DNA of 64,000 nt from a virus: IMG/VR virus record IMGVR_UViG_3300008107_008672, positions 1-64,000 of that record; one strand, given 5' to 3'. Positions 1-64,000 of the stretch are shown here, one piece after another. Within the stretch, counting starts at the first letter, position 1, and every line of letters begins with the position of its first letter. The position numbers and the translations under genes are program-made. The notes beneath the pieces were generated by a model. That model made no database searches. It was not told where the DNA came from and saw nothing but the letters and a program-made list of their open reading frames with translations.

Positions 1-1
1 T

Positions 2-190
2 GGTGTAGTAAAAGAAACTGGTAAAAAAATAATAGAAGTAGATAGCAAATATTTTAGACCATCTGAGGTTGATTTATTAATAGGAGATGCTAGCGATGCT
101 AAAAAAGTATTAGGGTGGGAACCAAAACTTTCTCTTTCTCATATAATAGATGAAATGATAGAAGATAAAATAAAATCCTATGGATTATAA
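2..190 (+). CDS. gmd: GDP-mannose 4,6-dehydratase, C-terminal fragment (5' end outside window)
   Basis: Only the last 62 codons are inside the window; the reading frame is open from base 2 to a TAA at 188-190. The residues YFRPSEVDLLIGDASDAKK followed by LGWEP are the typical C-terminal signature of GDP-mannose 4,6-dehydratases of the extended SDR family. These enzymes convert GDP-mannose to GDP-4-keto-6-deoxymannose, a precursor of fucose, rhamnose and perosamine in surface glycans. The stop overlaps the ATG of the next gene (180) by 11 bases, so it belongs to the same transcription unit as the following sugar genes. The Rossmann domain and catalytic YxxxK lie upstream and cannot be checked. 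A related NDP-sugar epimerase/dehydratase is the main alternative. Confidence 0.75.
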   Translation, partial: GVVKETGKKIIEVDSKYFRPSEVDLLIGDASDAKKVLGWEPKLSLSHIIDEMIEDKIKSYGL

Positions 191-755
191 ATTATTGATA
201 GAGAAAGAGATAGAAGCTCTAAAAAAAATACCAATACAGAGGATAACTAATTTAGTTTCTCAGATAAGAAGGTATATCGGACATGGAAGAATAATAACTT
301 CTGGTATGGGAAAAGCTGGACACATCGCACATACCTTTGCTACTACTTTATCCTCAACGGGAACACCTTCTTTTTTCTTGCATCCATCTGAAGCCCAGCA
401 CGGGGATTTGGGAATAGTTCAACCAGGTGACATAATTATAGTTTTTAGTAATTCTGGTAAAACTAGAGAGGTTTTAGAACTTATTGATCTTGTACATAAT
501 TTAGAGTATGGTAATTACATATATGCTATAGTCGGAACCAAAACCGAAGATATCTCTATAAAATGTGCAGACTATATTGAATTTGGTCCTGTTGAGGAGA
601 TATGTCCTATGGGATTAACTCCAACAACTTCTACAACTTGTATGTCTGTGATATCCGATTTAATAGTTATTGGATTAATGGATAAGAATTTTACCAAAAA
701 AGAATACTCAAAATTACATCATGGAGGATATCTCGGTCAAAGATCAAAAAACTAG
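180..755 (+). CDS. kdsD: SIS-domain sugar isomerase, probable D-arabinose 5-phosphate isomerase (KdsD/KpsF/GutQ type)
   Basis: The 191-residue protein is a single SIS domain. The phosphosugar-binding loop SGMGKAGHIA is at residues 41-50, SEAQHGDLG follows at about residues 69-77, and a serine-rich FSNSGKT loop sits near residue 90. This combination is that of arabinose-5-phosphate isomerases, which interconvert ribulose 5-phosphate and arabinose 5-phosphate, the first committed step to Kdo. Bacterial KdsD is about 320 residues with two C-terminal CBS domains. Those are absent here, leaving a minimal catalytic form. The gene overlaps gmd upstream and kdsA downstream by 35 bases. The downstream Kdo-8-phosphate synthase uses exactly the product expected here, which strongly supports the assignment over a generic SIS protein. 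Confidence 0.85.
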   Translation: MDYKLLIEKEIEALKKIPIQRITNLVSQIRRYIGHGRIITSGMGKAGHIAHTFATTLSSTGTPSFFLHPSEAQHGDLGIVQPGDIIIVFSNSGKTREVLELIDLVHNLEYGNYIYAIVGTKTEDISIKCADYIEFGPVEEICPMGLTPTTSTTCMSVISDLIVIGLMDKNFTKKEYSKLHHGGYLGQRSKN

Positions 756-1524
756 AATTCTTATAGGAGGTCCTTGCGTTATACAAAGCTGGGACACTTG
801 CTTTGAGATTGCTACTGAAGTTAGGAGATGTGGATTACTACATAACTATCATACTATATTTAAAGCGAGTTTTGATAAAGCCAATAGAACATCATCAGGG
901 GGATTTAGAGGAATTGGTATAGATAAAGGTCTAGAAATTTTAAAAAAAATAAATTCTAGATTAAATATGCAGATAATAACAGATGTACACGAGACACATC
1001 ATGTTGAAAAAGTAGCTTCTGTTGTTGATTATTTACAGATACCTGCTTTCCTTTGTAGACAAACTGATTTAATAGAAGAATGTGCTAAAACAGGTCTACC
1101 CGTACTTATTAAAAAGGGACAATTTCTTTCCCCTGAATCTTGTAAATTTATAGAAGACAAATTTTATAAATCGGGAGGGAAGGAGCTATTAATAGGAGAA
1201 AGAGGTAATAGCTTTGGTTACAATGATTTAATAGTAGATGCCACTTCTATATCAAGATTAAAGAAATCGTGTACAAGATCTAAAATAATAATGGATTGTA
1301 CACACAGTTTACAGAGGCCTAATGGTATTAGCGGAAAAACTGAAGGTAGAGGAGATCTGATAGAGGATATGGTTAGATTTGGTGCAGTAATGGATGCGGA
1401 TGGATTGTTTATAGAAACACATCCCTATCCACATCTTTCTCCATCTGACTCCGAAAATATGCTAGAACTTTCAAATCTAGAAAGTATAATAGGTAAAGCT
1501 AGAAAGATTTATGATGCAAGATAA
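721..1524 (+). CDS. kdsA: 3-deoxy-D-manno-octulosonate 8-phosphate synthase (KdsA)
   Basis: The 267-residue protein has the full length of KdsA, a TIM-barrel of the DAHP synthase class I family that condenses phosphoenolpyruvate with arabinose 5-phosphate to Kdo-8-phosphate. Visible motifs are GGPCVIQS at residues 16-23, the substrate-binding KASFDKANRTS at 48-58, ITDVHE near 80, KKGQF in the middle, and IETHPYP near the C terminus. Cys19 in GGPC is the position of the metal ligand in metal-dependent KdsA (Asn in the E. coli metal-independent class), so this is probably the metal-dependent type. The start overlaps the end of the isomerase. The ATG at 721 gives the correct N-terminal spacing to GGPC. 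Confidence 0.93.
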   Translation: MEDISVKDQKTRILIGGPCVIQSWDTCFEIATEVRRCGLLHNYHTIFKASFDKANRTSSGGFRGIGIDKGLEILKKINSRLNMQIITDVHETHHVEKVASVVDYLQIPAFLCRQTDLIEECAKTGLPVLIKKGQFLSPESCKFIEDKFYKSGGKELLIGERGNSFGYNDLIVDATSISRLKKSCTRSKIIMDCTHSLQRPNGISGKTEGRGDLIEDMVRFGAVMDADGLFIETHPYPHLSPSDSENMLELSNLESIIGKARKIYDAR

Positions 1525-2221
1525 ATTATTAGATATAGTTATAGTTAGCTACGCAAAAGACGACTATTGTAAGGAGCTAACAAAAAATTGTATTTTTTCT
1601 TTATTATATTCCGAAGAGAATGCAGTAGATGATTTTAATATAATAGTAGTTGAATCCGAGCCAGGTGTTAACTGGGATTGGATGTCAATAAATGTAAAAA
1701 CATATGAATCTCCCCTTCCTTACGGATATCACAAGTTTTTAAACTTTGGTAGAAAGAAAGGAAATTCACCATGGGTTGCTCTGTGTAATAATGACCTTGA
1801 ATTTACAAAAGACTGGTTTAGTAGAATACTTGAAGCATCTTCAACAGTACCTGAAGCTCTTTCTTTTTCTCCCTTATGTCCTATGACACAGACTCTTTAT
1901 GGAATAAATGAAAACATGGGTCTTATTGAAGGATATGAAATAAGAAAACAAATTTCTGGATGGTGTATAATACAAAAAAGGGAAATTTACGAAAGGATAG
2001 GAGATTTGGATGAAAGATTTCAGCACTGGTATTGTGACAATGATTATTCTATGGAGTTGTTTACGAATAACATAAAACACGTATTAGTTACTAATTCTGT
2101 TGTTATACACCACGATAACAACATAGGTAAAACAACAGAAAGGGTAGTTAAAGATTATGATCAGATGTATAAGATGACTAGCGGATCTTATCCACTATTT
2201 AAAGAAAAATGGAACTTATAA
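1511..2221 (+). CDS. Glycosyltransferase family 2-like
   Basis: The 236-residue protein begins with the beta-strand and loop LDIVIVSYAKDD typical of GT-A fold glycosyltransferases. It has NNDLEFTKDW at about residues 98-107, in the place of the DxD-type metal/nucleotide-sugar loop, followed by the family-typical GWCIIQKREIYERIG and DERFQHWYCDNDY segments. No membrane segments are visible, so it probably acts on a cytoplasmic or membrane-peripheral acceptor. It overlaps kdsA by 14 bases and the methyltransferase by 13, as part of one envelope-sugar operon. Donor and acceptor cannot be told from sequence. Confidence 0.8.
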   Translation: MMQDKLLDIVIVSYAKDDYCKELTKNCIFSLLYSEENAVDDFNIIVVESEPGVNWDWMSINVKTYESPLPYGYHKFLNFGRKKGNSPWVALCNNDLEFTKDWFSRILEASSTVPEALSFSPLCPMTQTLYGINENMGLIEGYEIRKQISGWCIIQKREIYERIGDLDERFQHWYCDNDYSMELFTNNIKHVLVTNSVVIHHDNNIGKTTERVVKDYDQMYKMTSGSYPLFKEKWNL

Positions 2222-2853
2222 AAAATTTAATTATGACTAGATACGATATAATAAACAGAATTATAGAAAATAAGGGATATAAGAATTATCTCGAAATAGG
2301 GGTAAGAGATGGTCAATGCTTCAAAGAAATATGTTGTGAAAACAAAATAGGAGTTGATCCTGCTCCAGTTTCTTTTCACACAACGCATATAATGACTTCA
2401 GATTCTTTCTTTGAATCATTAGATTCTGACCATAAATTTGATATTATTTTTATAGATGGACTTCATTTAGATCACCAGGTAGATAAAGATATTGAGAATT
2501 CTTTAAATCATTTAGCAGAGGGAGGTACTATACTTTTACATGACTGTAATCCACCTACTAGATATCACGCTGCGGAATCGCCAGTTTTTACTGCTCCTGC
2601 TAACGGCGAATGGAACGGTACAGTATATCTTTCTTTAATAAAGCTAAGACTTTATAAAAACAATTTAAAATTAGTAACAGTTAACACTGATTGGGGAGTT
2701 GGTATATTAACTAGAGAGTTGAGTGAAACAATAAATGCCTTTCCTAATGATGCAATTTCTTGGGAATTTTTTCACGAAAACAGAAATGAGATATTAGATC
2801 TAGTAACCCCTGAAGAATTTGAAAAAAATTACCCTATTTATAAAACAGTTTAA
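2209..2853 (+). CDS. Class I SAM-dependent methyltransferase
   Basis: The 214-residue protein has the Rossmann-type motif I YLEIGVRDGQCF at about residues 26-37, the acidic motif FDIIFIDGLHLDHQV at about residues 79-93, and an LLHDCNP strand typical of the Methyltransf_24-like group. Members of this group often methylate sugars or glycan precursors. Here it closes the sugar-gene block and overlaps the glycosyltransferase, which fits O-methylation of a surface sugar (inference). Start choice: the ATG at 2209 is kept, but an in-frame ATG at 2233 (MTRYDII) is equally plausible because it lies just beyond the overlap. Confidence 0.8.
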   Translation: MELIKNLIMTRYDIINRIIENKGYKNYLEIGVRDGQCFKEICCENKIGVDPAPVSFHTTHIMTSDSFFESLDSDHKFDIIFIDGLHLDHQVDKDIENSLNHLAEGGTILLHDCNPPTRYHAAESPVFTAPANGEWNGTVYLSLIKLRLYKNNLKLVTVNTDWGVGILTRELSETINAFPNDAISWEFFHENRNEILDLVTPEEFEKNYPIYKTV

Positions 2854-2891
2854 TTTTGAAATTATTTATGATAAAAATTCTATAAAATATT

Positions 2892-3152
2892 ATGAGCATA
2901 GAGAAAGGCTATAAGATGGTATTTTCTAAAGAAAAAGGTAAAGCTTTAGTAGAAATAACAAGACATAAAGCCTCTCATATGGATAATATACTCATAGTAA
3001 ATAGCACAGGGAGTACAAGATACGAAGACACATGGATAATTGAGAAAGACCTAGAAGCCTGGATCTCTTCCATAAAAAAGGAAGGATTTATAAATATAAA
3101 AATAGTGGAAGATGTGGAATCTCCTAAAAAAACTAATCAAAAGAAAAAATAA
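2892..3152 (+). CDS. Hypothetical small protein
   Basis: The 86-residue protein is unrecognised. It starts MSIEKGYKMVFSKEKGK and ends in a lysine-rich tail (ESPKKTNQKKK). It is compact, with alternating beta-like strands and no transmembrane segment. It sits between the methyltransferase and another hypothetical gene, 4 bases before the ATG of the latter, so it is co-transcribed. No function is assigned. Confidence 0.55.
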   Translation: MSIEKGYKMVFSKEKGKALVEITRHKASHMDNILIVNSTGSTRYEDTWIIEKDLEAWISSIKKEGFINIKIVEDVESPKKTNQKKK

Positions 3153-3156
3153 TAAC

Positions 3157-3735
3157 ATGGAAAACATTGAAGAAATTGATGTAGAAATCCTTGATAGAGA
3201 ACTCAAGCCTTTTCTTTATAAATGGACAAAGGGCGATAATGCTGGAAACGTTTGTGAATATGAGAGTATTTTTAAGGACCCTACGACCGGTATAGTTTGG
3301 ATAAATTTTAAAGGTGGTACTAGAATAAATTACTCATTGGTGAATGAATATATGATGCAGATAGATTCTTCTTCTATTGTGCAATCTGCTCCAGTAATAG
3401 AACATCAGGTCCCTGTTAAAAATGTTATGCTATCTGAAGGAAAGACAAAGATCAAAGTTTCTGATAATCCTATAGTTTCTCTTTTAGAAAAACAAAAACC
3501 TAATTGGGTTGAGGTTGGTATAAATTTAAAACTCAATTTACCAACAAAAAATCTATACAATGTTCTTAACTCTTCATTTGAAGATGCGGAAGATGAAATA
3601 ATAGAATTTGTTGTTAGGGATTTGGATATTGAAATAATAAAAGAAAGTCTAAGGATAAATATAAAAGATATATATAAATCGAATGGAACTTTACGAAAAA
3701 GCGGAACAAGTAGTAATACAAAAGACGAAGAATAG
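3157..3735 (+). CDS. Hypothetical protein
   Basis: The 192-residue protein is unrecognised. I chose the ATG at 3157, 4 bases after the previous stop. The frame is open back to 3112, but that would overlap the upstream gene with a lysine-rich leader resembling out-of-frame translation. The first 60 residues form a beta-rich stretch (YKWTKGDNAGNVCEYESI, then WINFKGGTRINYSLV). A second half begins at about PNWVEVGINLKLNLP and ends in an acidic, lysine/serine-rich tail. It overlaps the Nudix gene by 53 bases. Confidence 0.55.
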   Translation: MENIEEIDVEILDRELKPFLYKWTKGDNAGNVCEYESIFKDPTTGIVWINFKGGTRINYSLVNEYMMQIDSSSIVQSAPVIEHQVPVKNVMLSEGKTKIKVSDNPIVSLLEKQKPNWVEVGINLKLNLPTKNLYNVLNSSFEDAEDEIIEFVVRDLDIEIIKESLRINIKDIYKSNGTLRKSGTSSNTKDEE

Positions 3736-4246
3736 GGAGGTCGTTGAAATAGACGGACACCTTTTTGTCAGACAAATAAATCCGGGCGTTATTATAATGC
3801 CTTATACTCTTAATGATGAAGGCCTTCCTAATAAGATAGGTATAATATCAGAGGTATTAGATCAAAGACCTGGAGGGATGGCAAAAACTTTAATAACTGG
3901 ATCACAGGAAGATAAAGACGACAACATATATCAAACTGCAGTTAGAGAAATGAGTGAGGAGTCTGGATTTTTAGTAGAGGATCTTAAAAGATGGAAATTC
4001 TTAGGAAGTCTTTACACATCTAAAATGGTATTAAACTCTAATCCATGTTTTGCTGTTAATATAACAGGTATGGTATCAGGAGATAAAGAAACTGATGGAT
4101 CTAAGTCAGAGAAAGACAGTAAATTCGAATTAGTTAGCGTAGATGAAGCTCTAAATCTAGAGGATAGCTTAGTTAGTACTTTATTTATAAAAACATTTAA
4201 AGATATTTTTAACCAAAAAGAAGAAGAGAATGAATCTACCGAATAG
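3683..4246 (+). CDS. Nudix hydrolase-like protein
   Basis: The 187-residue protein contains the core of a Nudix box at about residues 88-100: AVREMSEESGF, matching REUxEExGU, with the upstream Gly-rich segment GGMAKTLITGSQ. Nudix enzymes hydrolyse nucleoside diphosphates linked to another moiety (dNTPs, ADP-ribose, NAD, capped RNA), with metal bound by the glutamates. T4 relatives carry a Nudix gene (NudE), but I see nothing that fixes the substrate here. The C terminus is acidic. It overlaps both flanking genes, including the small basic gene at 4230. Confidence 0.7.
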   Translation: MELYEKAEQVVIQKTKNREVVEIDGHLFVRQINPGVIIMPYTLNDEGLPNKIGIISEVLDQRPGGMAKTLITGSQEDKDDNIYQTAVREMSEESGFLVEDLKRWKFLGSLYTSKMVLNSNPCFAVNITGMVSGDKETDGSKSEKDSKFELVSVDEALNLEDSLVSTLFIKTFKDIFNQKEEENESTE

Positions 4247-4397
4247 AAAAGAAAGAAGAAAGATCGCTAAACAAAATGGTCTTCTGGGAAAGAAATCTTC
4301 AAATGCAGAAGAAGTTAGAGAAAGATCTAAAGCTATGGGAAATCTTATTCATTTAAGAAATCTTACAGAGCAAAGAAATAGAAAAAAAGATAATTGA
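4230..4397 (+). CDS. Small basic protein, hypothetical
   Basis: This is a 55-residue ORF read directly from the sequence: ATG at 4230, TGA at 4395-4397. It begins MNLPNRKERRKIAKQNG and continues with a highly charged helical sequence ending EQRNRKKDN. Its start overlaps the end of the Nudix gene by 17 bases and it fills the otherwise empty gap up to the GTG at 4404. Codon usage (AGA, GAA, AAA) matches its neighbours. Small KERRKxxK-type proteins are frequent in T4-like genomes but have no assigned function. RNA or DNA binding is a guess from the charge. Confidence 0.6.
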   Translation: MNLPNRKERRKIAKQNGLLGKKSSNAEEVRERSKAMGNLIHLRNLTEQRNRKKDN

Positions 4398-4403
4398 TTT
4401 ATA

Positions 4404-4727
4404 GTGTCGGTTAAATCATTTATAATCTCAAAAGCTGATAAGTTAAAAAATTTCGATTACGGGGATTGCTCTGGACTACATACAATAGATGTTAATATGT
4501 GGTTTAAATCGAATAGCTTAACTCCTTCCTCTATGAACGAAATAAGACAATATATTTTCGAGGAGTGGCTACATAAAAAAATATGCAGTTCTAAAACAAA
4601 ATTAACATCCGGATTTAATTTAGTTATAGTATATGATAACCCTACTGACCCTTTTATAGATCTTTTAAGAGGTAAAATATTAGAAATATTAGAATACGAA
4701 TTTTGCGACGTTATTTTAGTTGACTAA
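4404..4727 (+). CDS. Hypothetical protein
   Basis: The 107-residue protein is unrecognised and starts with GTG six bases after the previous stop. It is a mixed alpha/beta sequence with VNMWFKSNSLTP, an amphipathic helix (EIRQYIFEEWLHKKI) and two hydrophobic strands (FNLVIVYDNP and CDVILVD at the very end). It lies directly upstream of the first tail gene. No membrane segment or signal peptide is visible. Confidence 0.5.
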   Translation: MSVKSFIISKADKLKNFDYGDCSGLHTIDVNMWFKSNSLTPSSMNEIRQYIFEEWLHKKICSSKTKLTSGFNLVIVYDNPTDPFIDLLRGKILEILEYEFCDVILVD

Positions 4728-4748
4728 TAAAAAATAGGTATATATTAT

Positions 4749-6635
4749 ATGACTGGAGTATCTGATGTAGGAAAGGCTGTTAATTCCATGAGAACCTTTA
4801 CGGAGGGAGGAAAAACTGTTAGTGCGGTACAAACTTTTAAAGGAAGTGCATTCATATATTCCAATGCAGCTGATAAAACGTTTGCTACATATGAACTTTC
4901 TGAGTTAAAGTATCTTCCTAAGAGTTTATTTTATGATGCAGCAACTTCTGATGGTGTTTATAGAGGTCTTTTTGCTTATTATGTATTAGGAGTAAATAAT
5001 GGAAGAGTTAATTATGCTACTTCTGAGCTAAGCGCAGGATTAGCTAAAATAACTCCGCAGGAGTCTAGAAACCCCACAGCAAAACAAATAATTGATGCTG
5101 TTACTAGGGGAACTAAAGGACCTGCTTACCTTGATCCTAGTAGCCCTTACAGAGGACAAATATATAATGTTAAGGATTTTATATTTTGTAAATACTATGG
5201 AATCATTCCAAATAATAGAATGATAACACTCAGAAGATTTGCACATCCTGTTTTAGATTCCCTTAAAATTTTAGCAAATGGGACAAAAAGAGGTGATTTT
5301 GTAGTAGAAGGAAAAAAAGACCAAAAGTCTGTAAAATACGTATCCCAAGACATACCAACTTTAGGAAAATTACAAGATTCCGAGGCAAGATTAAATACTT
5401 CATTACCTGTTGCTCAGATTGTAACTTTTTTTGGTGGGGAAACAGGAAATTCCCTTAATTCTATATTAGGAATAGATACTGGTTTAAATTTTACCATGGA
5501 GACTCAAGAGGCTCTTAAGAATGAACAAACTGGCGATCCTGGGTTAATGAACACACCTTATGGTGACTTAATAAAATCCGCTATAACAAGCGGATCAAGA
5601 AACGAAATAAATGACACTGAGATTGAATCTTATGATAAATTTGTACAAACACTTTTAAATCCAGATAAACAATTAAATAAATTAGAAAGAGCTCTTCTAG
5701 ACGAAGCAGTAACTGCGGAAGGTCCATTATCTAAAAAAATATTTGTTAATGTAAATACTGTAAATCAGGTAAATACGAGAAAGCAAGGATTTAATGGTGG
5801 AACGAATGGCTTCACTCTGTATTTTCATTATACATTAAATTCTGCAGGACAAGTAAATTCTAAGCTTTTGTTTTTAGATTTAATGTCTAATATATTATCT
5901 GTGGGAGCGGACTATGGACAATTTTTAACTCCAGAGATTAGAATAGAACAGACATCTTTAGGTCTAGGATTCCCTGGAGGACCAAAAAAATATGCTCAAT
6001 CTATAACAGATCCTATGCAATACATAAGGGAAGCAATAGGACAGCTTCTTTCTGAGGGTGAAGTAAATAAAAGACTAGATGCTGAAAAAAGCGTAAAAGA
6101 AGAGATGGAGCAGGTAGTAAACGATCTTAAAAAGTTTGGTAATGATCCAACTAAAGGTGTTGCTGCAGATTCTAAGCTATATAAATCTTTGTCAGTAATG
6201 ATCTCGGATTTATTTCTCAAAAAAATATACTATAGTCCTTTAATGCTAAGCGGTTATCCAACTGGAGAGTGGCATGTTACAATAGGAAATCCTTTGAATC
6301 CTATTGCGATGATGGGAAATTTGGTGTGTAAAAACGTAAAGATAGAATTTAACGACACATTAGGACCTGACGATTTTCCAACAGAAATGAAAGCTAGTGT
6401 AACTTTAGAGCCTGGAAGACAGAGACACAGGGGTGATTGGGAATCTATGTTTAACAGAGGTAATGGAAGATTGTATTTAGGTCAGCTTGTTTCTAGTAAA
6501 GAAAGTACCAATGCTTGGGTTAATACTCAAGGTGTATTCCCTAACGACACAGATGGTAAAAATATATACGATATTGTTAACGATAATATAGATCCTTTAA
6601 CAGGAAGAAGAAGTACTGAAGGTACAATACAATAA
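4749..6635 (+). CDS. Tail tube/baseplate-tube-like virion structural protein
   Basis: The 628-residue protein has no enzymatic motifs. Near residues 500-560 it carries a segment with the logic of tail-tube-fold proteins of contractile tails: GEWHVTIGNPLNPIAMMGNL, then IEFNDTLGPDDFPTEMKASV ending in LEPGRQRHRGD. Together with its position immediately before the LysM/gp53-like gene and the hub, this suggests a tube-initiator or baseplate-tube protein comparable in role to T4 gp48/gp54 (inference). The length is about twice that of gp48 or gp54, so extra domains are present. The ATG follows a 21-base AT-rich leader with no Shine-Dalgarno. Confidence 0.5.
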   Translation: MTGVSDVGKAVNSMRTFTEGGKTVSAVQTFKGSAFIYSNAADKTFATYELSELKYLPKSLFYDAATSDGVYRGLFAYYVLGVNNGRVNYATSELSAGLAKITPQESRNPTAKQIIDAVTRGTKGPAYLDPSSPYRGQIYNVKDFIFCKYYGIIPNNRMITLRRFAHPVLDSLKILANGTKRGDFVVEGKKDQKSVKYVSQDIPTLGKLQDSEARLNTSLPVAQIVTFFGGETGNSLNSILGIDTGLNFTMETQEALKNEQTGDPGLMNTPYGDLIKSAITSGSRNEINDTEIESYDKFVQTLLNPDKQLNKLERALLDEAVTAEGPLSKKIFVNVNTVNQVNTRKQGFNGGTNGFTLYFHYTLNSAGQVNSKLLFLDLMSNILSVGADYGQFLTPEIRIEQTSLGLGFPGGPKKYAQSITDPMQYIREAIGQLLSEGEVNKRLDAEKSVKEEMEQVVNDLKKFGNDPTKGVAADSKLYKSLSVMISDLFLKKIYYSPLMLSGYPTGEWHVTIGNPLNPIAMMGNLVCKNVKIEFNDTLGPDDFPTEMKASVTLEPGRQRHRGDWESMFNRGNGRLYLGQLVSSKESTNAWVNTQGVFPNDTDGKNIYDIVNDNIDPLTGRRSTEGTIQ

Positions 6636-6649
6636 AATAAAAATAAGAT

Positions 6650-7255
6650 ATGTTAGGAATAGATGTAATAGAACGCAAACCATTTTTTACTAATCCTAAT
6701 ACACAGGAGAGATCTGTAGATCTTTTAGTTCCATCTTGGTCTCCTAAAAATATACGATATACCCTAAAATCTATAGCAGTTGTAGACGAAGAGACTGAGG
6801 CTAGAGCTGACTTATTATCTATGCTATATCTTTATGATCAATCTAGTATGGGAACTATGCTTAAATTGAATAATATATCTAATCCATTAAGTCTTAAATT
6901 AGGAGAGATACTCTTTATACCAGGGGAACAAATGATTAATGATCTATTTGATAGTGGTAAGAGTATAACAAACCAAAAGCAAAAAGCCAGATCTTTTAGA
7001 AAAGAACTTCAGGAAAAGATCTCACAAGTAAGCAAGGATAGACTCGAATATTTAAATTCTAAAAACATATCAAATCTTGCAGAAACACCTCTCCCTCCTA
7101 ATCTTCTAAGAGAAGGACAACAACAAATATTAGTAACTGAGGGGAAATTAATATTTGGTCCTGACATAGGGCAATGTAAATCTAGATCAAAAAAGAATGT
7201 ATCTGTTACTGATATAAAAACTAAACTTGCACAGAAAAATATTTTTAAAAGATAA
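6650..7255 (+). CDS. 53: Baseplate protein with LysM-like domain (T4 gp53 / P2 gpX type)
   Basis: The 201-residue protein has a central segment (about residues 50-90) reading ADLLSMLYLYDQSSMGTML, KLNNISNPLSLKLGEILFIP. This is the pattern of the LysM-like domain of T4 gp53 and of LysM tail proteins such as P2 gpX: a helix, a short loop, and then a G-x-x-L-x-I-P strand. In contractile tails this protein sits at the interface of tube/hub and wedge. It lies between the tube-like gene and the hub gene, the same order as in P2 and extracellular contractile injection systems. The C-terminal third is basic and probably extended. Confidence 0.6.
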   Translation: MLGIDVIERKPFFTNPNTQERSVDLLVPSWSPKNIRYTLKSIAVVDEETEARADLLSMLYLYDQSSMGTMLKLNNISNPLSLKLGEILFIPGEQMINDLFDSGKSITNQKQKARSFRKELQEKISQVSKDRLEYLNSKNISNLAETPLPPNLLREGQQQILVTEGKLIFGPDIGQCKSRSKKNVSVTDIKTKLAQKNIFKR

Positions 7256-7260
7256 GATAA

Positions 7261-8877
7261 ATGCCAGCAGAAATAAACGTAAGGAAAGCCATACTTCAAT
7301 ATAGGGACCCTAATATATTTTTGGATGAATTAGCTGTGGTCGATACTTCTACACAAAAAGGTGATCTAGAACTAAATGACCAGAAGGCAGATAATGTCCA
7401 GAAAAAATATTTTGGTACTGTTAAACCTTTAGTAAGAATAAACACCGAGATAATAAATGGAATAAAATATTTTAAATTAGATCTAACAGGATTTAAACCA
7501 ACACTTATACTTAGATTTGAAACAATAGATGAGAAGTTTATTTTCACTTCTTTTCCTAAAGACGGAGATATAGTTTCCGTTTATATAAGACCATTTGGTG
7601 AAATGTTTAAACCAATTAGGATGGATTTTATAATAAATGAGGTGATATCACCTTTTAATAATGGACCTTATATCGATTACACACCATCTAGTGGTAAGTA
7701 TCAATCATACACTATAATGGCAGAGGTTAGAATTCCTAAATTATATAAACATGTTTCTAAAACATTCAAAGGAAGCAGCGCGGACGCTTTATTAAAAGTT
7801 GCTGAGGACCTTGGATTAGGATATGCTTCTAATGAGGTAAAAATGAATGATTCAATGAATTGGGTTTCTCCCAATCTTGATTATGAAACATTAATAAGAC
7901 ACATAGTAAATAGCTCTTGGCTTGGTGAAGAAGATTATTTTGATTGTTGGATAGATCAATATTATAACATAAATCTAGTTAATTTAAAAAAACAATTCGA
8001 CGAAAACAATCCCAAAATAGAGAATATGAGGGTTGCTTATGGATCAGATTCATTTGGTGACATTTTTCCTGGGGGAACAAAACCAGTTGAGGTTGAATTC
8101 CCTTTAATGCTAACAAACTCAACTCAGTTTAGTAAATCCCCTCTTTTTATAAAAGATATATCAATAGAGCAAAATGCTGGTAGTATAAATAAAGATCTTG
8201 GATATTTTCAAAAGGTCCAGTTCTACGATTCTAAACTTGTTTCAGATAAGCCTAAAAACAAATTTGTTGAATATGATATAGAATCTATTACTAATAAAAA
8301 TTTAGGTTCTAGAGACGTAATAAACAAAGGTAGACTTGGTGAAAATTCTTACAAAGAGGAGATAAAAAAGACTTATGTTGGTACTATGTATTTTGAGAAT
8401 GTACATGGTAATTTTCAACAAGCTTCTGTTCAGAATATACTAAACAGAAATGATAGTTATAAAATAGTATTGAACGTAAAAAATAGGGCATGGACACCAT
8501 TTCTATACAGAGGACAAACTTTTCCTGTATATATTGTAACAGAAGGTGCTCCTAGTATTGGAGCATCCACCAGTTATAGCACTAAAGTAGGAGAGCAATC
8601 TATGCTTGGTAATAAAGGCGAGAAAAGAAATATAAATATGTTTCTCTCGGGTAATTATGTTGTTTTAGGATTTACAATAGAATATGATGAGAGTGGAATA
8701 TATCAAACTATGATGCTTGGTAAAAAACAATGGGCATTAAACCCAGGATTAGCTTCAGAACCATTATCATTAAATACAAAAGAATTTGAGGCAGAATTTG
8801 ATGATTTCGTTGATAATGTGTCTAGTATAGTTCAAGAAAATACCCAGATAATTAAAAATGATATCTATAGTAAATAA
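7261..8877 (+). CDS. 27: Baseplate hub protein, gp27/gpD/VgrG-hub-like
   Basis: The 538-residue protein looks like a gp27/late-control-protein-D hub. Its N-terminal beta-barrel-like half contains DGDIVSVYIRPFG. A helix-strand segment LLKVAEDLGLGYASNE follows at about residues 177-192, leading into DYETLIRHIVNSSWLG and DYFDCWIDQYYNINLVNL, which matches the hub domain signature of short helix, then tryptophan-rich strand. The hub forms the trimeric base on which the spike sits. The gene is followed, one gene later, by the OB-fold spike, as expected of a hub-spike pair. Assignment is by pattern and gene order, not alignment. Confidence 0.6.
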   Translation: MPAEINVRKAILQYRDPNIFLDELAVVDTSTQKGDLELNDQKADNVQKKYFGTVKPLVRINTEIINGIKYFKLDLTGFKPTLILRFETIDEKFIFTSFPKDGDIVSVYIRPFGEMFKPIRMDFIINEVISPFNNGPYIDYTPSSGKYQSYTIMAEVRIPKLYKHVSKTFKGSSADALLKVAEDLGLGYASNEVKMNDSMNWVSPNLDYETLIRHIVNSSWLGEEDYFDCWIDQYYNINLVNLKKQFDENNPKIENMRVAYGSDSFGDIFPGGTKPVEVEFPLMLTNSTQFSKSPLFIKDISIEQNAGSINKDLGYFQKVQFYDSKLVSDKPKNKFVEYDIESITNKNLGSRDVINKGRLGENSYKEEIKKTYVGTMYFENVHGNFQQASVQNILNRNDSYKIVLNVKNRAWTPFLYRGQTFPVYIVTEGAPSIGASTSYSTKVGEQSMLGNKGEKRNINMFLSGNYVVLGFTIEYDESGIYQTMMLGKKQWALNPGLASEPLSLNTKEFEAEFDDFVDNVSSIVQENTQIIKNDIYSK

Positions 8878-8886
8878 TTAAACAAA

Positions 8887-11442
8887 ATGGCAGATTATTT
8901 TAGTGGCGATAGTTTTGGAGGAGCATTAGGTAACCAAGTTCTTCCTGATGGTGATGCCTTAAAAAGAAAAATAGACGCGCAGAGAGAAACTTGGTTAAAG
9001 GGTATATCAACTACTAAGCACGGTAAAAAAGAAGATCCAACATATCTTCATTTTAGATTTATATTCGACTTTGGTGAAACATCATTTTTGGATGAGGAAA
9101 CTTTTTTAGCACCTTCTCCTCTTTTTAGAAATGCTCAGGACGAACCGGGGGGATCAAACAATCAAGAAATAACTGATATAGCTGGAAGAATAAGAGGAGA
9201 GAAACCAGGAGACAAGGAAAAATCTTATAATATTATAACGGATCCTGCATACCAGCAATCTTTATTAATGATAGATGCTGCTAATAGGGGTAATTTTTAT
9301 ACAGGTACAGATTTCTTTTATGGTAGTAAATTTTTTATAAAAAGTAGGGCAGAGCAAGGAGCTTTTAATATGAACGGAGGAGGAGTAGGTTATATGGGGG
9401 CTCAAGAATTTCTTGGGCAGAGATCTGTAAAAAGAAAACAAATGCTAAAAGCATTTAAAAAAGGCCTAAAGTTTGTTAACGAGAAATGTCCATATTATTT
9501 TCAATCTGTAACCGGATTAGATACTCTACTTAAAATAGATATAAAAAATTTACATAAGGAGGCAGGAAAGCCTTATAGAATGGGGACTTTAACAATAGAT
9601 TGCTTAGAGTCCATAGACATGAGAATGTTTTCTCTTTCAGAACTTTATAGGAAAGCTATATATGATTATACTTACCATAGAGTAATGCTACCTGAAAATT
9701 TAAGGAAGTTTAGAATGTGGCTTGTAGTATCTGAGATAAGAAATATACAGCTATCTTATGGAATTAATGATATATTAAATCCTTTCTCTATTCCGTCTGT
9801 AGCGCAAGGGGCTAATTTTTTAGATAGTTTCAATTCACAAACTGGTCTTTTAAATAATACGGAGGGACTTTTACAAAAAAGTACTTCAAAAGATTCTAAT
9901 TTATATCCATCAGATAAATTTGGATCATATACATTAGGACCATACGCTTTCATTTATCAATTTGATCAATGTGAATTTGATTTTGATGATTCTTATCCGT
10001 CTTATGGTACCCTAGATAATAAAGGAGGATCGGCAGTTAACAGTAAATTTAAAATTCACGTAGGTAGGGTTAAAGATTATAAAATTCAATTTAATGCTTT
10101 AGCTGATGTAATGCAAAAGGATGACAATGTAAAGAATATGGTTCTTTCGGATGTCTGGGGATCAAGAAAAAGTCCTTATGATGATTATGATTATGCTGGA
10201 TCAGCTGGTATAGAAAAGGCAACATTTGACGACAAAGCGGATCCTAAGGAATATTTTACACAACTTGCATCTAATTTTATAACTAATAGTGTTGCAGATC
10301 TTAAAGAACAGGGTGTTACTATAAATGGTGTTAATCTAAGTGCTACTTCATTACAAGGAGCTTTACTTGGAAATATTTATGGATTCGGTGGAATTAGCCC
10401 AGCTTCTGCATTAAGGAGTGCGTATTCGGTAGTAAGTAATATACAAAATTTTAGTGAAAACGGAATACCAAACCCTTTTGCTGATAATAGTCCACAAGCT
10501 AGAGGACTAGGAGGTCCTATTGAAAGGGAAGAGAAGGGACTTTATAGAAACATAACAGAAGATATAAATGAATATAAAGGTAGTGTAACTGTCATACAAA
10601 ACTTAGGTACTGCATATAATGGATCTAGCGCTACCCCTCCAGGATTAGACGAGGATGTTTATCCAACAAATCCTGGAACTTCTTTAGGACTTCCTGATAG
10701 GGAATATCCTAAGCCTGGAGGTGACGAATATAAGAATGTACCAGGATCTGATCTAGGTGTTCCTGGAAGGGTTTATCCTTTAATTAAAGGAGATGTATAT
10801 CCTACTAATCCTGGGACATCACTAGGATTACCCGACCGACAATATCCAGAACCAGGAGGAGATGAATACACAACTAATCCAGGATCAAGCTTGGGTGTTC
10901 CTGATAGGGTTTATCCTGAACTTAACGATGACGTTTATCCTGAAAATAATCCAGAATATCCAACAATATCTGATGATGTTTATACAACTCCACCACAGCC
11001 GGATACACAGAATATAGGCGATGTTTATTCAGGAGAAGATAATCAATATCCGGAAGTTACTGAAAATCAATATGAGATACCATCTTCTACTGAAGTCAAT
11101 AATATAGGTGATGTTTACGAAGAGGATAAAAATGAATACTCACAAATAAACGAGAAGGTGTACGAGGATAGGATTAATCTAGAAAGTGCGCCTTTAGGCG
11201 AAGTATATGATAAGAATAAGGCTGTTTACGGACAGATAAATGATGATGAATACAAAGATTCTGGCTCTTTTAAAGAGGGATTAAATGAGGATGTTTATAA
11301 AACTGTACCTGGTAGAGATCTAGGAGCTCCTGGGAGAAATTACAATTCTTTAAATAGCGACGAATATAAAACAGAAAACTCGCCAGTTAATGTTTCTAGA
11401 ATAGGTAGAATTTATCCTTCGGCTAATAATGAAAACAATTAA
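8887..11442 (+). CDS. Large virion protein with C-terminal 15/23-residue tandem repeats
   Basis: The 851-residue protein is unrecognised. Residues 1 to about 585 look like a folded structural domain. From about residue 588 (base 10650) to the end it is built of repeats that each begin D-[VE]-Y. Four 23-residue units come first (DVYPTNPGTSLGLPD plus an 8-residue REYPKPGG-like extension). Mostly 15-residue units follow, and another 23-residue unit appears near 11298. Two of the 23-residue units are almost identical in protein but differ at many synonymous sites in DNA. It lies between hub and spike genes, so a baseplate or tail-tip location is likely. The repeat region probably forms an extended fibrous or beta-solenoid structure (inference). 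Confidence 0.6.
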   Translation: MADYFSGDSFGGALGNQVLPDGDALKRKIDAQRETWLKGISTTKHGKKEDPTYLHFRFIFDFGETSFLDEETFLAPSPLFRNAQDEPGGSNNQEITDIAGRIRGEKPGDKEKSYNIITDPAYQQSLLMIDAANRGNFYTGTDFFYGSKFFIKSRAEQGAFNMNGGGVGYMGAQEFLGQRSVKRKQMLKAFKKGLKFVNEKCPYYFQSVTGLDTLLKIDIKNLHKEAGKPYRMGTLTIDCLESIDMRMFSLSELYRKAIYDYTYHRVMLPENLRKFRMWLVVSEIRNIQLSYGINDILNPFSIPSVAQGANFLDSFNSQTGLLNNTEGLLQKSTSKDSNLYPSDKFGSYTLGPYAFIYQFDQCEFDFDDSYPSYGTLDNKGGSAVNSKFKIHVGRVKDYKIQFNALADVMQKDDNVKNMVLSDVWGSRKSPYDDYDYAGSAGIEKATFDDKADPKEYFTQLASNFITNSVADLKEQGVTINGVNLSATSLQGALLGNIYGFGGISPASALRSAYSVVSNIQNFSENGIPNPFADNSPQARGLGGPIEREEKGLYRNITEDINEYKGSVTVIQNLGTAYNGSSATPPGLDEDVYPTNPGTSLGLPDREYPKPGGDEYKNVPGSDLGVPGRVYPLIKGDVYPTNPGTSLGLPDRQYPEPGGDEYTTNPGSSLGVPDRVYPELNDDVYPENNPEYPTISDDVYTTPPQPDTQNIGDVYSGEDNQYPEVTENQYEIPSSTEVNNIGDVYEEDKNEYSQINEKVYEDRINLESAPLGEVYDKNKAVYGQINDDEYKDSGSFKEGLNEDVYKTVPGRDLGAPGRNYNSLNSDEYKTENSPVNVSRIGRIYPSANNENN
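10648..11355 (+). repeat. Protein-level tandem repeat region (15/23-residue units) within the 851-residue virion gene
   Basis: Units start with Asp-(Val/Glu)-Tyr and are spaced at 23 residues four times (from about 10654), then at 15 residues for seven units (from about 10975), then at 23 again (from about 11290). The 23-residue unit is a 15-residue core containing NPGxSLGxPD plus an 8-residue R-x-Y-P-x-x-x-G extension. At DNA level the copies have diverged, mostly at third codon positions, so this is not a recent slippage repeat. Confidence 0.8.
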
Positions 11443-11464
11443 GGTAATCCTTATATAATTAAAA

Positions 11465-12391
11465 ATGGGATTAGTAGACAGAAATAAATTAGAAAGACCT
11501 AATATTGAGATCTCTCATTATTTAGGTGTTGTTGTAGATAACAAGGATCCAGAATTCAAAGGTAGAGCTAAGATTAGAGTCTTTGGGGTTTTTGATCCAG
11601 ATATACTAGACGAGGATCTTCCTTGGGCACATCAAAGATTTGAACAGAGTTATGGATTAGGAGGAGGATCTGGTAGAATGTCTGTTCCTAAATTAGGATC
11701 GGTAGTTCACGTTCAATTTAATAATGGTAATTATTATAGTCCAGAATACAAAGCTGTACAGGAACTTGCTCCAGATTTAATTGAAGAGATAAGTGCTAGT
11801 TATGATGGAGCTCATTCTATTATTTATGATGGGATAGAGAGACTTAAAATGTATTATACTGTAGAGAAAGGTCTTGTAATAGATTTAAAAGAATCTAAAA
11901 TTATAATAAGAAATGATAACTCTATACTAATAACTCATGCTGATGACACATCATCTATAGAATTAAAAGGCGGAAAGATAACTAAGTATGCGGATCAAGA
12001 AATAGAGAATACTGCTATAACAAGAATTAAACATAGTTCTGAAGAAGTTTGGATGGACGGAAAAACAACCAACTTGGGTCATTCTCCTTTGTTCTCTGCT
12101 GTATGTGCAGAACCTCTTTGGGACTTTCTTAAAAAATTAGCAATATCTATAGACAGTAAACTTCCAGCTACCCCAGGGGTTAATTCAACTTTAGCATCTA
12201 GCTTTGAACAGCTTGCTACAAGTCAGACTGTTAGAGTAACAAGAGAAAATTCCCCTGATTTTCCTGTTGTTCCAATAAATAATGATTCTCCGGTAGGTAT
12301 ACCTAATCCGACAGGAGCAGGTGTAACAGGAGCAGGTGTAACAGGATCTGCTACAGGACCTACTGGAGCTACAGGAATAACAGGAGTTTAG
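11465..12391 (+). CDS. 5: Baseplate spike protein, gp5-like OB-fold/beta-helix without lysozyme domain
   Basis: The 308-residue protein starts with the OB-fold of spike proteins: HYLGVVVDNKDPEFKGRAKI then RVFGVFD, and LPWAHQRFEQSYG with SVPKLGSVVHVQF. This resembles the gp5 N-terminal domain and VgrG/gpV spikes. A beta-strand-rich middle (EKGLVIDLKESKIIIRNDNS then SIELKGGKI) and a NLGHSPLFSAVCAEPLWDFL segment follow. It ends in a Gly-Thr-rich collagen-like tail (GAGVTGAGVTGSATGPTG). The lysozyme domain of T4 gp5 is absent. Spikes pierce the outer membrane as the tail contracts. Confidence 0.7.
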   Translation: MGLVDRNKLERPNIEISHYLGVVVDNKDPEFKGRAKIRVFGVFDPDILDEDLPWAHQRFEQSYGLGGGSGRMSVPKLGSVVHVQFNNGNYYSPEYKAVQELAPDLIEEISASYDGAHSIIYDGIERLKMYYTVEKGLVIDLKESKIIIRNDNSILITHADDTSSIELKGGKITKYADQEIENTAITRIKHSSEEVWMDGKTTNLGHSPLFSAVCAEPLWDFLKKLAISIDSKLPATPGVNSTLASSFEQLATSQTVRVTRENSPDFPVVPINNDSPVGIPNPTGAGVTGAGVTGSATGPTGATGITGV

Positions 12392-12392
12392 T

Positions 12393-15300
12393 ATGGCAGA
12401 GGAAATAGGATCTAGAATAGATGAATTATTAGGAAAGGATTTTTCTCAAATGTCTACTGATGAGATATTAAATATAATATCAGGTGGACAAGATTTTAAT
12501 ATACCTTATGAGGATTTACAATCTAAAGAGGGATTTAATAAGGAATTAGAAAAAAGTCAAAAGGAAGTAGATAACATAATAGATAGCTTAAAACCTCAAG
12601 GTCCTCCTATATCATTAAAAAAAATAGAGGACCTATCTTGTAAATATGAGGGAGACGATTTATATAGTAGAATCATTTTAGAATCTATAAAAAAAGAGGA
12701 TAAAAAATTATACGAGGAGCTTGTAAATTCTGATGAGTATAAGAAAAATATATCCGTAACAGAAAAGGATCTAGGAGTAAGTGTAGGAAATAGGGATCTT
12801 GGTTTTTCTAAAAAAATACCTTCATCAGGAATAACTAAATATCTGAAAGGAAAAAACCAGGATTTATTAGAAAAAATAAATGAAAAAATATTTGATAATA
12901 TAGATCCTCTAATCTTAGGAAAACCTTCTAACTCTGGTTCAAGAAAGAAAAGAAAAATGAAAGTTCTAGGTTTTGATATACCCCTAGAATTTATAATGAA
13001 TAAAACACAAATAGTCCATGTAAAGATAGGAGGAGACGATCTAAGCATAGACGGAGCATTAGAAAAAATAAACGGTTTATTAAAAGACCAGAATGCAAAT
13101 ACTAATCCTTGTGATGGAGTTGAAAATTCAAGCTCTGAAAGGATAGACGGATTTGATGCTAATTTTTTTCCTGATGGTGATGATCCAATTATAGATGATG
13201 ATTGTTTACCCGGAGTACCAGAAGATCCTATAACTGGAGATCCTATATTAACTAAGTCTTCGTTCGAAGATATATTAGACGAATTTTGTGATCCGCCAAC
13301 ATACGAATTCAATAGAGAAACTTTACCAGATCCAGTACCATCTCCGGTAGATGTTAATGCAATAGATTCTTGTATATCATCAGCTCTAGATAAAAGTAAA
13401 AAGCTTGAGGAGGACATAAAATTATTAGCTAGATGGCAAAATTTAGAAAGAAGTCTAGAGGAAATTTTATATCATTATGAGGGGATATACGAATATCAGA
13501 AATCTTTATATGAGAATTGGATTGCTAGAGTTCCTAAAAATGATGGTGGTGATCCTAGCGATTTTGGTTTAGGGATCGAAATATTAACTTATAACGATGA
13601 AATAAAAGCGTATAAGAAAGAATTAATCGATCAGAATACTAAATATAGTAACGACAAAAAGATCTTCTTAGAGAACAACAATATATTTACAGAGGATCTT
13701 TTTTTATTGAACGTTTATGATACAGAATTAAGCGATCCGGATTTAGAGATTCTTTTTAATAATCAAATAAATGCCAACAAATCTCCTATAACTTACGAAG
13801 AGTCCACTGCATCTTGGCCAGTTTCCGAAGGAATAATAAAATTTAAGGAAAATGTAGAGGATATAAGAATAATAATTATAGAAAGGAATTTTATAGGAAT
13901 ATTAGAAAATAAAATAAAAGAAACGGAGGATTTATTAAATGCCTCTATTTCTACTCTGGAAGAAAGAAAGCAAGCTCCTGTTACCATAGGAGATGTTGAA
14001 AAATCTTTTATTCCAACCAATACTGCAACAACTGATTTATATGGTCAAGGAAATTCATCACTAGATATAAACGAAAGAGTATTTAAAAGCAGTGCACAAA
14101 ATCTAGCTACCGGTCTTTCTTACACATACGATTCCTATGGGTACGATTTTTTAGAAGCATTAAAAAAATTCTCAATAAGATACCAAACTAAATTCGTAAA
14201 GTCACTAAGTGAATTACAATTCGAGCTATCGTTCGTATCTGATTACGGCTTTCCTTTACCTTATAAAAAAGTTAAAAAACCGGGAAAGATTACTTTCTCC
14301 GGATCATCTGCTGAGCCTTTATCAGAGGTAGATGAACCAGATGCTGAAAAAATAAAAATAGGAAATGAATATTCTGGCAATGGTGGAATATTGGGAGGTA
14401 CTAAAGCTGACTATTTAACATCATATCAGTATATAAAGATAAACAATATAAAGACAGGATTTCCTGATGTTGCTAAGTTCTATGATTTTATAGAAAAAAT
14501 AATTAAAACAAATGACTCTAAGCAATCTATAATAGATAAAATAGTAGAGGATAGAGGAATATTATACGGGCAACTCATAGAAAAATCTTCTTCTAATTGG
14601 CTTTTCTTTACCGCAGAAGAAAGAGGAGATAATGATGCTAGAGATCCTTCAAAAAACAGACCTTCAAGTTTCACACAAGACGGAGAACCAACACCAGTTT
14701 TTACAGATTTCTATAGTAATTTTAAACCTAAGTGGGATGAAAAATATAGACAAAGCAAATCGCAGTATATAGACCCTGCTATAAAAGATATAAGAGATAA
14801 AGCAATAAAGGCTGGAGAGGGATTAGCAAAAACACTACCTGCTTCTGATGTAATAGGTATTAGAATATATGAAAATTATTTAGATGTAAAAAATAAGTAC
14901 GAGCAGATAAGGGATACTATGCTTCTTGCTTCACAAAAGGTTAGTGAGATAAACGATTCTGTAAGCCCGGAGAATGTTAAAAAAAGATTTTCTGATGTTA
15001 AATGTGCAGGAGTAAATAATGAGCCAGACGAGGATGATCCTGAGAATTGCCCCCCTATTTGTTGTGGCGAGCCTGGTTCTGATTTTAAAACAAAAAATTA
15101 TTTATTATCATCTCCTCCTAGCTCTGATTGTCCAACCATTTTTCAAAGGTGCTGGTGGAAACAATTTTGTAAGGATGTAACAAAAGTTGGTCTTTTGCCA
15201 TACCCTAACGGTCTTCCTCCAATTGAAGATACTAAATACTTTTTATCCCAGGGTCCTTCAGTAAGATTGGGATTAAAATATTGGCCCGTGGGATATCTTC

Positions 15301-17483
15301 CGCCATCTTTTATACCTATACCTTTTCCTAATCCTATAGACGGAAATCCTTATATAAGGATACCGCTTCCTATGATATGGACTATAGTACCTCCTATATT
15401 AATACCCCTTCCTTTTAATTTGGGATTGCTGGTTATATTCATTCCTTTTATAGGAGGGTTTATGCCAACCCCGCTTGTCTACATAAAAGAGTTTTTAACG
15501 GGGAGTTCTTTTTTCCTTACCGGATTAAGAGGACCCAGATTTATTCCTAGAAAATCTGATCCTGTTATAAAAGATCCTTTTGAAAAAATTAAGCAAGCTC
15601 TATCTTTTGGTATACCTGATAAATTGATACCGCTTCCTGGATTTGGATTAGATAACCAGGATTCTAAACAAAGGGTTTTAGAAGGGATAAGGAGTAATTT
15701 ATCAAAAATATTTGATAGTGTTCCTCCTCCTGGTGATATACAGAAAATTAGAGAACAACAACAAAAGGAAAGAGAACTTAAAAAATCAATAAGGGATAAA
15801 GAGAGGGATTATAAAAACAAGAGCGCATTGCTTGATATTCCTAAGCCAGATTTAACAGAAGAAAAAAAACAGCTAGATCTTTTAGTAAATCAAAGAAAGG
15901 AATCATTAAAAACTGTAATAAAAAACTATCTAGATAAAAGTATACCAGATCCTAAATCTATATACTTTCCTAAGGATAAGGATAAATTAAAAATTGATAT
16001 ACCTGGTATAATAAGATCCCTTAGAATATTAAAGGAGATGAAAGCAAGTTTAGTTCCTATAGATTGCCCCAACTTTATAAACTTTAAAGATGAGATGAGA
16101 GAGGTACTTAAACTTATGAAAATAGTTTGTCCACCTAAATATTTCTTAGAAAATTTTGAAGTTGCTAATTCAAGCAAGATATTCCTAAGAAGAGATAGGG
16201 ATCCTAGACTTATGTCAGATGACGAATTTAATGATCTTGTTAAACTGATAAGAGGTGCGTCTTTAATAATAACCAAGATAATTTTATGGGGTAATAGATT
16301 CTCTGTTATTAAAAAAGTAAGGGATGGTGCATTTTCAATAGTTGAAAGTAGTGAATTTGAAGGAATTTTTAAATTCCCAGAGATAAAGATAACGAATTCT
16401 GCGCCTAGAACATTAAAATTTTTAAGAAAAAAAAATCCCATTATAGAGGCTATTAAATTTAGAATAATGGAGGGTCTTTCTACAATAGAATATAGGAAAG
16501 AAGATTTTTCTAGATATGTTAGATATGAAGGAGAAAATCCTATATTGGTTATAAGAGTAAAAGATTTAAAGAAATTGGTTTCTAAAAAACTTGGACTTAG
16601 CAGAATAGGCCCTTTTGATCCAGTTAGACCACTAGATGAGGAAGATCCTTTAATTTCTAATTTTCCGTATCCTAAAGGACCACTTTCATGCTTAAGTGCT
16701 CTTAACGGAGGATTTGGTAATGCTGTTGCTGCTTTTGAAATGCCTACGGTTTTTCCACTTAAGCAAGATCAACTAACACAAACCCCAGGCCTTGGTGGAA
16801 TTATACAAGTAACTATACCAGGATCTAAAATAAAATCGTTTCTAATAGAGGCTCTAATAAAAAGTCTAGATAATGGTTCATTGGAAGCAGCTATGCCTGA
16901 AATAAAAGATGTTGATTCACCTAAATTTTTAAATCTTAATCCTGAGGATATTCAAAAGATGTCTAAAAATTTAGTATTAGATCTAGTAAATCCAGAATCT
17001 CCTGAAGTTCCAGCATTCTTAAATATTTTAAACGTTCCAGTATTTCCCCCTGCTAGACCAACTGATATGATAGAGCAGGCTCTAATAGGGTTAGGTGCTC
17101 CTCCTCCTGCTAGAATAGTATATAGCTTATTCTGGGAATATTATAAAAGTTTACCTAAAACTCCACTGGGAGATAAATTAGTATTCCCTAAGGTTTCTGC
17201 TTCTGCAGAACTACTTTCAAAAATACCTTGGCCATTAGCTGTACTATTAGGAAGAAACTTATTAAACATTTTAAATCCTATAATAATGAGCGACGATCAT
17301 CCTGCTTGGAGAAGAATGAGCTTAAGAAACACTTATTATGTTGTTTATATAGATGAATTCTTAAGAAGCGCAGCTGATGTTTCAGGATTGTTTAAATTTT
17401 TCTTAGGCTCTGCAGATCCTGTGTATCCTATCCCCGAATTGCCATCTGAATTAAAAAAAGCTTTTAATTTGAAAAAATATTAA
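12393..17483 (+). CDS. Giant virion structural protein (1696 residues), unrecognised
   Basis: The start overlaps the spike stop region by one base spacing. The N-terminal third is acidic and helical with several coiled-coil stretches (for example residues 335-380 and 430-560). Around residues 960-1040 (bases 15270-15515) there is a striking hydrophobic, proline-rich segment with repeats of the type IPLPxxx and IPFP that is too proline-rich for ordinary membrane helices. It is followed by a basic, charged helix (about 1100-1170) and more structured sequence. Length and position inside the baseplate cluster suggest a tail component; tape-measure function is possible but the sequence is not the usual long uninterrupted helix. 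No catalytic motifs are visible. Confidence 0.5.
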   Translation: MAEEIGSRIDELLGKDFSQMSTDEILNIISGGQDFNIPYEDLQSKEGFNKELEKSQKEVDNIIDSLKPQGPPISLKKIEDLSCKYEGDDLYSRIILESIKKEDKKLYEELVNSDEYKKNISVTEKDLGVSVGNRDLGFSKKIPSSGITKYLKGKNQDLLEKINEKIFDNIDPLILGKPSNSGSRKKRKMKVLGFDIPLEFIMNKTQIVHVKIGGDDLSIDGALEKINGLLKDQNANTNPCDGVENSSSERIDGFDANFFPDGDDPIIDDDCLPGVPEDPITGDPILTKSSFEDILDEFCDPPTYEFNRETLPDPVPSPVDVNAIDSCISSALDKSKKLEEDIKLLARWQNLERSLEEILYHYEGIYEYQKSLYENWIARVPKNDGGDPSDFGLGIEILTYNDEIKAYKKELIDQNTKYSNDKKIFLENNNIFTEDLFLLNVYDTELSDPDLEILFNNQINANKSPITYEESTASWPVSEGIIKFKENVEDIRIIIIERNFIGILENKIKETEDLLNASISTLEERKQAPVTIGDVEKSFIPTNTATTDLYGQGNSSLDINERVFKSSAQNLATGLSYTYDSYGYDFLEALKKFSIRYQTKFVKSLSELQFELSFVSDYGFPLPYKKVKKPGKITFSGSSAEPLSEVDEPDAEKIKIGNEYSGNGGILGGTKADYLTSYQYIKINNIKTGFPDVAKFYDFIEKIIKTNDSKQSIIDKIVEDRGILYGQLIEKSSSNWLFFTAEERGDNDARDPSKNRPSSFTQDGEPTPVFTDFYSNFKPKWDEKYRQSKSQYIDPAIKDIRDKAIKAGEGLAKTLPASDVIGIRIYENYLDVKNKYEQIRDTMLLASQKVSEINDSVSPENVKKRFSDVKCAGVNNEPDEDDPENCPPICCGEPGSDFKTKNYLLSSPPSSDCPTIFQRCWWKQFCKDVTKVGLLPYPNGLPPIEDTKYFLSQGPSVRLGLKYWPVGYLPPSFIPIPFPNPIDGNPYIRIPLPMIWTIVPPILIPLPFNLGLLVIFIPFIGGFMPTPLVYIKEFLTGSSFFLTGLRGPRFIPRKSDPVIKDPFEKIKQALSFGIPDKLIPLPGFGLDNQDSKQRVLEGIRSNLSKIFDSVPPPGDIQKIREQQQKERELKKSIRDKERDYKNKSALLDIPKPDLTEEKKQLDLLVNQRKESLKTVIKNYLDKSIPDPKSIYFPKDKDKLKIDIPGIIRSLRILKEMKASLVPIDCPNFINFKDEMREVLKLMKIVCPPKYFLENFEVANSSKIFLRRDRDPRLMSDDEFNDLVKLIRGASLIITKIILWGNRFSVIKKVRDGAFSIVESSEFEGIFKFPEIKITNSAPRTLKFLRKKNPIIEAIKFRIMEGLSTIEYRKEDFSRYVRYEGENPILVIRVKDLKKLVSKKLGLSRIGPFDPVRPLDEEDPLISNFPYPKGPLSCLSALNGGFGNAVAAFEMPTVFPLKQDQLTQTPGLGGIIQVTIPGSKIKSFLIEALIKSLDNGSLEAAMPEIKDVDSPKFLNLNPEDIQKMSKNLVLDLVNPESPEVPAFLNILNVPVFPPARPTDMIEQALIGLGAPPPARIVYSLFWEYYKSLPKTPLGDKLVFPKVSASAELLSKIPWPLAVLLGRNLLNILNPIIMSDDHPAWRRMSLRNTYYVVYIDEFLRSAADVSGLFKFFLGSADPVYPIPELPSELKKAFNLKKY

Positions 17484-17487
17484 TTTC

Positions 17488-17509
17488 TTGGAAATTTTAA
17501 TCCAATTTT
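17488..17509 (+). terminator. Weak intrinsic-terminator-like hairpin
   Basis: A 5-bp stem TTGGA / TCCAA encloses an 8-base AT loop and is followed by TTTTA. It lies 5 bases after the stop of the 1696-residue gene and before the S1-domain gene. The stem is short, so termination would be partial at best. Confidence 0.25.
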
Positions 17510-17539
17510 ATAGTATAAACCAATACAAACCCAAATAAC

Positions 17540-18649
17540 ATGAAAAATAAAAATTTTAGTTTTTTCGAATATGACACAGAAGAAAGGGAAAAACTAGCTT
17601 CACTTTACGGAAATACATTTCCTGACGACTCAGCGAAAATATCGGGTAAAGATTTGCAAAACAATTCAGTAGAAAAAATTACAGTAACATCTGTTGATCC
17701 TGATAAAGGAATAGCTTTAGGAGAGACCACTTTTGGTCAAACTATTGTAATAGACACGAAGAAGGAAGAAAAGAATATGAGAAAGCTTGGATATCCTTCG
17801 ATAGAGATGAATCCAGGTCACGTATTAGATGTTGTGATAACTAAGGATTCTTCTGGATCTTTCAATGGATCTGTTTCTGCTGGATATGAAAAAGCACTTA
17901 AAAGAGAATTACATAGATCAATAAAAGAAGAGGACTGCGCTTTCAAGGTTAAAGTTAAGAATGTTTGTAACGGAGGATTCATGGTTGATCTATCTGGAAT
18001 TGAATGTTTCCTTCCTGGAAGTCTAGCTGCAGCAAACAGAATTATGAATTTTGCAGATTATGTAGGTAAAGAACTAAACGTGATGGTTGAAGTCTACGAT
18101 CAGAAAAGAGATATTTTTGTTGTATCATTTAAGAAATATTTAAGAAAAATTATAGATCGTGCAGTTCAAGATCTTTCTTTCTCTAATAAATATCAAGGTA
18201 ATGTTACAGGACTATCAGGTAATGGAGTATTTGTAGAATGGGATGATATCTATACAGGAATCATACCTATGGACGATACAAACAGAGGAAATCTAGAAAA
18301 ATATAAAGCTGGTGATAGCATCGAATTTTATGTAATGGATATTAAAAATCCACAAAGAATAAATTTATCAGTTACCCAACCAAACGAGAAGATGAAAAAT
18401 ATCCAAGAAATGAAGGATACTTCTTCTGAAGTTTTGGGGGAAAATACCGATTTGAAAATATATAAAGGAGAGGTTACTAAAATTAAAACTTTCGGTATTT
18501 TCATAAAGATGGAAAATGGTCTAACTGGTCTTATCGAAAAAGAAAAATTAGTAAACTCTATTAAAGAATACGAGGTTGGAGAATCGGTTGATTTTTCGAT
18601 CTTAAGCGTGGATAGTTCCACACTTAAAATACAATTAATAGAGAAATAA
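17540..18649 (+). CDS. Multi-S1-domain RNA-binding protein
   Basis: The 369-residue protein consists of OB-fold S1-type domains. Clear copies are at about residues 130-206 (KVKVKNVCNGGFMVDLSGIE, then CFLPGSL), 213-282 (YQGNVTGLSGNGVFVEWDDI with TGIIP) and 305-366 (YKGEVTKIKTFGIFIKMENG with LTGLIE). A degenerate copy may occupy residues 45-120. This is the architecture of ribosomal protein S1 and related RNA-binding proteins. A phage S1-like protein could bias translation or stabilise phage mRNA (inference). It lies within the baseplate module with its own 56-base leader and is followed 3 bases later by the amidoligase-like gene. Confidence 0.8.
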   Translation: MKNKNFSFFEYDTEEREKLASLYGNTFPDDSAKISGKDLQNNSVEKITVTSVDPDKGIALGETTFGQTIVIDTKKEEKNMRKLGYPSIEMNPGHVLDVVITKDSSGSFNGSVSAGYEKALKRELHRSIKEEDCAFKVKVKNVCNGGFMVDLSGIECFLPGSLAAANRIMNFADYVGKELNVMVEVYDQKRDIFVVSFKKYLRKIIDRAVQDLSFSNKYQGNVTGLSGNGVFVEWDDIYTGIIPMDDTNRGNLEKYKAGDSIEFYVMDIKNPQRINLSVTQPNEKMKNIQEMKDTSSEVLGENTDLKIYKGEVTKIKTFGIFIKMENGLTGLIEKEKLVNSIKEYEVGESVDFSILSVDSSTLKIQLIEK

Positions 18650-18652
18650 AAA

Positions 18653-20095
18653 TTGGCTAATCTACTTACTAATGATTTTTTCTACTCAGTTAAGCTTGGT
18701 TTCGAATTTGAGTTTTATAGTAACTTAAATAGGAATGAAATATGCGAGGGCCTAGGAAAGGTATTAGGAAAGAAAATACTTCTTTTTAATAAGTATCATT
18801 CTAATTTTAAACCAAACAAGGATATTTTTAAATTAGAGCCGGATTATTCAGGAGGATCCAAGATGGTAGAATTCATCACGGGTCCTCTTCCTTATTTCGA
18901 GGCTATAGTTATTTTAATAAAAACCTTAAAATGGATAGATGAGAATGGGTATACGGATAAGAAGTGTGCTTTTCAGTTTGGTGTTAGCATAGATACATCA
19001 ATATATCCAGAAGTTCCTAAAATGACGGAACTAAATATTCTTAAATTTATTCTTGGATTTGATGAGAATGTTATCTATAAAAGATTCCCTGATAGAATGG
19101 GATCTTTATATGCTAAATCTATAAAAAGAATTATTCCATCAAATAAGTTCGTAGATCCTAGCAATATTGGATTTATTGATAAAAATCTATTTGAAGTTCC
19201 TCTTGAAAAAAATATGGGGATAAATTTCTTAAAACTTCCCGAAGGATATTTCGAGGTTAGATATCTTGGTGGGAAAGATTACCAGAAAAGATATTCTGCT
19301 ATTAAGGAAATAATAGACTATATAATTACCTATACTGTTGGAGTACTACAATTCAATACAGGATTTACTGATAACGATCTTAAGACTCTTAAAATGTTCC
19401 TTAATGAGATATACAAAAACTCATCTACATTTATAGATCCGGACGCTTTTCAGAAGAATTATCCACACATGAATATAATGGTGGATTTAAGGTCTGATCC
19501 ACAAATACTTAGATCTTTTTTCCTAAATATAAGGGAAGTACTTTACGATTTAATAGTTGAGAATAGCATAAAAGAAGGAGTAATTAATTATGATAGCTCC
19601 TTAGGTAAATTCCAGCTAAAAGACGTAAAAACAACTAGAGCCTATCTTTTAAAGGATTATGACATATTAGAAGGGGAAATAGCTGGTAATGTATTTAATT
19701 GTAGATTGTTTAATTGTAAAATAAACGATTCAACCCTAGAAGATTGTGATTTAATAACAAATAATGAAATAAGTAGATCTAAGATTATGACTTCGGATCT
19801 TTATTTTACTAACACTGTCCATGATAGCTATATAGATAATAAAGACAAGGAAATTAATTGTGAGGTTTTCGGCGGAATAATTAGATCGGGATTTATAGGT
19901 AAGCTTGCTACTATATCTCCTGAGACAGAAATAGTTAAAGATGGAGACGACGATAAAAAATTAAAAGGAAGTTCTAAGAAAAGACCTTTCCCTAATAGAA
20001 ACGAAGGGGATTCGCCTTCTACTCCAGCTAGATTTTCTGATAATAATTCTAAACCTTCAGGAATACCTGGGGTAAACTTTAAATCAAATAATTAA
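18653..20095 (+). CDS. Putative amidoligase (COOH-NH2 ligase) with C-terminal pentapeptide-like beta-helix
   Basis: The 480-residue protein begins at a TTG, 3 bases after the S1 gene stop. The N-terminal region shows the amidoligase pattern: strand with E-x-E (GFEFEF, Glu18 and Glu20), then EPDYSGGSKMVEFITGPLPY at residues 62-81, then CAFQFGVSID at 105-114, where the family has a conserved histidine-containing strand. These proteins of the glutamate-cysteine ligase-like fold form amide or peptide bonds using ATP and were described by comparative genomics to include phage members. Residues about 350-400 carry pentapeptide-like beta-helical repeats (CRLFNCKINDSTLEDCDL). The C-terminal 50 residues are low-complexity. 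Here the canonical HxH strand reads QFGVS, so the activity should be regarded as unproven. Confidence 0.5.
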   Translation: MANLLTNDFFYSVKLGFEFEFYSNLNRNEICEGLGKVLGKKILLFNKYHSNFKPNKDIFKLEPDYSGGSKMVEFITGPLPYFEAIVILIKTLKWIDENGYTDKKCAFQFGVSIDTSIYPEVPKMTELNILKFILGFDENVIYKRFPDRMGSLYAKSIKRIIPSNKFVDPSNIGFIDKNLFEVPLEKNMGINFLKLPEGYFEVRYLGGKDYQKRYSAIKEIIDYIITYTVGVLQFNTGFTDNDLKTLKMFLNEIYKNSSTFIDPDAFQKNYPHMNIMVDLRSDPQILRSFFLNIREVLYDLIVENSIKEGVINYDSSLGKFQLKDVKTTRAYLLKDYDILEGEIAGNVFNCRLFNCKINDSTLEDCDLITNNEISRSKIMTSDLYFTNTVHDSYIDNKDKEINCEVFGGIIRSGFIGKLATISPETEIVKDGDDDKKLKGSSKKRPFPNRNEGDSPSTPARFSDNNSKPSGIPGVNFKSNN

Positions 20096-20100
20096 TAGAT

Positions 20101-20880
20101 ATGACCGAAGCAGACTTAATCCAAGAAATAAAGGATGACATATCTCATTCTTGTGCTTTGCCTTATAATCTAAACGAGCAGGAAATTAAGAGGATAATAA
20201 AAAGAGCTAGAGCTTATTTTTATGATAATTATCAATATGCTGTAGAGGATAGGATATTTGTATTAGGAAGAGAATTATTCTCGACGCCATCATTTAGAGC
20301 TACTAGACAAATACAGCTTCCTCAATGTGTTAGATCTATTTACGAGGTTAGAGAAGTAAACGGAGCTGGATTGATAGGAACCCCTGATAAAGATTTTGGT
20401 GATTCTAAACTACTAGGGTCGGAACTTATGTTATCTCCTTTTGCAGGGGATAATTTAGTGTATAGAACTGTTTTATATTCTTTCTTCGATTTAGCAAAGG
20501 CATATTTATTAGAAACTTATGCTTTTAACTATAACAAAAACACAAAAAAACTAACTATAAACGGTAGAGATCCTAATAGAACATATCAAACAGATGGTGG
20601 TAGCTCAAGTTCATTATACAGCGGAACTGATGTGGGGATAAGGGCTTATATAGATATACCAGAAGAAAGCTTATATGATGATGAATTATTTGTAAGGTTC
20701 TGCTTAGCTGAAGCTAAAATAAATATAGGTAGATTGTTAGGTACTTTTGAATATAATCTTCCTGGTGGTGTTAGAGTTAACTATAATAATATTCAAACTA
20801 TAGGATCAACTGAAAAAACTGAAATAATTCAGATGATAAAAGACGAGAACACTCCTTCATACTTCTTACAGTGGAATTAA
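20101..20880 (+). CDS. Virion structural protein, hypothetical
   Basis: The 259-residue protein has no recognised motifs. It starts with an acidic helix (MTEADLIQEIKDDI), a second helix with RIIKRARAYFYDNYQY, and beta-rich middle sections (RATRQIQLPQCVRSIYEVRE). Its position immediately before gp25 and gp6 and its composition fit a baseplate or neck protein, but I cannot name the T4 counterpart. It follows the amidoligase-like gene by 5 bases and is followed by the 108-base gap before gp25. Confidence 0.5.
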   Translation: MTEADLIQEIKDDISHSCALPYNLNEQEIKRIIKRARAYFYDNYQYAVEDRIFVLGRELFSTPSFRATRQIQLPQCVRSIYEVREVNGAGLIGTPDKDFGDSKLLGSELMLSPFAGDNLVYRTVLYSFFDLAKAYLLETYAFNYNKNTKKLTINGRDPNRTYQTDGGSSSSLYSGTDVGIRAYIDIPEESLYDDELFVRFCLAEAKINIGRLLGTFEYNLPGGVRVNYNNIQTIGSTEKTEIIQMIKDENTPSYFLQWN

Positions 20881-20888
20881 AAAAAATA

Positions 20889-20904
20889 ATATTCTGTAGA
20901 ATAT
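20889..20904 (+). terminator. Possible weak hairpin terminator in the gap before gp25
   Basis: A 6-bp perfect stem ATATTC / GAATAT with a TGTA loop is followed by ATTTTCC. It lies 9 bases after the end of the preceding CDS. It is AT-rich with no strong U-tract, so it would be leaky. Confidence 0.25.
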
Positions 20905-20926
20905 ATTTTCCATTTTCGGTCTATAA

Positions 20927-20935
20927 TATTAAATA
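20927..20935 (+). promoter_or_regulatory. Candidate late-promoter-like element (TATTAAATA) upstream of gp25
   Basis: The 9-base TATTAAATA is one of four intergenic copies in the window and resembles the T4 late promoter core TATAAATA. It lies 53 bases before the gp25 ATG, in one of the longer intergenic gaps (20881-20988). No -35-type element is needed in T4 late promoters. This is inference from recurrence and position only. Confidence 0.3.
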
Positions 20936-20988
20936 ATAAAATCCGGTAAAATAAGTGGGTATTTTTTTATTGGAATATATAGATCAAC

Positions 20989-21360
20989 ATGGCAAGATTA
21001 AGTGAAATTTATCCGAGGGGACCTCAAGATCCTAATTATAAGGAAGGGTTTCTTCACACTAATGATGATGTGGAAATCTTGATAGGGATGATTAAAAATT
21101 GTATGCTCTCGAGGCCAGGTGAGGTTTTAGGAGATCCTTATTTTGGTATAGATCTAGAGGGATTAATATTTGATCTCGAGGTTGACGAATCAACGCTATC
21201 AAGAGCAATAGATATTCACTTAGCCACATATGTTCCTATGGCCTTTAGTATTTTCGACGTGAAATACACAATAGGATTTTTAAGAGGAGAAACAAGAGAT
21301 GCCTGTGTAATAGATTTTGCAATAAAGGGTAATCCTATATTAGGAATTAAAATATTATAA
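20989..21360 (+). CDS. 25: Baseplate wedge protein gp25 (gp25/lysozyme-like family)
   Basis: The 123-residue protein has the typical length and sequence organisation of the gp25 family: TNDDVEILIGMIKNCMLSRP followed by GEVLGDPYFGIDLEGLIFDL (the hallmark R-x-G-E-x-x-x-x-P-x-x-G-x-x-L) and VPMAFSIFDV near the C terminus. In T4 it is part of the wedge and contacts gp6 and gp53. It is immediately followed, 2 bases after its stop, by gp6, the invariant gene order in contractile tails from P2 to type VI secretion. Confidence 0.93.
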   Translation: MARLSEIYPRGPQDPNYKEGFLHTNDDVEILIGMIKNCMLSRPGEVLGDPYFGIDLEGLIFDLEVDESTLSRAIDIHLATYVPMAFSIFDVKYTIGFLRGETRDACVIDFAIKGNPILGIKIL

Positions 21361-21362
21361 AT

Positions 21363-23060
21363 ATGGATTTATTATCGAAAAGTAACGCTAAAATATCCGA
21401 CCTTCTAACCCAAACTTTTGAGTTAATACAGGCAAGATATGGGATGTCTAACCAATTATTTACTGTAGCTTCTGTATGGGGTCAGATAATATTTGTACTT
21501 GACAATCTTTCACAATTTGTTTTATTTTTTATTGAAGATTCCATAACGGAATTAAATATTAATACCGCAACTAGAGAATCATCCGTATACGGTCTTGCTA
21601 CTCTTGCTGGCCATAATCCAACAAGAAGTATATCAGCAAAAGGAGAGGTACTTATAAAATGGAATGGTAGGGGCGCAGAAAATATAGGAGGTGGCGCGGT
21701 TTTAATTCCAAAAAACTCTGAAATAAAATGTGTCAACAATGGAAAAACATATCTATTGAAATTTCCACAAGAATATACTAGATTAAATTTAGATGGGTCT
21801 TCCAATTTACTTTGTTCTATAATAGAAGGAACAATAAGTACTAATCAATATACTGGATCTGGAGATATTTTACAGAGCTTTAATATATCTTCCAGAGGTA
21901 CTTCTGGAATAGAAAACTTCGAGGTTGACGTAAAAATAAACGGAGTGGAGTGGAAAAGATACGAATCTTTATACGACATACCTAGAAATGGTAGAGGCTA
22001 TATAGTCAGAAGCTCTATAATATCTGGTATAGACATTTTCTTTGGTAATACAAATTTTGGTCTTCCTCCAGCACCTGGCTCTATTATACAAGTAAATTAT
22101 TTAGAATCTGCTGGATCTAGTGGAAATATTATAGTAGAGGATTCTTCACAGATAATATTTAATTTCGATTCGGAGGGTACAGATCTTTTTGGTAATGGTG
22201 TAACTCTTTCTGAAGTTTTAAGCGTTAGCTGTACAGTTATTCCACAATTAGGAGCTAATCAAGAATCTATAGATTTAACTAGATTAATAGCACCTAAAAC
22301 TTCAAGAAGTTTTGTCTTGGCCAATCCGACTAATTACATAACTTATTTTGAAAAATTTGGTCAGTTTTCTATAATAGAAGCATTTACAACTTTTGATGAT
22401 CAATACATAGATGACGACAATATAATATACCTTATCTTAGTTCCTGATATACAGATAACACTAAAAAGTAATGAAACATATTTTGATATACCAGTATCAA
22501 GATTTAAATTAACTAATGCACAAAGAAATAGTATTTACGCTTTGTTAGACGAAAGTGGACAGAAAATAGTTACAACTGAGGTTAAAATACTAGATCCTGT
22601 AATAAAAAAATATGTAATAAACATAGCTATTACTATATTTGAAGGTAATGATCCCGATACCATAAAATCGCAGATAGTAAACACTATGAGTGACTATTTC
22701 TTAAATATAAGAAGAAGGGATAAGATACCTAGATCAGATTTAATTGCAGCTGTTGAGGCTATACAGGGTGTAGATTCAGTTTCTTTATATTTTGTAGGGG
22801 AAGAAAACGAAGCAGCTAAAGCACAAAGTCCAAATTCACCAGAGATAGGATTTGATGAATTTGGTGATATAGTTATAGGAAAAGATGAGATAGTTATAAT
22901 ATCGGGGGGATGGGAAGATAGGAATGGAATATATTATGATCTAGGAGCTGGTATGACAACTCTTTCTTCTATAAACATAGATATTAGATCTATAGTAGCT
23001 AATACTTATAATTCCAAAGTAAATAGCATATTAAAAAGTTCTTTAAATACAGGAAATTAA
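21363..23060 (+). CDS. 6: Baseplate wedge protein gp6 (baseplate J-like)
   Basis: The 565-residue protein follows gp25 directly. It shows the baseplate_J organisation: an N-terminal helix, the NTATRESSVYGLATLAGHNP segment around residue 66, an intermediate beta domain with GEVLIKWNGRG, and a C-terminal section with VEAIQGVDSVSLYFVG at about residues 462-477. That section corresponds to the conserved (V/A)xxVxGVxxV pattern in J proteins. gp6 forms the ring of dimers that organises the wedge. Confidence comes from both motif and gene order. Confidence 0.8.
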   Translation: MDLLSKSNAKISDLLTQTFELIQARYGMSNQLFTVASVWGQIIFVLDNLSQFVLFFIEDSITELNINTATRESSVYGLATLAGHNPTRSISAKGEVLIKWNGRGAENIGGGAVLIPKNSEIKCVNNGKTYLLKFPQEYTRLNLDGSSNLLCSIIEGTISTNQYTGSGDILQSFNISSRGTSGIENFEVDVKINGVEWKRYESLYDIPRNGRGYIVRSSIISGIDIFFGNTNFGLPPAPGSIIQVNYLESAGSSGNIIVEDSSQIIFNFDSEGTDLFGNGVTLSEVLSVSCTVIPQLGANQESIDLTRLIAPKTSRSFVLANPTNYITYFEKFGQFSIIEAFTTFDDQYIDDDNIIYLILVPDIQITLKSNETYFDIPVSRFKLTNAQRNSIYALLDESGQKIVTTEVKILDPVIKKYVINIAITIFEGNDPDTIKSQIVNTMSDYFLNIRRRDKIPRSDLIAAVEAIQGVDSVSLYFVGEENEAAKAQSPNSPEIGFDEFGDIVIGKDEIVIISGGWEDRNGIYYDLGAGMTTLSSINIDIRSIVANTYNSKVNSILKSSLNTGN

Positions 23061-23061
23061 A

Positions 23062-23307
23062 ATGGATAAAAAAAGCTGGTACGAATTTATAAATACCCAA
23101 AACGACGATAGATCTAATTTGGGATTTGATTATGAAGGTAAAATATTCGAAAAAACACTTTCTAATCCTGTATTAGACGGAGATTCTAATAGGATGGATA
23201 TTTTAGCTAGTATGGAAAAAGTTGTTTATAACTGGTTCGAAGCAGCTAAGTATATAAAGAACTATTTTAATTATACCGTTCCAAAAGATAATAAATACGT
23301 AAGATAA
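23062..23307 (+). CDS. Small baseplate-associated protein, hypothetical
   Basis: The 81-residue protein is unrecognised: MDKKSWYEFINTQNDDRSN, a short linker, and an amphipathic helix (VVYNWFEAAKYIKNYF). It starts one base after the gp6 stop and ends one base before the giant propeller gene, in the slot where other contractile tails place gp7/gp53-type adaptor proteins. It may be a wedge adaptor (inference). Confidence 0.5.
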   Translation: MDKKSWYEFINTQNDDRSNLGFDYEGKIFEKTLSNPVLDGDSNRMDILASMEKVVYNWFEAAKYIKNYFNYTVPKDNKYVR

Positions 23308-23308
23308 G

Positions 23309-26300
23309 ATGAATTTTCAAAATCTTTTATTTTTTGATAAAAAAGGTGATCAATATAATTTTGTATGGAATGGTAATTATTGGGAGGGTGCAATACTTTT
23401 CCCTATTGTTTCTGAGAAGCTTTTTGAGGTCCAACATATATTTATAATAGAAAAATTTCTAAACCCTCTATCTGAAATAAAATATGGTTTTCCACATTCA
23501 TATGGTGTTAGTCCAGGTCCTTCCGTATGGAGAACAAGATGGGAATCAGATTATGATGGAAGTACTAATGTTTCTTCTATCATATACACATATGAATTGG
23601 GAGTGGATGGAAATCTTGATGCTCCTGTATTAGTTAAAGCGAATAACGTAGAATTTTACCCAGAGATAGTTCCTGGTGACGTTGTAGCATCTCCTAGCGG
23701 ATTGGTTGTTAGTAGTGATATCAGTCCATCTTCTATGCAGATAAACATAGCTTTAAATTCTGATAGCGAAGGAATATATGATAGGAGATTAATAATAGAG
23801 GATTATACAGATCCTAATAATCCAGTAACTATATTAAAAGTAGAACTACATGGTGAGGTTGAAGGAGAAGATAGCAGATTGTCTGTTACTCTCTCCAATT
23901 TCGGAAGATCTTTTAATCCAGATGATGCTTTAATAGTAAGAGAAAGTGATATAAAAGAAGAGTTTCCTGACTACGAAATAATAAACAAAAAAAGAAAGGA
24001 GCTTTTATTAGCAGGAGAGAGTATTTTCCCTTATTTAGGATCATATAAATCTCTTTTTAATGCTATAAAATTCTTTGGTTATTATGATCTAAGAGTTAAA
24101 GAATATTGGCTTAATATAAAAACTGACGAAGCAGATACCCTTACACCACTACAACAAAACCAAAAAATATTAAATCAATTAAGTCAGCCTAATATAGAGG
24201 GACTTAATAAATTGGAACTAATAAGTAGTTTAATAAAGGATGAGAACCAGGGAAAGTTTAAGCAGGTAGAAATATACGGTAAGAAAAAAGACGGTACGTT
24301 TGGTTTAAAAAAACAATTCGAAAGTCTTTTCCCGTCCAAGTCTTATAAGAAAACTGCTTTATTTGGATTATTCTATGATATAAATAGAGTAGTAGAAGAT
24401 CAGGAGGAGGATCAGTACGGATATCCAATAGTTGAAGATGCTTTTGCTTTTAGTCCAGAAGAGGTACTAATAAAACTTTTTGGATTAAAGCAAAGACTTA
24501 AAAGAGACTACCTTCCCTTAAATGCTAGGATAATAGATATTACAGGAGAGGGTGTATATTTTAATTTATATAAAACAAGAGGATGGACTGATGTTGTAGA
24601 TATCACTGAAATAAAAGGGGGTATAAAAGTAGGTTTTAATGTTTATCCCGAAAGAGGATACGTAGAAGATCTTAGACCTTTCTATACAAAACCAAATCAG
24701 AGCGGTCTTTTATATCCAAATATAAATGGAGTAGAAGATGGAATAAGCTATTACGGAAACACAGTAGATCCTTATTCATATTTTCAAGAATATCCTATCT
24801 CCACTATACCATCATTAGAAAATGCAGTAAATCTTTTCTATCAGGACATTACAAATGGAGAAATGCCTAAATTTTTAGGTGACGGAGATTATGATCCTCC
24901 TGGATATAAACTTTTCTCTGATGGTAGTGATTATGTTTTTCCCGCTGGATGTCCAGTTATTATAAAAAATGATACCTTTAATCTATCTTGGGAAGAATTG
25001 AGTGGAAGCTGGAACTCTTTAGATCCAACAATAACTAGAACAGACTTACAAATAGCTAGCTATTCAAGCACTACATCTCCTAATCCTGGGGGTAGCTTAC
25101 AAACAGTTTATAGCACTTCATTATTTACTTTGCCAACCACATTCCCTGTGGGAATTAATATTAATATAGGCACAGGAAATAATTGGTTCGACACAACTTT
25201 TCCAGATGTTATTTTTGTAAGGGTTGAGTCAGTAGATTCGCCAGGAAATTTAGTTCTTGGATATTGTAGTGCTGGAGACTATAATACATTAACAGGAAAC
25301 CTCTATATACAGATGATTTATACTAGAGGAGCTGGAGAATATTCAAATTGGAAAGTGAGTCCTACTAATTTAGGGTTCAGTTCATACGTATTTGATTATT
25401 ATGAGAACTTTATACAGAGTAATGGATTCTATTCATGGAATAGATTACCTTATTTAGATTTTTATGAGATAGAATGGACTATTTATAAAGACGATGACGA
25501 TAAGCCTTACTACTATCAAACAAGAGGAGGATTACCAGAATTGGAAACTATAGTTCATTTCTTACCTTACTCTGGTGAATATAATATAAAATGTAGGGTT
25601 TGGGATACATTGAATTCTATATCATTAGGTATAAAAAGGGGCGTAGTAAAAGTAGATAAGAGAGGAATAGAATTAAATACATTAACTAGATTCAGGGAAT
25701 CTGAAAGTTATGATTGGGATAATATGCCTTTGAAATGGGAAAGCTATCCTTCACAATGGATATTCCCAGTAGAAAACACAAATAAAATACTAAGCATATC
25801 TGATTTTATACAGAATTACCCAGAGTATTCTAATAATTTTAATGAGGGACAGCAATGTGAGGTATTAACCAAATTACCAGAGGTAAAATCTACCGTTACG
25901 TTTGATGTCGGAGTTCAACAAATTGACATAGCAACAATAGTTAGTAACTATATTGGAGGAGGATATGATTTAGCTGAAGTTACAACATTAACTCCCCATG
26001 GATACTCGTCGGGGAATACTGTTTGGATATATGATTCTTTAGGATCTTCATTAGGTCAATATCCTATTACAGTAACAGGAACTAACACATTCCAAATACC
26101 GGAGATTATTATAACAGCAATAACTGGAGGATATGTTTATGGAACAGGTAATATTAAATTTTATGCTGATGCTGTTTTAATAGCAGACTGTAATTTCCAA
26201 GGAGATTTAAACTCAACTACTAGCTTAGCATATAGTATAATTAATTCGTCTCCTCTAGATCCTAAGTATAAGGTTATAAATTTAGTGGATTCTGTTACTA

Positions 26301-29300
26301 CTAATTATAAAACTTTTACAGTTCAAGCACCTAATAATTCTGGAAGTCTTTGGAACGGTAAACAATTTATAGTTCAGACAACTGGATCTCTTTTAATAAC
26401 TACTCCAATTAACACCTTCTCTGGCGGATTAAATGAAAGGGAGGAGTATGTTTATTATGACTTCAATTTATTACCTAAGAAGGAAATGAGATATTGGGGA
26501 ACTAAAAGCTTATCGTGGGAAACTTTTGAAGATTTTTCTTTCGAAAAAGCTTATGCCCATACTTGGGATATGTACGATTATCATAATGATTGGCTAGGAG
26601 GGTTTAATCTATATTCATTACAATATGGAGATAGGGTTAAGGTTACTGAAGATTCTAATGGATTAGTATTTGGTGAGACTGATTCTCCCGGAAATAATTA
26701 TTTAGATCTTAAGGAAGCTGCGGATCAGTTAAACAATTCTATAGACGAAAATATAAAAAGGTTTGATTATGTTGTAAGAGGATTTTCAGAGCTTCCTAAT
26801 AATTTTTATCCTAACGCTAATCCCATATCTCCAGATCTTAGTACAAATCCAGGACCTAAAAATATACAATCTAAATTTTATAAAGTTCCTACTTATTCGC
26901 CTGTACTATTTGAACCTACAGGAATAGCTTGGGATGCTGATGGTGATATATGGGTAACCGGTGAGGATGTCATAAAATTCGATGGTGTTAATTACACAAA
27001 TTATGATTCAAGTAACAGTGTAATGCCTGGAGTATCTCTTCTTACTAATTGTATAAAAATAGATAGAAATGATATAAAATGGATAGGATTAGAAAACAAT
27101 CTTGTACCTCTAGTTAAAATAAACGAGAAAGATCCATCAGATAGTTTTGCATATTCTGTTAATGATTTTGTAGATAATGGAGGAAATCCAATATCTCCTA
27201 TAACACCTTCTAGTATAAATTGTATAGAAATAAATCCGCAGAGAGGGGACATATTTGCAGGATTTACTTGCAACTCTTCACCTTCTTATGACGGATTACT
27301 TTTCTATGATTCTAGTGCAAAATCTTGGAATCTTTATACAACTTCTAATTCTGATATACCTTCCGATAATATAAGAGATCTTAAATTACAATATTACTCG
27401 ATAAACAAGTGGTACTTATGGATAGCAACAGATAACGGAATTTCTAGATTTGATGGGGTTAATTTTAAAAACTATAATATAGGTAACTCAGGTATTCCTT
27501 CAAATAATGTTTATTCTATTGAATTAGATAAGCTAAATCATAAATGGATAGGAACTTCCGATGGTTTAGTTTATTGGGATGATATAAGATGGGCGGTTTG
27601 GAACAATGCTACTAATCCTGAACTAAATTTAGGATCTGTAAAAAGCATAATAGAAACAGGAAACAGTAATATATGGTTTACTATAGATTCTAGTTCTTCC
27701 CCTTCTAATACAGAGCTTTATTATTTCGATGGATACTATTTTACTAAAGTTTTATATAGAAATGATGGAACTACTCTTATAAATCCTGTTGATTGTAATT
27801 TTGGTAAGATATCATTATCCGCACCATGGAAAACTATTAAAAATGGGGAAACAACTTTCCCTAAGAATCTTTTAATTCTAACAAAGGATGGAGAGATAGG
27901 TAAAATAGATTATATAATACCTCATATACAGGCGACATCTAAGGATCCTGGTACTAATGGATGGGATTTTATTTATCATGATACTTCTAGTCCTCTTCCG
28001 TCAGTAGAATATATTTTTGATTCTGGTATAGGCACATCACAATTAGGTTTTAACTTTATAGTTGGCCCTTATTATGATAATATAACTTTAAATTCAGATT
28101 ACACCAGACCTATCATGCCTAATGTTGATAGATATTCTTGGTATAAGCCTATTTGGCAGCGCTACAGCATCGATCGATTGAAAGACCAATTTCCATCTTT
28201 GAATATAGACGATGTCTTCTTATACGCTCCCTTAAGAGATATTTTAAACGGCAAAGCCAATAAAGAACCTTACTGGAAAAACTCCCAAATAGAGAGAATA
28301 GCTAAGAAAAAATCTAGGGATCTTTTTGATAATTTCGAATGGGTTATAACACTAGGTAATAGCAATCCTGACCAGGGTGTCAAGGTTACAGTAGACAACG
28401 AGGGTGACATAATAGCTATTGGAGACTTTACTGGTACTATATTTATGGGTGAGGTTAATAATATAGGTACTCAGGATCTATATCTAACATCATTAGACCA
28501 AGGAGTTTATATAGCTAAATATAATAAAGGCGGAGTTATACAATGGGCTAGATCTATAGCATCAACATCACCTCAAGGCCCTATTTATGCTAGATCTGTT
28601 ATAACAGATACGAATGGAAACATATATGTAGTTAGCGATAATAATCTTACTGGATTTATACAAATAGATAAGTTTAATTTTGATGGTGTTTTATTAAATT
28701 CTTTGAATATACCTATTACACCAGATCAATACATAGGCGATATTAAAGTAGATAAGTATGAAAATATTTATATATGTGGAGGATTCCAAGGAAATCTAAT
28801 CCTTGGCTCGTCATCTTTAATATCAACCGGACAAGATTCTGGATTCTTAGCTAAATTAGATCCTTCTATGACTTTTGTTTGGGCTAAGCAATTTACGAAT
28901 ACCACGTATTCTAAAGCATATGAGATAGGAATACTAAAAGAAGAATACCTTTATTTAACTGGGGTATTTGATTCTCAGATAGATTTAGGACCTATACAAT
29001 TAACCGGTGTGGGTAATCCTGATATGTTTATAGCTAAATTCTATACAGGAGACGGGGAATGCTTATGGGCTAATAGTATTGGATACGATTCTTCCACATC
29101 TTTTGGCTCTTCATCAATATGTTTAGATCCTAATGGACACGTATTAATTAGTGGTTCATATGAAGGAACTATAAAAATAGAGGACCAGACATTATCTTCA
29201 TTCCCTGGAACAACTGATATATTTGTAATAAAACTGTTGTCCACTGGAAAATTGATTTGGATGAAAATGTGCGGAGGATTGGGGGGTGATACTGCTCACG

Positions 29301-30085
29301 ATATAGAAAGTGATTCTGAGGAAAATGTTTATATAACAGGATCATACACTTCACCAGCGTATTTTTCTCCGGAGGAAATAGAATCAAGAGGGGGAACAGA
29401 CATATATTTAACTAAATTCAATAAGGATGGATTATTAGTAGATATAGTAACAGCTGGAGGTATTAACAATGATTCAGGAGCTGATCTAGTTTTGGATAAA
29501 GAAGAAAATATTTATATAACTGGTTATTTTGAAGGGGAATCTGAATTTTCACCTTATGTTATTTTATCCCCACCTGGAGGAAATCTAGATGCTTTCTTAG
29601 GAAAAATACCAAAGGAAAGATTCAAAGGTGGTAATAAGATAGGATCAGTACAATCTTGGCTTGGGTCTCACGCATGGTCTTGGAAGGAGGAAAAATTCTA
29701 TAGAGATGAATTTGAAATACCTTTAGCAACCACTATATTTATAAATCCGATAGATTCTTTAATCCCTGGAAAGAAAGACCACATATGGACTTTAAGCGAT
29801 ACAGAAACTGGTGAAGTTATAGTTAAAATAAGAAAGTCCCCATATTTTATATGGACATTCTTAAATCCTGGATTCTATTCTATCGCTTGTGAACTTCAGG
29901 ATGCAAATGGTAACATTTACGAAACATCACATTCTGGTAAAATAAGAGTTATAGATCATAAGGAAGCTTTTGCTGGAGATCTTAAACCAGAGGTTGTTAA
30001 TCCTAATGATTACTTACTAAGAACAATATATTACGATAGAAAAGAATTAGGGTTTCCACCTCTATCTAGGTTCGATATAGATTAA
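23309..30085 (+). CDS. Giant baseplate/tail protein with beta-propeller repeats (2258 residues)
   Basis: The N-terminal 700 residues are beta-rich structural sequence. From about residue 1204 to 1484 there are Reg_prop-like blades with the repeating theme IWVTGEDVIKFDG, HKWIGTSDGLVYWDD and WYLWIATDNGISRFDG. From about 1676 to 2100 a second set of SBBP-type blades reads NIYICGGFQGNLILG, HVLISGSYEGTIKIE, NVYITGSYTSPAYFS and NIYITGYFEGESEFS. So two beta-propellers are embedded in one virion polypeptide. Location right after gp6 suggests a wedge or peripheral baseplate protein in the role of gp7/gp10 (inference), with the propellers as candidate glycan-binding modules. No enzymatic residues are identified. 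Confidence 0.7.
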   Translation: MNFQNLLFFDKKGDQYNFVWNGNYWEGAILFPIVSEKLFEVQHIFIIEKFLNPLSEIKYGFPHSYGVSPGPSVWRTRWESDYDGSTNVSSIIYTYELGVDGNLDAPVLVKANNVEFYPEIVPGDVVASPSGLVVSSDISPSSMQINIALNSDSEGIYDRRLIIEDYTDPNNPVTILKVELHGEVEGEDSRLSVTLSNFGRSFNPDDALIVRESDIKEEFPDYEIINKKRKELLLAGESIFPYLGSYKSLFNAIKFFGYYDLRVKEYWLNIKTDEADTLTPLQQNQKILNQLSQPNIEGLNKLELISSLIKDENQGKFKQVEIYGKKKDGTFGLKKQFESLFPSKSYKKTALFGLFYDINRVVEDQEEDQYGYPIVEDAFAFSPEEVLIKLFGLKQRLKRDYLPLNARIIDITGEGVYFNLYKTRGWTDVVDITEIKGGIKVGFNVYPERGYVEDLRPFYTKPNQSGLLYPNINGVEDGISYYGNTVDPYSYFQEYPISTIPSLENAVNLFYQDITNGEMPKFLGDGDYDPPGYKLFSDGSDYVFPAGCPVIIKNDTFNLSWEELSGSWNSLDPTITRTDLQIASYSSTTSPNPGGSLQTVYSTSLFTLPTTFPVGININIGTGNNWFDTTFPDVIFVRVESVDSPGNLVLGYCSAGDYNTLTGNLYIQMIYTRGAGEYSNWKVSPTNLGFSSYVFDYYENFIQSNGFYSWNRLPYLDFYEIEWTIYKDDDDKPYYYQTRGGLPELETIVHFLPYSGEYNIKCRVWDTLNSISLGIKRGVVKVDKRGIELNTLTRFRESESYDWDNMPLKWESYPSQWIFPVENTNKILSISDFIQNYPEYSNNFNEGQQCEVLTKLPEVKSTVTFDVGVQQIDIATIVSNYIGGGYDLAEVTTLTPHGYSSGNTVWIYDSLGSSLGQYPITVTGTNTFQIPEIIITAITGGYVYGTGNIKFYADAVLIADCNFQGDLNSTTSLAYSIINSSPLDPKYKVINLVDSVTTNYKTFTVQAPNNSGSLWNGKQFIVQTTGSLLITTPINTFSGGLNEREEYVYYDFNLLPKKEMRYWGTKSLSWETFEDFSFEKAYAHTWDMYDYHNDWLGGFNLYSLQYGDRVKVTEDSNGLVFGETDSPGNNYLDLKEAADQLNNSIDENIKRFDYVVRGFSELPNNFYPNANPISPDLSTNPGPKNIQSKFYKVPTYSPVLFEPTGIAWDADGDIWVTGEDVIKFDGVNYTNYDSSNSVMPGVSLLTNCIKIDRNDIKWIGLENNLVPLVKINEKDPSDSFAYSVNDFVDNGGNPISPITPSSINCIEINPQRGDIFAGFTCNSSPSYDGLLFYDSSAKSWNLYTTSNSDIPSDNIRDLKLQYYSINKWYLWIATDNGISRFDGVNFKNYNIGNSGIPSNNVYSIELDKLNHKWIGTSDGLVYWDDIRWAVWNNATNPELNLGSVKSIIETGNSNIWFTIDSSSSPSNTELYYFDGYYFTKVLYRNDGTTLINPVDCNFGKISLSAPWKTIKNGETTFPKNLLILTKDGEIGKIDYIIPHIQATSKDPGTNGWDFIYHDTSSPLPSVEYIFDSGIGTSQLGFNFIVGPYYDNITLNSDYTRPIMPNVDRYSWYKPIWQRYSIDRLKDQFPSLNIDDVFLYAPLRDILNGKANKEPYWKNSQIERIAKKKSRDLFDNFEWVITLGNSNPDQGVKVTVDNEGDIIAIGDFTGTIFMGEVNNIGTQDLYLTSLDQGVYIAKYNKGGVIQWARSIASTSPQGPIYARSVITDTNGNIYVVSDNNLTGFIQIDKFNFDGVLLNSLNIPITPDQYIGDIKVDKYENIYICGGFQGNLILGSSSLISTGQDSGFLAKLDPSMTFVWAKQFTNTTYSKAYEIGILKEEYLYLTGVFDSQIDLGPIQLTGVGNPDMFIAKFYTGDGECLWANSIGYDSSTSFGSSSICLDPNGHVLISGSYEGTIKIEDQTLSSFPGTTDIFVIKLLSTGKLIWMKMCGGLGGDTAHDIESDSEENVYITGSYTSPAYFSPEEIESRGGTDIYLTKFNKDGLLVDIVTAGGINNDSGADLVLDKEENIYITGYFEGESEFSPYVILSPPGGNLDAFLGKIPKERFKGGNKIGSVQSWLGSHAWSWKEEKFYRDEFEIPLATTIFINPIDSLIPGKKDHIWTLSDTETGEVIVKIRKSPYFIWTFLNPGFYSIACELQDANGNIYETSHSGKIRVIDHKEAFAGDLKPEVVNPNDYLLRTIYYDRKELGFPPLSRFDID

Positions 30086-30099
30086 TTCCTATTCATCTT

Positions 30100-30801
30100 C
30101 TATGTTGTATACTCCTTGTACACATCTAATATTTCAGGAACTATAGGGTGTCTGTGATTTTTCTTAAGAGTAATAACTTTAACCCCCGGAACTCTTGCAG
30201 AAAGAGTATTCATAAAATCTAGTCCAGATTCCTTTTTGTTCTTTAGATCTATCTGTGAAGTATCACCACATATTATTATTTTAGAACCTATACCAAGTCT
30301 TCCTAGTACCATTTCCATCTGACTCATAGTTACGTTTTGTGCCTCGTCAACAATTACACAAGAATTAACTAATGTTCTACCTCTCATGAAAGGAAATGGA
30401 AGTATTTCTATTATTCCTTCACTTAGTAATTTTTCAATCTTGGTTTTTTCGTAGACCATTTCTAGATTTGCATAAATAGGAGCTAACCACGGATCCATCT
30501 TTTCTTTAAGATCCCCTGGAAGGAATCCTATATCCTCTTTTGCTACTGTCGGTCTAGTAATAACTAGCTTTTCAATCTCCCTATTAAATAGCATATCTAA
30601 AGCTATTTGTACCGCTAGCAAGGTTTTACCTGATCCTGCTGCACCCTTAAGAACATTTACCGGATTTTCTAAAATAATAGCTTTAGCATCCTTTTGCTCC
30701 TCATTTAAATTGATTTTAAATTTGATGGGATTTTTGGGTTTTCTTTTTTGAGTCCAATTGCTTCCTGTAACCATAAGATTTTTTTTTATTTTGAGAAACA
30801 T
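30100..30801 (-). CDS. phoH: PhoH-like P-loop ATPase
   Basis: The 233-residue protein is a full-length PhoH core. It has the Walker A motif KGAAGSGKT at residues 52-60, the ITRPTVAKEDIGFLPGD family signature at about 81-97, Walker B VIVDEAQN at 149-156, and the C-terminal LGRLGIGSKIIICGDTSQID stretch. PhoH proteins are putative RNA-directed helicases or ATPases and are a common auxiliary gene in marine and T4-like phages; the exact role is unknown. It is the only minus-strand gene in the structural block and converges with the giant propeller gene (14-base gap). The ATG at 30801 lies inside a perfect 9-bp hairpin; an alternative ATG at 30774 (MVTGSNW) also gives a complete domain. Confidence 0.92.
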   Translation of the reverse strand: MFLKIKKNLMVTGSNWTQKRKPKNPIKFKINLNEEQKDAKAIILENPVNVLKGAAGSGKTLLAVQIALDMLFNREIEKLVITRPTVAKEDIGFLPGDLKEKMDPWLAPIYANLEMVYEKTKIEKLLSEGIIEILPFPFMRGRTLVNSCVIVDEAQNVTMSQMEMVLGRLGIGSKIIICGDTSQIDLKNKKESGLDFMNTLSARVPGVKVITLKKNHRHPIVPEILDVYKEYTT

Positions 30802-30815
30802 ATTCGATGTTTCTC
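30793..30815. promoter_or_regulatory. Perfect 9-bp inverted repeat over the phoH start codon
   Basis: GAGAAACAT (30793-30801), a 5-base ATTCG loop and ATGTTTCTC (30807-30815) form a perfect palindrome. In the phoH transcript the hairpin would contain the first ATG, so it could block that start or act as an operator or RNA-binding site in the divergent phoH/fibre promoter region. No U-tract follows in either direction, so it is not a simple terminator. Confidence 0.55.
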
Positions 30816-30847
30816 GGTTTAATAATTAACCCTGTCTTTTCTTAAAG

Positions 30848-30856
30848 TATTAAATA
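30848..30856 (+). promoter_or_regulatory. Candidate late-promoter-like element upstream of the 305-residue fibre gene
   Basis: TATTAAATA sits within the 12-mer AAGTATTAAATA that also occurs at 31807 and 50433. It lies 30 bases before the ATG at 30887, in the divergent gap after phoH, where a plus-strand promoter is required. This is recurrence-based inference. Confidence 0.35.
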
Positions 30857-30886
30857 CAGGATATATATCAAAAAAAGGAAAATCAA

Positions 30887-31804
30887 ATGGCAATTACAAT
30901 TACAGAAATTCTCGGAACCGATTCTATATCCGGGTCTAGGTTAACTATCAATGCTAACTTTTTATTGCTTGAGAATGCTTATAACGATTTAGAAAATTCT
31001 TTTAATATAAACGTATTAACTGGATCGTTAGACGTATCTTCTGCATCTAGTGGGCAAATTAAAGCCAAATCGTTAATGGCTAATAGCTTGGTGATGCCAG
31101 CATCTGGATCACCGCTTATACAAATATACGGAACAGGAGCAAGTGGAGGATCTATTATATCTTCCAATACTATAGCAGGAGCTACAGGTATTTTTTCTAA
31201 TGTTTTACAATCCAATACATTTGGTGCTTCTGGATCAGCAACTTTCGGAGCAACTGCAACATTCCAAAGTGTTCTTAATGTAGAGGGAAGAGTTAGTATA
31301 GGGGCTTCTGGTAATTTTGTTAATACAAATAGAAAAGCAACAGTTGGTTCGACAACAGCATTTCCTTCTGCTCCTGGAGCAGGTGTTACTGGAACATATT
31401 CCACACCTTATCAATTAACTTTAACCGAAAATGTTATCTATATACAATCAGACTATGTTTCAAGTGCGCCGGCTGATGCTGGATTTGCCAGTGGATTTTT
31501 CTTTTATGCAACAACAGGTTCTGGAGCAACTGCTTCTGATATCCCTGCTGGCTATACAGTAACGCTAATAGATACTGCCACAACTCCTGGAATAATTTCT
31601 ACTGGAGTAACTGGACCTTCGCCTTACTATTATACAGGATTTTCAACAGGAGACGGATCTTATTCAGATCCTAATATACAAACACCAGGGGATCAATATA
31701 AGTCTTCTGTTACTCTTATGTGGGAACCTAGAATAGATCAAGGACAGCCAACTCAAAAAGGTTCTTGGGTCGTTGTAAACTGTACACAAGGATTCACATA
31801 CTAA
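30887..31804 (+). CDS. Tail fibre/decoration-like virion protein
   Basis: The 305-residue protein is Gly/Ser/Ala/Thr-rich. The N-terminal segment ITEILGTDSISGSRLTINAN resembles the short attachment regions of trimeric fibres. It is followed by beta-helix-like stretches with alternating hydrophobic residues (FSNVLQSNTFGASGSATFGA) and a C-terminal globular region ending WVVVNCTQGF. Composition and place at the head of the fibre operon support a fibre or fibre-connector role. The codons at the start use ATT rather than ATA, unlike most of the neighbourhood. Confidence 0.55.
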   Translation: MAITITEILGTDSISGSRLTINANFLLLENAYNDLENSFNINVLTGSLDVSSASSGQIKAKSLMANSLVMPASGSPLIQIYGTGASGGSIISSNTIAGATGIFSNVLQSNTFGASGSATFGATATFQSVLNVEGRVSIGASGNFVNTNRKATVGSTTAFPSAPGAGVTGTYSTPYQLTLTENVIYIQSDYVSSAPADAGFASGFFFYATTGSGATASDIPAGYTVTLIDTATTPGIISTGVTGPSPYYYTGFSTGDGSYSDPNIQTPGDQYKSSVTLMWEPRIDQGQPTQKGSWVVVNCTQGFTY

Positions 31805-31809
31805 TTAAG

Positions 31810-31818
31810 TATTAAATA
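31810..31818 (+). promoter_or_regulatory. Fourth TATTAAATA copy, abutting a start codon
   Basis: The same 12-mer AAGTATTAAATA as at 30845 and 50433 ends 1 base before the ATG at 31820. As a promoter it would give a leaderless message, so here it may instead act in translation initiation or be coincidental. It is recorded because of the exact repeat. Confidence 0.2.
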
Positions 31819-31819
31819 A

Positions 31820-34003
31820 ATGGCAAAGACACCCTATATAAGACCCATATCAGTTCAAGGAGGTACTTTTTATACCTTTTCTTCTGCTGCAGAAGATTTA
31901 ACTTTAACTTTTAATAACTCTCTTAAGAAGTTTACGTTCTCTAAATATGCACTTTTAAAACTTCCTGAGTTTGGTAGTCCAATTTACGGAGAAAATGCTT
32001 TAAGATTTAATGCTATAGATAGTACATTTTTAGACGCAGCAGAAGGAGATTTTATACTTACTAACCCAAATAATTTAAGTCCATCTCCTGAGATATCTTT
32101 TCAAAATTATTGTTTGAATCTAGAAGCTACCGTTATATCTGATCCAAATTATAATCCAGAACTTAAAAGAAATGTTTCCGAAAGAATATTTTGGAAATGG
32201 ATAAAAGAGTTAAGTGGTGTAAGATATAGAGCTGCTAATACTAATGAAGTAGTTGCTTCTTTAAACCAATCAACAACAACAACTAAAGACGGTTACCCAT
32301 ACTCAGATAAAAGATGGGTTGAGGAGGATACTCTTCTTACTGGTAACGGAAGTCCAAATCCAAGATACGAAAGAGTAGTACAATATATTGGCGATATAGA
32401 TGTCGTAAACTCTGTTCAAAATTCAGAGAACGCATATTCTGAAGTTTATATACATGTACCAACTGGAGATGGAGGAACTCCTTATGTCTTGTTTAAGACA
32501 GTAGCAGATGAGAATTATTATCCAGACAGAACATGGACTCATTTACCTCCAGATCCAACAGATACTGAATATTTACAAGGAAGAGATTCAGCTTCTGGTC
32601 TATATGGCCCTAATGGTTTACCTAAACTTGCTATATTTGACCAGGATTCATTAGGAGATCCTGGAGTTAGTGGAACTTCAGCTACTGGATCTTTTTCTAA
32701 TAATTGGTATTCCCCTAGAGACGAGGCCAATTCATATTTTACTGACCCAACTTTTTTTGATTCTACTAATTATACATTAGAAAAATATTTAGCTGCTTCT
32801 GGACCTACTGGATATACTGTTACTTATAAAAGAAGTAATCTTGATGGGGTACAAATAGATTTTGATCCATCTTCTTATAAGGCAATACAGAATTATGTTG
32901 GTATTTCTACAATAGAGGAATGGAACGGAACCCCCACTACAACTTCTTTTGATTTTAATGCAGTTTTGGTTTATTATGATGTTTATGATCCTAATAATCC
33001 AACAGATTCTGAAACGAATCTTTATGGTATACTTTTCTTAAATGATCCTGAGCCTGTATCTACCAATGCAGCTAAATTACCTTCGTTTAAGAAATTTAAA
33101 CCAGACCCAATTACTAAATTAAATGGTAATTCTTACGGATTTAAAATAAATCTTAAGTTTGATACTGATGTAGAGAGTACAGGAGTAGAGCAAGCGATAA
33201 ACGATTATTCTTCGTTTTCACTTTCTATCTTCATGGACGCAGCTACAGTTCTACAAGATGCAGCCAAAAATCTAAATGATAGAACATTACAGATTGCTGC
33301 AATGCAGGAGGAAATTGCAGGACTTAAAGATTTAATAATTAATACTGACGATAGCACTGAGATAAAAAATAGATTAGACGTAATAGAATCTTCATTACAA
33401 GCAAATCAAGCTCTTTTTGATAATACTCAAGACATATTAAATCTAATAGAACAGAATACTGATACAATAAATAATATATTACAAAATCAAACTTCTGTTA
33501 ATCTATCTTATAATCTAGATCTTTTAAAAGATGGTAGCGGTACATCTGTTGATAGGAGCGTACCTAATATATTAAAGGTAAATGTAACTCAGCAGGATTA
33601 TAATATAGGAACAAGTTCATTATTTACTATAAATCCTGTTGCAGGTAATACAGTTCCTTTATCAATCTATACTAATTATTTAAAACATAAAAATAATGGA
33701 GTATCTATAACTGCTAATAATGATATAGTTATAAGAATAGATGACACTATAAATAAATGGGAGAAAGGTCAGGTATTAAGATTTATTATAGGAGACGATA
33801 TAGATCTTGGTAATTATTCTTTAGTTATTCTTACCGATGCTCTAGGTGAATATCCTAAATCTAACCCTTCTGGAGTTCCTTACTCTTCCGTTGTAGCTGG
33901 ATTCCTAAATATACAATTCTCTAGTTCTAATTATAAACCTATATTTGATATAGTTTGTATAGATGCTAAAAATTTAATATTTGAAATAGATCAAATAAGA
34001 TAA
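31820..34003 (+). CDS. Fibre/baseplate virion protein with coiled coil (727 residues)
   Basis: The N-terminal half is beta-rich without recognisable motifs (TPYIRPISVQGGTFYTFSSA). At about residues 475-560 a coiled coil is evident (heptads in LQIAAMQEEIAGLKDLI and DVIESSLQANQALFDN), ending in a run of Asn/Gln-rich helix. A C-terminal beta domain of about 150 residues follows. The order (beta attachment domain, trimer-forming coiled coil, beta tip) is that of phage fibres. It follows the 305-residue gene by 15 bases and precedes the 1159-residue gene by 4. Confidence 0.55.
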   Translation: MAKTPYIRPISVQGGTFYTFSSAAEDLTLTFNNSLKKFTFSKYALLKLPEFGSPIYGENALRFNAIDSTFLDAAEGDFILTNPNNLSPSPEISFQNYCLNLEATVISDPNYNPELKRNVSERIFWKWIKELSGVRYRAANTNEVVASLNQSTTTTKDGYPYSDKRWVEEDTLLTGNGSPNPRYERVVQYIGDIDVVNSVQNSENAYSEVYIHVPTGDGGTPYVLFKTVADENYYPDRTWTHLPPDPTDTEYLQGRDSASGLYGPNGLPKLAIFDQDSLGDPGVSGTSATGSFSNNWYSPRDEANSYFTDPTFFDSTNYTLEKYLAASGPTGYTVTYKRSNLDGVQIDFDPSSYKAIQNYVGISTIEEWNGTPTTTSFDFNAVLVYYDVYDPNNPTDSETNLYGILFLNDPEPVSTNAAKLPSFKKFKPDPITKLNGNSYGFKINLKFDTDVESTGVEQAINDYSSFSLSIFMDAATVLQDAAKNLNDRTLQIAAMQEEIAGLKDLIINTDDSTEIKNRLDVIESSLQANQALFDNTQDILNLIEQNTDTINNILQNQTSVNLSYNLDLLKDGSGTSVDRSVPNILKVNVTQQDYNIGTSSLFTINPVAGNTVPLSIYTNYLKHKNNGVSITANNDIVIRIDDTINKWEKGQVLRFIIGDDIDLGNYSLVILTDALGEYPKSNPSGVPYSSVVAGFLNIQFSSSNYKPIFDIVCIDAKNLIFEIDQIR

Positions 34004-34007
34004 AAAA

Positions 34008-37000
34008 ATGTCGAATACGAAAAACTCATTTTCATCCTTAATAGCACAATTTCTTAGACTTCAAAAGAACTCTCTAGAGATTATTAATAAACTTAATGAC
34101 TTAACAACATCCCCTAAGGATACTGTAGAGATAGAATTTTTAAAAGATGATAACACATCCGAAAATATACAGGTTCCTTCTTTCGGATTTTTAAAGTCTG
34201 AGATAAACAGATTAGATCAAAACATTAAATCTTTATCTGGTCTTGAGGATAATAGAGCAAACGTAAGAAATGCGGATGGAACTGTTGCTAAAATATATCA
34301 GGCTAAAGTTCTAAAGGATCCTTCTTCCCCGTCTAGCTTACAAGTACCTTCAACTTTTCAGGCAAGGAATAACTGGTTTTTTGAATCGTTTCTTAACCCT
34401 CTTCTTTATGTTGAGATAGACGTAGAGAATCAAATACCTGAAAATTCGGAAAATGTTTACGTAAAAAGAATAATCGCAAACACACAATCTGATGTACAAA
34501 AACAGTACTTTGATAATAATCTAAAGGGAAGAAACGATATAACTGATGCTGATCTTATAGGAGCTTTAGAAAGCCAAGGAATACAATATTTTATAGACGA
34601 GCAAATAAATAACCTTGAATTAAGGACTATAAGATATACTGGATCTTTTGGAGTTCTTAGAATATTCGACGAAGAGGTACAAAATACTGAGAGTGGTACA
34701 ACAACTACTGTAACAGTAAGAAAGTATAAGTTGAACACAATAAGATACAACGATACCTTAGCAGATACAGAAAATTCAAGAACATTATCAAAAGGAGATT
34801 TATTAATAACTGCTGGAGGTACTAAGTATGAGGTATCTGCAATAGATGTTACAAATCAAACTGTTGTATTAAAAAGAATATTTGGATTTGAACCTGTACA
34901 AATAGGAGATTCATCATTGACAATATATTCTAATGTATTATCTAACAGACAAGTAGAAGTAAATGTTGGATTTGATGAAAGACAGGGAATTTTTATTAAA
35001 TCTATAGATGGAGACTTTAATGTTGCTTCTAGTAAATATAGTCCAGGTATATGCTTTTGGTCTAATGAATTACAAATTACAACTAGTGATGGTGTAAAAA
35101 ATTTAGAATCCTTTTACAATTCTCAAGTATCCGACTTTGGAAAAATATTTATTGCTTCAGCTAAGGAGAATACTATTCCTTCTATTTATGGTCAAACACC
35201 TTCTGCTCCAGTAGTTTCCCCTGGTAATTTTAAAGTTGTTAAAATAAATGCTCAGGTAACAGATTCTAAAGAAAGCACATCTTTTAAAGACAAGATTAAA
35301 ATAAAAACTTCTCTTAAGAATGAGATAGATTCTATAGATAGAGCAATAGATCAGACTAGAAAACAACTATCAGAGTTAACAACTACATCTGTAAAGAAAA
35401 CGCCTAATGCTGAGTTTAAAAAATTAAACGACAAAATAGCTTCTTTAACTAAAGATAAAGGTACAAAAACTGGATTATTATCAACAACAATAACAGAAAT
35501 AAACAATCTTGTTATAACTATACCAGAATTAACAGAAGCACCTAAATATAGAGTAAGAGGATTTTGGCCAATACCCGAGCCAATAATAGATGCTAAAACT
35601 GGAGAGCAAAATATAATACAATTTAATGTTAGATACAGATATCTTTCATTAACTGGTAACCCGAATGGCGTAGACCAAATCGATTATATAGACAATAACG
35701 GTGTACAAAAAACTGGCCAATTTACAAACTGGGTTCAATTTAAAAGCGATGTAAGAAAGAAAGTATATGACACTGATACTGGAACCTACATTTGGCAAAT
35801 AGAGGACGTTAGCGACGCTAATACGGTAAATATAAATCAATTAGACATAGCTATAACAAAAGGCGAGAAGGTAGAAATACAAGTACAGTCGATATCCGAA
35901 GCAGGATGGCCAACTAATCCTTTAACATCTGATTGGTCTACATCTGCTGTAGTTGAATTCCCACCAGATTTAGTTGTTCAGGTTGATAACACATCTTTTG
36001 CAGCACAGAACAATACTGATAAAGCAGTAGTTAAAGTTCAAGAGGATTTACAAGCAAAAGGATTAGATCAGCATTTATCTACACAATTTACATCTGGAGA
36101 TAAATTCTTTGCACATAACTCATCAGTAATTGCATCAGGATTTTTCGATGCTACAGGTAAAGCTTTAGATCTTTTTCAAAAGATAACACAAATAGACAAC
36201 GAACTTCAATCTCTTAGAGCACTTATTGCTAAAGCTAAAGGAACTCTTGGCGTTTATGTTAGAAGTGGAAACACATCAAATAAGATAAATCCTGGAAGTA
36301 CAATAAATTTATTTGCAGGGTATTACGATCAACTTATAGATTTATCTAATCCTAGCAACAAAGGAAAAATATCTACCGTGGTATATTATTTAGAGCTTAG
36401 AAATGAAGCTGCTACTCCTCTCGAGTTATCCTCTTTAATTCCAGGAGGACAGGGAGTAAAAGCACCTAACTCTATAGTTGGACAATCAGATTACAATAAT
36501 AATAGAAAGTATGGAGAAACACCGGTACAATTATCAGGTATAGTTAACGGTGATGTAAATGTATCCTCTCCAGGATCTTTCATACAAGCATCTGGATATC
36601 AGAGCGCTAATGCCTATTCTCAATTTGTTTATACGAGATATAAGAGTGTGGGTCTAGATGAGAATTTATATTTCGATCCACCTACTTCTTTATCATGGAA
36701 CATCAGTAATGGTACCTCAGGATTACCTATAAATAATGATGGGATACTTATGCCATTTGATCCTACTACAACTCCTTTAGGCTCTGTTAATGCTAATATA
36801 TGGAACGGAAATTATTCTACAGGAACTCCAACCGGTAATGGTAATCTTAATGAATTTTGTATTCATATAAGTCACCCTGATATAAACGATGGAGGAAGTA
36901 GTCCTTTTGCAACTTTAATAAGACCCCCAGTTCTTCCTGCAGGACCAATGGATTATCCATCTTTTAGACATGCTTTAGGATTTGAAACAGATACTAACAT

Positions 37001-37487
37001 AACATCATCAATAACAAGTTCACAGACAGCATCATATCAGCAATTACAATATTATCCAGCAAATAGCTCTTCATCTTTTGGTACTGATGATGACGCATAT
37101 CCGAACAAACTAGGATTTATAGATACTGATGAGTTTTTATGTGGTAAATTTTCTTGCGGATCTTATCTGTTCTTAGCACCGACTAATCACACAGCTATAC
37201 AAATAGAAGGATCTACTCAATTAGCTAAAAAGACATTAGAATTTGGAGAGGAGAATGCAATAACAGTTCCTTTAGTTTTTCAAATGAGAGCTCAAGATAA
37301 GCTTGGATTTGTTGGAGGCTGGAGATCTGCAGGTAACTTGAAAAATATTACCTATACTAAAAAAATAGGTATAGATATACAGGTAAAAAATGAGGATCTT
37401 TTCTCTTTCGATGTTCTAGTAACAGGAAGTTACACTAAGACCTCTTTAATTTCACCTGCTTATTCTCAAAGTAAGAAAACTATTTAA
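34008..37487 (+). CDS. Large fibre/baseplate virion protein with coiled coil and FnIII-like segment (1159 residues)
   Basis: The sequence is mostly beta-rich. Residues about 440-500 form a charged coiled coil (KNEIDSIDRAIDQTRKQLSE). A segment at about 512-655 then has fibronectin-III-like character: YRVRGFWPIPEPI, IIQFNVRYRYLSL, KVEIQVQSISEAGWPTNPLT. Such domains are common in phage tail-tip and adhesin proteins and bind carbohydrate or mediate oligomer contacts. The remaining C-terminal half is Ser/Thr/Asn-rich and probably surface exposed. Tight packing (3 bases to the next start) marks it as part of one fibre operon. Confidence 0.55.
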   Translation: MSNTKNSFSSLIAQFLRLQKNSLEIINKLNDLTTSPKDTVEIEFLKDDNTSENIQVPSFGFLKSEINRLDQNIKSLSGLEDNRANVRNADGTVAKIYQAKVLKDPSSPSSLQVPSTFQARNNWFFESFLNPLLYVEIDVENQIPENSENVYVKRIIANTQSDVQKQYFDNNLKGRNDITDADLIGALESQGIQYFIDEQINNLELRTIRYTGSFGVLRIFDEEVQNTESGTTTTVTVRKYKLNTIRYNDTLADTENSRTLSKGDLLITAGGTKYEVSAIDVTNQTVVLKRIFGFEPVQIGDSSLTIYSNVLSNRQVEVNVGFDERQGIFIKSIDGDFNVASSKYSPGICFWSNELQITTSDGVKNLESFYNSQVSDFGKIFIASAKENTIPSIYGQTPSAPVVSPGNFKVVKINAQVTDSKESTSFKDKIKIKTSLKNEIDSIDRAIDQTRKQLSELTTTSVKKTPNAEFKKLNDKIASLTKDKGTKTGLLSTTITEINNLVITIPELTEAPKYRVRGFWPIPEPIIDAKTGEQNIIQFNVRYRYLSLTGNPNGVDQIDYIDNNGVQKTGQFTNWVQFKSDVRKKVYDTDTGTYIWQIEDVSDANTVNINQLDIAITKGEKVEIQVQSISEAGWPTNPLTSDWSTSAVVEFPPDLVVQVDNTSFAAQNNTDKAVVKVQEDLQAKGLDQHLSTQFTSGDKFFAHNSSVIASGFFDATGKALDLFQKITQIDNELQSLRALIAKAKGTLGVYVRSGNTSNKINPGSTINLFAGYYDQLIDLSNPSNKGKISTVVYYLELRNEAATPLELSSLIPGGQGVKAPNSIVGQSDYNNNRKYGETPVQLSGIVNGDVNVSSPGSFIQASGYQSANAYSQFVYTRYKSVGLDENLYFDPPTSLSWNISNGTSGLPINNDGILMPFDPTTTPLGSVNANIWNGNYSTGTPTGNGNLNEFCIHISHPDINDGGSSPFATLIRPPVLPAGPMDYPSFRHALGFETDTNITSSITSSQTASYQQLQYYPANSSSSFGTDDDAYPNKLGFIDTDEFLCGKFSCGSYLFLAPTNHTAIQIEGSTQLAKKTLEFGEENAITVPLVFQMRAQDKLGFVGGWRSAGNLKNITYTKKIGIDIQVKNEDLFSFDVLVTGSYTKTSLISPAYSQSKKTI

Positions 37488-37490
37488 TAA

Positions 37491-40460
37491 GTGGCAAGAA
37501 AGATAATTAAACAGAACTCGTCTTTCGGGGTTCTTAGAGCAAATCCAAGAATATCCGGGAATGTTAAGTTAACAGTTGACTCTAAAAGTGATATATGGCT
37601 TAATTCTATAGATTCTAATGAAGAGATGGCTAATAGTTCATATAAAGCTTTTAGAATATCACCTGATACTACTTACGATAAGGATTTATATAGATTTTTT
37701 GACGATGGAAAAACCCCCCCGCAATTTGTTTTTGGAATGGTTGGCGAGGGAGATCCTGTACAAAATCAAATAAAAAATCTAGAAAGTAGCTATAACTTTT
37801 TTTATAGCTCTGGCGTATCTCCTTTAATATCTGATAGGTATGATGAGGATTTTTCATATTTAGCACCCCTTTGGTTAGGCGAAGATATACCGGACCATTT
37901 TGTTATATTTAAGGTTAATGATCCTATAGATTATTCATATCAGATTCCTGTATCATCTTTGGAACCTGGAAAAACCTATAAGGTTCTACAGGATCCTTCA
38001 GTAAATACACAAGATCCTTTTTATCTTCCATATGAAGTATCTAGTGGATCACAAACATTTACTGACGGTAATATATTTACAGCAACAGCTTTTACATTTA
38101 ATGTTATACAGGGGCAGGGAAATGTTATACTACTCGATCCATCATACAACATAAATAATGTAGAAAATACTGCAGATCATTTCTACGATAAGATACTACC
38201 AAAGTCTACAGTTGTAGCTAGTTTTGATCTAACAGAGAATTCTAAAATAGGAAAATATTTAAGAAAAATAAAATCTAATCCTGGATACACTGACAGTCTT
38301 ATAGATGTAAGATTTGAGGAAAATCAGCTTACTACATTTAATGGAGTAAATTATTCGGTAGGTATATTTGATAAGAAGGGGGATTTTTTATTAGATTATT
38401 ATGAGGATCCACAGACTCAAATAGGATTTGAGGATTTCATAACAAATGGATTTAGAAATAATGGTATAATAAGCTACAAGCTATTAAATCTTGAATTTTT
38501 ATTTAATGATAATGATTCGGAAAATTATACTATAAACAGATATTTTGGCCTTTATGTTAATGCACCGGAGTTAGCTAGCTTTAAATTAGACGGTAATTCT
38601 TTATATAGAGATCAAGGAAATTCCGGAAATACTCCAGTGCCTGAAAAAAACAATAAAGGATACTACTACGAAGAAACACCTTACTTCCAATATAATGATA
38701 ACGGTGTAAGATTATTTATTGATAATGATAAAGTAAACGGGGTAATACCTAATTCCGACGATGTAAATGTAAGTGAGAACACTAAGCTATTTTGGATAAA
38801 AGACAAGAAGGATAATTTTCATTCATTAAAAAGAGATGTTAATTATTCTAACGTGTCTCCTAAACCAATATATTCGGCCTATGGTATAAACGGATATGAA
38901 AACGAAATAGTTATACAGGATACTTCAATAGACCTTTCCATACTTACAGGAAAAGATGAAGGAACAAAGAAGCAATATCCTGCGGTTACTACTGGAGAAA
39001 AAGGTAGGGGATATTCAGTTATTAGAATAGGAAAAGAATTAAACAATTCATCAGAGAATGCTTTTGTATTTTATAACCCATTAGGTTATTATGGATTGCC
39101 TGGAGGTAAATACGATATAATAAAAGCATCGGATCTTTCATTTTCTATAGATGAGTGGGGTCCAGGAAGCTTTTATGCTCAGGATAATGTTTATTATTAT
39201 CATCCCTTTGGTACTAATGAGGATATAGCTAAATCCCTTACAGGTATTTTTAACAGCTTTAACTATAATTCTTTTGAGGCATTTCAATCTGGCGACGAGG
39301 TAGTTATAAGAACTAAAGCTACTGGATTACAAGAGAATGAAAAATATCATCTAGACTTTTTTAAAGATTTTACCACTTTACAAAGAATGCCAGATTCTGA
39401 AAGAGGTACTGTTTTTATAAACGAAAAAGATGTATGTGATATAAACAGAAATCAATCTTTTATAGGAGGATCTAATTATTCGAGAACTAGAGTAAAAGTA
39501 AAAATAGAGGACGCGAATAAAATAAATATTGGTTCTACATACATAGAAACTATTAAGAATACTTCAACTGATTCATTCTCAAATATACCAGAATATTCTA
39601 ATAAATCAGCTTCAGTTGTAATAGGGAAATATAGATTTATAGATCAGTATTCTAAGGATAAAAATGGGGATATTATAGGATTAAAGGATTTTGAAACCCA
39701 TGCAACTATAGAGATAGGAAACTTTACTGAATCTATAGCATTTGGATCATCTGGAAGTATATCTGCTTTTGAAACATACAACATTCCTCTTGGAATATTC
39801 TCATTCTATGGGCTAAGAGAAATAGATATGGATTTTTGGTATAGCCAATATGGATATACACCAACAAAAGAATACTATAAACATCTTGACACTCAACCAG
39901 ATGGAACAACTAAAATAGTTCCAGGAAAAACTTATTATGTTTCTTCTGGAGCAACAATAAAATATCCAACTTCAGGATCACCTATAAATACTATATCTGG
40001 TCCGGATTTCTTCATAGGTGTTCCAGGAGAGGAAGAGTACGAATTACTAGTTTCTTCTTCGACTGCAGAATCTAATGTTTTTCCTACCCTATCATCTAGA
40101 GGCAATGAAACAGGAAGTATAACAACAGCTAACTTCGATTATTCATTCTATCCGGATCTTGATTCTTTCCCCGGATTTTACGGAGTTCAATCATTACAAT
40201 TTATAAATGATCTAATAGGACTAGATACTAAATATAAACAATTAAATTTTGGTAAGCTAGAATCTGAATACGATTATACACAAGATAACTATAATCCTGA
40301 CTATGCTATAAATAGTAGAGTTAGCCCATACATTACTAAATGGGTTTACAGAGGGGGAACTGATGTTAGAGAAGAACACAAGACCCTCAATATTTTACAC
40401 ATGAGTGGTACCATTTACAAAAACCACCATATTCATTACCTGAGGATCCTTTGCATATAG
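37491..40460 (+). CDS. Large virion protein, upstream part of a frame-split gene
   Basis: The reading frame begins with GTG at 37491 and ends at 40460 after 989 codons. It is unrecognised, beta-rich and Tyr/Asn/Asp-rich, with no catalytic motif. Up to WVYRGGTDVREE (about 40376) it reads like native protein. The last 28 residues are dominated by His/Ile/Leu and look like out-of-frame translation. The minus-one frame from 40370 onward gives fluent protein continuing into the next ORF. The two together would make one virion protein of about 1850 residues. Either a single base has been lost near 40371-40382, or the gene is recoded or genuinely split. Confidence 0.55.
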   Translation: MARKIIKQNSSFGVLRANPRISGNVKLTVDSKSDIWLNSIDSNEEMANSSYKAFRISPDTTYDKDLYRFFDDGKTPPQFVFGMVGEGDPVQNQIKNLESSYNFFYSSGVSPLISDRYDEDFSYLAPLWLGEDIPDHFVIFKVNDPIDYSYQIPVSSLEPGKTYKVLQDPSVNTQDPFYLPYEVSSGSQTFTDGNIFTATAFTFNVIQGQGNVILLDPSYNINNVENTADHFYDKILPKSTVVASFDLTENSKIGKYLRKIKSNPGYTDSLIDVRFEENQLTTFNGVNYSVGIFDKKGDFLLDYYEDPQTQIGFEDFITNGFRNNGIISYKLLNLEFLFNDNDSENYTINRYFGLYVNAPELASFKLDGNSLYRDQGNSGNTPVPEKNNKGYYYEETPYFQYNDNGVRLFIDNDKVNGVIPNSDDVNVSENTKLFWIKDKKDNFHSLKRDVNYSNVSPKPIYSAYGINGYENEIVIQDTSIDLSILTGKDEGTKKQYPAVTTGEKGRGYSVIRIGKELNNSSENAFVFYNPLGYYGLPGGKYDIIKASDLSFSIDEWGPGSFYAQDNVYYYHPFGTNEDIAKSLTGIFNSFNYNSFEAFQSGDEVVIRTKATGLQENEKYHLDFFKDFTTLQRMPDSERGTVFINEKDVCDINRNQSFIGGSNYSRTRVKVKIEDANKINIGSTYIETIKNTSTDSFSNIPEYSNKSASVVIGKYRFIDQYSKDKNGDIIGLKDFETHATIEIGNFTESIAFGSSGSISAFETYNIPLGIFSFYGLREIDMDFWYSQYGYTPTKEYYKHLDTQPDGTTKIVPGKTYYVSSGATIKYPTSGSPINTISGPDFFIGVPGEEEYELLVSSSTAESNVFPTLSSRGNETGSITTANFDYSFYPDLDSFPGFYGVQSLQFINDLIGLDTKYKQLNFGKLESEYDYTQDNYNPDYAINSRVSPYITKWVYRGGTDVREEHKTLNILHMSGTIYKNHHIHYLRILCI

Positions 40461-43051
40461 ATAAAAGCTACCTATCAGGTGAACTTAATGAGTCTTTATT
40501 ATTAAATTCTAATCCAGCTGTAAGAGATTATTTTATGGATTATTTCTCCATAGAGGGAGAGGATTTATCAAATTATTATCCAACTAGTAATACAATAGAG
40601 GATATAGATCTTACTGAAAGATATTCATTGTTTGATTTTAATACGAGTAGTGGATATTCTGAATCCCTATATAGAGGAGCAAAAGTTAGAATCAAAAGAA
40701 CATTTACTGATTATGCTCAAGGTGAATCAATAAAGTATATAGAAGACGATAGGTTCTACGATAATTATAAATTCTCTTGTGTAATAGTACCAATAAAAAA
40801 TATAATTGATGAAATACAACCTCCTGTAAAAATAAAGGTTGTCGAGAATAGGACATTTAAAAATATAACTTTTATAATAGAAGTTTTAATAGATGACGCA
40901 AGAGTTCTTGATTTTGAAGATATAAGTCCTTCTAGACAATATTTAGATCTAGATTACTTCTTATTATATTCTTTAAGAGATAAATTAGACAGCCAATATT
41001 TTTCTGCTCCTGTATCATCATATCTTCCTGGAGGATTAATAGAACTTCCAATAGTAGGAGATATAAAATTATCTTCCGCTTTAAATATATCATCAAATCC
41101 TAATGCTCAGGGATTATTTTCTTCAGTTAATCCAGGTACATTTGGAAATGAGGGAGAGATTTATATTATACCTAATCCTGAATATGATACAGATTTAAGA
41201 GACGAAGTAAACTTTACTTATCTGCCTTCTACTCAGCCGAATCCTATTTTAGGTCCAAATACAACTAGTCCCGGATCTTTCTATGGGATTGCTGGACCTG
41301 CTCCTTATAGTGGGTATGTTTTACCTTTTCCTACTGGAGTAGGAGAGGAGGTTGTTAACTTTACAGCAATAGCTCCTGGATATGAATTTGATTTTACTGA
41401 TATAGGAATACCAGGACCTGTTAATATACCAACTATAGCAAACTACACAACTATATCTAATATCCCAATTTATCAAAGAAGCGGAGGTATAGGATATTGG
41501 GGAAATATACTAGAAAAAATATCTTTTGCAAATATTTCATTATGGATAAATACTGGTTATCCTTATATAGAATATACTACTTATGAATGGGACTCTGTAA
41601 ATAAAACTAATAAGGTATTAAATAACCAGTTTGTTTTAGAGTTCTTAAAGCCTTCCGTTATAGAGCAGGACAATATATTATTCCCGGTGGAGATAACAGA
41701 CAAGCCACAAGAGCTTACAGTATTTAACGTTGGATATAATATAGATGAGCTAGACGGAGATACTGAAATGTATAGATATAGCGGAGAATACGTTCCTAGC
41801 TTTAGAGAGATATTAAAATTTGAAAACGTAAAATATGATGCTCCTTTTTGGACTATGCCCGAATCTTTAATATTCTATGTTAAAATAGTAGATAAATCGG
41901 AAGATAATTCTACATATGACCTAGGATCAACATCGTGTATAGAAATCAACGGAATTTCACAAGGTGAAATAAATCTCGTTAAAGGAGTAACTTATTATTT
42001 TGATCTTAGCGATTCTAGTAATTCTGGATATCAATTATATTTTTCTGAGTCTAATATAGGTAATAATATAACAGGCGATTCTATAAATCAGGGATATACT
42101 TTAGTTGGAACTCCAGGGAATATCGGATCCTATATAGTTATGGAAGTTCCTTACGATTTTTCTAGTTCTGTATTTTACGTTTGCGAGGGAGGAAAATACA
42201 TGGGTGGAGATATCAATGTGATAGATCCTATAGAATATTCATATTGTTCTTTTGGTCCATATAGGGATAATTTTGGAGTATCTAAAAACGTAAACTATTA
42301 TAAATATTCACCTCAATGGATTTTTAGAATAGGTCAGAATTCTCCATATAATCCTGTATACACATTAATAGGTGAAACCCCTGTTGATAAAAGAAACCTA
42401 TCAATTTTTGAAAGTTCTTGGGATGCTGGATTTTATAGAGAATATACAGGTCCTACTGGATATAACAGCCTTCCTGGTACTAAGGTGATGAAAGAACAGA
42501 AAGCATTTTTCGGTAGTAAATTTATGCAGACACCTGATTCGGTAAATTCACAAAAGCAACTAATATATGGTCAATCTATAAAAGGAGTTCTTGATGTTAA
42601 TTATAATAACTATCCCAATTATGAAATATTGTGGGAAAACACACCTACAGAACTAAGAGGGGTTTTATTAGTAGATAGAATGCTAACTAGATATTTCTTA
42701 GAGAATGGAGGTAAAAGAACTTTTGATCAATTTATATTACCTGAATTTGGATTTGGAACTTCTACAGACCTAGATGATGACTTTAAAGAATATATGAATC
42801 AAAATATTATTCCTATATTCCAGTCTAAAAATAATGGAGGATATCTGAAAAAGATTCCAATTTCTGCTTCACAGACTCTTACTCCTGTCATAGGAGACCT
42901 TGCAGACTATCAGAAGCTTATAAATGGATACTTCAGATCTTCTGAGATTAGATATACTAAAATTAATGAATTAAGATATGAGTTTAGAGTTCCGAAGGAC
43001 CCTTCTTTTAATTATTCCGTATGTTTCTCTATAGAGATAGGAAAAATTTAA
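40370..43051 (+). CDS. Large virion protein, downstream part of the frame-split gene, with cupredoxin-like domain
   Basis: The frame is open from 40370. The first formal start codon in the frame (TTG or later ATA/ATG-like) is around 40451, but residues before it (QYFTHEWYHLQKPPYSLPED) read as real protein, supporting fusion to the upstream ORF. At about 41925-42220 there is a domain resembling the cupredoxin-like module seen in marine phage tail proteins: VKGVTYYFDLSDSSNSGYQL, LVGTPGNIGSYIVMEVP, and FYVCEGGKYMGGDINV. The metal-binding His residues of true cupredoxins are replaced, so a purely structural role is likely. The gene ends 43 bases before the collagen-like fibre gene. Confidence 0.55.
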   Translation, partial: RRTQDPQYFTHEWYHLQKPPYSLPEDPLHIDKSYLSGELNESLLLNSNPAVRDYFMDYFSIEGEDLSNYYPTSNTIEDIDLTERYSLFDFNTSSGYSESLYRGAKVRIKRTFTDYAQGESIKYIEDDRFYDNYKFSCVIVPIKNIIDEIQPPVKIKVVENRTFKNITFIIEVLIDDARVLDFEDISPSRQYLDLDYFLLYSLRDKLDSQYFSAPVSSYLPGGLIELPIVGDIKLSSALNISSNPNAQGLFSSVNPGTFGNEGEIYIIPNPEYDTDLRDEVNFTYLPSTQPNPILGPNTTSPGSFYGIAGPAPYSGYVLPFPTGVGEEVVNFTAIAPGYEFDFTDIGIPGPVNIPTIANYTTISNIPIYQRSGGIGYWGNILEKISFANISLWINTGYPYIEYTTYEWDSVNKTNKVLNNQFVLEFLKPSVIEQDNILFPVEITDKPQELTVFNVGYNIDELDGDTEMYRYSGEYVPSFREILKFENVKYDAPFWTMPESLIFYVKIVDKSEDNSTYDLGSTSCIEINGISQGEINLVKGVTYYFDLSDSSNSGYQLYFSESNIGNNITGDSINQGYTLVGTPGNIGSYIVMEVPYDFSSSVFYVCEGGKYMGGDINVIDPIEYSYCSFGPYRDNFGVSKNVNYYKYSPQWIFRIGQNSPYNPVYTLIGETPVDKRNLSIFESSWDAGFYREYTGPTGYNSLPGTKVMKEQKAFFGSKFMQTPDSVNSQKQLIYGQSIKGVLDVNYNNYPNYEILWENTPTELRGVLLVDRMLTRYFLENGGKRTFDQFILPEFGFGTSTDLDDDFKEYMNQNIIPIFQSKNNGGYLKKIPISASQTLTPVIGDLADYQKLINGYFRSSEIRYTKINELRYEFRVPKDPSFNYSVCFSIEIGKI

Positions 43052-43066
43052 TAGAGGGATGAATTT

Positions 43067-43077
43067 TTGATATATAA
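43067..43077 (+). promoter_or_regulatory. Candidate promoter-like element TTGATATATAA upstream of the collagen-like fibre gene
   Basis: The 11-mer TTGATATATAA lies 18 bases before the ATG at 43095. The identical 11-mer appears at 46863, 4 bases before the start at 46877. Both sites are in short intergenic gaps. This could be a promoter core, but AT-rich sequence makes chance occurrence possible. Confidence 0.25.
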
Positions 43078-43094
43078 TACAACTATAATAAGAG

Positions 43095-45875
43095 ATGCCA
43101 CAGATTAACATATTAAATATTTTACAGGGAGATAATCAATCCACTATAGTTGATAAACTCAATTATAATTTTGATCAGATCCTTAGTGCAGGAGGAGGTC
43201 CTCAAGGATCTCAAGGATTAATAGGACCAACTGGACCGATAGGACCTCAAGGACCTCAAGGAGTTCAAGGAGCTCAGGGACCTTCTGGTACTAAATGGTT
43301 TGTTCAAGATGCTCAGCCTGCATCAGGAGGAATAACAGGATCTAACCCATGGACATATCCAACTTTGGGAGACTATTGGCTTGATCCAGATTCTGCAAAT
43401 CAGGATGTTTATGTATTTACTGCTACTGGATGGGTTAATACAGGATATGGATTAGCCGCTGGTGAATTATTTCAGAAGGTCACTCCTATTAATGTTATAG
43501 GTAGTGCTACAGGACAAGCAATATTATTTGCTGGTACTACTGCATCAGATAAAACTCTTGTTCTTTCAGATTCTAGCATAAGCGGATATACTCCAGGAGG
43601 AACTGCAATAGATAATTTAAACTTTGAAAATTCCAAATTAAAAATTGCAACTAAGGATGATAGAACAAAACTTATAAGTTTTGGTAGATCAACTTATGAT
43701 ATTACCCCTGGTGGATCCGGAGGATTAAGTAGCAACTACAATCCATATTTTTCTTGGGATTTATCGGTTAACCCTTCAGGTAGTACTGGAGTAGGAGTTG
43801 GATTCTATGGTATTAATTTTACAAATCCTAAGGGATCTATAGGTATTATTTCTAATGGTGCTGCAGCAGAATCCGGAATTAATATGCTAAGCACTAGTGA
43901 AATTACAGCACAGTCAACTTCGGATAATATTGTTCTTAAAACATCATCTATAAATAAAGGTACTTTTATAGATGCCAGCAGTAACGGCGGATTTTTAGAA
44001 TTGTCTAATAATACATCAACTCCTGGTAACCAAGCATTTGCTCCTCTTTTTGCAAATTCTACTGGATTAGGATTAGGATTAGGAACTGGACAATTTAAAC
44101 AAACAGGAAACGATTCCAGAAGACTTGCAGTTAGTGGTAATATAAGTGTCGGAAAAACACTATCGTCACATTCAACTGATATGTTTATAGGAAATGCGAC
44201 AGCATCTAATTATAATAAAGGAGCTTTATTTGTTGAAGGACAAGGAGGATTTGGATATCCTAATCCTACTGGAGATCTATATGGATTTCAATCCACTGGA
44301 TCAAATGAAAGTGTTAATGCTTTTCCTACATTGTGGGTAACTTCTTCTGAATATGGACCAGCATTGCAAATTAAAACTAGAGCTGTTACTGGTGCACCTT
44401 TAGGGAAAGGATTCAGTAAAACAACAATAGGTGATGGTCTATTTAACTGGTCATTCGAAGGTGGAACTATTCCTTCTAGAGCTTCGGGATTATTTTCTGA
44501 TATAAGTCAATCGGTTCAGCTTTCTACAGGAACCGGAGCTTTTTTACCTACTTCTTCAGCTATAAGCAACCAGCATAGAATATTTACTTCAGGAGTAACA
44601 GGAGCAGAGCAAACAGTATTTGCTATATCAACTTATTTTACCGGTGCAACATCAGAGTATACAACAACAGGAGCAGCAGGAAGAAGCGTAATACAAACTA
44701 GAAACTCTAATAAATTATTAGAGATAATGTCTAATGGTACTGGAGGTACTAATAAAGTAAATATAGGTGCTAAAGATAATGCTTATATAACTGCATGGGG
44801 TCCATCCGGATCATCACCTACAGGAGGAATTTCTGTCGGAGTTAGTGCATCTAGCTATCAGCCTACCACCGGAGCACTTACAGGATCTACTTTTGCTTTT
44901 GGTGCTCATTCCTCAGTAACTGGTGCATCTTCGGTAAGAAATCTTTCTAATCATAGTTTACTAGTAACTGGATCACAAACAATAGGAGGAACTAATGCCT
45001 TATCTATGTTTAATGTAGGGGGGCAGAATCTTTCACAATCTATTGGAGGAAATAGCTTACTGAAGATTAATAGAAATTTATATACAGCAACACGAAGCAC
45101 GCCTGGAATTAAAGGATCTCCCCCATCAATATTTGCAACTGGAGATTATCCAGGTAATTATCCAAATGGATTAGAGATAACATCTATTAAATCTCCTTAT
45201 GTTACGGCTTCAGTAAAAAATAAATCTGTTGCTATAGCTGTAGGTGCTACTGATTCTATATCTAATGGTCTTCTTACCTTACCATTAATTACAAATGGCG
45301 ATGGGTTTTTTGTTAGTGATACAGGAAATAACGTAGCTATAGGTAAAACAATAGATGATAATGCAGCACTATCTATACAAAATGCAATGGCTGGTAGTGC
45401 AATTGATGCTTATGGCGATGTTAATCAATACGGAACTAGTACAACAACTCCTGATATAACATTTAGCTCTGGAAGAATAGATAACCCAACAAAAAGTTTA
45501 CATAGGGATACTACTACTGATCCACCAGGTGGCGTAATTTATACAAGTCCCACCAATGATGTAGTTGCATCTGGACAATTCAGTTATAATTCAAACGGTC
45601 CAGTGAGTGGTACTTGGATTAAAGTTGGAGCTGTAGTACATGTATCTGGGGTATGGAATTCATCAGCTAGTGATCAGTTCTATATACCTGTACAACCAGC
45701 AGGAGGATATTCTATATCTAATCTAATAGGTGTAGCATATGGTGATGATGGAAACAGGAGAGCATATGGTGTAATACAAGCAGGATCTAATTCTAGAATA
45801 TACAATGACGGAAATGCTATACCAGTAGGAGTTGCTCACCAGTATTATTTTACATACCAGTTTGTTTTAGTATAA
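43095..45875 (+). CDS. Tail fibre with collagen-like Gly-X-Y segment (926 residues)
   Basis: After an N-terminal helix (NILNILQGDNQSTIVDKLNY), residues about 33-65 form an uninterrupted run of Gly-X-Y triplets (for example GPTGPIGPQGPQG), which trimerises in phage fibres. The following 850 residues are Gly/Ser/Thr/Asn-rich beta structure with many short GxxT/S repeats. They end in a compact C-terminal domain (YSISNLIGVAYGDDGNRRAY) like the receptor-binding tips of short tail fibres. No endosialidase-type chaperone or hydrolase motif is visible. Position after the other fibre genes suits a host-recognition fibre. Confidence 0.75.
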   Translation: MPQINILNILQGDNQSTIVDKLNYNFDQILSAGGGPQGSQGLIGPTGPIGPQGPQGVQGAQGPSGTKWFVQDAQPASGGITGSNPWTYPTLGDYWLDPDSANQDVYVFTATGWVNTGYGLAAGELFQKVTPINVIGSATGQAILFAGTTASDKTLVLSDSSISGYTPGGTAIDNLNFENSKLKIATKDDRTKLISFGRSTYDITPGGSGGLSSNYNPYFSWDLSVNPSGSTGVGVGFYGINFTNPKGSIGIISNGAAAESGINMLSTSEITAQSTSDNIVLKTSSINKGTFIDASSNGGFLELSNNTSTPGNQAFAPLFANSTGLGLGLGTGQFKQTGNDSRRLAVSGNISVGKTLSSHSTDMFIGNATASNYNKGALFVEGQGGFGYPNPTGDLYGFQSTGSNESVNAFPTLWVTSSEYGPALQIKTRAVTGAPLGKGFSKTTIGDGLFNWSFEGGTIPSRASGLFSDISQSVQLSTGTGAFLPTSSAISNQHRIFTSGVTGAEQTVFAISTYFTGATSEYTTTGAAGRSVIQTRNSNKLLEIMSNGTGGTNKVNIGAKDNAYITAWGPSGSSPTGGISVGVSASSYQPTTGALTGSTFAFGAHSSVTGASSVRNLSNHSLLVTGSQTIGGTNALSMFNVGGQNLSQSIGGNSLLKINRNLYTATRSTPGIKGSPPSIFATGDYPGNYPNGLEITSIKSPYVTASVKNKSVAIAVGATDSISNGLLTLPLITNGDGFFVSDTGNNVAIGKTIDDNAALSIQNAMAGSAIDAYGDVNQYGTSTTTPDITFSSGRIDNPTKSLHRDTTTDPPGGVIYTSPTNDVVASGQFSYNSNGPVSGTWIKVGAVVHVSGVWNSSASDQFYIPVQPAGGYSISNLIGVAYGDDGNRRAYGVIQAGSNSRIYNDGNAIPVGVAHQYYFTYQFVLV

Positions 45876-45883
45876 ATATCATT

Positions 45884-46090
45884 ATGTATAAAGATTGGTT
45901 CATACAGAAATATTCGGATATACATGATGATCTGAATAAGTTAGAAAGAGAGATAGAGGATCACTTAAAAAATAAAAAGGATCTATTAGAAAATGATCAA
46001 AAATTGGAAGACCTAAAAAGAAAAACAATTGAGACGATAGATCTACTAAATAAAACAAGAGAAGATGAAAGAAGAATCTTTAATTACTAA
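45884..46090 (+). CDS. Small coiled-coil protein, hypothetical
   Basis: The 68-residue protein is highly charged and predicted almost entirely helical, with heptad-like leucine spacing (DDLNKLEREIEDHLKNKKDL). It overlaps the next gene, a membrane-anchored coiled-coil protein, by 26 bases, so the two are translationally coupled. Fibre chaperone or lysis accessory are both conceivable from position; neither is supported by a motif. Confidence 0.5.
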   Translation: MYKDWFIQKYSDIHDDLNKLEREIEDHLKNKKDLLENDQKLEDLKRKTIETIDLLNKTREDERRIFNY

Positions 46091-46862
46091 AATTATTAAA
46101 AGAAAGGACCTAGTTCTTTTAGGAGGGATAGCTATATTGTTATTACTTCTATTTAGGCAATGTGACAGCAATTCAGATCTTAAATCTAAGTTAGATATAC
46201 AGAATGCTAATTTAGCTGCGCTAAATGACTCCGTACGTGTACAAAAAAATAAAGCAGGAGAAGCAACCTATGTTAAAAAAACACTATTAGCGGATAAGAA
46301 TTCTTTGGAAAAATTGAATAAGGATTTAAAAGAGGAATTAGATAAGCAGAAAGGTAAAGTTATTGTAATAGAGAAGGTTGTAACAGAGACTAAGGTTGAT
46401 ACACATTATGTGAATAATTATTTAACTTCTTATGGAAACAATAAATTTAGTTTAGATTGGAAATATGATTCTACATTCTCTGTAAATAATTATAGAAAAT
46501 TTTCAGGCAAAAGCTTCTTTATTATAGACACGATAAACAATAAAGTACTTCCAGGAAATACTAGAATAGATCAGGACGAAATGGGATTCTCTTTTGTTAC
46601 GGGTCTTAGAGAAAAGGATAAAGCTTTAGAGATATTTGTAACTCCTAGATATCCAGGAATGAAAATTACAGATATAGAAGGAGCGGTAATAGATCCTGCT
46701 AAATCAGATGTTCTTAAGAAAATGTTTCCTAATAAGAAGTTTTCAGTTGGCCCATATGTTGGAGTAGGTATAGGATCAGGATACGGATTAAATGGACAGC
46801 CAGTTACTGGAGCTTTCTTTAATATTGGTGTGGGTATTCAATATTCTATCATTAAATTTTAA
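46065..46862 (+). CDS. Membrane-anchored coiled-coil protein with C-terminal outer-membrane-like strand; spanin candidate
   Basis: The 265-residue protein starts with a basic stretch (LITKIIKRKD) and one hydrophobic helix (LVLLGGIAILLLLLF, about residues 17-31), giving an N-in membrane anchor. A long coiled coil to about residue 110 follows. The C-terminal 40 residues are glycine-rich with alternating hydrophobics (GPYVGVGIGSGYG) and end in aromatic Phe, reminiscent of an outer-membrane beta-signal. This arrangement could span the periplasm, so a spanin-like role in lysis is a reasonable hypothesis. I do not recognise a named family. The gene lies after the fibre genes, a common lysis-gene position. 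Confidence 0.5.
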   Translation: MKEESLITKIIKRKDLVLLGGIAILLLLLFRQCDSNSDLKSKLDIQNANLAALNDSVRVQKNKAGEATYVKKTLLADKNSLEKLNKDLKEELDKQKGKVIVIEKVVTETKVDTHYVNNYLTSYGNNKFSLDWKYDSTFSVNNYRKFSGKSFFIIDTINNKVLPGNTRIDQDEMGFSFVTGLREKDKALEIFVTPRYPGMKITDIEGAVIDPAKSDVLKKMFPNKKFSVGPYVGVGIGSGYGLNGQPVTGAFFNIGVGIQYSIIKF

Positions 46863-46873
46863 TTGATATATAA
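46863..46873 (+). promoter_or_regulatory. Second TTGATATATAA element, before the 774-residue gene
   Basis: This is identical to the 11-mer at 43067 and lies directly in the 14-base gap before the ATG at 46877. The continuation TATAAATC is one base from the T4 late core TATAAATA. Confidence 0.25.
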
Positions 46874-46876
46874 ATC

Positions 46877-49201
46877 ATGGCTTACACATCCACACAAAGA
46901 TTCATAAAGCTCGGTAGCTATTTATTGATGGAGTATAATTACACTACTGCTCCTACACCAGAAATTTATTATGTAAATACCGGGGTACCTGCGGTTGGAT
47001 ATGAAAAAATAGTTAATGGTTATTTTAATGATGCAGTTCAGATACTTAATAAACCAGCATCCGAATCAATAACGGGTAACGTTAGAGATCTTAGCGTCGT
47101 TCAGACTGATAAGAATAGATTTGTAACATTAGATAATGATTATTTAGTACCTTATCTAGATACTGATCCTAATCTCACATCAGTCAATAATTTACCTGTA
47201 GTATTTCCTTCTAATATTGGAGTCTATTATGACTCTGTAAAATTTCATATAGTATCAGGATATAATTTCGATAATATAGATGGTATAATATTACAAGGGC
47301 AATTCCAGGAAAGGACTGGTAAAAAAGCCACAATATTCCAAAGAATTATAACTAGAGGCGATACAACATCCACAGTTCTTAATCCGAATCCTATTTATTT
47401 AGGTGGAGCACTTTATGATCACTATATTGAAATAAAGATTCCTGCCTATTCTAATATGGTTTATGAATTTGATATATTAGCTAACACCCCTGCTCAAGCC
47501 AGTACTTTAGCTGCTAAAATATCATCAGATGGTAATGGATTTCTTAGAGATGCTCCTATCAATTTTACACTTTATGAAATAAGTGATACTGCTCTTAAGA
47601 ATGGGTATGAAAATTATATAGCTCAAATAAGAAACCAGGTTTCTATATTTCCTAAGGATAATTTTTCATCATTGGCTGCAGTTATTCAGGAAAATTCATT
47701 TTACAATTACCTAGAATTTTATCCTACGTGGGAAGGTAATTTTTTAGAGGACTTTCTAAATGCAGAGGGTAAGGTTGGTAATGTTTACTATGTAATAAAC
47801 GAAATAGAAGTAAAAGAGCAAGTAGGATTAAACTATATTACAACTTATAATTTTTCAAATACACAAACACAGGATTTTAATGCACCTAATATATTTAGAC
47901 CTATATTAATAAATCCTTTAACAACTTCATTTGTTGTTAACTACACTATGAGATTAGTTAATAAAGGTAACCAAAATCAAATAATAAGAAGATCTTCTTT
48001 TAGCTCTTTAGATGTAAATAAATACGGAAGGGAGAACAATATAATATCTTTAACAACTGGGGCTTATTCTCAGAAGGTATATAATAAGGTGGTACAAGCT
48101 CCTAATGTAATTTCTGGAGGGGTAATGCCTAATCCTGCAGCTCCTATCGAGAAAAGAATACCTGTTTTTTATAAAGATAATAATATCTCTATAACAAAAG
48201 AAACTTTAGTGATTGATAAGAATGGTAATCTAATTTCTGAAACTTCAGTAGCTGATTCAACCCAGATATTTGGTCAAGGAAAGGCAAAGGTTGTTCTGGA
48301 CCCTTTCGATAATTTTTATAAATTCACAGTATATAATTATAGAGAAGGAACTTCACCAGAAATATTGGATTTAGGTACATCACTTACTTATTATATGGTT
48401 TTTTTAAATGCAGCGGGTCAAAGTGTGAAGGTTGAAAATATAAAAAACAAAACAACCGTTTCTAATCCAACATCTGGTCAAATAGCATTTAAAGTAGTGG
48501 AAAGTAATTCTAAAAAAGTATTAGGATTTACTTCTAGGGATTTTTATATAGTTTCAAAAACTCCTGATGGAGTGGAGACTAAAATGTATTCAGGATCTTG
48601 GGAAACTCAATCTGAATTTACAACAAGGACTTCTGTTGTATCAAGTACTTCTGTTACATCTACTTCAGAAGTAACAGGATCTCAGGTGAGAACTACAGAA
48701 GTTGCTTCTACCGGATCTACAGGAACAAATAGTAATACTATCAAGGGAGACCAAATAATTTCTAAGGTTCCTCTTACTAAGGTAATTAAGAAAATAAAAC
48801 CTTATTCTTTAGGGAGTAGTTCTATATTAAGCTTTAAACCAGCATCACTAATTAATGCTACTGGTGGAATAGCAAGTAATAAATCTAACATAAAATCTGT
48901 TCCCCTACAAAGTAGCAATCAGGTAAATAATATAAATATAGACTCATTAGCTGATTCTATATCAGGAAGAGAAGCACAGGGACTTGATGTACAGAAAGTA
49001 GTTAATTATTACTTTACACCTGGTGCACCTGGAGCTAACTTGTTTAAAGGTATTAATGCTTCTCAATTCTTAATTGCTGCTTTACAAATACATCCTAAAT
49101 TAGAAAATGGAGCTTTTGATAAAAAATATATAAGCTATTGTAATGCTCTAGGATTCCCTGTAACTGATAACCCAGGTGAAGTTAAAGGAAATAAAAAATA
49201 A
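46877..49201 (+). CDS. Virion structural protein (774 residues), unrecognised
   Basis: The N-terminal 250 residues are beta-rich with aromatic-rich strands (FIKLGSYLLMEYNYTT). The middle includes YSNMVYEFDILANTP-like strands. Residues about 590-640 are a Ser/Thr/Val repeat-like linker (RTSVVSSTSVTSTSEVTGS), and the C terminus is a small helical domain. There are no catalytic motifs. The position between the fibre/lysis-like genes and the small tube-like gene suggests another tail or baseplate component. Confidence 0.5.
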   Translation: MAYTSTQRFIKLGSYLLMEYNYTTAPTPEIYYVNTGVPAVGYEKIVNGYFNDAVQILNKPASESITGNVRDLSVVQTDKNRFVTLDNDYLVPYLDTDPNLTSVNNLPVVFPSNIGVYYDSVKFHIVSGYNFDNIDGIILQGQFQERTGKKATIFQRIITRGDTTSTVLNPNPIYLGGALYDHYIEIKIPAYSNMVYEFDILANTPAQASTLAAKISSDGNGFLRDAPINFTLYEISDTALKNGYENYIAQIRNQVSIFPKDNFSSLAAVIQENSFYNYLEFYPTWEGNFLEDFLNAEGKVGNVYYVINEIEVKEQVGLNYITTYNFSNTQTQDFNAPNIFRPILINPLTTSFVVNYTMRLVNKGNQNQIIRRSSFSSLDVNKYGRENNIISLTTGAYSQKVYNKVVQAPNVISGGVMPNPAAPIEKRIPVFYKDNNISITKETLVIDKNGNLISETSVADSTQIFGQGKAKVVLDPFDNFYKFTVYNYREGTSPEILDLGTSLTYYMVFLNAAGQSVKVENIKNKTTVSNPTSGQIAFKVVESNSKKVLGFTSRDFYIVSKTPDGVETKMYSGSWETQSEFTTRTSVVSSTSVTSTSEVTGSQVRTTEVASTGSTGTNSNTIKGDQIISKVPLTKVIKKIKPYSLGSSSILSFKPASLINATGGIASNKSNIKSVPLQSSNQVNNINIDSLADSISGREAQGLDVQKVVNYYFTPGAPGANLFKGINASQFLIAALQIHPKLENGAFDKKYISYCNALGFPVTDNPGEVKGNKK

Positions 49202-49209
49202 TACATTAG

Positions 49210-49761
49210 ATGATATTAAACGCAAGGCAAAACGGGTTTATATTTACGTTTCCTAAGGGTTTTATTTTACCCGAAGTGGTTGAAAAATACGAAAAGTATA
49301 TAAACAGGATGCCCATTCCTTATGATACTGTTGATACATTCATAAATTCAACTATACAGCAGGTAAATTTTCCAACTTTAAGAACTATAGATACTGTAGA
49401 GCAGATAAGACCTGGAGGATTTAAACAAAGCTATAAAAGTGCTACAACCCTACAAAATTTAATACAAAGGGATTTCACTGTTACTTTTAAACTTGGTGAA
49501 GGATTTATAAACTATTGGGTACTTTATGAAAATATAATAAAGTTCCTTGACTTCCAAAACCCTGAGGTATATCTTCCAGATTTTAGATTATTACTTTTAG
49601 ATAATGATGGTGTTGTTATGGCTAGTGTTCTTTTACAACAGCCGATATATACTTCACTGTCGGAAATACAGCTAAATTATTCTAGCACAACACCACAGTT
49701 TACTACCTTTAGTATAGGTTTTAAATGTAATTATGTCAATGTTAAACTCGAAATTGGATAG
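49210..49761 (+). CDS. Small virion protein, tail-tube-like fold candidate
   Basis: The 183-residue protein is beta-rich and has the size of T4 gp19 tube subunits. The pattern of strands IQQVNFPTLRTIDTVEQI, RDFTVTFKLGEGFINYWVLY (reminiscent of tube-type Wxxx-Y helices) and TPQFTTFSIGFKCNYVNVKL resembles the tube/gp54-like family, but I cannot confirm it from sequence alone. The C terminus overlaps the RuvC-like gene by 29 bases, linking the structural block to the recombination block. Confidence 0.4.
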   Translation: MILNARQNGFIFTFPKGFILPEVVEKYEKYINRMPIPYDTVDTFINSTIQQVNFPTLRTIDTVEQIRPGGFKQSYKSATTLQNLIQRDFTVTFKLGEGFINYWVLYENIIKFLDFQNPEVYLPDFRLLLLDNDGVVMASVLLQQPIYTSLSEIQLNYSSTTPQFTTFSIGFKCNYVNVKLEIG

Positions 49762-50434
49762 GATAATTGGTATAGACTTCTCTTTAAATTCACCAGGATT
49801 TTGTATATTAGAAAAAGATAAATGTAGATGGATTAGCCTACATAGAACAAAAAATATCATAGATAAAATGTTTAAAAAGGATGGATCTCCTTTTAAGATA
49901 TTAAATGATAATTCTAATGTCGATATAAACATCATTGAGAAAAAAGAATTTAAAGGGGAGTATCATATCATAGAAAGAGACAAGATAGTTAATGCTGTTT
50001 ATTTTTCTGAGGTGGTACTAGATCTTTTGAAACCGTACATAAATGAAAATACTATAGTTGGTATGGAAGGATTATCTTTTGGATCATCTGGAAATTCTCT
50101 TATTGATATTTCTATGACTACTGCTTTAGTAAGATCATCTATAGTTAAAATAATAGATCCTAATAATTTCTTTGTGCTATCTCCAACTACTATTAAGAAA
50201 TATGCTTTAAAGGGAAATTCTAAGAAGGACGAACTATATAATACATTGATAGAGAAAAGAATAGAAGATAATAGGCTTAAACCATTTTTGGAGGTATTAA
50301 AAGAATATAAGGATTCGTGGATAAAGGGGACAAACAAAGTTGAAGGACCTTGTTCTGATTTAGTAGATGCAACATGGATATCATTATTTGTTGAGGAGAA
50401 TTTAGAGAAACTTTTATCTGGAAAGAAGGTATAA
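49733..50434 (+). CDS. RuvC-like nuclease (Holliday-junction resolvase family)
   Basis: The 233-residue protein has the RNase H/RuvC fold signature. The first strand is RIIGIDFSLNSPGFCI with the catalytic aspartate at about residue 15. VGMEGLSFGSSGNS carries the second acidic residue at about residue 110. A C-terminal CSDLVDATWISLF provides further aspartates. The middle segment IKKYALKGNSKKDEL is typical of RuvC-type phage resolvases. T4 uses endonuclease VII instead, so this is a non-homologous replacement. The gene overlaps the tube-like gene and precedes gp32 by 40 bases. Confidence 0.75.
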   Translation: MSMLNSKLDRIIGIDFSLNSPGFCILEKDKCRWISLHRTKNIIDKMFKKDGSPFKILNDNSNVDINIIEKKEFKGEYHIIERDKIVNAVYFSEVVLDLLKPYINENTIVGMEGLSFGSSGNSLIDISMTTALVRSSIVKIIDPNNFFVLSPTTIKKYALKGNSKKDELYNTLIEKRIEDNRLKPFLEVLKEYKDSWIKGTNKVEGPCSDLVDATWISLFVEENLEKLLSGKKV

Positions 50435-50435
50435 G

Positions 50436-50444
50436 TATTAAATA
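50436..50444 (+). promoter_or_regulatory. Candidate promoter-like element upstream of gp32
   Basis: TATTAAATA within AAGTATTAAATA overlaps the RuvC-like stop and lies 30 bases before the gp32 ATG at 50475. It is the same spacing to the start as the copy at 30848. This is recurrence-based inference. Confidence 0.35.
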
Positions 50445-50474
50445 ATAAGTAATAATTTAAATAATTTAAGAATC

Positions 50475-51435
50475 ATGGAAGAAAATTTTGACATTTTTAA
50501 TCTGGACAATGAAGCATTTGTTAAACAAGAAGTAAAAAAAAGACGAGGATGAGTTTATCTATAAACCTTATCCTGAATTAGGAAAAGATGGTGTTTATAA
50601 ATCTTTAGTTAGATTCCTACCAAACATCACCAATCCAAAAAAATCAAAAGTTCACCAATATTATGTTTGGTTGAAAGATCCAGTAGACGGAGCAAATCAC
50701 AAAGCAATTTGTCCATCAACTGTAGGAAAAAAATCAATCCTTAAGGATCTATACTGGAAACTTAAAAATTCTCCTTCTGCTAAAGATCAGGAAATTTCTA
50801 AAGCATTCTCAAGAAAAGAAGATTTTTATTCTTTAATTCAAGTTGTTAAAGATGCAAATCGTCCAGACTTGGAAGGAAAAATTATGATCTTTAAATTCGG
50901 AAGAAAAGTTAATGATCTTATCGAACAACAGATCAAACCAGAATTCGGAAATCCTTCAAATCCTTATGACTTATTCGAAGGTAAAAACTTCGGTATTCAA
51001 GTAAGAAAAGTTGGGGAATGGAACAACTACGACCTTTGTCAATTTGTCGGAGATAAAATGGCAATAATTGTAGATGGATCAGCAGTAGAGAAAACTGAAG
51101 AAGGTAGAGAAATCGTAACTAAATATTTAAAAACTGGTCCATTAGATCTAGATAAATACGACTATAATGATTGGTCAGATGCTGAATCTGAAAAGATCAT
51201 GAGAATTATTAGAAACACTATTCCTGACGGAAGAATGGTTTCCGAGATTATCGGATCTAGTGCAGATTCTAAAACTTCATCTGCTTCTACATCAGTGGAC
51301 GATTTTTACGAACAGGCTAATTCGAGAACAGCTACAGCTAGTGAAGATTCCGAAGATGAAGCACCAGCAAAACCGGCTAAAACACCAACTAAAAAATCTG
51401 CACCGTCTCTTGACGATCTTTATAACGATCTATAA
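50475..51435 (+). CDS. 32: Single-stranded DNA-binding protein gp32-like (frame-interrupted in this sequence)
   Basis: The ATG at 50475 starts MEENFDIFNLDNEAFVKQEV, then a run of eight A (50534-50541) breaks the frame. Seven A would continue in frame into KDEDEFIYKPYPELGKDG and the remainder to 51435. The rest has gp32 features: LVRFLPNITNPKKSKVHQYY (N-terminal OB core), DANRPDLEGKIMIFKFGRK and an acidic, low-complexity tail ending in SLDDLYNDL, the interaction tail type of gp32. Isoleucine codons are almost all ATT/ATC, unlike neighbours that favour ATA, consistent with high expression. The frame break may be an assembly error in the homopolymer, or slippage-dependent expression. Confidence 0.8.
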
Positions 51436-51455
51436 TAAAATAATAATGGATTGTT

Positions 51456-52529
51456 ATGGAATCGAAGACTATAAGTGGGCTATCAGTAGATAGAGTAAAG
51501 GGAATAGTATCTTCCGCTCTACTTAAGTTTTTTGGAAATGATTCACAGAGATTAAAAGTTTACCAAGGGGGCAACAGACTAAACTTCTGTTGCCCTTACT
51601 GTGGTGATTCCAAGGATGCTAAGAAGAAAAGAGGCAATTTATACCTAGATACCCTAACATATAAATGTTATAATGGAGGCTGTGGGGTTTTTAAAAATCT
51701 AAATCAATTTACTAGAGATTTTGAAATACAGTCTATGCTTTCTTCTGATGAAATATCAGAGATAGCGCAGATATCTAGAGATTCCACTATAAGAAAAAAG
51801 ATAAGAAACTCTTTAGATTATTTCTTTGCTGAAAACTATAAGGATATACTTATAGACAGGGAAGAATTCAAAGAGAGACTAAATCTAATTGAGGTTAAAG
51901 GTACTTATGGTGAGAAGTGGATTTTAGAAAGAAATCATATACCGGATTCTAAATTTCTTTGGGATCCTGCAAGAAGGAATCTATATCTCTTAAATCTTTC
52001 CGGAGATGAATCTAAAATTCTAGGGATTCAAATAAGGCCGGTGGTTAAGAAAAATGGCGGGAGTAAATATTACACCTACAAGCTAAGTGGAATTTATAAA
52101 AATCTATTTAAAGTTACTGACCCGGATACAATCTTAAAAGCAGAAGAGGTAGATCCTATATCTAGTGTATTTGGATTTTCCACTGTGGATTTAGATTCTA
52201 CAATAACAACTTTTGAAGGACCTATGGATGCTTGGCTTTGTCCGAACTCAATAGCACTTTGTTCTATAAATAATCCATTTCCTTTTGACGTAATGAATAA
52301 AAGATGGATGTTAGATGGAGATGATATCGGAAGGCAAAAAGCTAGAGAATTTCTAGAAAAAGGTGAGCAAGTTTTTCTTTGGGGAAGATTCATAAAAGAA
52401 TGTGAATTACCAGAGAGAGATAAATGGGATTTAAACGATGTTGTTAATTACGTAAGATCCACAGGTAAAAAGATAAAGAGGCTGGATAACTTCTTTTCTG
52501 CAGACAAATGGGATATTATAGATATATGA
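51456..52529 (+). CDS. 61: DNA primase, T4 gp61-like
   Basis: The 357-residue protein has an N-terminal zinc finger (FCCPYCGDSK at about 44-53 with Cys46 and Cys49, and KCYNGGCG with Cys71 and Cys76). It has TOPRIM-like acidic motifs around TTFEGPMDAWL (about residue 250) and LDGDDIGRQKAREFL (about residue 287). These are the elements of phage primases that synthesise RNA primers on the lagging strand at the gp41 helicase. It starts 20 bases after gp32 and its stop overlaps the next ATG (ATGA). The start ATG at 51456 was preferred because it precedes the zinc finger by a normal 45 residues. Confidence 0.87.
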   Translation: MESKTISGLSVDRVKGIVSSALLKFFGNDSQRLKVYQGGNRLNFCCPYCGDSKDAKKKRGNLYLDTLTYKCYNGGCGVFKNLNQFTRDFEIQSMLSSDEISEIAQISRDSTIRKKIRNSLDYFFAENYKDILIDREEFKERLNLIEVKGTYGEKWILERNHIPDSKFLWDPARRNLYLLNLSGDESKILGIQIRPVVKKNGGSKYYTYKLSGIYKNLFKVTDPDTILKAEEVDPISSVFGFSTVDLDSTITTFEGPMDAWLCPNSIALCSINNPFPFDVMNKRWMLDGDDIGRQKAREFLEKGEQVFLWGRFIKECELPERDKWDLNDVVNYVRSTGKKIKRLDNFFSADKWDIIDI

Positions 52530-52708
52530 AAAAGAAGAACGATAACAAGATAAAATTTCCTATTGACATCAAGGGGGATATAGAACTACCAGAATTTGAT
52601 GTTTCTGAAAACTTTTCTATTCCTGTTGTAAAAAGTAAGATAAGTTCAGAAGTAGAAGAGGTACCAAAAAATAAAAAGAATAAATGTCAGAGCAACAGCC
52701 TAATGTAG
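52526..52708 (+). CDS. Small basic/acidic linker protein, hypothetical
   Basis: The 60-residue protein is read from the ATG at 52526, which overlaps the primase stop by ATGA; the frame is also open upstream, but that lies entirely within the primase. It starts MKKKNDNKIKFPIDIKGD and ends with a lysine-rich tail. The middle is acidic (IELPEFDVSENFS). It overlaps the UvsY-like gene by 25 bases. No domain is recognised. Confidence 0.5.
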   Translation: MKKKNDNKIKFPIDIKGDIELPEFDVSENFSIPVVKSKISSEVEEVPKNKKNKCQSNSLM

Positions 52709-53151
52709 AAAAAAAAGATTTCGCCAGAGATTTTCAAACTGAAAGAGAAGGATGGACTGAAAAAATCCGTGTGCTTTCAGTTAGGATGAAAAATATACAA
52801 GAGTTGGCAGAGGTTCAAGTTGAGTTATATTCTAGTAGACAGGTTTTATTAGAAATGTATTCTAAGCTAGGACAAGTTATGGTAAAGCTTAACTCTAAGT
52901 ATAGAAGAGACAAGGCTGAAAGACTTAGATATTATTCTGAGTCTGTCCAGGTTAAATACGGGGCAAACGAAAAAACCCCTTTAATAGAGGGAGACCTTTC
53001 TGAGCTTAAAGAAAGAATGGATCTTGTTGATGGACAGATCTCTTTCTTTAATGAAACAATGAAAACGGTGGATCACATGTTATATGGTGTGAAGTCAAGG
53101 ATAGCACTAGAAGAATATCTAAGATCTGGAGCTGTTAGAAATAATTATTGA
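52684..53151 (+). CDS. uvsY: UvsY-like recombination mediator candidate
   Basis: The 155-residue protein is almost wholly helical, with a central region LYSSRQVLLEMYSKLGQVM and KYRRDKAERLRYYSE. A C-terminal helix ends in NETMKTVDHMLYGVKSRIAL, matching in character the end of T4 UvsY, where a helix with a DAIKSR motif completes the protein. T4 UvsY (137 residues) loads UvsX onto gp32-coated ssDNA and is encoded next to uvsW. Here the gene directly precedes the UvsW helicase gene, the same neighbour, and this order is the strongest support. Similarity is too weak to be certain without alignment. Confidence 0.6.
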   Translation: MSEQQPNVEKKDFARDFQTEREGWTEKIRVLSVRMKNIQELAEVQVELYSSRQVLLEMYSKLGQVMVKLNSKYRRDKAERLRYYSESVQVKYGANEKTPLIEGDLSELKERMDLVDGQISFFNETMKTVDHMLYGVKSRIALEEYLRSGAVRNNY

Positions 53152-53153
53152 TA

Positions 53154-54695
53154 ATGTTAACATTTATAGTAAGTGATGATAATAATTGGTTAAGTTTAGT
53201 AGATTATTCTGAGGATTTTGAGAGAAAGCAAATTGAAATATCTCTAACTAAGAAAATACATAACCATTTTTTCCACCCATTAGTAAAGAAAAAACATTGG
53301 GATGGATCTATATGTTTTGTAGATAAGAAATTACCTATATGGAGAATTCCAATAGGTCTTTGGTCTGAAGTTTATCAGATATGTGAGAAATATAAGATAG
53401 AGGTAAAAATAGATGGATTAAATAAAATAATAGATTCCGAGTTTACACTTGAATCTTTTACTGAATGGTGTAATAATTTCTTTAAAGGTGGTGTTGGAGG
53501 AGATCCTGAAAAAATGCCAAGAGATTATCAAATAGAAACTGCTTGGAAGATAATAAAATTTAAACTTTCTGTATCTGAAGTAGCTACCAGTTCAGGTAAA
53601 ACACTTATTGCTTTTATAGTTATGGCTTATCTAAAGGAGGTGATGAAAGTTAAGAAATTCTTAATGATAGTCCCTAATACTAATTTAGTTATTCAAGGTT
53701 CTGAAGATTTTGAAGAATATGGATTAGAAAAATTAGATGACTGTGTGATTCAGCAGATACATGGTGCTAATAAGAAAAAGATATCAGGTGGATTAATGAT
53801 AGGAACTTATCAATCACTTGTAAAGATGGAACAGGATTTTTTTGATGATGTTGAAGCAGTTTTTGTTGACGAGTGTCACCAGGCTCAAAGTGCATCAATA
53901 AAGAAAGTTGTTGCTTTATGTAGAGATTCAAAATGGAGATTTGGTTTGTCTGGGACATTAGCAAATAAGAACACCGCAGAGTATCTAACAATACAGCAAT
54001 TTCTTGGACCCCTTATAATGGAGATCTCTCCTAAATTTTTATTTGATAACAAATATGCTACTCCTGTTTCTATTAAGATAGTAAAAATGGATTGGATGGA
54101 TCCGGAGGTAAAAGAAAAATTATCTTCTCTTAAAGAAAACAAGACTGAGATGGAGGGTAACGAGATATTTAACTTGGAAAGAAAATTAGTAGTGGGATCT
54201 GATAAAAGACTTAACTATATAATAGATTTCGTTCTTAAAACATCTAAGAATTCACTTATACTCTTTCAATCTGTTGGTGATGGATACGGCAAGAGAATAT
54301 ATGACGGAATAAGAGAAAGAAGTAACGATAGGGAAGTTTATTATATAGACGGAGATACAGATCCTGACAAAAGGGATATCTTTACAAAAAGAATGGAGGA
54401 GGGAATAAATAAAGTAATGGTTGCTTCTTTCGGAACTATGTCAACCGGCATTTCTGTTAAAAATATCCATAATATATTTCTTACGGAGTCTTATAAATCT
54501 GAGGTTCTTATCAAACAAAGTCTAGGAAGGGGTATGAGATTGTTTGAGGGTAAAGAGAAAGTTAATATAATAGATTTCGTTGACGATTTTTCTTGGGGAG
54601 GTAAAGAAAACTATTTAATGAAGCATTCTAAAGAAAGAATAGAGATCTATAAAAAAGAGCATTTCGATTATAAGATATACAATGTCAAAATTTAG
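53154..54695 (+). CDS. uvsW: UvsW-like superfamily 2 DNA/RNA helicase
   Basis: The 513-residue protein shows SF2 helicase motifs in order: Q-motif-like MPRDYQIETAWKII, motif I VATSSGKTLIAF at about residue 142, motif II DECHQA (DExH) at about residue 239, motif III GLSGTLAN, and motif VI QSLGRGMRLFEG at about residue 453. UvsW remodels D-loops and Holliday junctions and controls origin R-loops in T4. I chose the ATG at 53154 over the upstream TTG at 53148, which overlaps the previous stop codon. It follows the UvsY-like gene directly. Confidence 0.9.
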   Translation: MLTFIVSDDNNWLSLVDYSEDFERKQIEISLTKKIHNHFFHPLVKKKHWDGSICFVDKKLPIWRIPIGLWSEVYQICEKYKIEVKIDGLNKIIDSEFTLESFTEWCNNFFKGGVGGDPEKMPRDYQIETAWKIIKFKLSVSEVATSSGKTLIAFIVMAYLKEVMKVKKFLMIVPNTNLVIQGSEDFEEYGLEKLDDCVIQQIHGANKKKISGGLMIGTYQSLVKMEQDFFDDVEAVFVDECHQAQSASIKKVVALCRDSKWRFGLSGTLANKNTAEYLTIQQFLGPLIMEISPKFLFDNKYATPVSIKIVKMDWMDPEVKEKLSSLKENKTEMEGNEIFNLERKLVVGSDKRLNYIIDFVLKTSKNSLILFQSVGDGYGKRIYDGIRERSNDREVYYIDGDTDPDKRDIFTKRMEEGINKVMVASFGTMSTGISVKNIHNIFLTESYKSEVLIKQSLGRGMRLFEGKEKVNIIDFVDDFSWGGKENYLMKHSKERIEIYKKEHFDYKIYNVKI

Positions 54696-54731
54696 AAAAA
54701 AGGATATATAGAATAGAAATAAATAATCTTG

Positions 54732-55337
54732 ATGAATAGGATTAAAAACTTTAAGGAATTTTCATCCATTAACGAAGCGGAAGATGAGAGTCTTTTTTTC
54801 AGAAGACATTTAGGAAACAATGCTTCCAGTTATGATGATAGAGCTAAAAACCATTATGAATTGGGGGATAATCCAACTGTATTGGCTAAGACTAGAAACT
54901 TTTTCCAAAAAATGGAAGATAGAATAAACAGAGCAGCAGAGATAGGTAAGGCAAAGGTAAGACAAAACAGAGCTACTAGAACTCACGGAGGACCTGATAC
55001 TGGTGTAGAGATCCTTTTTGGAGCTCTTTCTGTTGTACCTAACGTTTTAAAAAGAGTATTTGCTCCAACTAAATATGAGTTTAGTAAAAAAGCGCCATCG
55101 GAAGAAACTGTTGATATTGAATTTATGAGACACACAAATGAGGATTTTGCTAATAATGAGCTTCCTAATATAAAAACTGAAGATCAATTAGCAGATCATG
55201 TTGGAGATCTTTATAATAGAGGTGAGGTAAGAATGGGAGAAGTCCCTGTGTTAGATGATATTGTTAGAAATAGAGTTAACATATATTATCAAAACCAAGC
55301 AAATCCTAATAATCCTATATTACAACCAAATAATTAA
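54732..55337 (+). CDS. Small protein with capsid-targeting-like N terminus
   Basis: The ATG at 54732 gives MNRIKNFKEFSSINEAED. The (K/R)-x-x-F-x-x-F ... I-x-E-A pattern resembles T4 internal-protein capsid-targeting sequences (for example T4 IPIII, whose leader ends in an I/L-x-E site cut by the prohead protease gp21). The rest is 170 residues: basic helix (EDRINRAAEIGKAKVRQNRA), a hydrophobic stretch (VEILFGALSVVPNVLKRVF), and an acidic end. The capsid-internal role is inference. There are 36 bases of AT-rich leader after uvsW. Confidence 0.55.
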   Translation: MNRIKNFKEFSSINEAEDESLFFRRHLGNNASSYDDRAKNHYELGDNPTVLAKTRNFFQKMEDRINRAAEIGKAKVRQNRATRTHGGPDTGVEILFGALSVVPNVLKRVFAPTKYEFSKKAPSEETVDIEFMRHTNEDFANNELPNIKTEDQLADHVGDLYNRGEVRMGEVPVLDDIVRNRVNIYYQNQANPNNPILQPNN

Positions 55338-55344
55338 TAAAAAA

Positions 55345-56208
55345 ATGAAAAAATTCTCTTTAATAGTAGAAAAAAAGAAACAAGAGTTAAAAGAAAACCA
55401 AACGGTAAATGAGAGAAATCTTTATTTAGATTTTTCTAAAAAATACCATAAGAAAAATGGTGTATCTGGACCTTTTGATAAAAAATTCCAAGGTGATAAG
55501 AAAGCTCAGCAAAAATACATGGACGGACTTTCTAAAGCTTGGGAAGATCACAAGAAAAAAAATGGTATAAAGCCAAAGTCTAGCAGCTCTAAATTTGATT
55601 TCGCTAAGAAAAAAATGAACGAATCAAAGGCGGTAGAAATGGCTAAAAACATGATTGGTGATGGTGGAGATCCTAATTATCATTTCGTTACTATGTGTGA
55701 TGACTATTACTTTGAAAAAGGAGAGGATATGGTAAGATATAGTAAGGATATGGAATCTTCCCCTCTAAAAATTAAAACAACACCAGATTTCGGAGCTTAT
55801 ACTTTCGGACCATTTGCAAATATTGAGGAATCAAAAATGTTTGCTGCAAGTATAGAATTGGACGAGATAAACGGACCAAGAATGATAACTATCGAGGACA
55901 GAAAAAATGGTGAAGTTTATTCTAAATTCTTAACTTGTAAAATGCAACCAGTATGGAATGAGATCGAAGAGGAAGAAGAACATCACTCAGAGGAGGAAGA
56001 TGAAGAGGATGAAGATCCTAATTCTGAATACACATACGGAGAAGAGACTGAGGATGATTATGATAACTCAGAACATGACGAGGATGATGACGAAGAGGAT
56101 GACGAAGAAGGAGGAGAGTATTATGCTAATTTCGGCCCTGAAGATCAAGAGGGTGCAGGTATAAATACAGAAGAAGACGAAGAAGACGAAGAAGACGACG
56201 AGGAATAA
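55345..56208 (+). CDS. Highly acidic protein with capsid-targeting-like N terminus
   Basis: The ATG at 55345 gives a 287-residue protein. It begins MKKFSLIVEKKKQELK, again with an F...I-x-E pattern, followed by a charged globular region (DFSKKYHKKNGVSGPFDKKF). After about residue 205 it is extremely acidic: nearly all Asp/Glu with Tyr/Gly/His interruptions to the end, about 80 residues. Acidic, partly disordered proteins are typical of phage internal, core or DNA-mimicking proteins; nothing allows choosing among these. In the DNA the tail is GA-rich (55970-56205) and could cause assembly or slippage problems. Confidence 0.55.
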   Translation: MKKFSLIVEKKKQELKENQTVNERNLYLDFSKKYHKKNGVSGPFDKKFQGDKKAQQKYMDGLSKAWEDHKKKNGIKPKSSSSKFDFAKKKMNESKAVEMAKNMIGDGGDPNYHFVTMCDDYYFEKGEDMVRYSKDMESSPLKIKTTPDFGAYTFGPFANIEESKMFAASIELDEINGPRMITIEDRKNGEVYSKFLTCKMQPVWNEIEEEEEHHSEEEDEEDEDPNSEYTYGEETEDDYDNSEHDEDDDEEDDEEGGEYYANFGPEDQEGAGINTEEDEEDEEDDEE

Positions 56209-56213
56209 TAAAC

Positions 56214-56657
56214 ATGTTAAATCCGATACAAAACCAAGCTCTTTATCCTGTGCTTCAACACTATACTGGATGTAAGATATCTTCTATATCCCCTGATGGT
56301 GATGTGTTAACATTCAGGACTTTTATGGGGGATCTTGGTATAGTTAGTGAGGATATGGAGGGTAACTGGAATATAACTATAGGAGAGGAGGAGATTTACA
56401 AAATTGAGAGGGATATATTCAATGTATTAATAAAGCCTAATAGTAAATCATCATTGGAAGATTATATAGAGATATTAAACGAGTTAACTAATAGCCCGGA
56501 GGTTAGCTATAGATCTAAAATTTTGGTTTCTAATATACTTATATTTTTACAAGAATATATATTAAACTCTGATTTCCTACCTAAGAAAAATATAAAAGTT
56601 GGTATATTTTCAGTTTCAAATCTAAAGGGTAAAAAATTCATTAACTGTTTAAACTAA
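56214..56657 (+). CDS. Hypothetical protein
   Basis: The 147-residue protein is unrecognised. It starts MLNPIQNQALYPVLQHYTG, has an alpha/beta N-terminal half and a leucine-rich helical second half (SYRSKILVSNILIFLQEYIL). Its stop overlaps the next start (TAATG), so the following large fusion gene is translationally coupled to it. Confidence 0.5.
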   Translation: MLNPIQNQALYPVLQHYTGCKISSISPDGDVLTFRTFMGDLGIVSEDMEGNWNITIGEEEIYKIERDIFNVLIKPNSKSSLEDYIEILNELTNSPEVSYRSKILVSNILIFLQEYILNSDFLPKKNIKVGIFSVSNLKGKKFINCLN

Positions 56658-58663
56658 TGGCAGGTATAAAATACTTATCGGACATATACGAAAAAAAAGG
56701 AAAATCTTTTATTGAGAGCCTTTTTAATAAGGACGTAACCGTAACGGAGAATCTTGATGGTTCTTCATTCTCTTTTGAAAGAGATTTTACTGGAGACAAC
56801 ATATCTTTTTACAAAAAAGATCAGGATAATCCTATAACTAGAGTTGATAGGATATTAATGAAATATTACGAGAAGCCTATAAATTATATAGAGGCACTTC
56901 CTGATGAAATAAAAAGCCAAATACCTAAAGGATGGAGATTCGGTATGGCTTATTTTCCTTCAACAAAACCGGTAAGAATAGAATATGATAGAATACCAAA
57001 AAATCATTTGATATTAACTCATATAATATCAAGAGATGAATTTGGTGACGTTATTAAAAATATACAGGATAAGGAAGAGCTTGATGAATGGGCAGATAAA
57101 CTAGGAGTTGAAAGATCTCCTGTAATATTCCAGGGAAAATTAAATAGAGATCAGAAAATATCAATAATGGATTTCTTATCCACTCCATTGATGGATCTTA
57201 AAAGCAAATTTAAAACCGAGAGTTTTACTAAATATATAGTTTCTATTTTAAACAGAAATCTAGAAAAAACAACTCTGGGAAATGATTTAAGAGGAAGCAT
57301 AGATTCTTTAGTTTTTAGATTTGAATCTGATGACGAGGAAGAGGTGGTTCTAGCAAAAATGGTAGACCCTATATTTTACGAAATAAATAGGGAAAGAAAA
57401 GTAACCAAGTCTTCATATTTTCCTAGTGATGTTTATTCTCTATGTTTAATAGACGTTATGAATATGATACTGGAGGATGGGATAGAAAGCTTTTCTTCAG
57501 AGGGAGAAGATCCAGAGGAGAGGTATATAAATTTCGTTTTTTCAGTATTTAAGAAATTCATATACGAAGACGGGGAAAAATATGTTGGTGCAGATTTCGA
57601 GAAACCTGAATATTTAAAATCTGAGGGATTTGAAATAAACAAAGATATAATTAATGATTCTGAGGTAATAAAATATCTGGAAGATGATGAGATTTATATT
57701 GATATACTTCAAATGATATTAAACTCATTTAGAAAACTAAAAAGAAAACCACACGGATTTTTTACTGAAGGACTTATAGAGCAGTTCAATATGCTCGTTG
57801 AGGATATAGCTTCTCATATAAATGCAAAGAGAAAAGAAATAGTTGAAGAATCTTTAGGGCTACCATCATTTGTTTGGTTTAAAAAAGTTGGTAGGAGATT
57901 CAGCATAGAGGTTAATGAGGAGGAAGAAATTGAGGAATATTTAGAATCATTAGAAGATAAAAACGAATCCACTGTATCAGAGTCAATAAACGAAAGTTCT
58001 CAAGCAGAAATAGAAGAAAAAAAAGAGGACGATGCTTCTGAGTTTTTCTCTTTTAAAGATTTTAAAAAAGTAGTAGCAACTCATAAGGAGAAAAAAAAGA
58101 TTAAGATACTTAATGAAAATAATCAGAAAGTAAATTTAGTGATAGGAAAATTTCAGCCATTTAATAATGGGCATCTTAAAATGTGCTCGAGATTAAAGAA
58201 AGAAAATAATCTTCCCGTTTTTCTTTGTGTAGTTCATCCAGGTGGAAGTCAAAGCTTAAAATATCCTTTCAGCGAGGATCTTATAAGAAAATCTATAGGA
58301 TCTCTAACATCAGAGAATAATAATCTTTTTCATGGATATGAAATAATACCATCAGATCTTTTAGAGGATGCAATAAATTCTGTGGTTAAGCATGCTAATC
58401 CGGTTTCAGTTTGTATAGGTGAGAGGGATTTCAAAAACATGGTTTTACAAAGAGAATGGGTTAGAGACAAATATGATCTAGAGGGAGGAGATATAGAAAT
58501 ATACAAAACCCCTCAATGGGCAAACAATAAAGATATTAGAGATTATGTAATAAAAGGTGACTTTCAAGAATTTAAAAGTAAAGTACCTAAATCTATAGCA
58601 GTTTTATTTGGCGAGTTTACTAAACAACTTAAGGATAAAGAGGGGGAAGAGGATATATATTAA
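56657..58663 (+). CDS. Degenerate ATP-dependent ligase-fold domain fused to NMN/nicotinate adenylyltransferase-like domain
   Basis: The 668-residue protein has two domains. The N-terminal half has the order of RNA-ligase/mRNA-capping nucleotidyltransferases. Motif I reads VTENLDGSSFSFE, where the KxDG lysine is Asn. The motif III position reads FGMAYFP, where Glu would be expected. Motif IV reads IDSLVFRF and motif V AKMVDP. So the nucleotidyl-accepting lysine is missing. After an acidic linker (about residues 420-465) comes a HIGH-type adenylyltransferase domain (LVIGKFQPFNNGHLKM with the GH of the H/T-x-G-H motif, and NNKDIRDYVIKGD at the C-terminal substrate loop), as in NMN adenylyltransferases. 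The C-terminal half could act in NAD metabolism; the N-terminal half probably binds rather than ligates. Confidence 0.7.
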   Translation: MAGIKYLSDIYEKKGKSFIESLFNKDVTVTENLDGSSFSFERDFTGDNISFYKKDQDNPITRVDRILMKYYEKPINYIEALPDEIKSQIPKGWRFGMAYFPSTKPVRIEYDRIPKNHLILTHIISRDEFGDVIKNIQDKEELDEWADKLGVERSPVIFQGKLNRDQKISIMDFLSTPLMDLKSKFKTESFTKYIVSILNRNLEKTTLGNDLRGSIDSLVFRFESDDEEEVVLAKMVDPIFYEINRERKVTKSSYFPSDVYSLCLIDVMNMILEDGIESFSSEGEDPEERYINFVFSVFKKFIYEDGEKYVGADFEKPEYLKSEGFEINKDIINDSEVIKYLEDDEIYIDILQMILNSFRKLKRKPHGFFTEGLIEQFNMLVEDIASHINAKRKEIVEESLGLPSFVWFKKVGRRFSIEVNEEEEIEEYLESLEDKNESTVSESINESSQAEIEEKKEDDASEFFSFKDFKKVVATHKEKKKIKILNENNQKVNLVIGKFQPFNNGHLKMCSRLKKENNLPVFLCVVHPGGSQSLKYPFSEDLIRKSIGSLTSENNNLFHGYEIIPSDLLEDAINSVVKHANPVSVCIGERDFKNMVLQREWVRDKYDLEGGDIEIYKTPQWANNKDIRDYVIKGDFQEFKSKVPKSIAVLFGEFTKQLKDKEGEEDIY

Positions 58664-58681
58664 AAAAGATTCCTTCTTTTT

Positions 58682-58951
58682 ATGAAGAAATACAGCCATA
58701 TAAAGGACAATAGCAATAAATACGATCTATCCAATAGTAAGAGGCTGTTAGAGGAAGCTATGGACAAAATAAGATCCGTTAGAGAAGAGTTTTCTAAGAT
58801 GGAGGATATTGATATAGATGAGCTGGAGGAAGGATGGAATCTTATAGATAAATACTATGGTAATATTGTTAGAGGAGAGATATACAAAAAGAAAAAGAAA
58901 GTATACATCCCTAATACATCCGCAGTTTTTCCAAAAAAAGGAGATAGTTAA
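58682..58951 (+). CDS. Small helical protein, hypothetical
   Basis: The 89-residue protein is highly charged and predicted helical (SKRLLEEAMDKIRSVREEFS), ending in a lysine-rich segment and PNTSAVFPKKG. It is preceded by an AT-rich 18-base gap that includes a weak AAAAAGA/TCTTTTT hairpin. Its function is unknown. Confidence 0.5.
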   Translation: MKKYSHIKDNSNKYDLSNSKRLLEEAMDKIRSVREEFSKMEDIDIDELEEGWNLIDKYYGNIVRGEIYKKKKKVYIPNTSAVFPKKGDS

Positions 58952-58954
58952 GTT

Positions 58955-59491
58955 ATGAGATATATTAAATTATTTGAGCAGTTTTTATTAGAAGAAGATG
59001 GATTCGGAAGGGACTTTTTTGTTAAGAAGAAGGACGGAAAAGTTTCTAAATACTTTTTTAAAATAGAGGGAGAGGAAGAGACCCTAGGTTTTATTATAAA
59101 TATTGGTAAACTTTCCAGAGGATCATCAATAGACGAAGCAGAAAATAGCTATGCTGTTATATCTGCTGAACCTATAAGAGTTAGTACACTTGATGACTAT
59201 TTAGTTAATGAAACTGACTATAAATCAAGAGAGGATGAAGAATTTTCCCTCACTAAATCTGAATTTATGAGATTCTATAAAATATTAAGTGAATCCATAA
59301 AAGACTATCTACAGAATAATCCTAAGGTTTCTAAAATGTATGATGAGATACCTCTTAACTTGGATATGGAACTTTCTGAATACCAGGATAGGGTAGAATC
59401 ATTAATGGATGAATGGAGCTACGAAAAATGGAGTGTACAAGATGGTTCTTCCGAAAGAACACTTATGTATACTAGAAGGGATCATGACTAA
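58955..59491 (+). CDS. Protein with capsid-targeting-like N terminus, hypothetical
   Basis: The 178-residue protein starts MRYIKLFEQFLLEEDGFG. The F-x-x-F-L-L-E pattern matches the other capsid-targeting-like N termini in this block, with a potential LLE cleavage site. The remainder is alpha/beta (FFKIEGEEETLGFIINIG and YAVISAEPIRVSTLDDYLV) with no recognised fold. It overlaps the next gene by 8 bases. The prohead location is inference from the N terminus alone. Confidence 0.55.
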   Translation: MRYIKLFEQFLLEEDGFGRDFFVKKKDGKVSKYFFKIEGEEETLGFIINIGKLSRGSSIDEAENSYAVISAEPIRVSTLDDYLVNETDYKSREDEEFSLTKSEFMRFYKILSESIKDYLQNNPKVSKMYDEIPLNLDMELSEYQDRVESLMDEWSYEKWSVQDGSSERTLMYTRRDHD

Positions 59492-59801
59492 TAAGATACT
59501 TTCATATAATGAATTTATAAACGAATCTAGAATTGCAATAGCTTGGGCAAAACCTTCTAGATCTACTATTTCTGTTTTACAGTTCATATCAGAAAAAGAA
59601 AAAGTTACCAAAAAAGAATTAATGGAATTCTTGGAAGGTATGGAAGAAGATTCATCAGGAAAAAAACCATCGATGAGATGGGTAAGTAATCAAAAAAAAT
59701 ACATAAAGTATAAAGTTCAAGAGGAAGATGCTAATTACTATCATTTAACCCCCCTTGGAAATAGAGTATTAAAGGCATCTATACTGGAGGAATCCAAATA
59801 A
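59484..59801 (+). CDS. Winged-helix-like small protein with capsid-targeting-like N terminus
   Basis: I chose the ATG at 59484 because it overlaps the upstream stop by 8 bases; the frame is also open upstream, but only inside the previous gene. The 105-residue product starts MTNKILSYNEFINESRIAIA, a close match to the T4-type Y-x-E-F-I-x-E element with a predicted I-N-E cut. After it, STISVLQFISEKEKVTKKEL, then MRWVSNQKKYIKYK and YYHLTPLGNRVLKA have the helix-turn-helix/wing logic (xLTPLGxxVL is common at the end of winged helices). A DNA-binding internal protein is one possibility. Confidence 0.55.
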   Translation: MTNKILSYNEFINESRIAIAWAKPSRSTISVLQFISEKEKVTKKELMEFLEGMEEDSSGKKPSMRWVSNQKKYIKYKVQEEDANYYHLTPLGNRVLKASILEESK

Positions 59802-59869
59802 ATTGCTTAAAAACGTGCTTAAATGAAACATTTTATTAATTTTACAGTAAAATAGTAAAACAATATAAA

Positions 59870-60049
59870 ATGGAAAATTACGAAAAAATCAAGGAATTGG
59901 TAGAAAGCATGTCTAAAGACATCGAAGCTTTTTACGTTAAAGGTAACAAGTCTGCTGGTACACGTGTAAGAACAGCTTGTCAAGATCTTAAAAAATTATC
60001 TCAAGATCTAAGAGTTAATGTTCAAGAAACTAAAAACACAAAAGCCTAA
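59870..60049 (+). CDS. Histone H1-like protein (Hc1 type)
   Basis: This is a 59-residue ORF read directly: ATG at 59870, TAA at 60047-60049. It begins MENYEKIKELVESMSKDIEA; the core FYVKGNKSAGTRVRTACQDL, then KKLSQDLRVNVQETKN matches the Hc1-like family. In that family a conserved KGNKxAGTRxR element is followed by a helical DNA-binding tail; the proteins are small, basic and common in Bacteroidota. A DNA-compaction role for the packaged or replicating phage genome is plausible. Ile codons are ATC. A 68-base leader with two GCTTAAA direct repeats (59806, 59817) precedes it. Confidence 0.8.
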   Translation: MENYEKIKELVESMSKDIEAFYVKGNKSAGTRVRTACQDLKKLSQDLRVNVQETKNTKA

Positions 60050-60054
60050 TCTTT

Positions 60055-60285
60055 ATGAGTTATTATATTTGTAAAGTTAGCTTTTTTACCGGAGAGGTAT
60101 CTAAAAGTACTGGTAAGGCTAAAGCATCTAAATCTGAGATATTAGTAGAAGCTGAAAGTGTAACTGATGCAGAAGCAACACTCCATAAGCATTTAGCTGG
60201 AGATAATTCGACTTCTCATTTAGATTTTGAAGTTACTGCAGTAGCTCAGTCTAAAATCGAGTCTGTAGTACAGATCAGAGGATAA
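60055..60285 (+). CDS. DUF4494-like small protein
   Basis: The 76-residue protein starts MSYYICKVSFFTGEVSKSTG. The order is W/Y-x-x-K-V strand, Lys-rich turn, EILVEAESVTDAEATLHKHL helix and DFEVTAVAQSKIESVV strand. It resembles the DUF4494 family (function unknown), frequent in Bacteroidota and their phages. It begins 5 bases after the histone-like gene, so the two share a transcript that ends at the strong terminator following at 60303. Confidence 0.6.
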   Translation: MSYYICKVSFFTGEVSKSTGKAKASKSEILVEAESVTDAEATLHKHLAGDNSTSHLDFEVTAVAQSKIESVVQIRG

Positions 60286-60302
60286 TAAAAATTCTTTTAT
60301 TT

Positions 60303-60338
60303 AATCCCGGTAGATATATAATTTACCGGGATTTTTTT
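60303..60338 (+). terminator. Strong rho-independent terminator
   Basis: A perfect 9-bp GC-containing stem, ATCCCGGTA (60304-60312) and TACCGGGAT (60324-60332), with an 11-base AT loop, is followed by a seven-T tract. It ends the histone/DUF4494-like transcript. It is the clearest intrinsic terminator in the window. Confidence 0.9.
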
Positions 60339-60359
60339 ATCCCATTAATAATAGATCTA

Positions 60360-60721
60360 ATGGAAAAAGATAGAAAAAAAAATTCTGCAGAAACCAGCTC
60401 ATATGAGCCACCAGTTTCATGGGACAGGCTTACGGAGTTCGTAAGTGGATGGATACCGGGGGAAAAGAAGGATTAAATCCAAGAAGAATAGATTCAGCAT
60501 ACAGAGAAACTATTGTTGAGCTTGCAAATAATATGAAAAAAAAATCCCTTAAAGATTTTGCTGGGACTAAACATAAAAATATACCAGAAGAAGTTGAAGA
60601 AGGAAAAATACCAACAATAATTCCATATCTTAATCCTGAATCAAATTTACCAAAGAAGAGTAAAAGTAAAAAGATGCAAAATCTTTCTGATTACAGGGAG
60701 TTTATAGGTAAAAAGAAATAA
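60360..60721 (+). CDS. Small protein, frame-interrupted
   Basis: An ATG at 60360 gives MEKDRKKNSAETSSYEPPVS followed by WDRLTEFVSGWIPG and then a premature TAA at 60474 in that frame. The minus-one frame continues fluently as GKEGLNPRRIDSAYRET to 60721 (the same frame can formally start at 60419, but that start would add codons such as CGT not otherwise favoured here). A lost G in the GGGGG run near 60465 would join them into one protein of about 120 residues. The product is unrecognised: a lysine-rich linker then DYREFIGKKK at the end. Confidence 0.5.
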
Positions 60722-60730
60722 ATTATAAAT

Positions 60731-61198
60731 ATGAGTGAAGATTGCGGATGTGGATCAACCACAGATAACATTAGAGACTACAATTCACATAGATCTAACA
60801 AATATGATCAGGATCCTCTAGTAGGTAAAAGAGTATCATTAATAGATGGAAGAAGCGGAAGAGTTGACGACTCTATTAGAAATAGTGTTGGTGAAGTTAT
60901 TGGATATGTTATAGAGGGTGAGAGAGGAATGTATAGGGTATTCAAAGATAAGATAGCAGGAGATATGGACGAGGGTGGGGGAGCAATGGCTTCTCTAGCA
61001 GGAACACCAGGAATGGGTAATGTTGTTCCTCCTGGACCGGGAAAGTTTGGATCTGGCGATCAGTTTCCTAGTTTAACCGTAGGAACTCCCGCTGCCAAAA
61101 AGAAAAAGAAAAAGGTATCAAAAGAAAATCCTAGTCCAATAAGTAATTCATTAATGAGCTTTAAAACATTTATGAAGAATACTAAATCTAACCAGTAG
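60731..61198 (+). CDS. Small Gly-rich protein with KOW/SH3-like segment, hypothetical
   Basis: The 155-residue protein starts MSEDCGCGSTTDN. Residues about 30-75 contain VGKRVSLIDGRSGRVDDSI and IGYVIEGERGMYRVF, reminiscent of small SH3-like barrels. It continues with a Gly/Pro-rich linker and a basic tail (PAAKKKKKKVSKEN) that ends SLMSFKTFMKNTK, echoing the F-x-x-F element of its neighbours at the C terminus instead. Its function is unknown. Confidence 0.5.
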   Translation: MSEDCGCGSTTDNIRDYNSHRSNKYDQDPLVGKRVSLIDGRSGRVDDSIRNSVGEVIGYVIEGERGMYRVFKDKIAGDMDEGGGAMASLAGTPGMGNVVPPGPGKFGSGDQFPSLTVGTPAAKKKKKKVSKENPSPISNSLMSFKTFMKNTKSNQ

Positions 61199-61222
61199 AT
61201 TATATTTTTAAAAATAGTAGAA

Positions 61223-61252
61223 CTAAGGCTATAATTTATTAATTTAGCTTAG
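61223..61252 (+). promoter_or_regulatory. Imperfect hairpin abutting the glycosylase GTG start
   Basis: CTAAG-g-CTA (61223-61231) pairs with TAG-CTTAG (61245-61252) with one bulged G and an AT-rich loop containing AATT/AATT complementarity. The 3' stem ends on the first base of the GTG start. No U-tract follows. It could lower translation initiation. Confidence 0.35.
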
Positions 61253-61638
61253 TGGAAAAAATTAATATAATACAAGAGGAATACTCTAACGATCCTTGGA
61301 AAGTTCTAGTTTGCTGTATATTACTAAATCAAACTAGCAATAAACAGGTAAGACCTTTAATACAAGATTTTTTTAAGAAGTGGCCAAATCCTAAATCTTT
61401 ATTGTTAGAAGAGGATTCGGCCATTTCTTATTTTATAAGGACTACAGGATTTCAAAACGTAAAAGCCAAGAGGATAAAAGATTTTTCTTTATCTTGGGAT
61501 TCTGGTATTAGAGATCCTTTTAAATTTCCAGGTATAGGTGATTACGGTAGGGAAGCTTGGAGAATATTTGTTCAGAATGATATTTCTTTTACCCCAAACG
61601 ACAAAAAGCTTAAAATGTATTTAGAATCGATTCGGTAA
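61252..61638 (+). CDS. HhH-GPD DNA glycosylase, MBD4-like (thymine/uracil mismatch type)
   Basis: The 128-residue protein has the complete HhH-GPD glycosylase core. CCILLNQTSNKQVRPLI resembles the ILLNxTS segment of MBD4. FPGIGDYGREAWRIF (residues 92-106) is the helix-hairpin-helix with G-I-G, and TPNDKKLKMYL (114-124) carries the catalytic aspartate Asp117. The lysine found in the hairpin of bifunctional glycosylases is absent, as in MBD4, so it should be monofunctional. MBD4-type enzymes excise thymine or uracil opposite guanine. There is no MBD domain. It starts with GTG. Confidence 0.8.
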   Translation: MEKINIIQEEYSNDPWKVLVCCILLNQTSNKQVRPLIQDFFKKWPNPKSLLLEEDSAISYFIRTTGFQNVKAKRIKDFSLSWDSGIRDPFKFPGIGDYGREAWRIFVQNDISFTPNDKKLKMYLESIR

Positions 61639-61648
61639 TATATACTAC

Positions 61649-62233
61649 ATGAATCATTTACTTAACTTTAATCAGCTTTTTGAAAAACTACAGATGGTTA
61701 CTTCAAACTGGTCTATTATAAGTAACGAGAGTTCTTTTGAAAAAAAGGAAGATAACGGATATTTAGTTTTTAGTAAGGAAGGAACATTTTCTATTATATA
61801 CAAAAAGAAATCAGTACAGGAAGAATCCCGAATGGATTTTTATTCTAAGAAAGAAAATTCAACGGATAAAAAATCTATATGCGAATGTAAGATTACAACA
61901 TCTTCCGGAATGGATAGAGTAAAAACAGGGTTTCCCGATATAAACGAAAAAAATATATGGGAGATAATAGCATTATTTTTTGATTACTCAGATATTGACA
62001 AGGCTAAGGAAAATTCGTACGATATTTTTTTAATGGGATTTTCTAAGTCCATAAAGGAAGTACAGAATAGTGAAGAAAAAGATCAGCTTGCACCTAGTTT
62101 TATTATTTTCTGTAAGTGTCTAAAAGATGCTGTAAAAAGATCAGGAGAACCTAATATTCCGAGTAAGCATTATAATTTAAAAAATGCAGTTAAAAAATTC
62201 GTGGATAATTTTAAGGATAATAAAAAATATTAG
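61649..62233 (+). CDS. Hypothetical protein with capsid-targeting-like N terminus
   Basis: The 194-residue protein starts MNHLLNFNQLFEKLQMVTSN, with the aromatic/leucine F-x-x-L-F-E element. It continues with strands FEKKEDNGYLVFSKEGTFSI and a helical acidic and lysine-rich second half (KAKENSYDIFLMGFSKSIKE). It is unrecognised. It lies 10 bases after the glycosylase and ends 10 bases from the convergent minus-strand gene. Confidence 0.5.
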   Translation: MNHLLNFNQLFEKLQMVTSNWSIISNESSFEKKEDNGYLVFSKEGTFSIIYKKKSVQEESRMDFYSKKENSTDKKSICECKITTSSGMDRVKTGFPDINEKNIWEIIALFFDYSDIDKAKENSYDIFLMGFSKSIKEVQNSEEKDQLAPSFIIFCKCLKDAVKRSGEPNIPSKHYNLKNAVKKFVDNFKDNKKY

Positions 62234-62243
62234 ATTATAAGGA

Positions 62244-62552
62244 TCATTTGGATTCCTCCATTCTTTTAAGCTGATTTAAATAGTCACCCCAAACTAGACC
62301 CCCCTCTTTAATAGATGATTTTTTAGATTTATGTAATTCAGCTCTTTTTGACATTATGTATGAAGCTATTATCGCATCTTTTAATTCTATTTCTTTTTTA
62401 TCAAGCATTTCTTGAATTTTCCTTATAGACTTTAAAGCTTCGTCCCTATTCGAAAATCTTAGCCCCCTGGCATATTTTTTTTCTTTGCTAAAAGGGTTTA
62501 TATCATTTAGATAAACCTGCTCGAATAATTTAAAGGTTAGAATTTTTTTCAC
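62244..62552 (-). CDS. Small minus-strand protein with capsid-targeting-like N terminus
   Basis: The 102-residue protein starts from a GTG (immediately preceded by an in-frame TAG, so this is the only possible start). It begins MKKILTFKLFEQVYLND, another F-x-L-F-E element. The rest is a charged helical protein (RDEALKSIRKIQEMLDKKEI). It is one of only two minus-strand genes in the window, convergent with the previous gene and divergent from the DNA polymerase. Capsid location is inference from the N terminus. Confidence 0.55.
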   Translation of the reverse strand: MKKILTFKLFEQVYLNDINPFSKEKKYARGLRFSNRDEALKSIRKIQEMLDKKEIELKDAIIASYIMSKRAELHKSKKSSIKEGGLVWGDYLNQLKRMEESK

Positions 62553-62604
62553 CTAATATATATTCCTTTTTGAAACCTCTTCCGTTAATAGCTATAAAAT
62601 AGTT

Positions 62605-64000
62605 ATGATAATAGATATAGAGAACACAGGGAATTCTTTATCAGTTTCACATTATACAGAAGAGGGAGATGTTAATTTGTTAAAAATACCAGTTCCCAAG
62701 CATTTACAATTTGTTTGGCAAAAAACCTCTGAGAATGATAAAAACAAGGATAAAGATTGGAGATCATGGGATAATTTTCCAATTAAAAAAGTATCTTCCA
62801 GTAAATTTGATAAGTATAGGGTAGTAGAAATATTAGAGGCTATAGATCCTCATGTTACCAAACCACTATGGGATTATCAGATACCTAAAAAATATTTTGT
62901 CGATATCGAGGTAGAAATAACAGATAATCGAGCGGATTCGTTAGATACTGAGAATTCTAAAAATAGGGTACTTTCAATAGGTATGGCTTCGTCCCATGGT
63001 AAAATTTTAGTCATAGGATTAGAGGACATTTCACCTGATAGAATTCTTAAGATTGAAAAAAGAATAAAAGACCACTTTAAAGATCTTCCAGGAGAATGGA
63101 CATTTAATTATAGAAAATTTGATAGCGAATTTGATATGCTATACACTTTTCTTTCTAAGCTTGTACCAAAAATGCCTTTAATTACTGGATGGAACTGGTT
63201 TGGGTATGACTGGCCTTATCTTATAAACAGAGCAAAAAGATTAGGGATAGATCCAAAAATAGCTTCTCCTAGTGGTATTCTTTTAGGTATGAATCAAATA
63301 CCTATGCACGTACTTATGGTGGATTACCTTGATATCTATAAGAAATGGGATAGAGTAATAAAAATAAGGGAATCCAATTCTTTAGATTACGTAGCTAATC
63401 AAGCAGTAGGGTTAAAGAAAATTTCGTACAACGGGACACTTAAAGATTTATATGAATCCGACTTTGAAACATTCATATTTTACAATGCGGTAGACTGTGT
63501 GTTAGTCCATTATATAGATAAAAGATTAGATACTCTTTCCACATTTTTTAAGATTGCAGAGGTTAGCAGAGTAGAAATTAATAGGGCCTTATCTCCCGTA
63601 TGGACTACTGAAGTATTGATGCTAAGAAAATTCTTGGAAAGAAAAAGAATTATAGTTAACGAAAGAAAGGGAGAATCCCACGTAAAATTCGAAGGAGCTT
63701 ATGTTAAGAAGCCAGAGAAGGGATTATATGAATGGATTGCTTGTTTTGACTTTGCCTCACTATATCCTAATACAATGATGCAATGGGGAATATCTCCAGA
63801 AGCTTATATAGGTAAGAATCTTAAAGAAATACCAGAAGGAGCAATAAAAACTTCTTCAGGCGCGGTATTTTATAACAAGGATGGGGATGAGCCTATTCTT
63901 AGAGAGATATTAAAAGGACTTTATTCTCAAAGAAAAGCTACTAAGAAGAAATACTTTGAATGTGAAAAAGAAATAGAAAAAATAAAAAAAGCAATAAAAT
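62605..64000 (+). CDS. 43: DNA polymerase, T4 gp43-like (family B), 3' end outside window
   Basis: The ATG at 62605 starts MIIDIENTGNSLSVSHYTEE, and 465 codons are visible. Exonuclease motifs are in order: Exo I FVDIEVE (Asp100, Glu102), Exo II NWFGYDW (Asn197-Asp202) and Exo III YNAVD (Tyr293-Asp297). Polymerase motif A FDFASLYPN (Asp382) follows. These positions run parallel to T4 gp43 (D112, D219, D324, D408) with an offset of 12 to 27 residues, so the 3'-5' exonuclease should be active. The window ends at residue 465, before motif C. The 52-base upstream gap to the divergent minus-strand gene may hold the promoter. Confidence 0.95.
   Translation, partial: MIIDIENTGNSLSVSHYTEEGDVNLLKIPVPKHLQFVWQKTSENDKNKDKDWRSWDNFPIKKVSSSKFDKYRVVEILEAIDPHVTKPLWDYQIPKKYFVDIEVEITDNRADSLDTENSKNRVLSIGMASSHGKILVIGLEDISPDRILKIEKRIKDHFKDLPGEWTFNYRKFDSEFDMLYTFLSKLVPKMPLITGWNWFGYDWPYLINRAKRLGIDPKIASPSGILLGMNQIPMHVLMVDYLDIYKKWDRVIKIRESNSLDYVANQAVGLKKISYNGTLKDLYESDFETFIFYNAVDCVLVHYIDKRLDTLSTFFKIAEVSRVEINRALSPVWTTEVLMLRKFLERKRIIVNERKGESHVKFEGAYVKKPEKGLYEWIACFDFASLYPNTMMQWGISPEAYIGKNLKEIPEGAIKTSSGAVFYNKDGDEPILREILKGLYSQRKATKKKYFECEKEIEKIKKAIK

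Follow-up and report, generated by a model that had tools for sequence, protein, structure and literature searches.

The internal proteins IPI, IPII, and IPIII of bacteriophage T4 carry, in front of unrelated bodies, a short N-terminal capsid-targeting sequence (CTS; MKTYQEFIAE↓A, the arrow marking the cut) that is processed by a gp21-type protease, and these three small proteins are the ones from which the motif has so far been known. Mutations in IPIII have assigned residues 4 and 7 (Tyr and Phe) to targeting and residues 8 and 10 (Ile and Glu) to processing, the gp21 cut motif being L/I-x-E (PMC9026906). The ADP-ribosyltransferase Alt is also cut by gp21, being an enzyme that T4 packages in its head and injects (PMC9026906). 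Large sets of head proteins are likewise found in phiKZ, SPN3US, and 201phi2-1, whose ejection proteins have propeptides that a diverged protease of the gp21 type removes by cutting after Glu; unlike the leaders described below, the phiKZ cut sites follow S/A-x-E with few other determinants, and no hydrophobic-aromatic-Phe leader common to these ejection proteins is described in that article (PMC9026906). Phage PAU, which has a Sphingobacterium host, possesses a leader family of its own (MKT[LI]xxLYEA) on 14 of 62 ORFs, spread over about 40 kb around the portal, protease, scaffold, and capsid genes and including two genes annotated as internal capsid proteins. Our literature search found no paper describing this family, a separate dialect that is absent from the other genomes scanned. 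PAU and MA9V-1 are cultured phages.

A comparable leader occurs in the 64,000-nucleotide stretch of viral DNA analyzed here (IMG/VR record IMGVR_UViG_3300008107_008672, positions 1 to 64,000; hereafter, the window), where five genes most likely encode T4-type prohead-targeting propeptides removed by a gp21-like protease, a reading to which we give a probability of about 0.86. A position-specific matrix whose training set comprised 51 leaders, all taken from outside this contig and none from a window gene, placed these five leaders at the top of the 61 window ORFs, with p values obtained by composition shuffling. The best match (score 26.0, p = 0.0002) is MNRIKNFKEFSSINE of gene 54732 (54732..54776, + strand), with a predicted cut after E15 (INE↓A); M1, I4, F10, N14, and E15 are invariant in eight orthologues, down to 46% identity, while the spacing ahead of N-E is variable. 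The second, MRYIKLFEQFLLE, then E, belongs to gene 58955 (58955..58993, +; score 24.2, p = 0.0002; LLE↓E) and is kept in seven orthologues, its end in orthologues reading FLNE↓D. It is followed by MTNKILSYNEFINE of gene 59484 (59484..59525, +; score 23.4, p = 0.0002; predicted cut INE↓S), kept in five orthologues, by MNHLLNFNQLFE of gene 61649 (61649..61684, +; score 13.2, p = 0.0004; possible cut LFE↓K), the counterpart of which in an orthologue is MNHLFTFQELYEK, and by the weakest of the five, MKKILTFKLFE of the minus-strand gene 62552, which has a GTG start (62520..62552, −; score 8.7, p = 0.015; possible cut LFE↓Q) and is also kept in orthologues. All five contain [FYW]-x-x-[FL], the aromatic residue and Phe three positions apart that recall IPIII residues 4 and 7, and all five end in L/I-x-E of the gp21 type. 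Refined, the leader consensus reads [ILVM]-x-x-[FYW]-x-x-[FL]-x(0-3)-[ILVF]-x-E-[SAND]. Cleavage is less sure for 61649 and 62552, because their ends differ from the preferred INE↓S. A strict regular expression applied to the window alone gave three matches only, since these last two leaders lack the standard site, and the trained matrix was used instead.

A sequence-only reading of the window had proposed six such genes with unrelated bodies. The matrix retained five of them, whereas the sixth, 55345, misses the consensus given in that reading itself and scores poorly (p = 0.23). Its variant element MKKFSLIVE, then K (55345..55371, +; MKK[FY]S..VE kept in eight orthologues), is doubtful, as is MKKYSHIKD of gene 58682 (58682..58708, +; p = 0.11), which is kept in orthologues and reads MKKFSEIKE in relatives; both are at best a shorter variant of the leader. 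The diversity of the bodies stood, and different Pfam domains follow the leader in relatives. In the window, the product of 54732 (201 aa; 54732..55337, +) is mostly helical and of no known family, without a Pfam match, and those of 58955 (178 aa; 58955..59491, +), 61649 (194 aa; 61649..62233, +), and minus-strand 62552 (102 aa; 62244..62552, −) have no significant one. The 105-aa protein of 59484 (59484..59801, +) has a below-threshold match to DUF6293_C (E = 0.0014) and is possibly a winged helix. Structural models were of low confidence for 54732 (pLDDT 56, first 30 residues disordered) and too poor for fold assignment for 58955 (pLDDT 54); the fold matches of both (TM about 0.35) are meaningless. 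The Pfam search of the window proteins did not tie any of these bodies to IPI, IPII, IPIII, or Alt, a difference from the latter enzyme.

The T4-like character that the same reading had ascribed to the leader was borne out by matrices trained without T4, which recovered the proven internal proteins of this phage: the one built from 28 leaders of a huge related phage (LR756500, 462 kb) ranked IPII first, IPIII second, gp61.1 third, and IPI fourth among 271 T4 ORFs. The literature search found no discussion of gene 61.1, and the Alt leader was not among the T4 matches of the leader matrices. The leaders retain the targeting and processing residues defined by the IPIII mutations as well as the spacing of the T4 CTS, with an aromatic residue and Phe three apart and then Ile/Leu-x-Glu. 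They differ from it in having an extra hydrophobic residue three positions before the core (a place filled by Met1 in T4), in their end, typically [ILV]-N-E↓[SA], in the far larger size of the set, and in the existence of C-terminal copies without a cut site.

Because the window belongs to a fragmentary contig (68.8 kb) in which capsid, protease, and scaffold genes are absent, we drew the link with the protease from relatives, which possess gp21-family protease and capsid genes (PF03420 and PF07068 matches). It is in their capsid and protease-scaffold proteins that the resemblance to the phage's own head proteins, a comparison proposed along with the T4 likeness, was found. The major capsid proteins of the clade carry [LIV]-x-E↓[SND] at the end of the N-terminal domain, the expected cleavage site, and this motif survives insertions (GMVNE↓S, SLITE↓S). 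The protease-scaffold fusion, of gp21 type, has [ILVM]-x-E where its protease part ends (71 of 71 sequences, mostly RVNES[FY]G) and again near the C terminus (71 of 71, mostly INESK), with many more such sites along the scaffold. N-terminal sequencing of the PAU capsid protein gave a mature form of 520 aa (PMC5646251); a cut at the corresponding site, LME64↓N, predicts 521 aa, so that the two coincide or differ by a single residue. The literature search found no virion proteomics for the clade. Cores collected at the N terminus blind to the site were followed by [ILV]xE[SANGD] in 16 of 57 cases in LR756500 and 8 of 20 in a second relative, G006, compared with 2.7% and 1.1% of internal cores, respectively. 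Leader genes also flank the protease and capsid genes of relatives, being concentrated near the capsid gene (59 of 398 in the span from −4 to +2 genes versus 5 of 658 elsewhere).

Since their shared tag is built like the head-loading tag of T4, the five window proteins probably travel inside the virus particle. From these comparisons we infer docking, cleavage, and packaging: the amphipathic core (hydrophobic-x-x-aromatic-x-x-Phe) would dock the precursor on the prohead scaffold during head assembly, and the gp21-like protease would then cut after the [ILV]-x-E at the leader end, freeing within the head a body that may enter the host along with the DNA. Any gene gaining this 12-16 residue tag would become head cargo, which would explain why the bodies are unrelated. 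Injection and host takeover may be among the roles of the tagged proteins, as candidates only.

The leader is present on 15 of the 167 genes of G006 and on about 30 of the 698 of LR756500, and the repertoire differs even among close relatives. Against the targeting reading stands Tenacibaculum phage PTm1, in which protease and capsid protein occur without a clear leader of this kind; in its favor, the control genome crAss001, a Bacteroides phage with a head of a different kind, has zero leaders. Domains tagged in relatives include AAA/MoxR ATPase, DUF2201 metallopeptidase, polynucleotide 3' phosphatase, ATP-grasp, and leucine-rich repeats. Several of these proteins are enzymes and not necessarily head cargo, which we counted against the targeting reading. 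The same clearly enzymatic or regulatory domains, together with the differences in repertoire between close relatives, also argue against a second view that shares the packaging step and differs in the fate of the proteins, namely that they serve in the prohead as core or structural components, as T4 gp67, gp68, and gp22 do, with the leader acting in assembly, and are kept in the head or digested, and are not injected effectors. We consider this view a plausible competitor, at rather less than even odds, given that the five bodies are well conserved among relatives (46-89% identity for 54732), unlike fast-changing effectors, that the head operon of relatives houses leader genes, and that the neighboring gene 60731 bears a signature resembling the capsid-protein N-arm (GMGNVVPPGPGKFGSGD; 61010..61060, +).

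Copies of the element away from the N terminus might instead suggest a docking motif for some other phage structure or machine (tail, replication factory, or host membrane), the likeness to T4 being superficial. In the window, the core NLSDYREFI lies at the C terminus of a DUF3008-like protein (gene 60419-60721; element 60680..60706, +) without a cut site and is kept in five orthologues; the LR756500 DUF3008-like protein ends in LKFIKTFNEF, in the dialect of that phage (score 20.8). A second C-terminal copy, SLMSFKTFM, follows a lysine-rich linker in the 60731 protein (61148..61174, +) and is kept in six orthologues, under the matrix threshold, and an internal one, FFSFKDF, in the linker of a 668-aa protein (gene 56657-58663; element 58043..58063, +) is invariant in seven. 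C-terminal copies are not in general excess across genomes, being convincing in the DUF3008-like family and 60731 only. The cluster of the window clade, moreover, adjoins uvsW and not the capsid gene; contigs carrying such a uvsW-linked cluster also have a capsid gene. We nevertheless regard this explanation as unlikely in view of the blind recovery of the T4 internal proteins, the enrichment beside capsid and protease genes, and the protease-site motif held in common. A nucleotide-level effect without peptide function (an A-rich translation start or recently copied DNA), which the AT-rich genomes and Lys- and Ile-rich N termini could evoke, is highly improbable, since composition-keeping shuffles fail to reproduce the leader, orthologues retain its residues across indels, and synonymous codons vary at genome-like ratios (Ile4: ATA 13, ATT 11; Tyr7: TAT 24, TAC 4), indicating that the peptide is conserved and not the DNA. 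At the DNA level, a TATATA box is enriched ahead of leader genes in G006 and LR756500; as a link to late promoters it was rejected, the box not being enriched ahead of the capsid gene, so that we make no claim about the timing of leader genes.

Returning to the targeting reading, what is new is the size of the repertoire, the lineage dialects, the C-terminal copies, and the resemblance of the 60731 neighbor to the capsid N-arm. We see about equal chances for and against a broader scheme, in which the CTS would be a general cargo-loading code for a large group of T4-like phages that probably infect Bacteroidetes, with dozens of unrelated proteins per head (leucine-rich repeats, metallopeptidase/MoxR pairs, nucleic-acid repair enzymes), a lineage dialect evolving together with its own protease-scaffold, uncleavable C-terminal copies anchoring some cargo, and one class in which the tag is coupled with a capsid N-arm copy. 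For huge phages, a motif of three small T4 proteins would become a rule for telling, among hundreds of unknown proteins, the ones that ride in the particle; such proteins are the first to meet host defenses. The dialects could also serve to direct proteins of choice into the heads of different phages. As for the N-arm, its HMM misses 60731, which is detected by the GMG...GSGD pattern alone. This pattern is present in 56 of 2975 proteins, shuffles giving 0.05 per 1800 proteins, and its carriers are capsid proteins and 60731 with its orthologues, together with a single DUF3008-like protein from LR756500 and a single head-region protein from PTm1.

An aligned element of the form [ILVM]-x-x-[FYW]-x-x-[FL]-x(0-3)-[ILVF]-x-E lies near the start codon in five of the six window genes to which the sequence-only reading had attributed a common N-terminal leader, and it is kept by orthologues of the leader genes. 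To avoid circularity, we trained a position-specific matrix on 51 leaders outside the window, from the huge phage LR756500 and from contigs in which they lie at capsid-gene loci, and applied it to all 61 window ORFs. The five top-scoring genes were those starting at 54732, 58955 and 59484 (shuffle p = 0.0002 each), 61649 (0.0004) and, on the minus strand, 62552 (0.015), and no gene in the tail/baseplate half of the window reached their scores. The sixth claimed gene, 55345, is unsupported by the matrix. The bodies behind the five leaders have no Pfam family in common, in agreement with their description as unrelated. In LR756500 leaders the conserved residues are encoded by different synonymous codons in genome-like proportions, so that the selection is on the peptide.

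These leaders resemble those of the T4 internal proteins, as had been proposed. A T4-free matrix built from 28 LR756500 leaders only, used to score 271 T4 ORFs, placed IPII, IPIII, gene 61.1 and IPI at ranks 1 to 4; with the 51-leader matrix IPII and IPIII again came out on top, 61.1 kept rank 3 and IPI dropped to rank 10. Published T4 work showed that ten N-terminal residues of IPIII (MKTYQEFIAE) are sufficient for packaging; residues 4 and 7 were important for targeting and residues 8 and 10 for processing, with gp21 cutting after L/I-x-E (PMC9026906). The aromatic residue, the Phe three positions further along and the [IL]-x-E of IPIII are all retained in the leaders studied here. T4 gene 61.1 (L180:18966-19130; N terminus MKTFKEFIKED), third with both matrices, is a candidate for an unrecognised packaged protein.

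The window covers 64.0 kb of a 68.8-kb viral fragment whose tail, baseplate and replication genes are T4-like. We found no gp21 protease in it and, since this contig is devoid of head genes, the link to the phage's own protease rests on relatives. Nine IMG/VR fragments carrying the 54732 gene were found. The complete phage with the closest UvsW helicase is LR756500 (uncultured, 462 kb, 41% identity), followed by other huge phages and Prevotella Lak phages. LR756500, Lak-B5, Tenacibaculum phage PTm1 and three other huge phages have matches to PF03420 (gp21) and PF07068 (gp23), some of the gp21 ones below the curated cut-off. We assembled 80 capsid-gene loci. Aligned capsid proteins show a [LIV]-x-E|[SND] site (bar, predicted cut) at the end of the N-terminal domain (HNLNE|SVYNTVHLNP and variants), retained even behind insertions. 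N-terminal sequencing of the homologous phage PAU protein showed shortening from 585 to 520 residues (PMC5646251); a cut at LME64|N65 would leave 521, within one residue of that value. All 71 protease-scaffold fusions have one [ILVM]-x-E site, in most cases RVNES[FY]G, where the protease part ends and a second, in most cases INESK, close to the C terminus, with a row of L/V-A-E sites along the scaffold. Leaders typically finish with INE, LNE or VNE and then S or A, as in these capsid and scaffold sites, and such endings are far commoner after N-terminal than internal cores (picked without regard to the ending). The suggested comparison with prohead protease and scaffold thus revealed a shared [ILV]-x-E motif, in the proteins of relatives.

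Leader genes concentrate near capsid genes: across the 80 loci they account for 59 of 398 genes from positions -4 to +2 versus 5 of 658 elsewhere. These counts are not independent, with related contigs among them, and part of the matrix training drew on the genes counted (picked by motif, not by position), but different families contribute. The window clade has its cluster flanked by uvsW and the DNA polymerase gene, and four contigs (G011, G014, G030, and G032) have a cluster at the equivalent place together with the capsid gene. In another contig (L009:7167-9947), uvsW seems to be interrupted by extra ORFs resembling an intein or homing insertion.

Relatives possess a large leader repertoire. 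In the 130-kb relative G006, 15 of 167 genes reach a score of 12 or more, about nine of them in one run at 24.8 to 37 kb; positives number 9/92 in G005, 5/40 in G008 and 31/698 in LR756500, and 0/109 in Bacteroides phage crAss001, which has another head type. Phage PAU (L186 and L219) uses its own variant, MKT[LI]xxLYEA, in 14 of 62 ORFs around the head genes, and in MA9V-1 MKNFFSFINEA and MKTFTCFINEA adjoin portal and protease. Tagged domains in relatives, each beginning downstream of the leader, include OmpA, polynucleotide 3' phosphatase, R2K ATP-grasp, leucine-rich repeats, a MoxR-type AAA ATPase and a DUF2201 metallopeptidase with a VWA-like domain. The latter two, both tagged, belong to a three-gene block that the window, L003 and L005 lack; in L004, L006, L007, and L009 it lies within the cluster, with the homologues of 56657 and 58682 on either side. 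The 668-aa window protein at 56657-58663 has a ligase-like N-terminal part (by eye), a sub-threshold cytidylyltransferase-like match and an invariant FFSFKDF within a linker. A TATATA box within 50 bases upstream is common before leader genes of G006 (7/7 versus 10/74 others) and LR756500, which suggests separately transcribed cassettes; it is rare before the capsid gene.

Judging from sequence, position, the blind T4 match and the shared motif, the leaders most likely work as in T4: the leader would dock the precursor on the prohead core, a gp21-type protease would cleave it, and the body would be released inside the head. The tagged proteins may be injected and act as effectors, but with conserved bodies and an N-arm-like neighbour, 60731, they could also be core or structural components. 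This neighbour (60731-61198) carries the capsid-protein N-arm signature GMG...P...GSGD, otherwise present only in capsid proteins, the DUF3008-like protein of LR756500 (N-arm HMM, E=1.3e-10) and one PTm1 gene between portal and protease (L075:16794-17627, PTm1 216794-217627; N-arm copy, E=8.4e-10), and it probably touches the capsid. It also has a conserved C-terminal element copy, SLMSFKTFM, behind a lysine-rich linker. DUF3008-like proteins (60419 in the window) end in NLSDYREFI or a near-identical sequence in 5/5 members, and the LR756500 relative in LKFIKTFNEF, the variant of that phage. These C-terminal copies look like uncut forms of the predicted docking element, on proteins that would touch the capsid. 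The window DUF3008-like gene (60340-60721) seems to lack its first residues, apparently through a deletion that fused the region with a small upstream ORF; relatives keep MPAVSRTQQRLMGQAYG. At 180-1524, an adjacent gene pair resembles, by eye only, sugar-phosphate isomerase and KDO-8-phosphate synthase, as if the phage made an LPS sugar.
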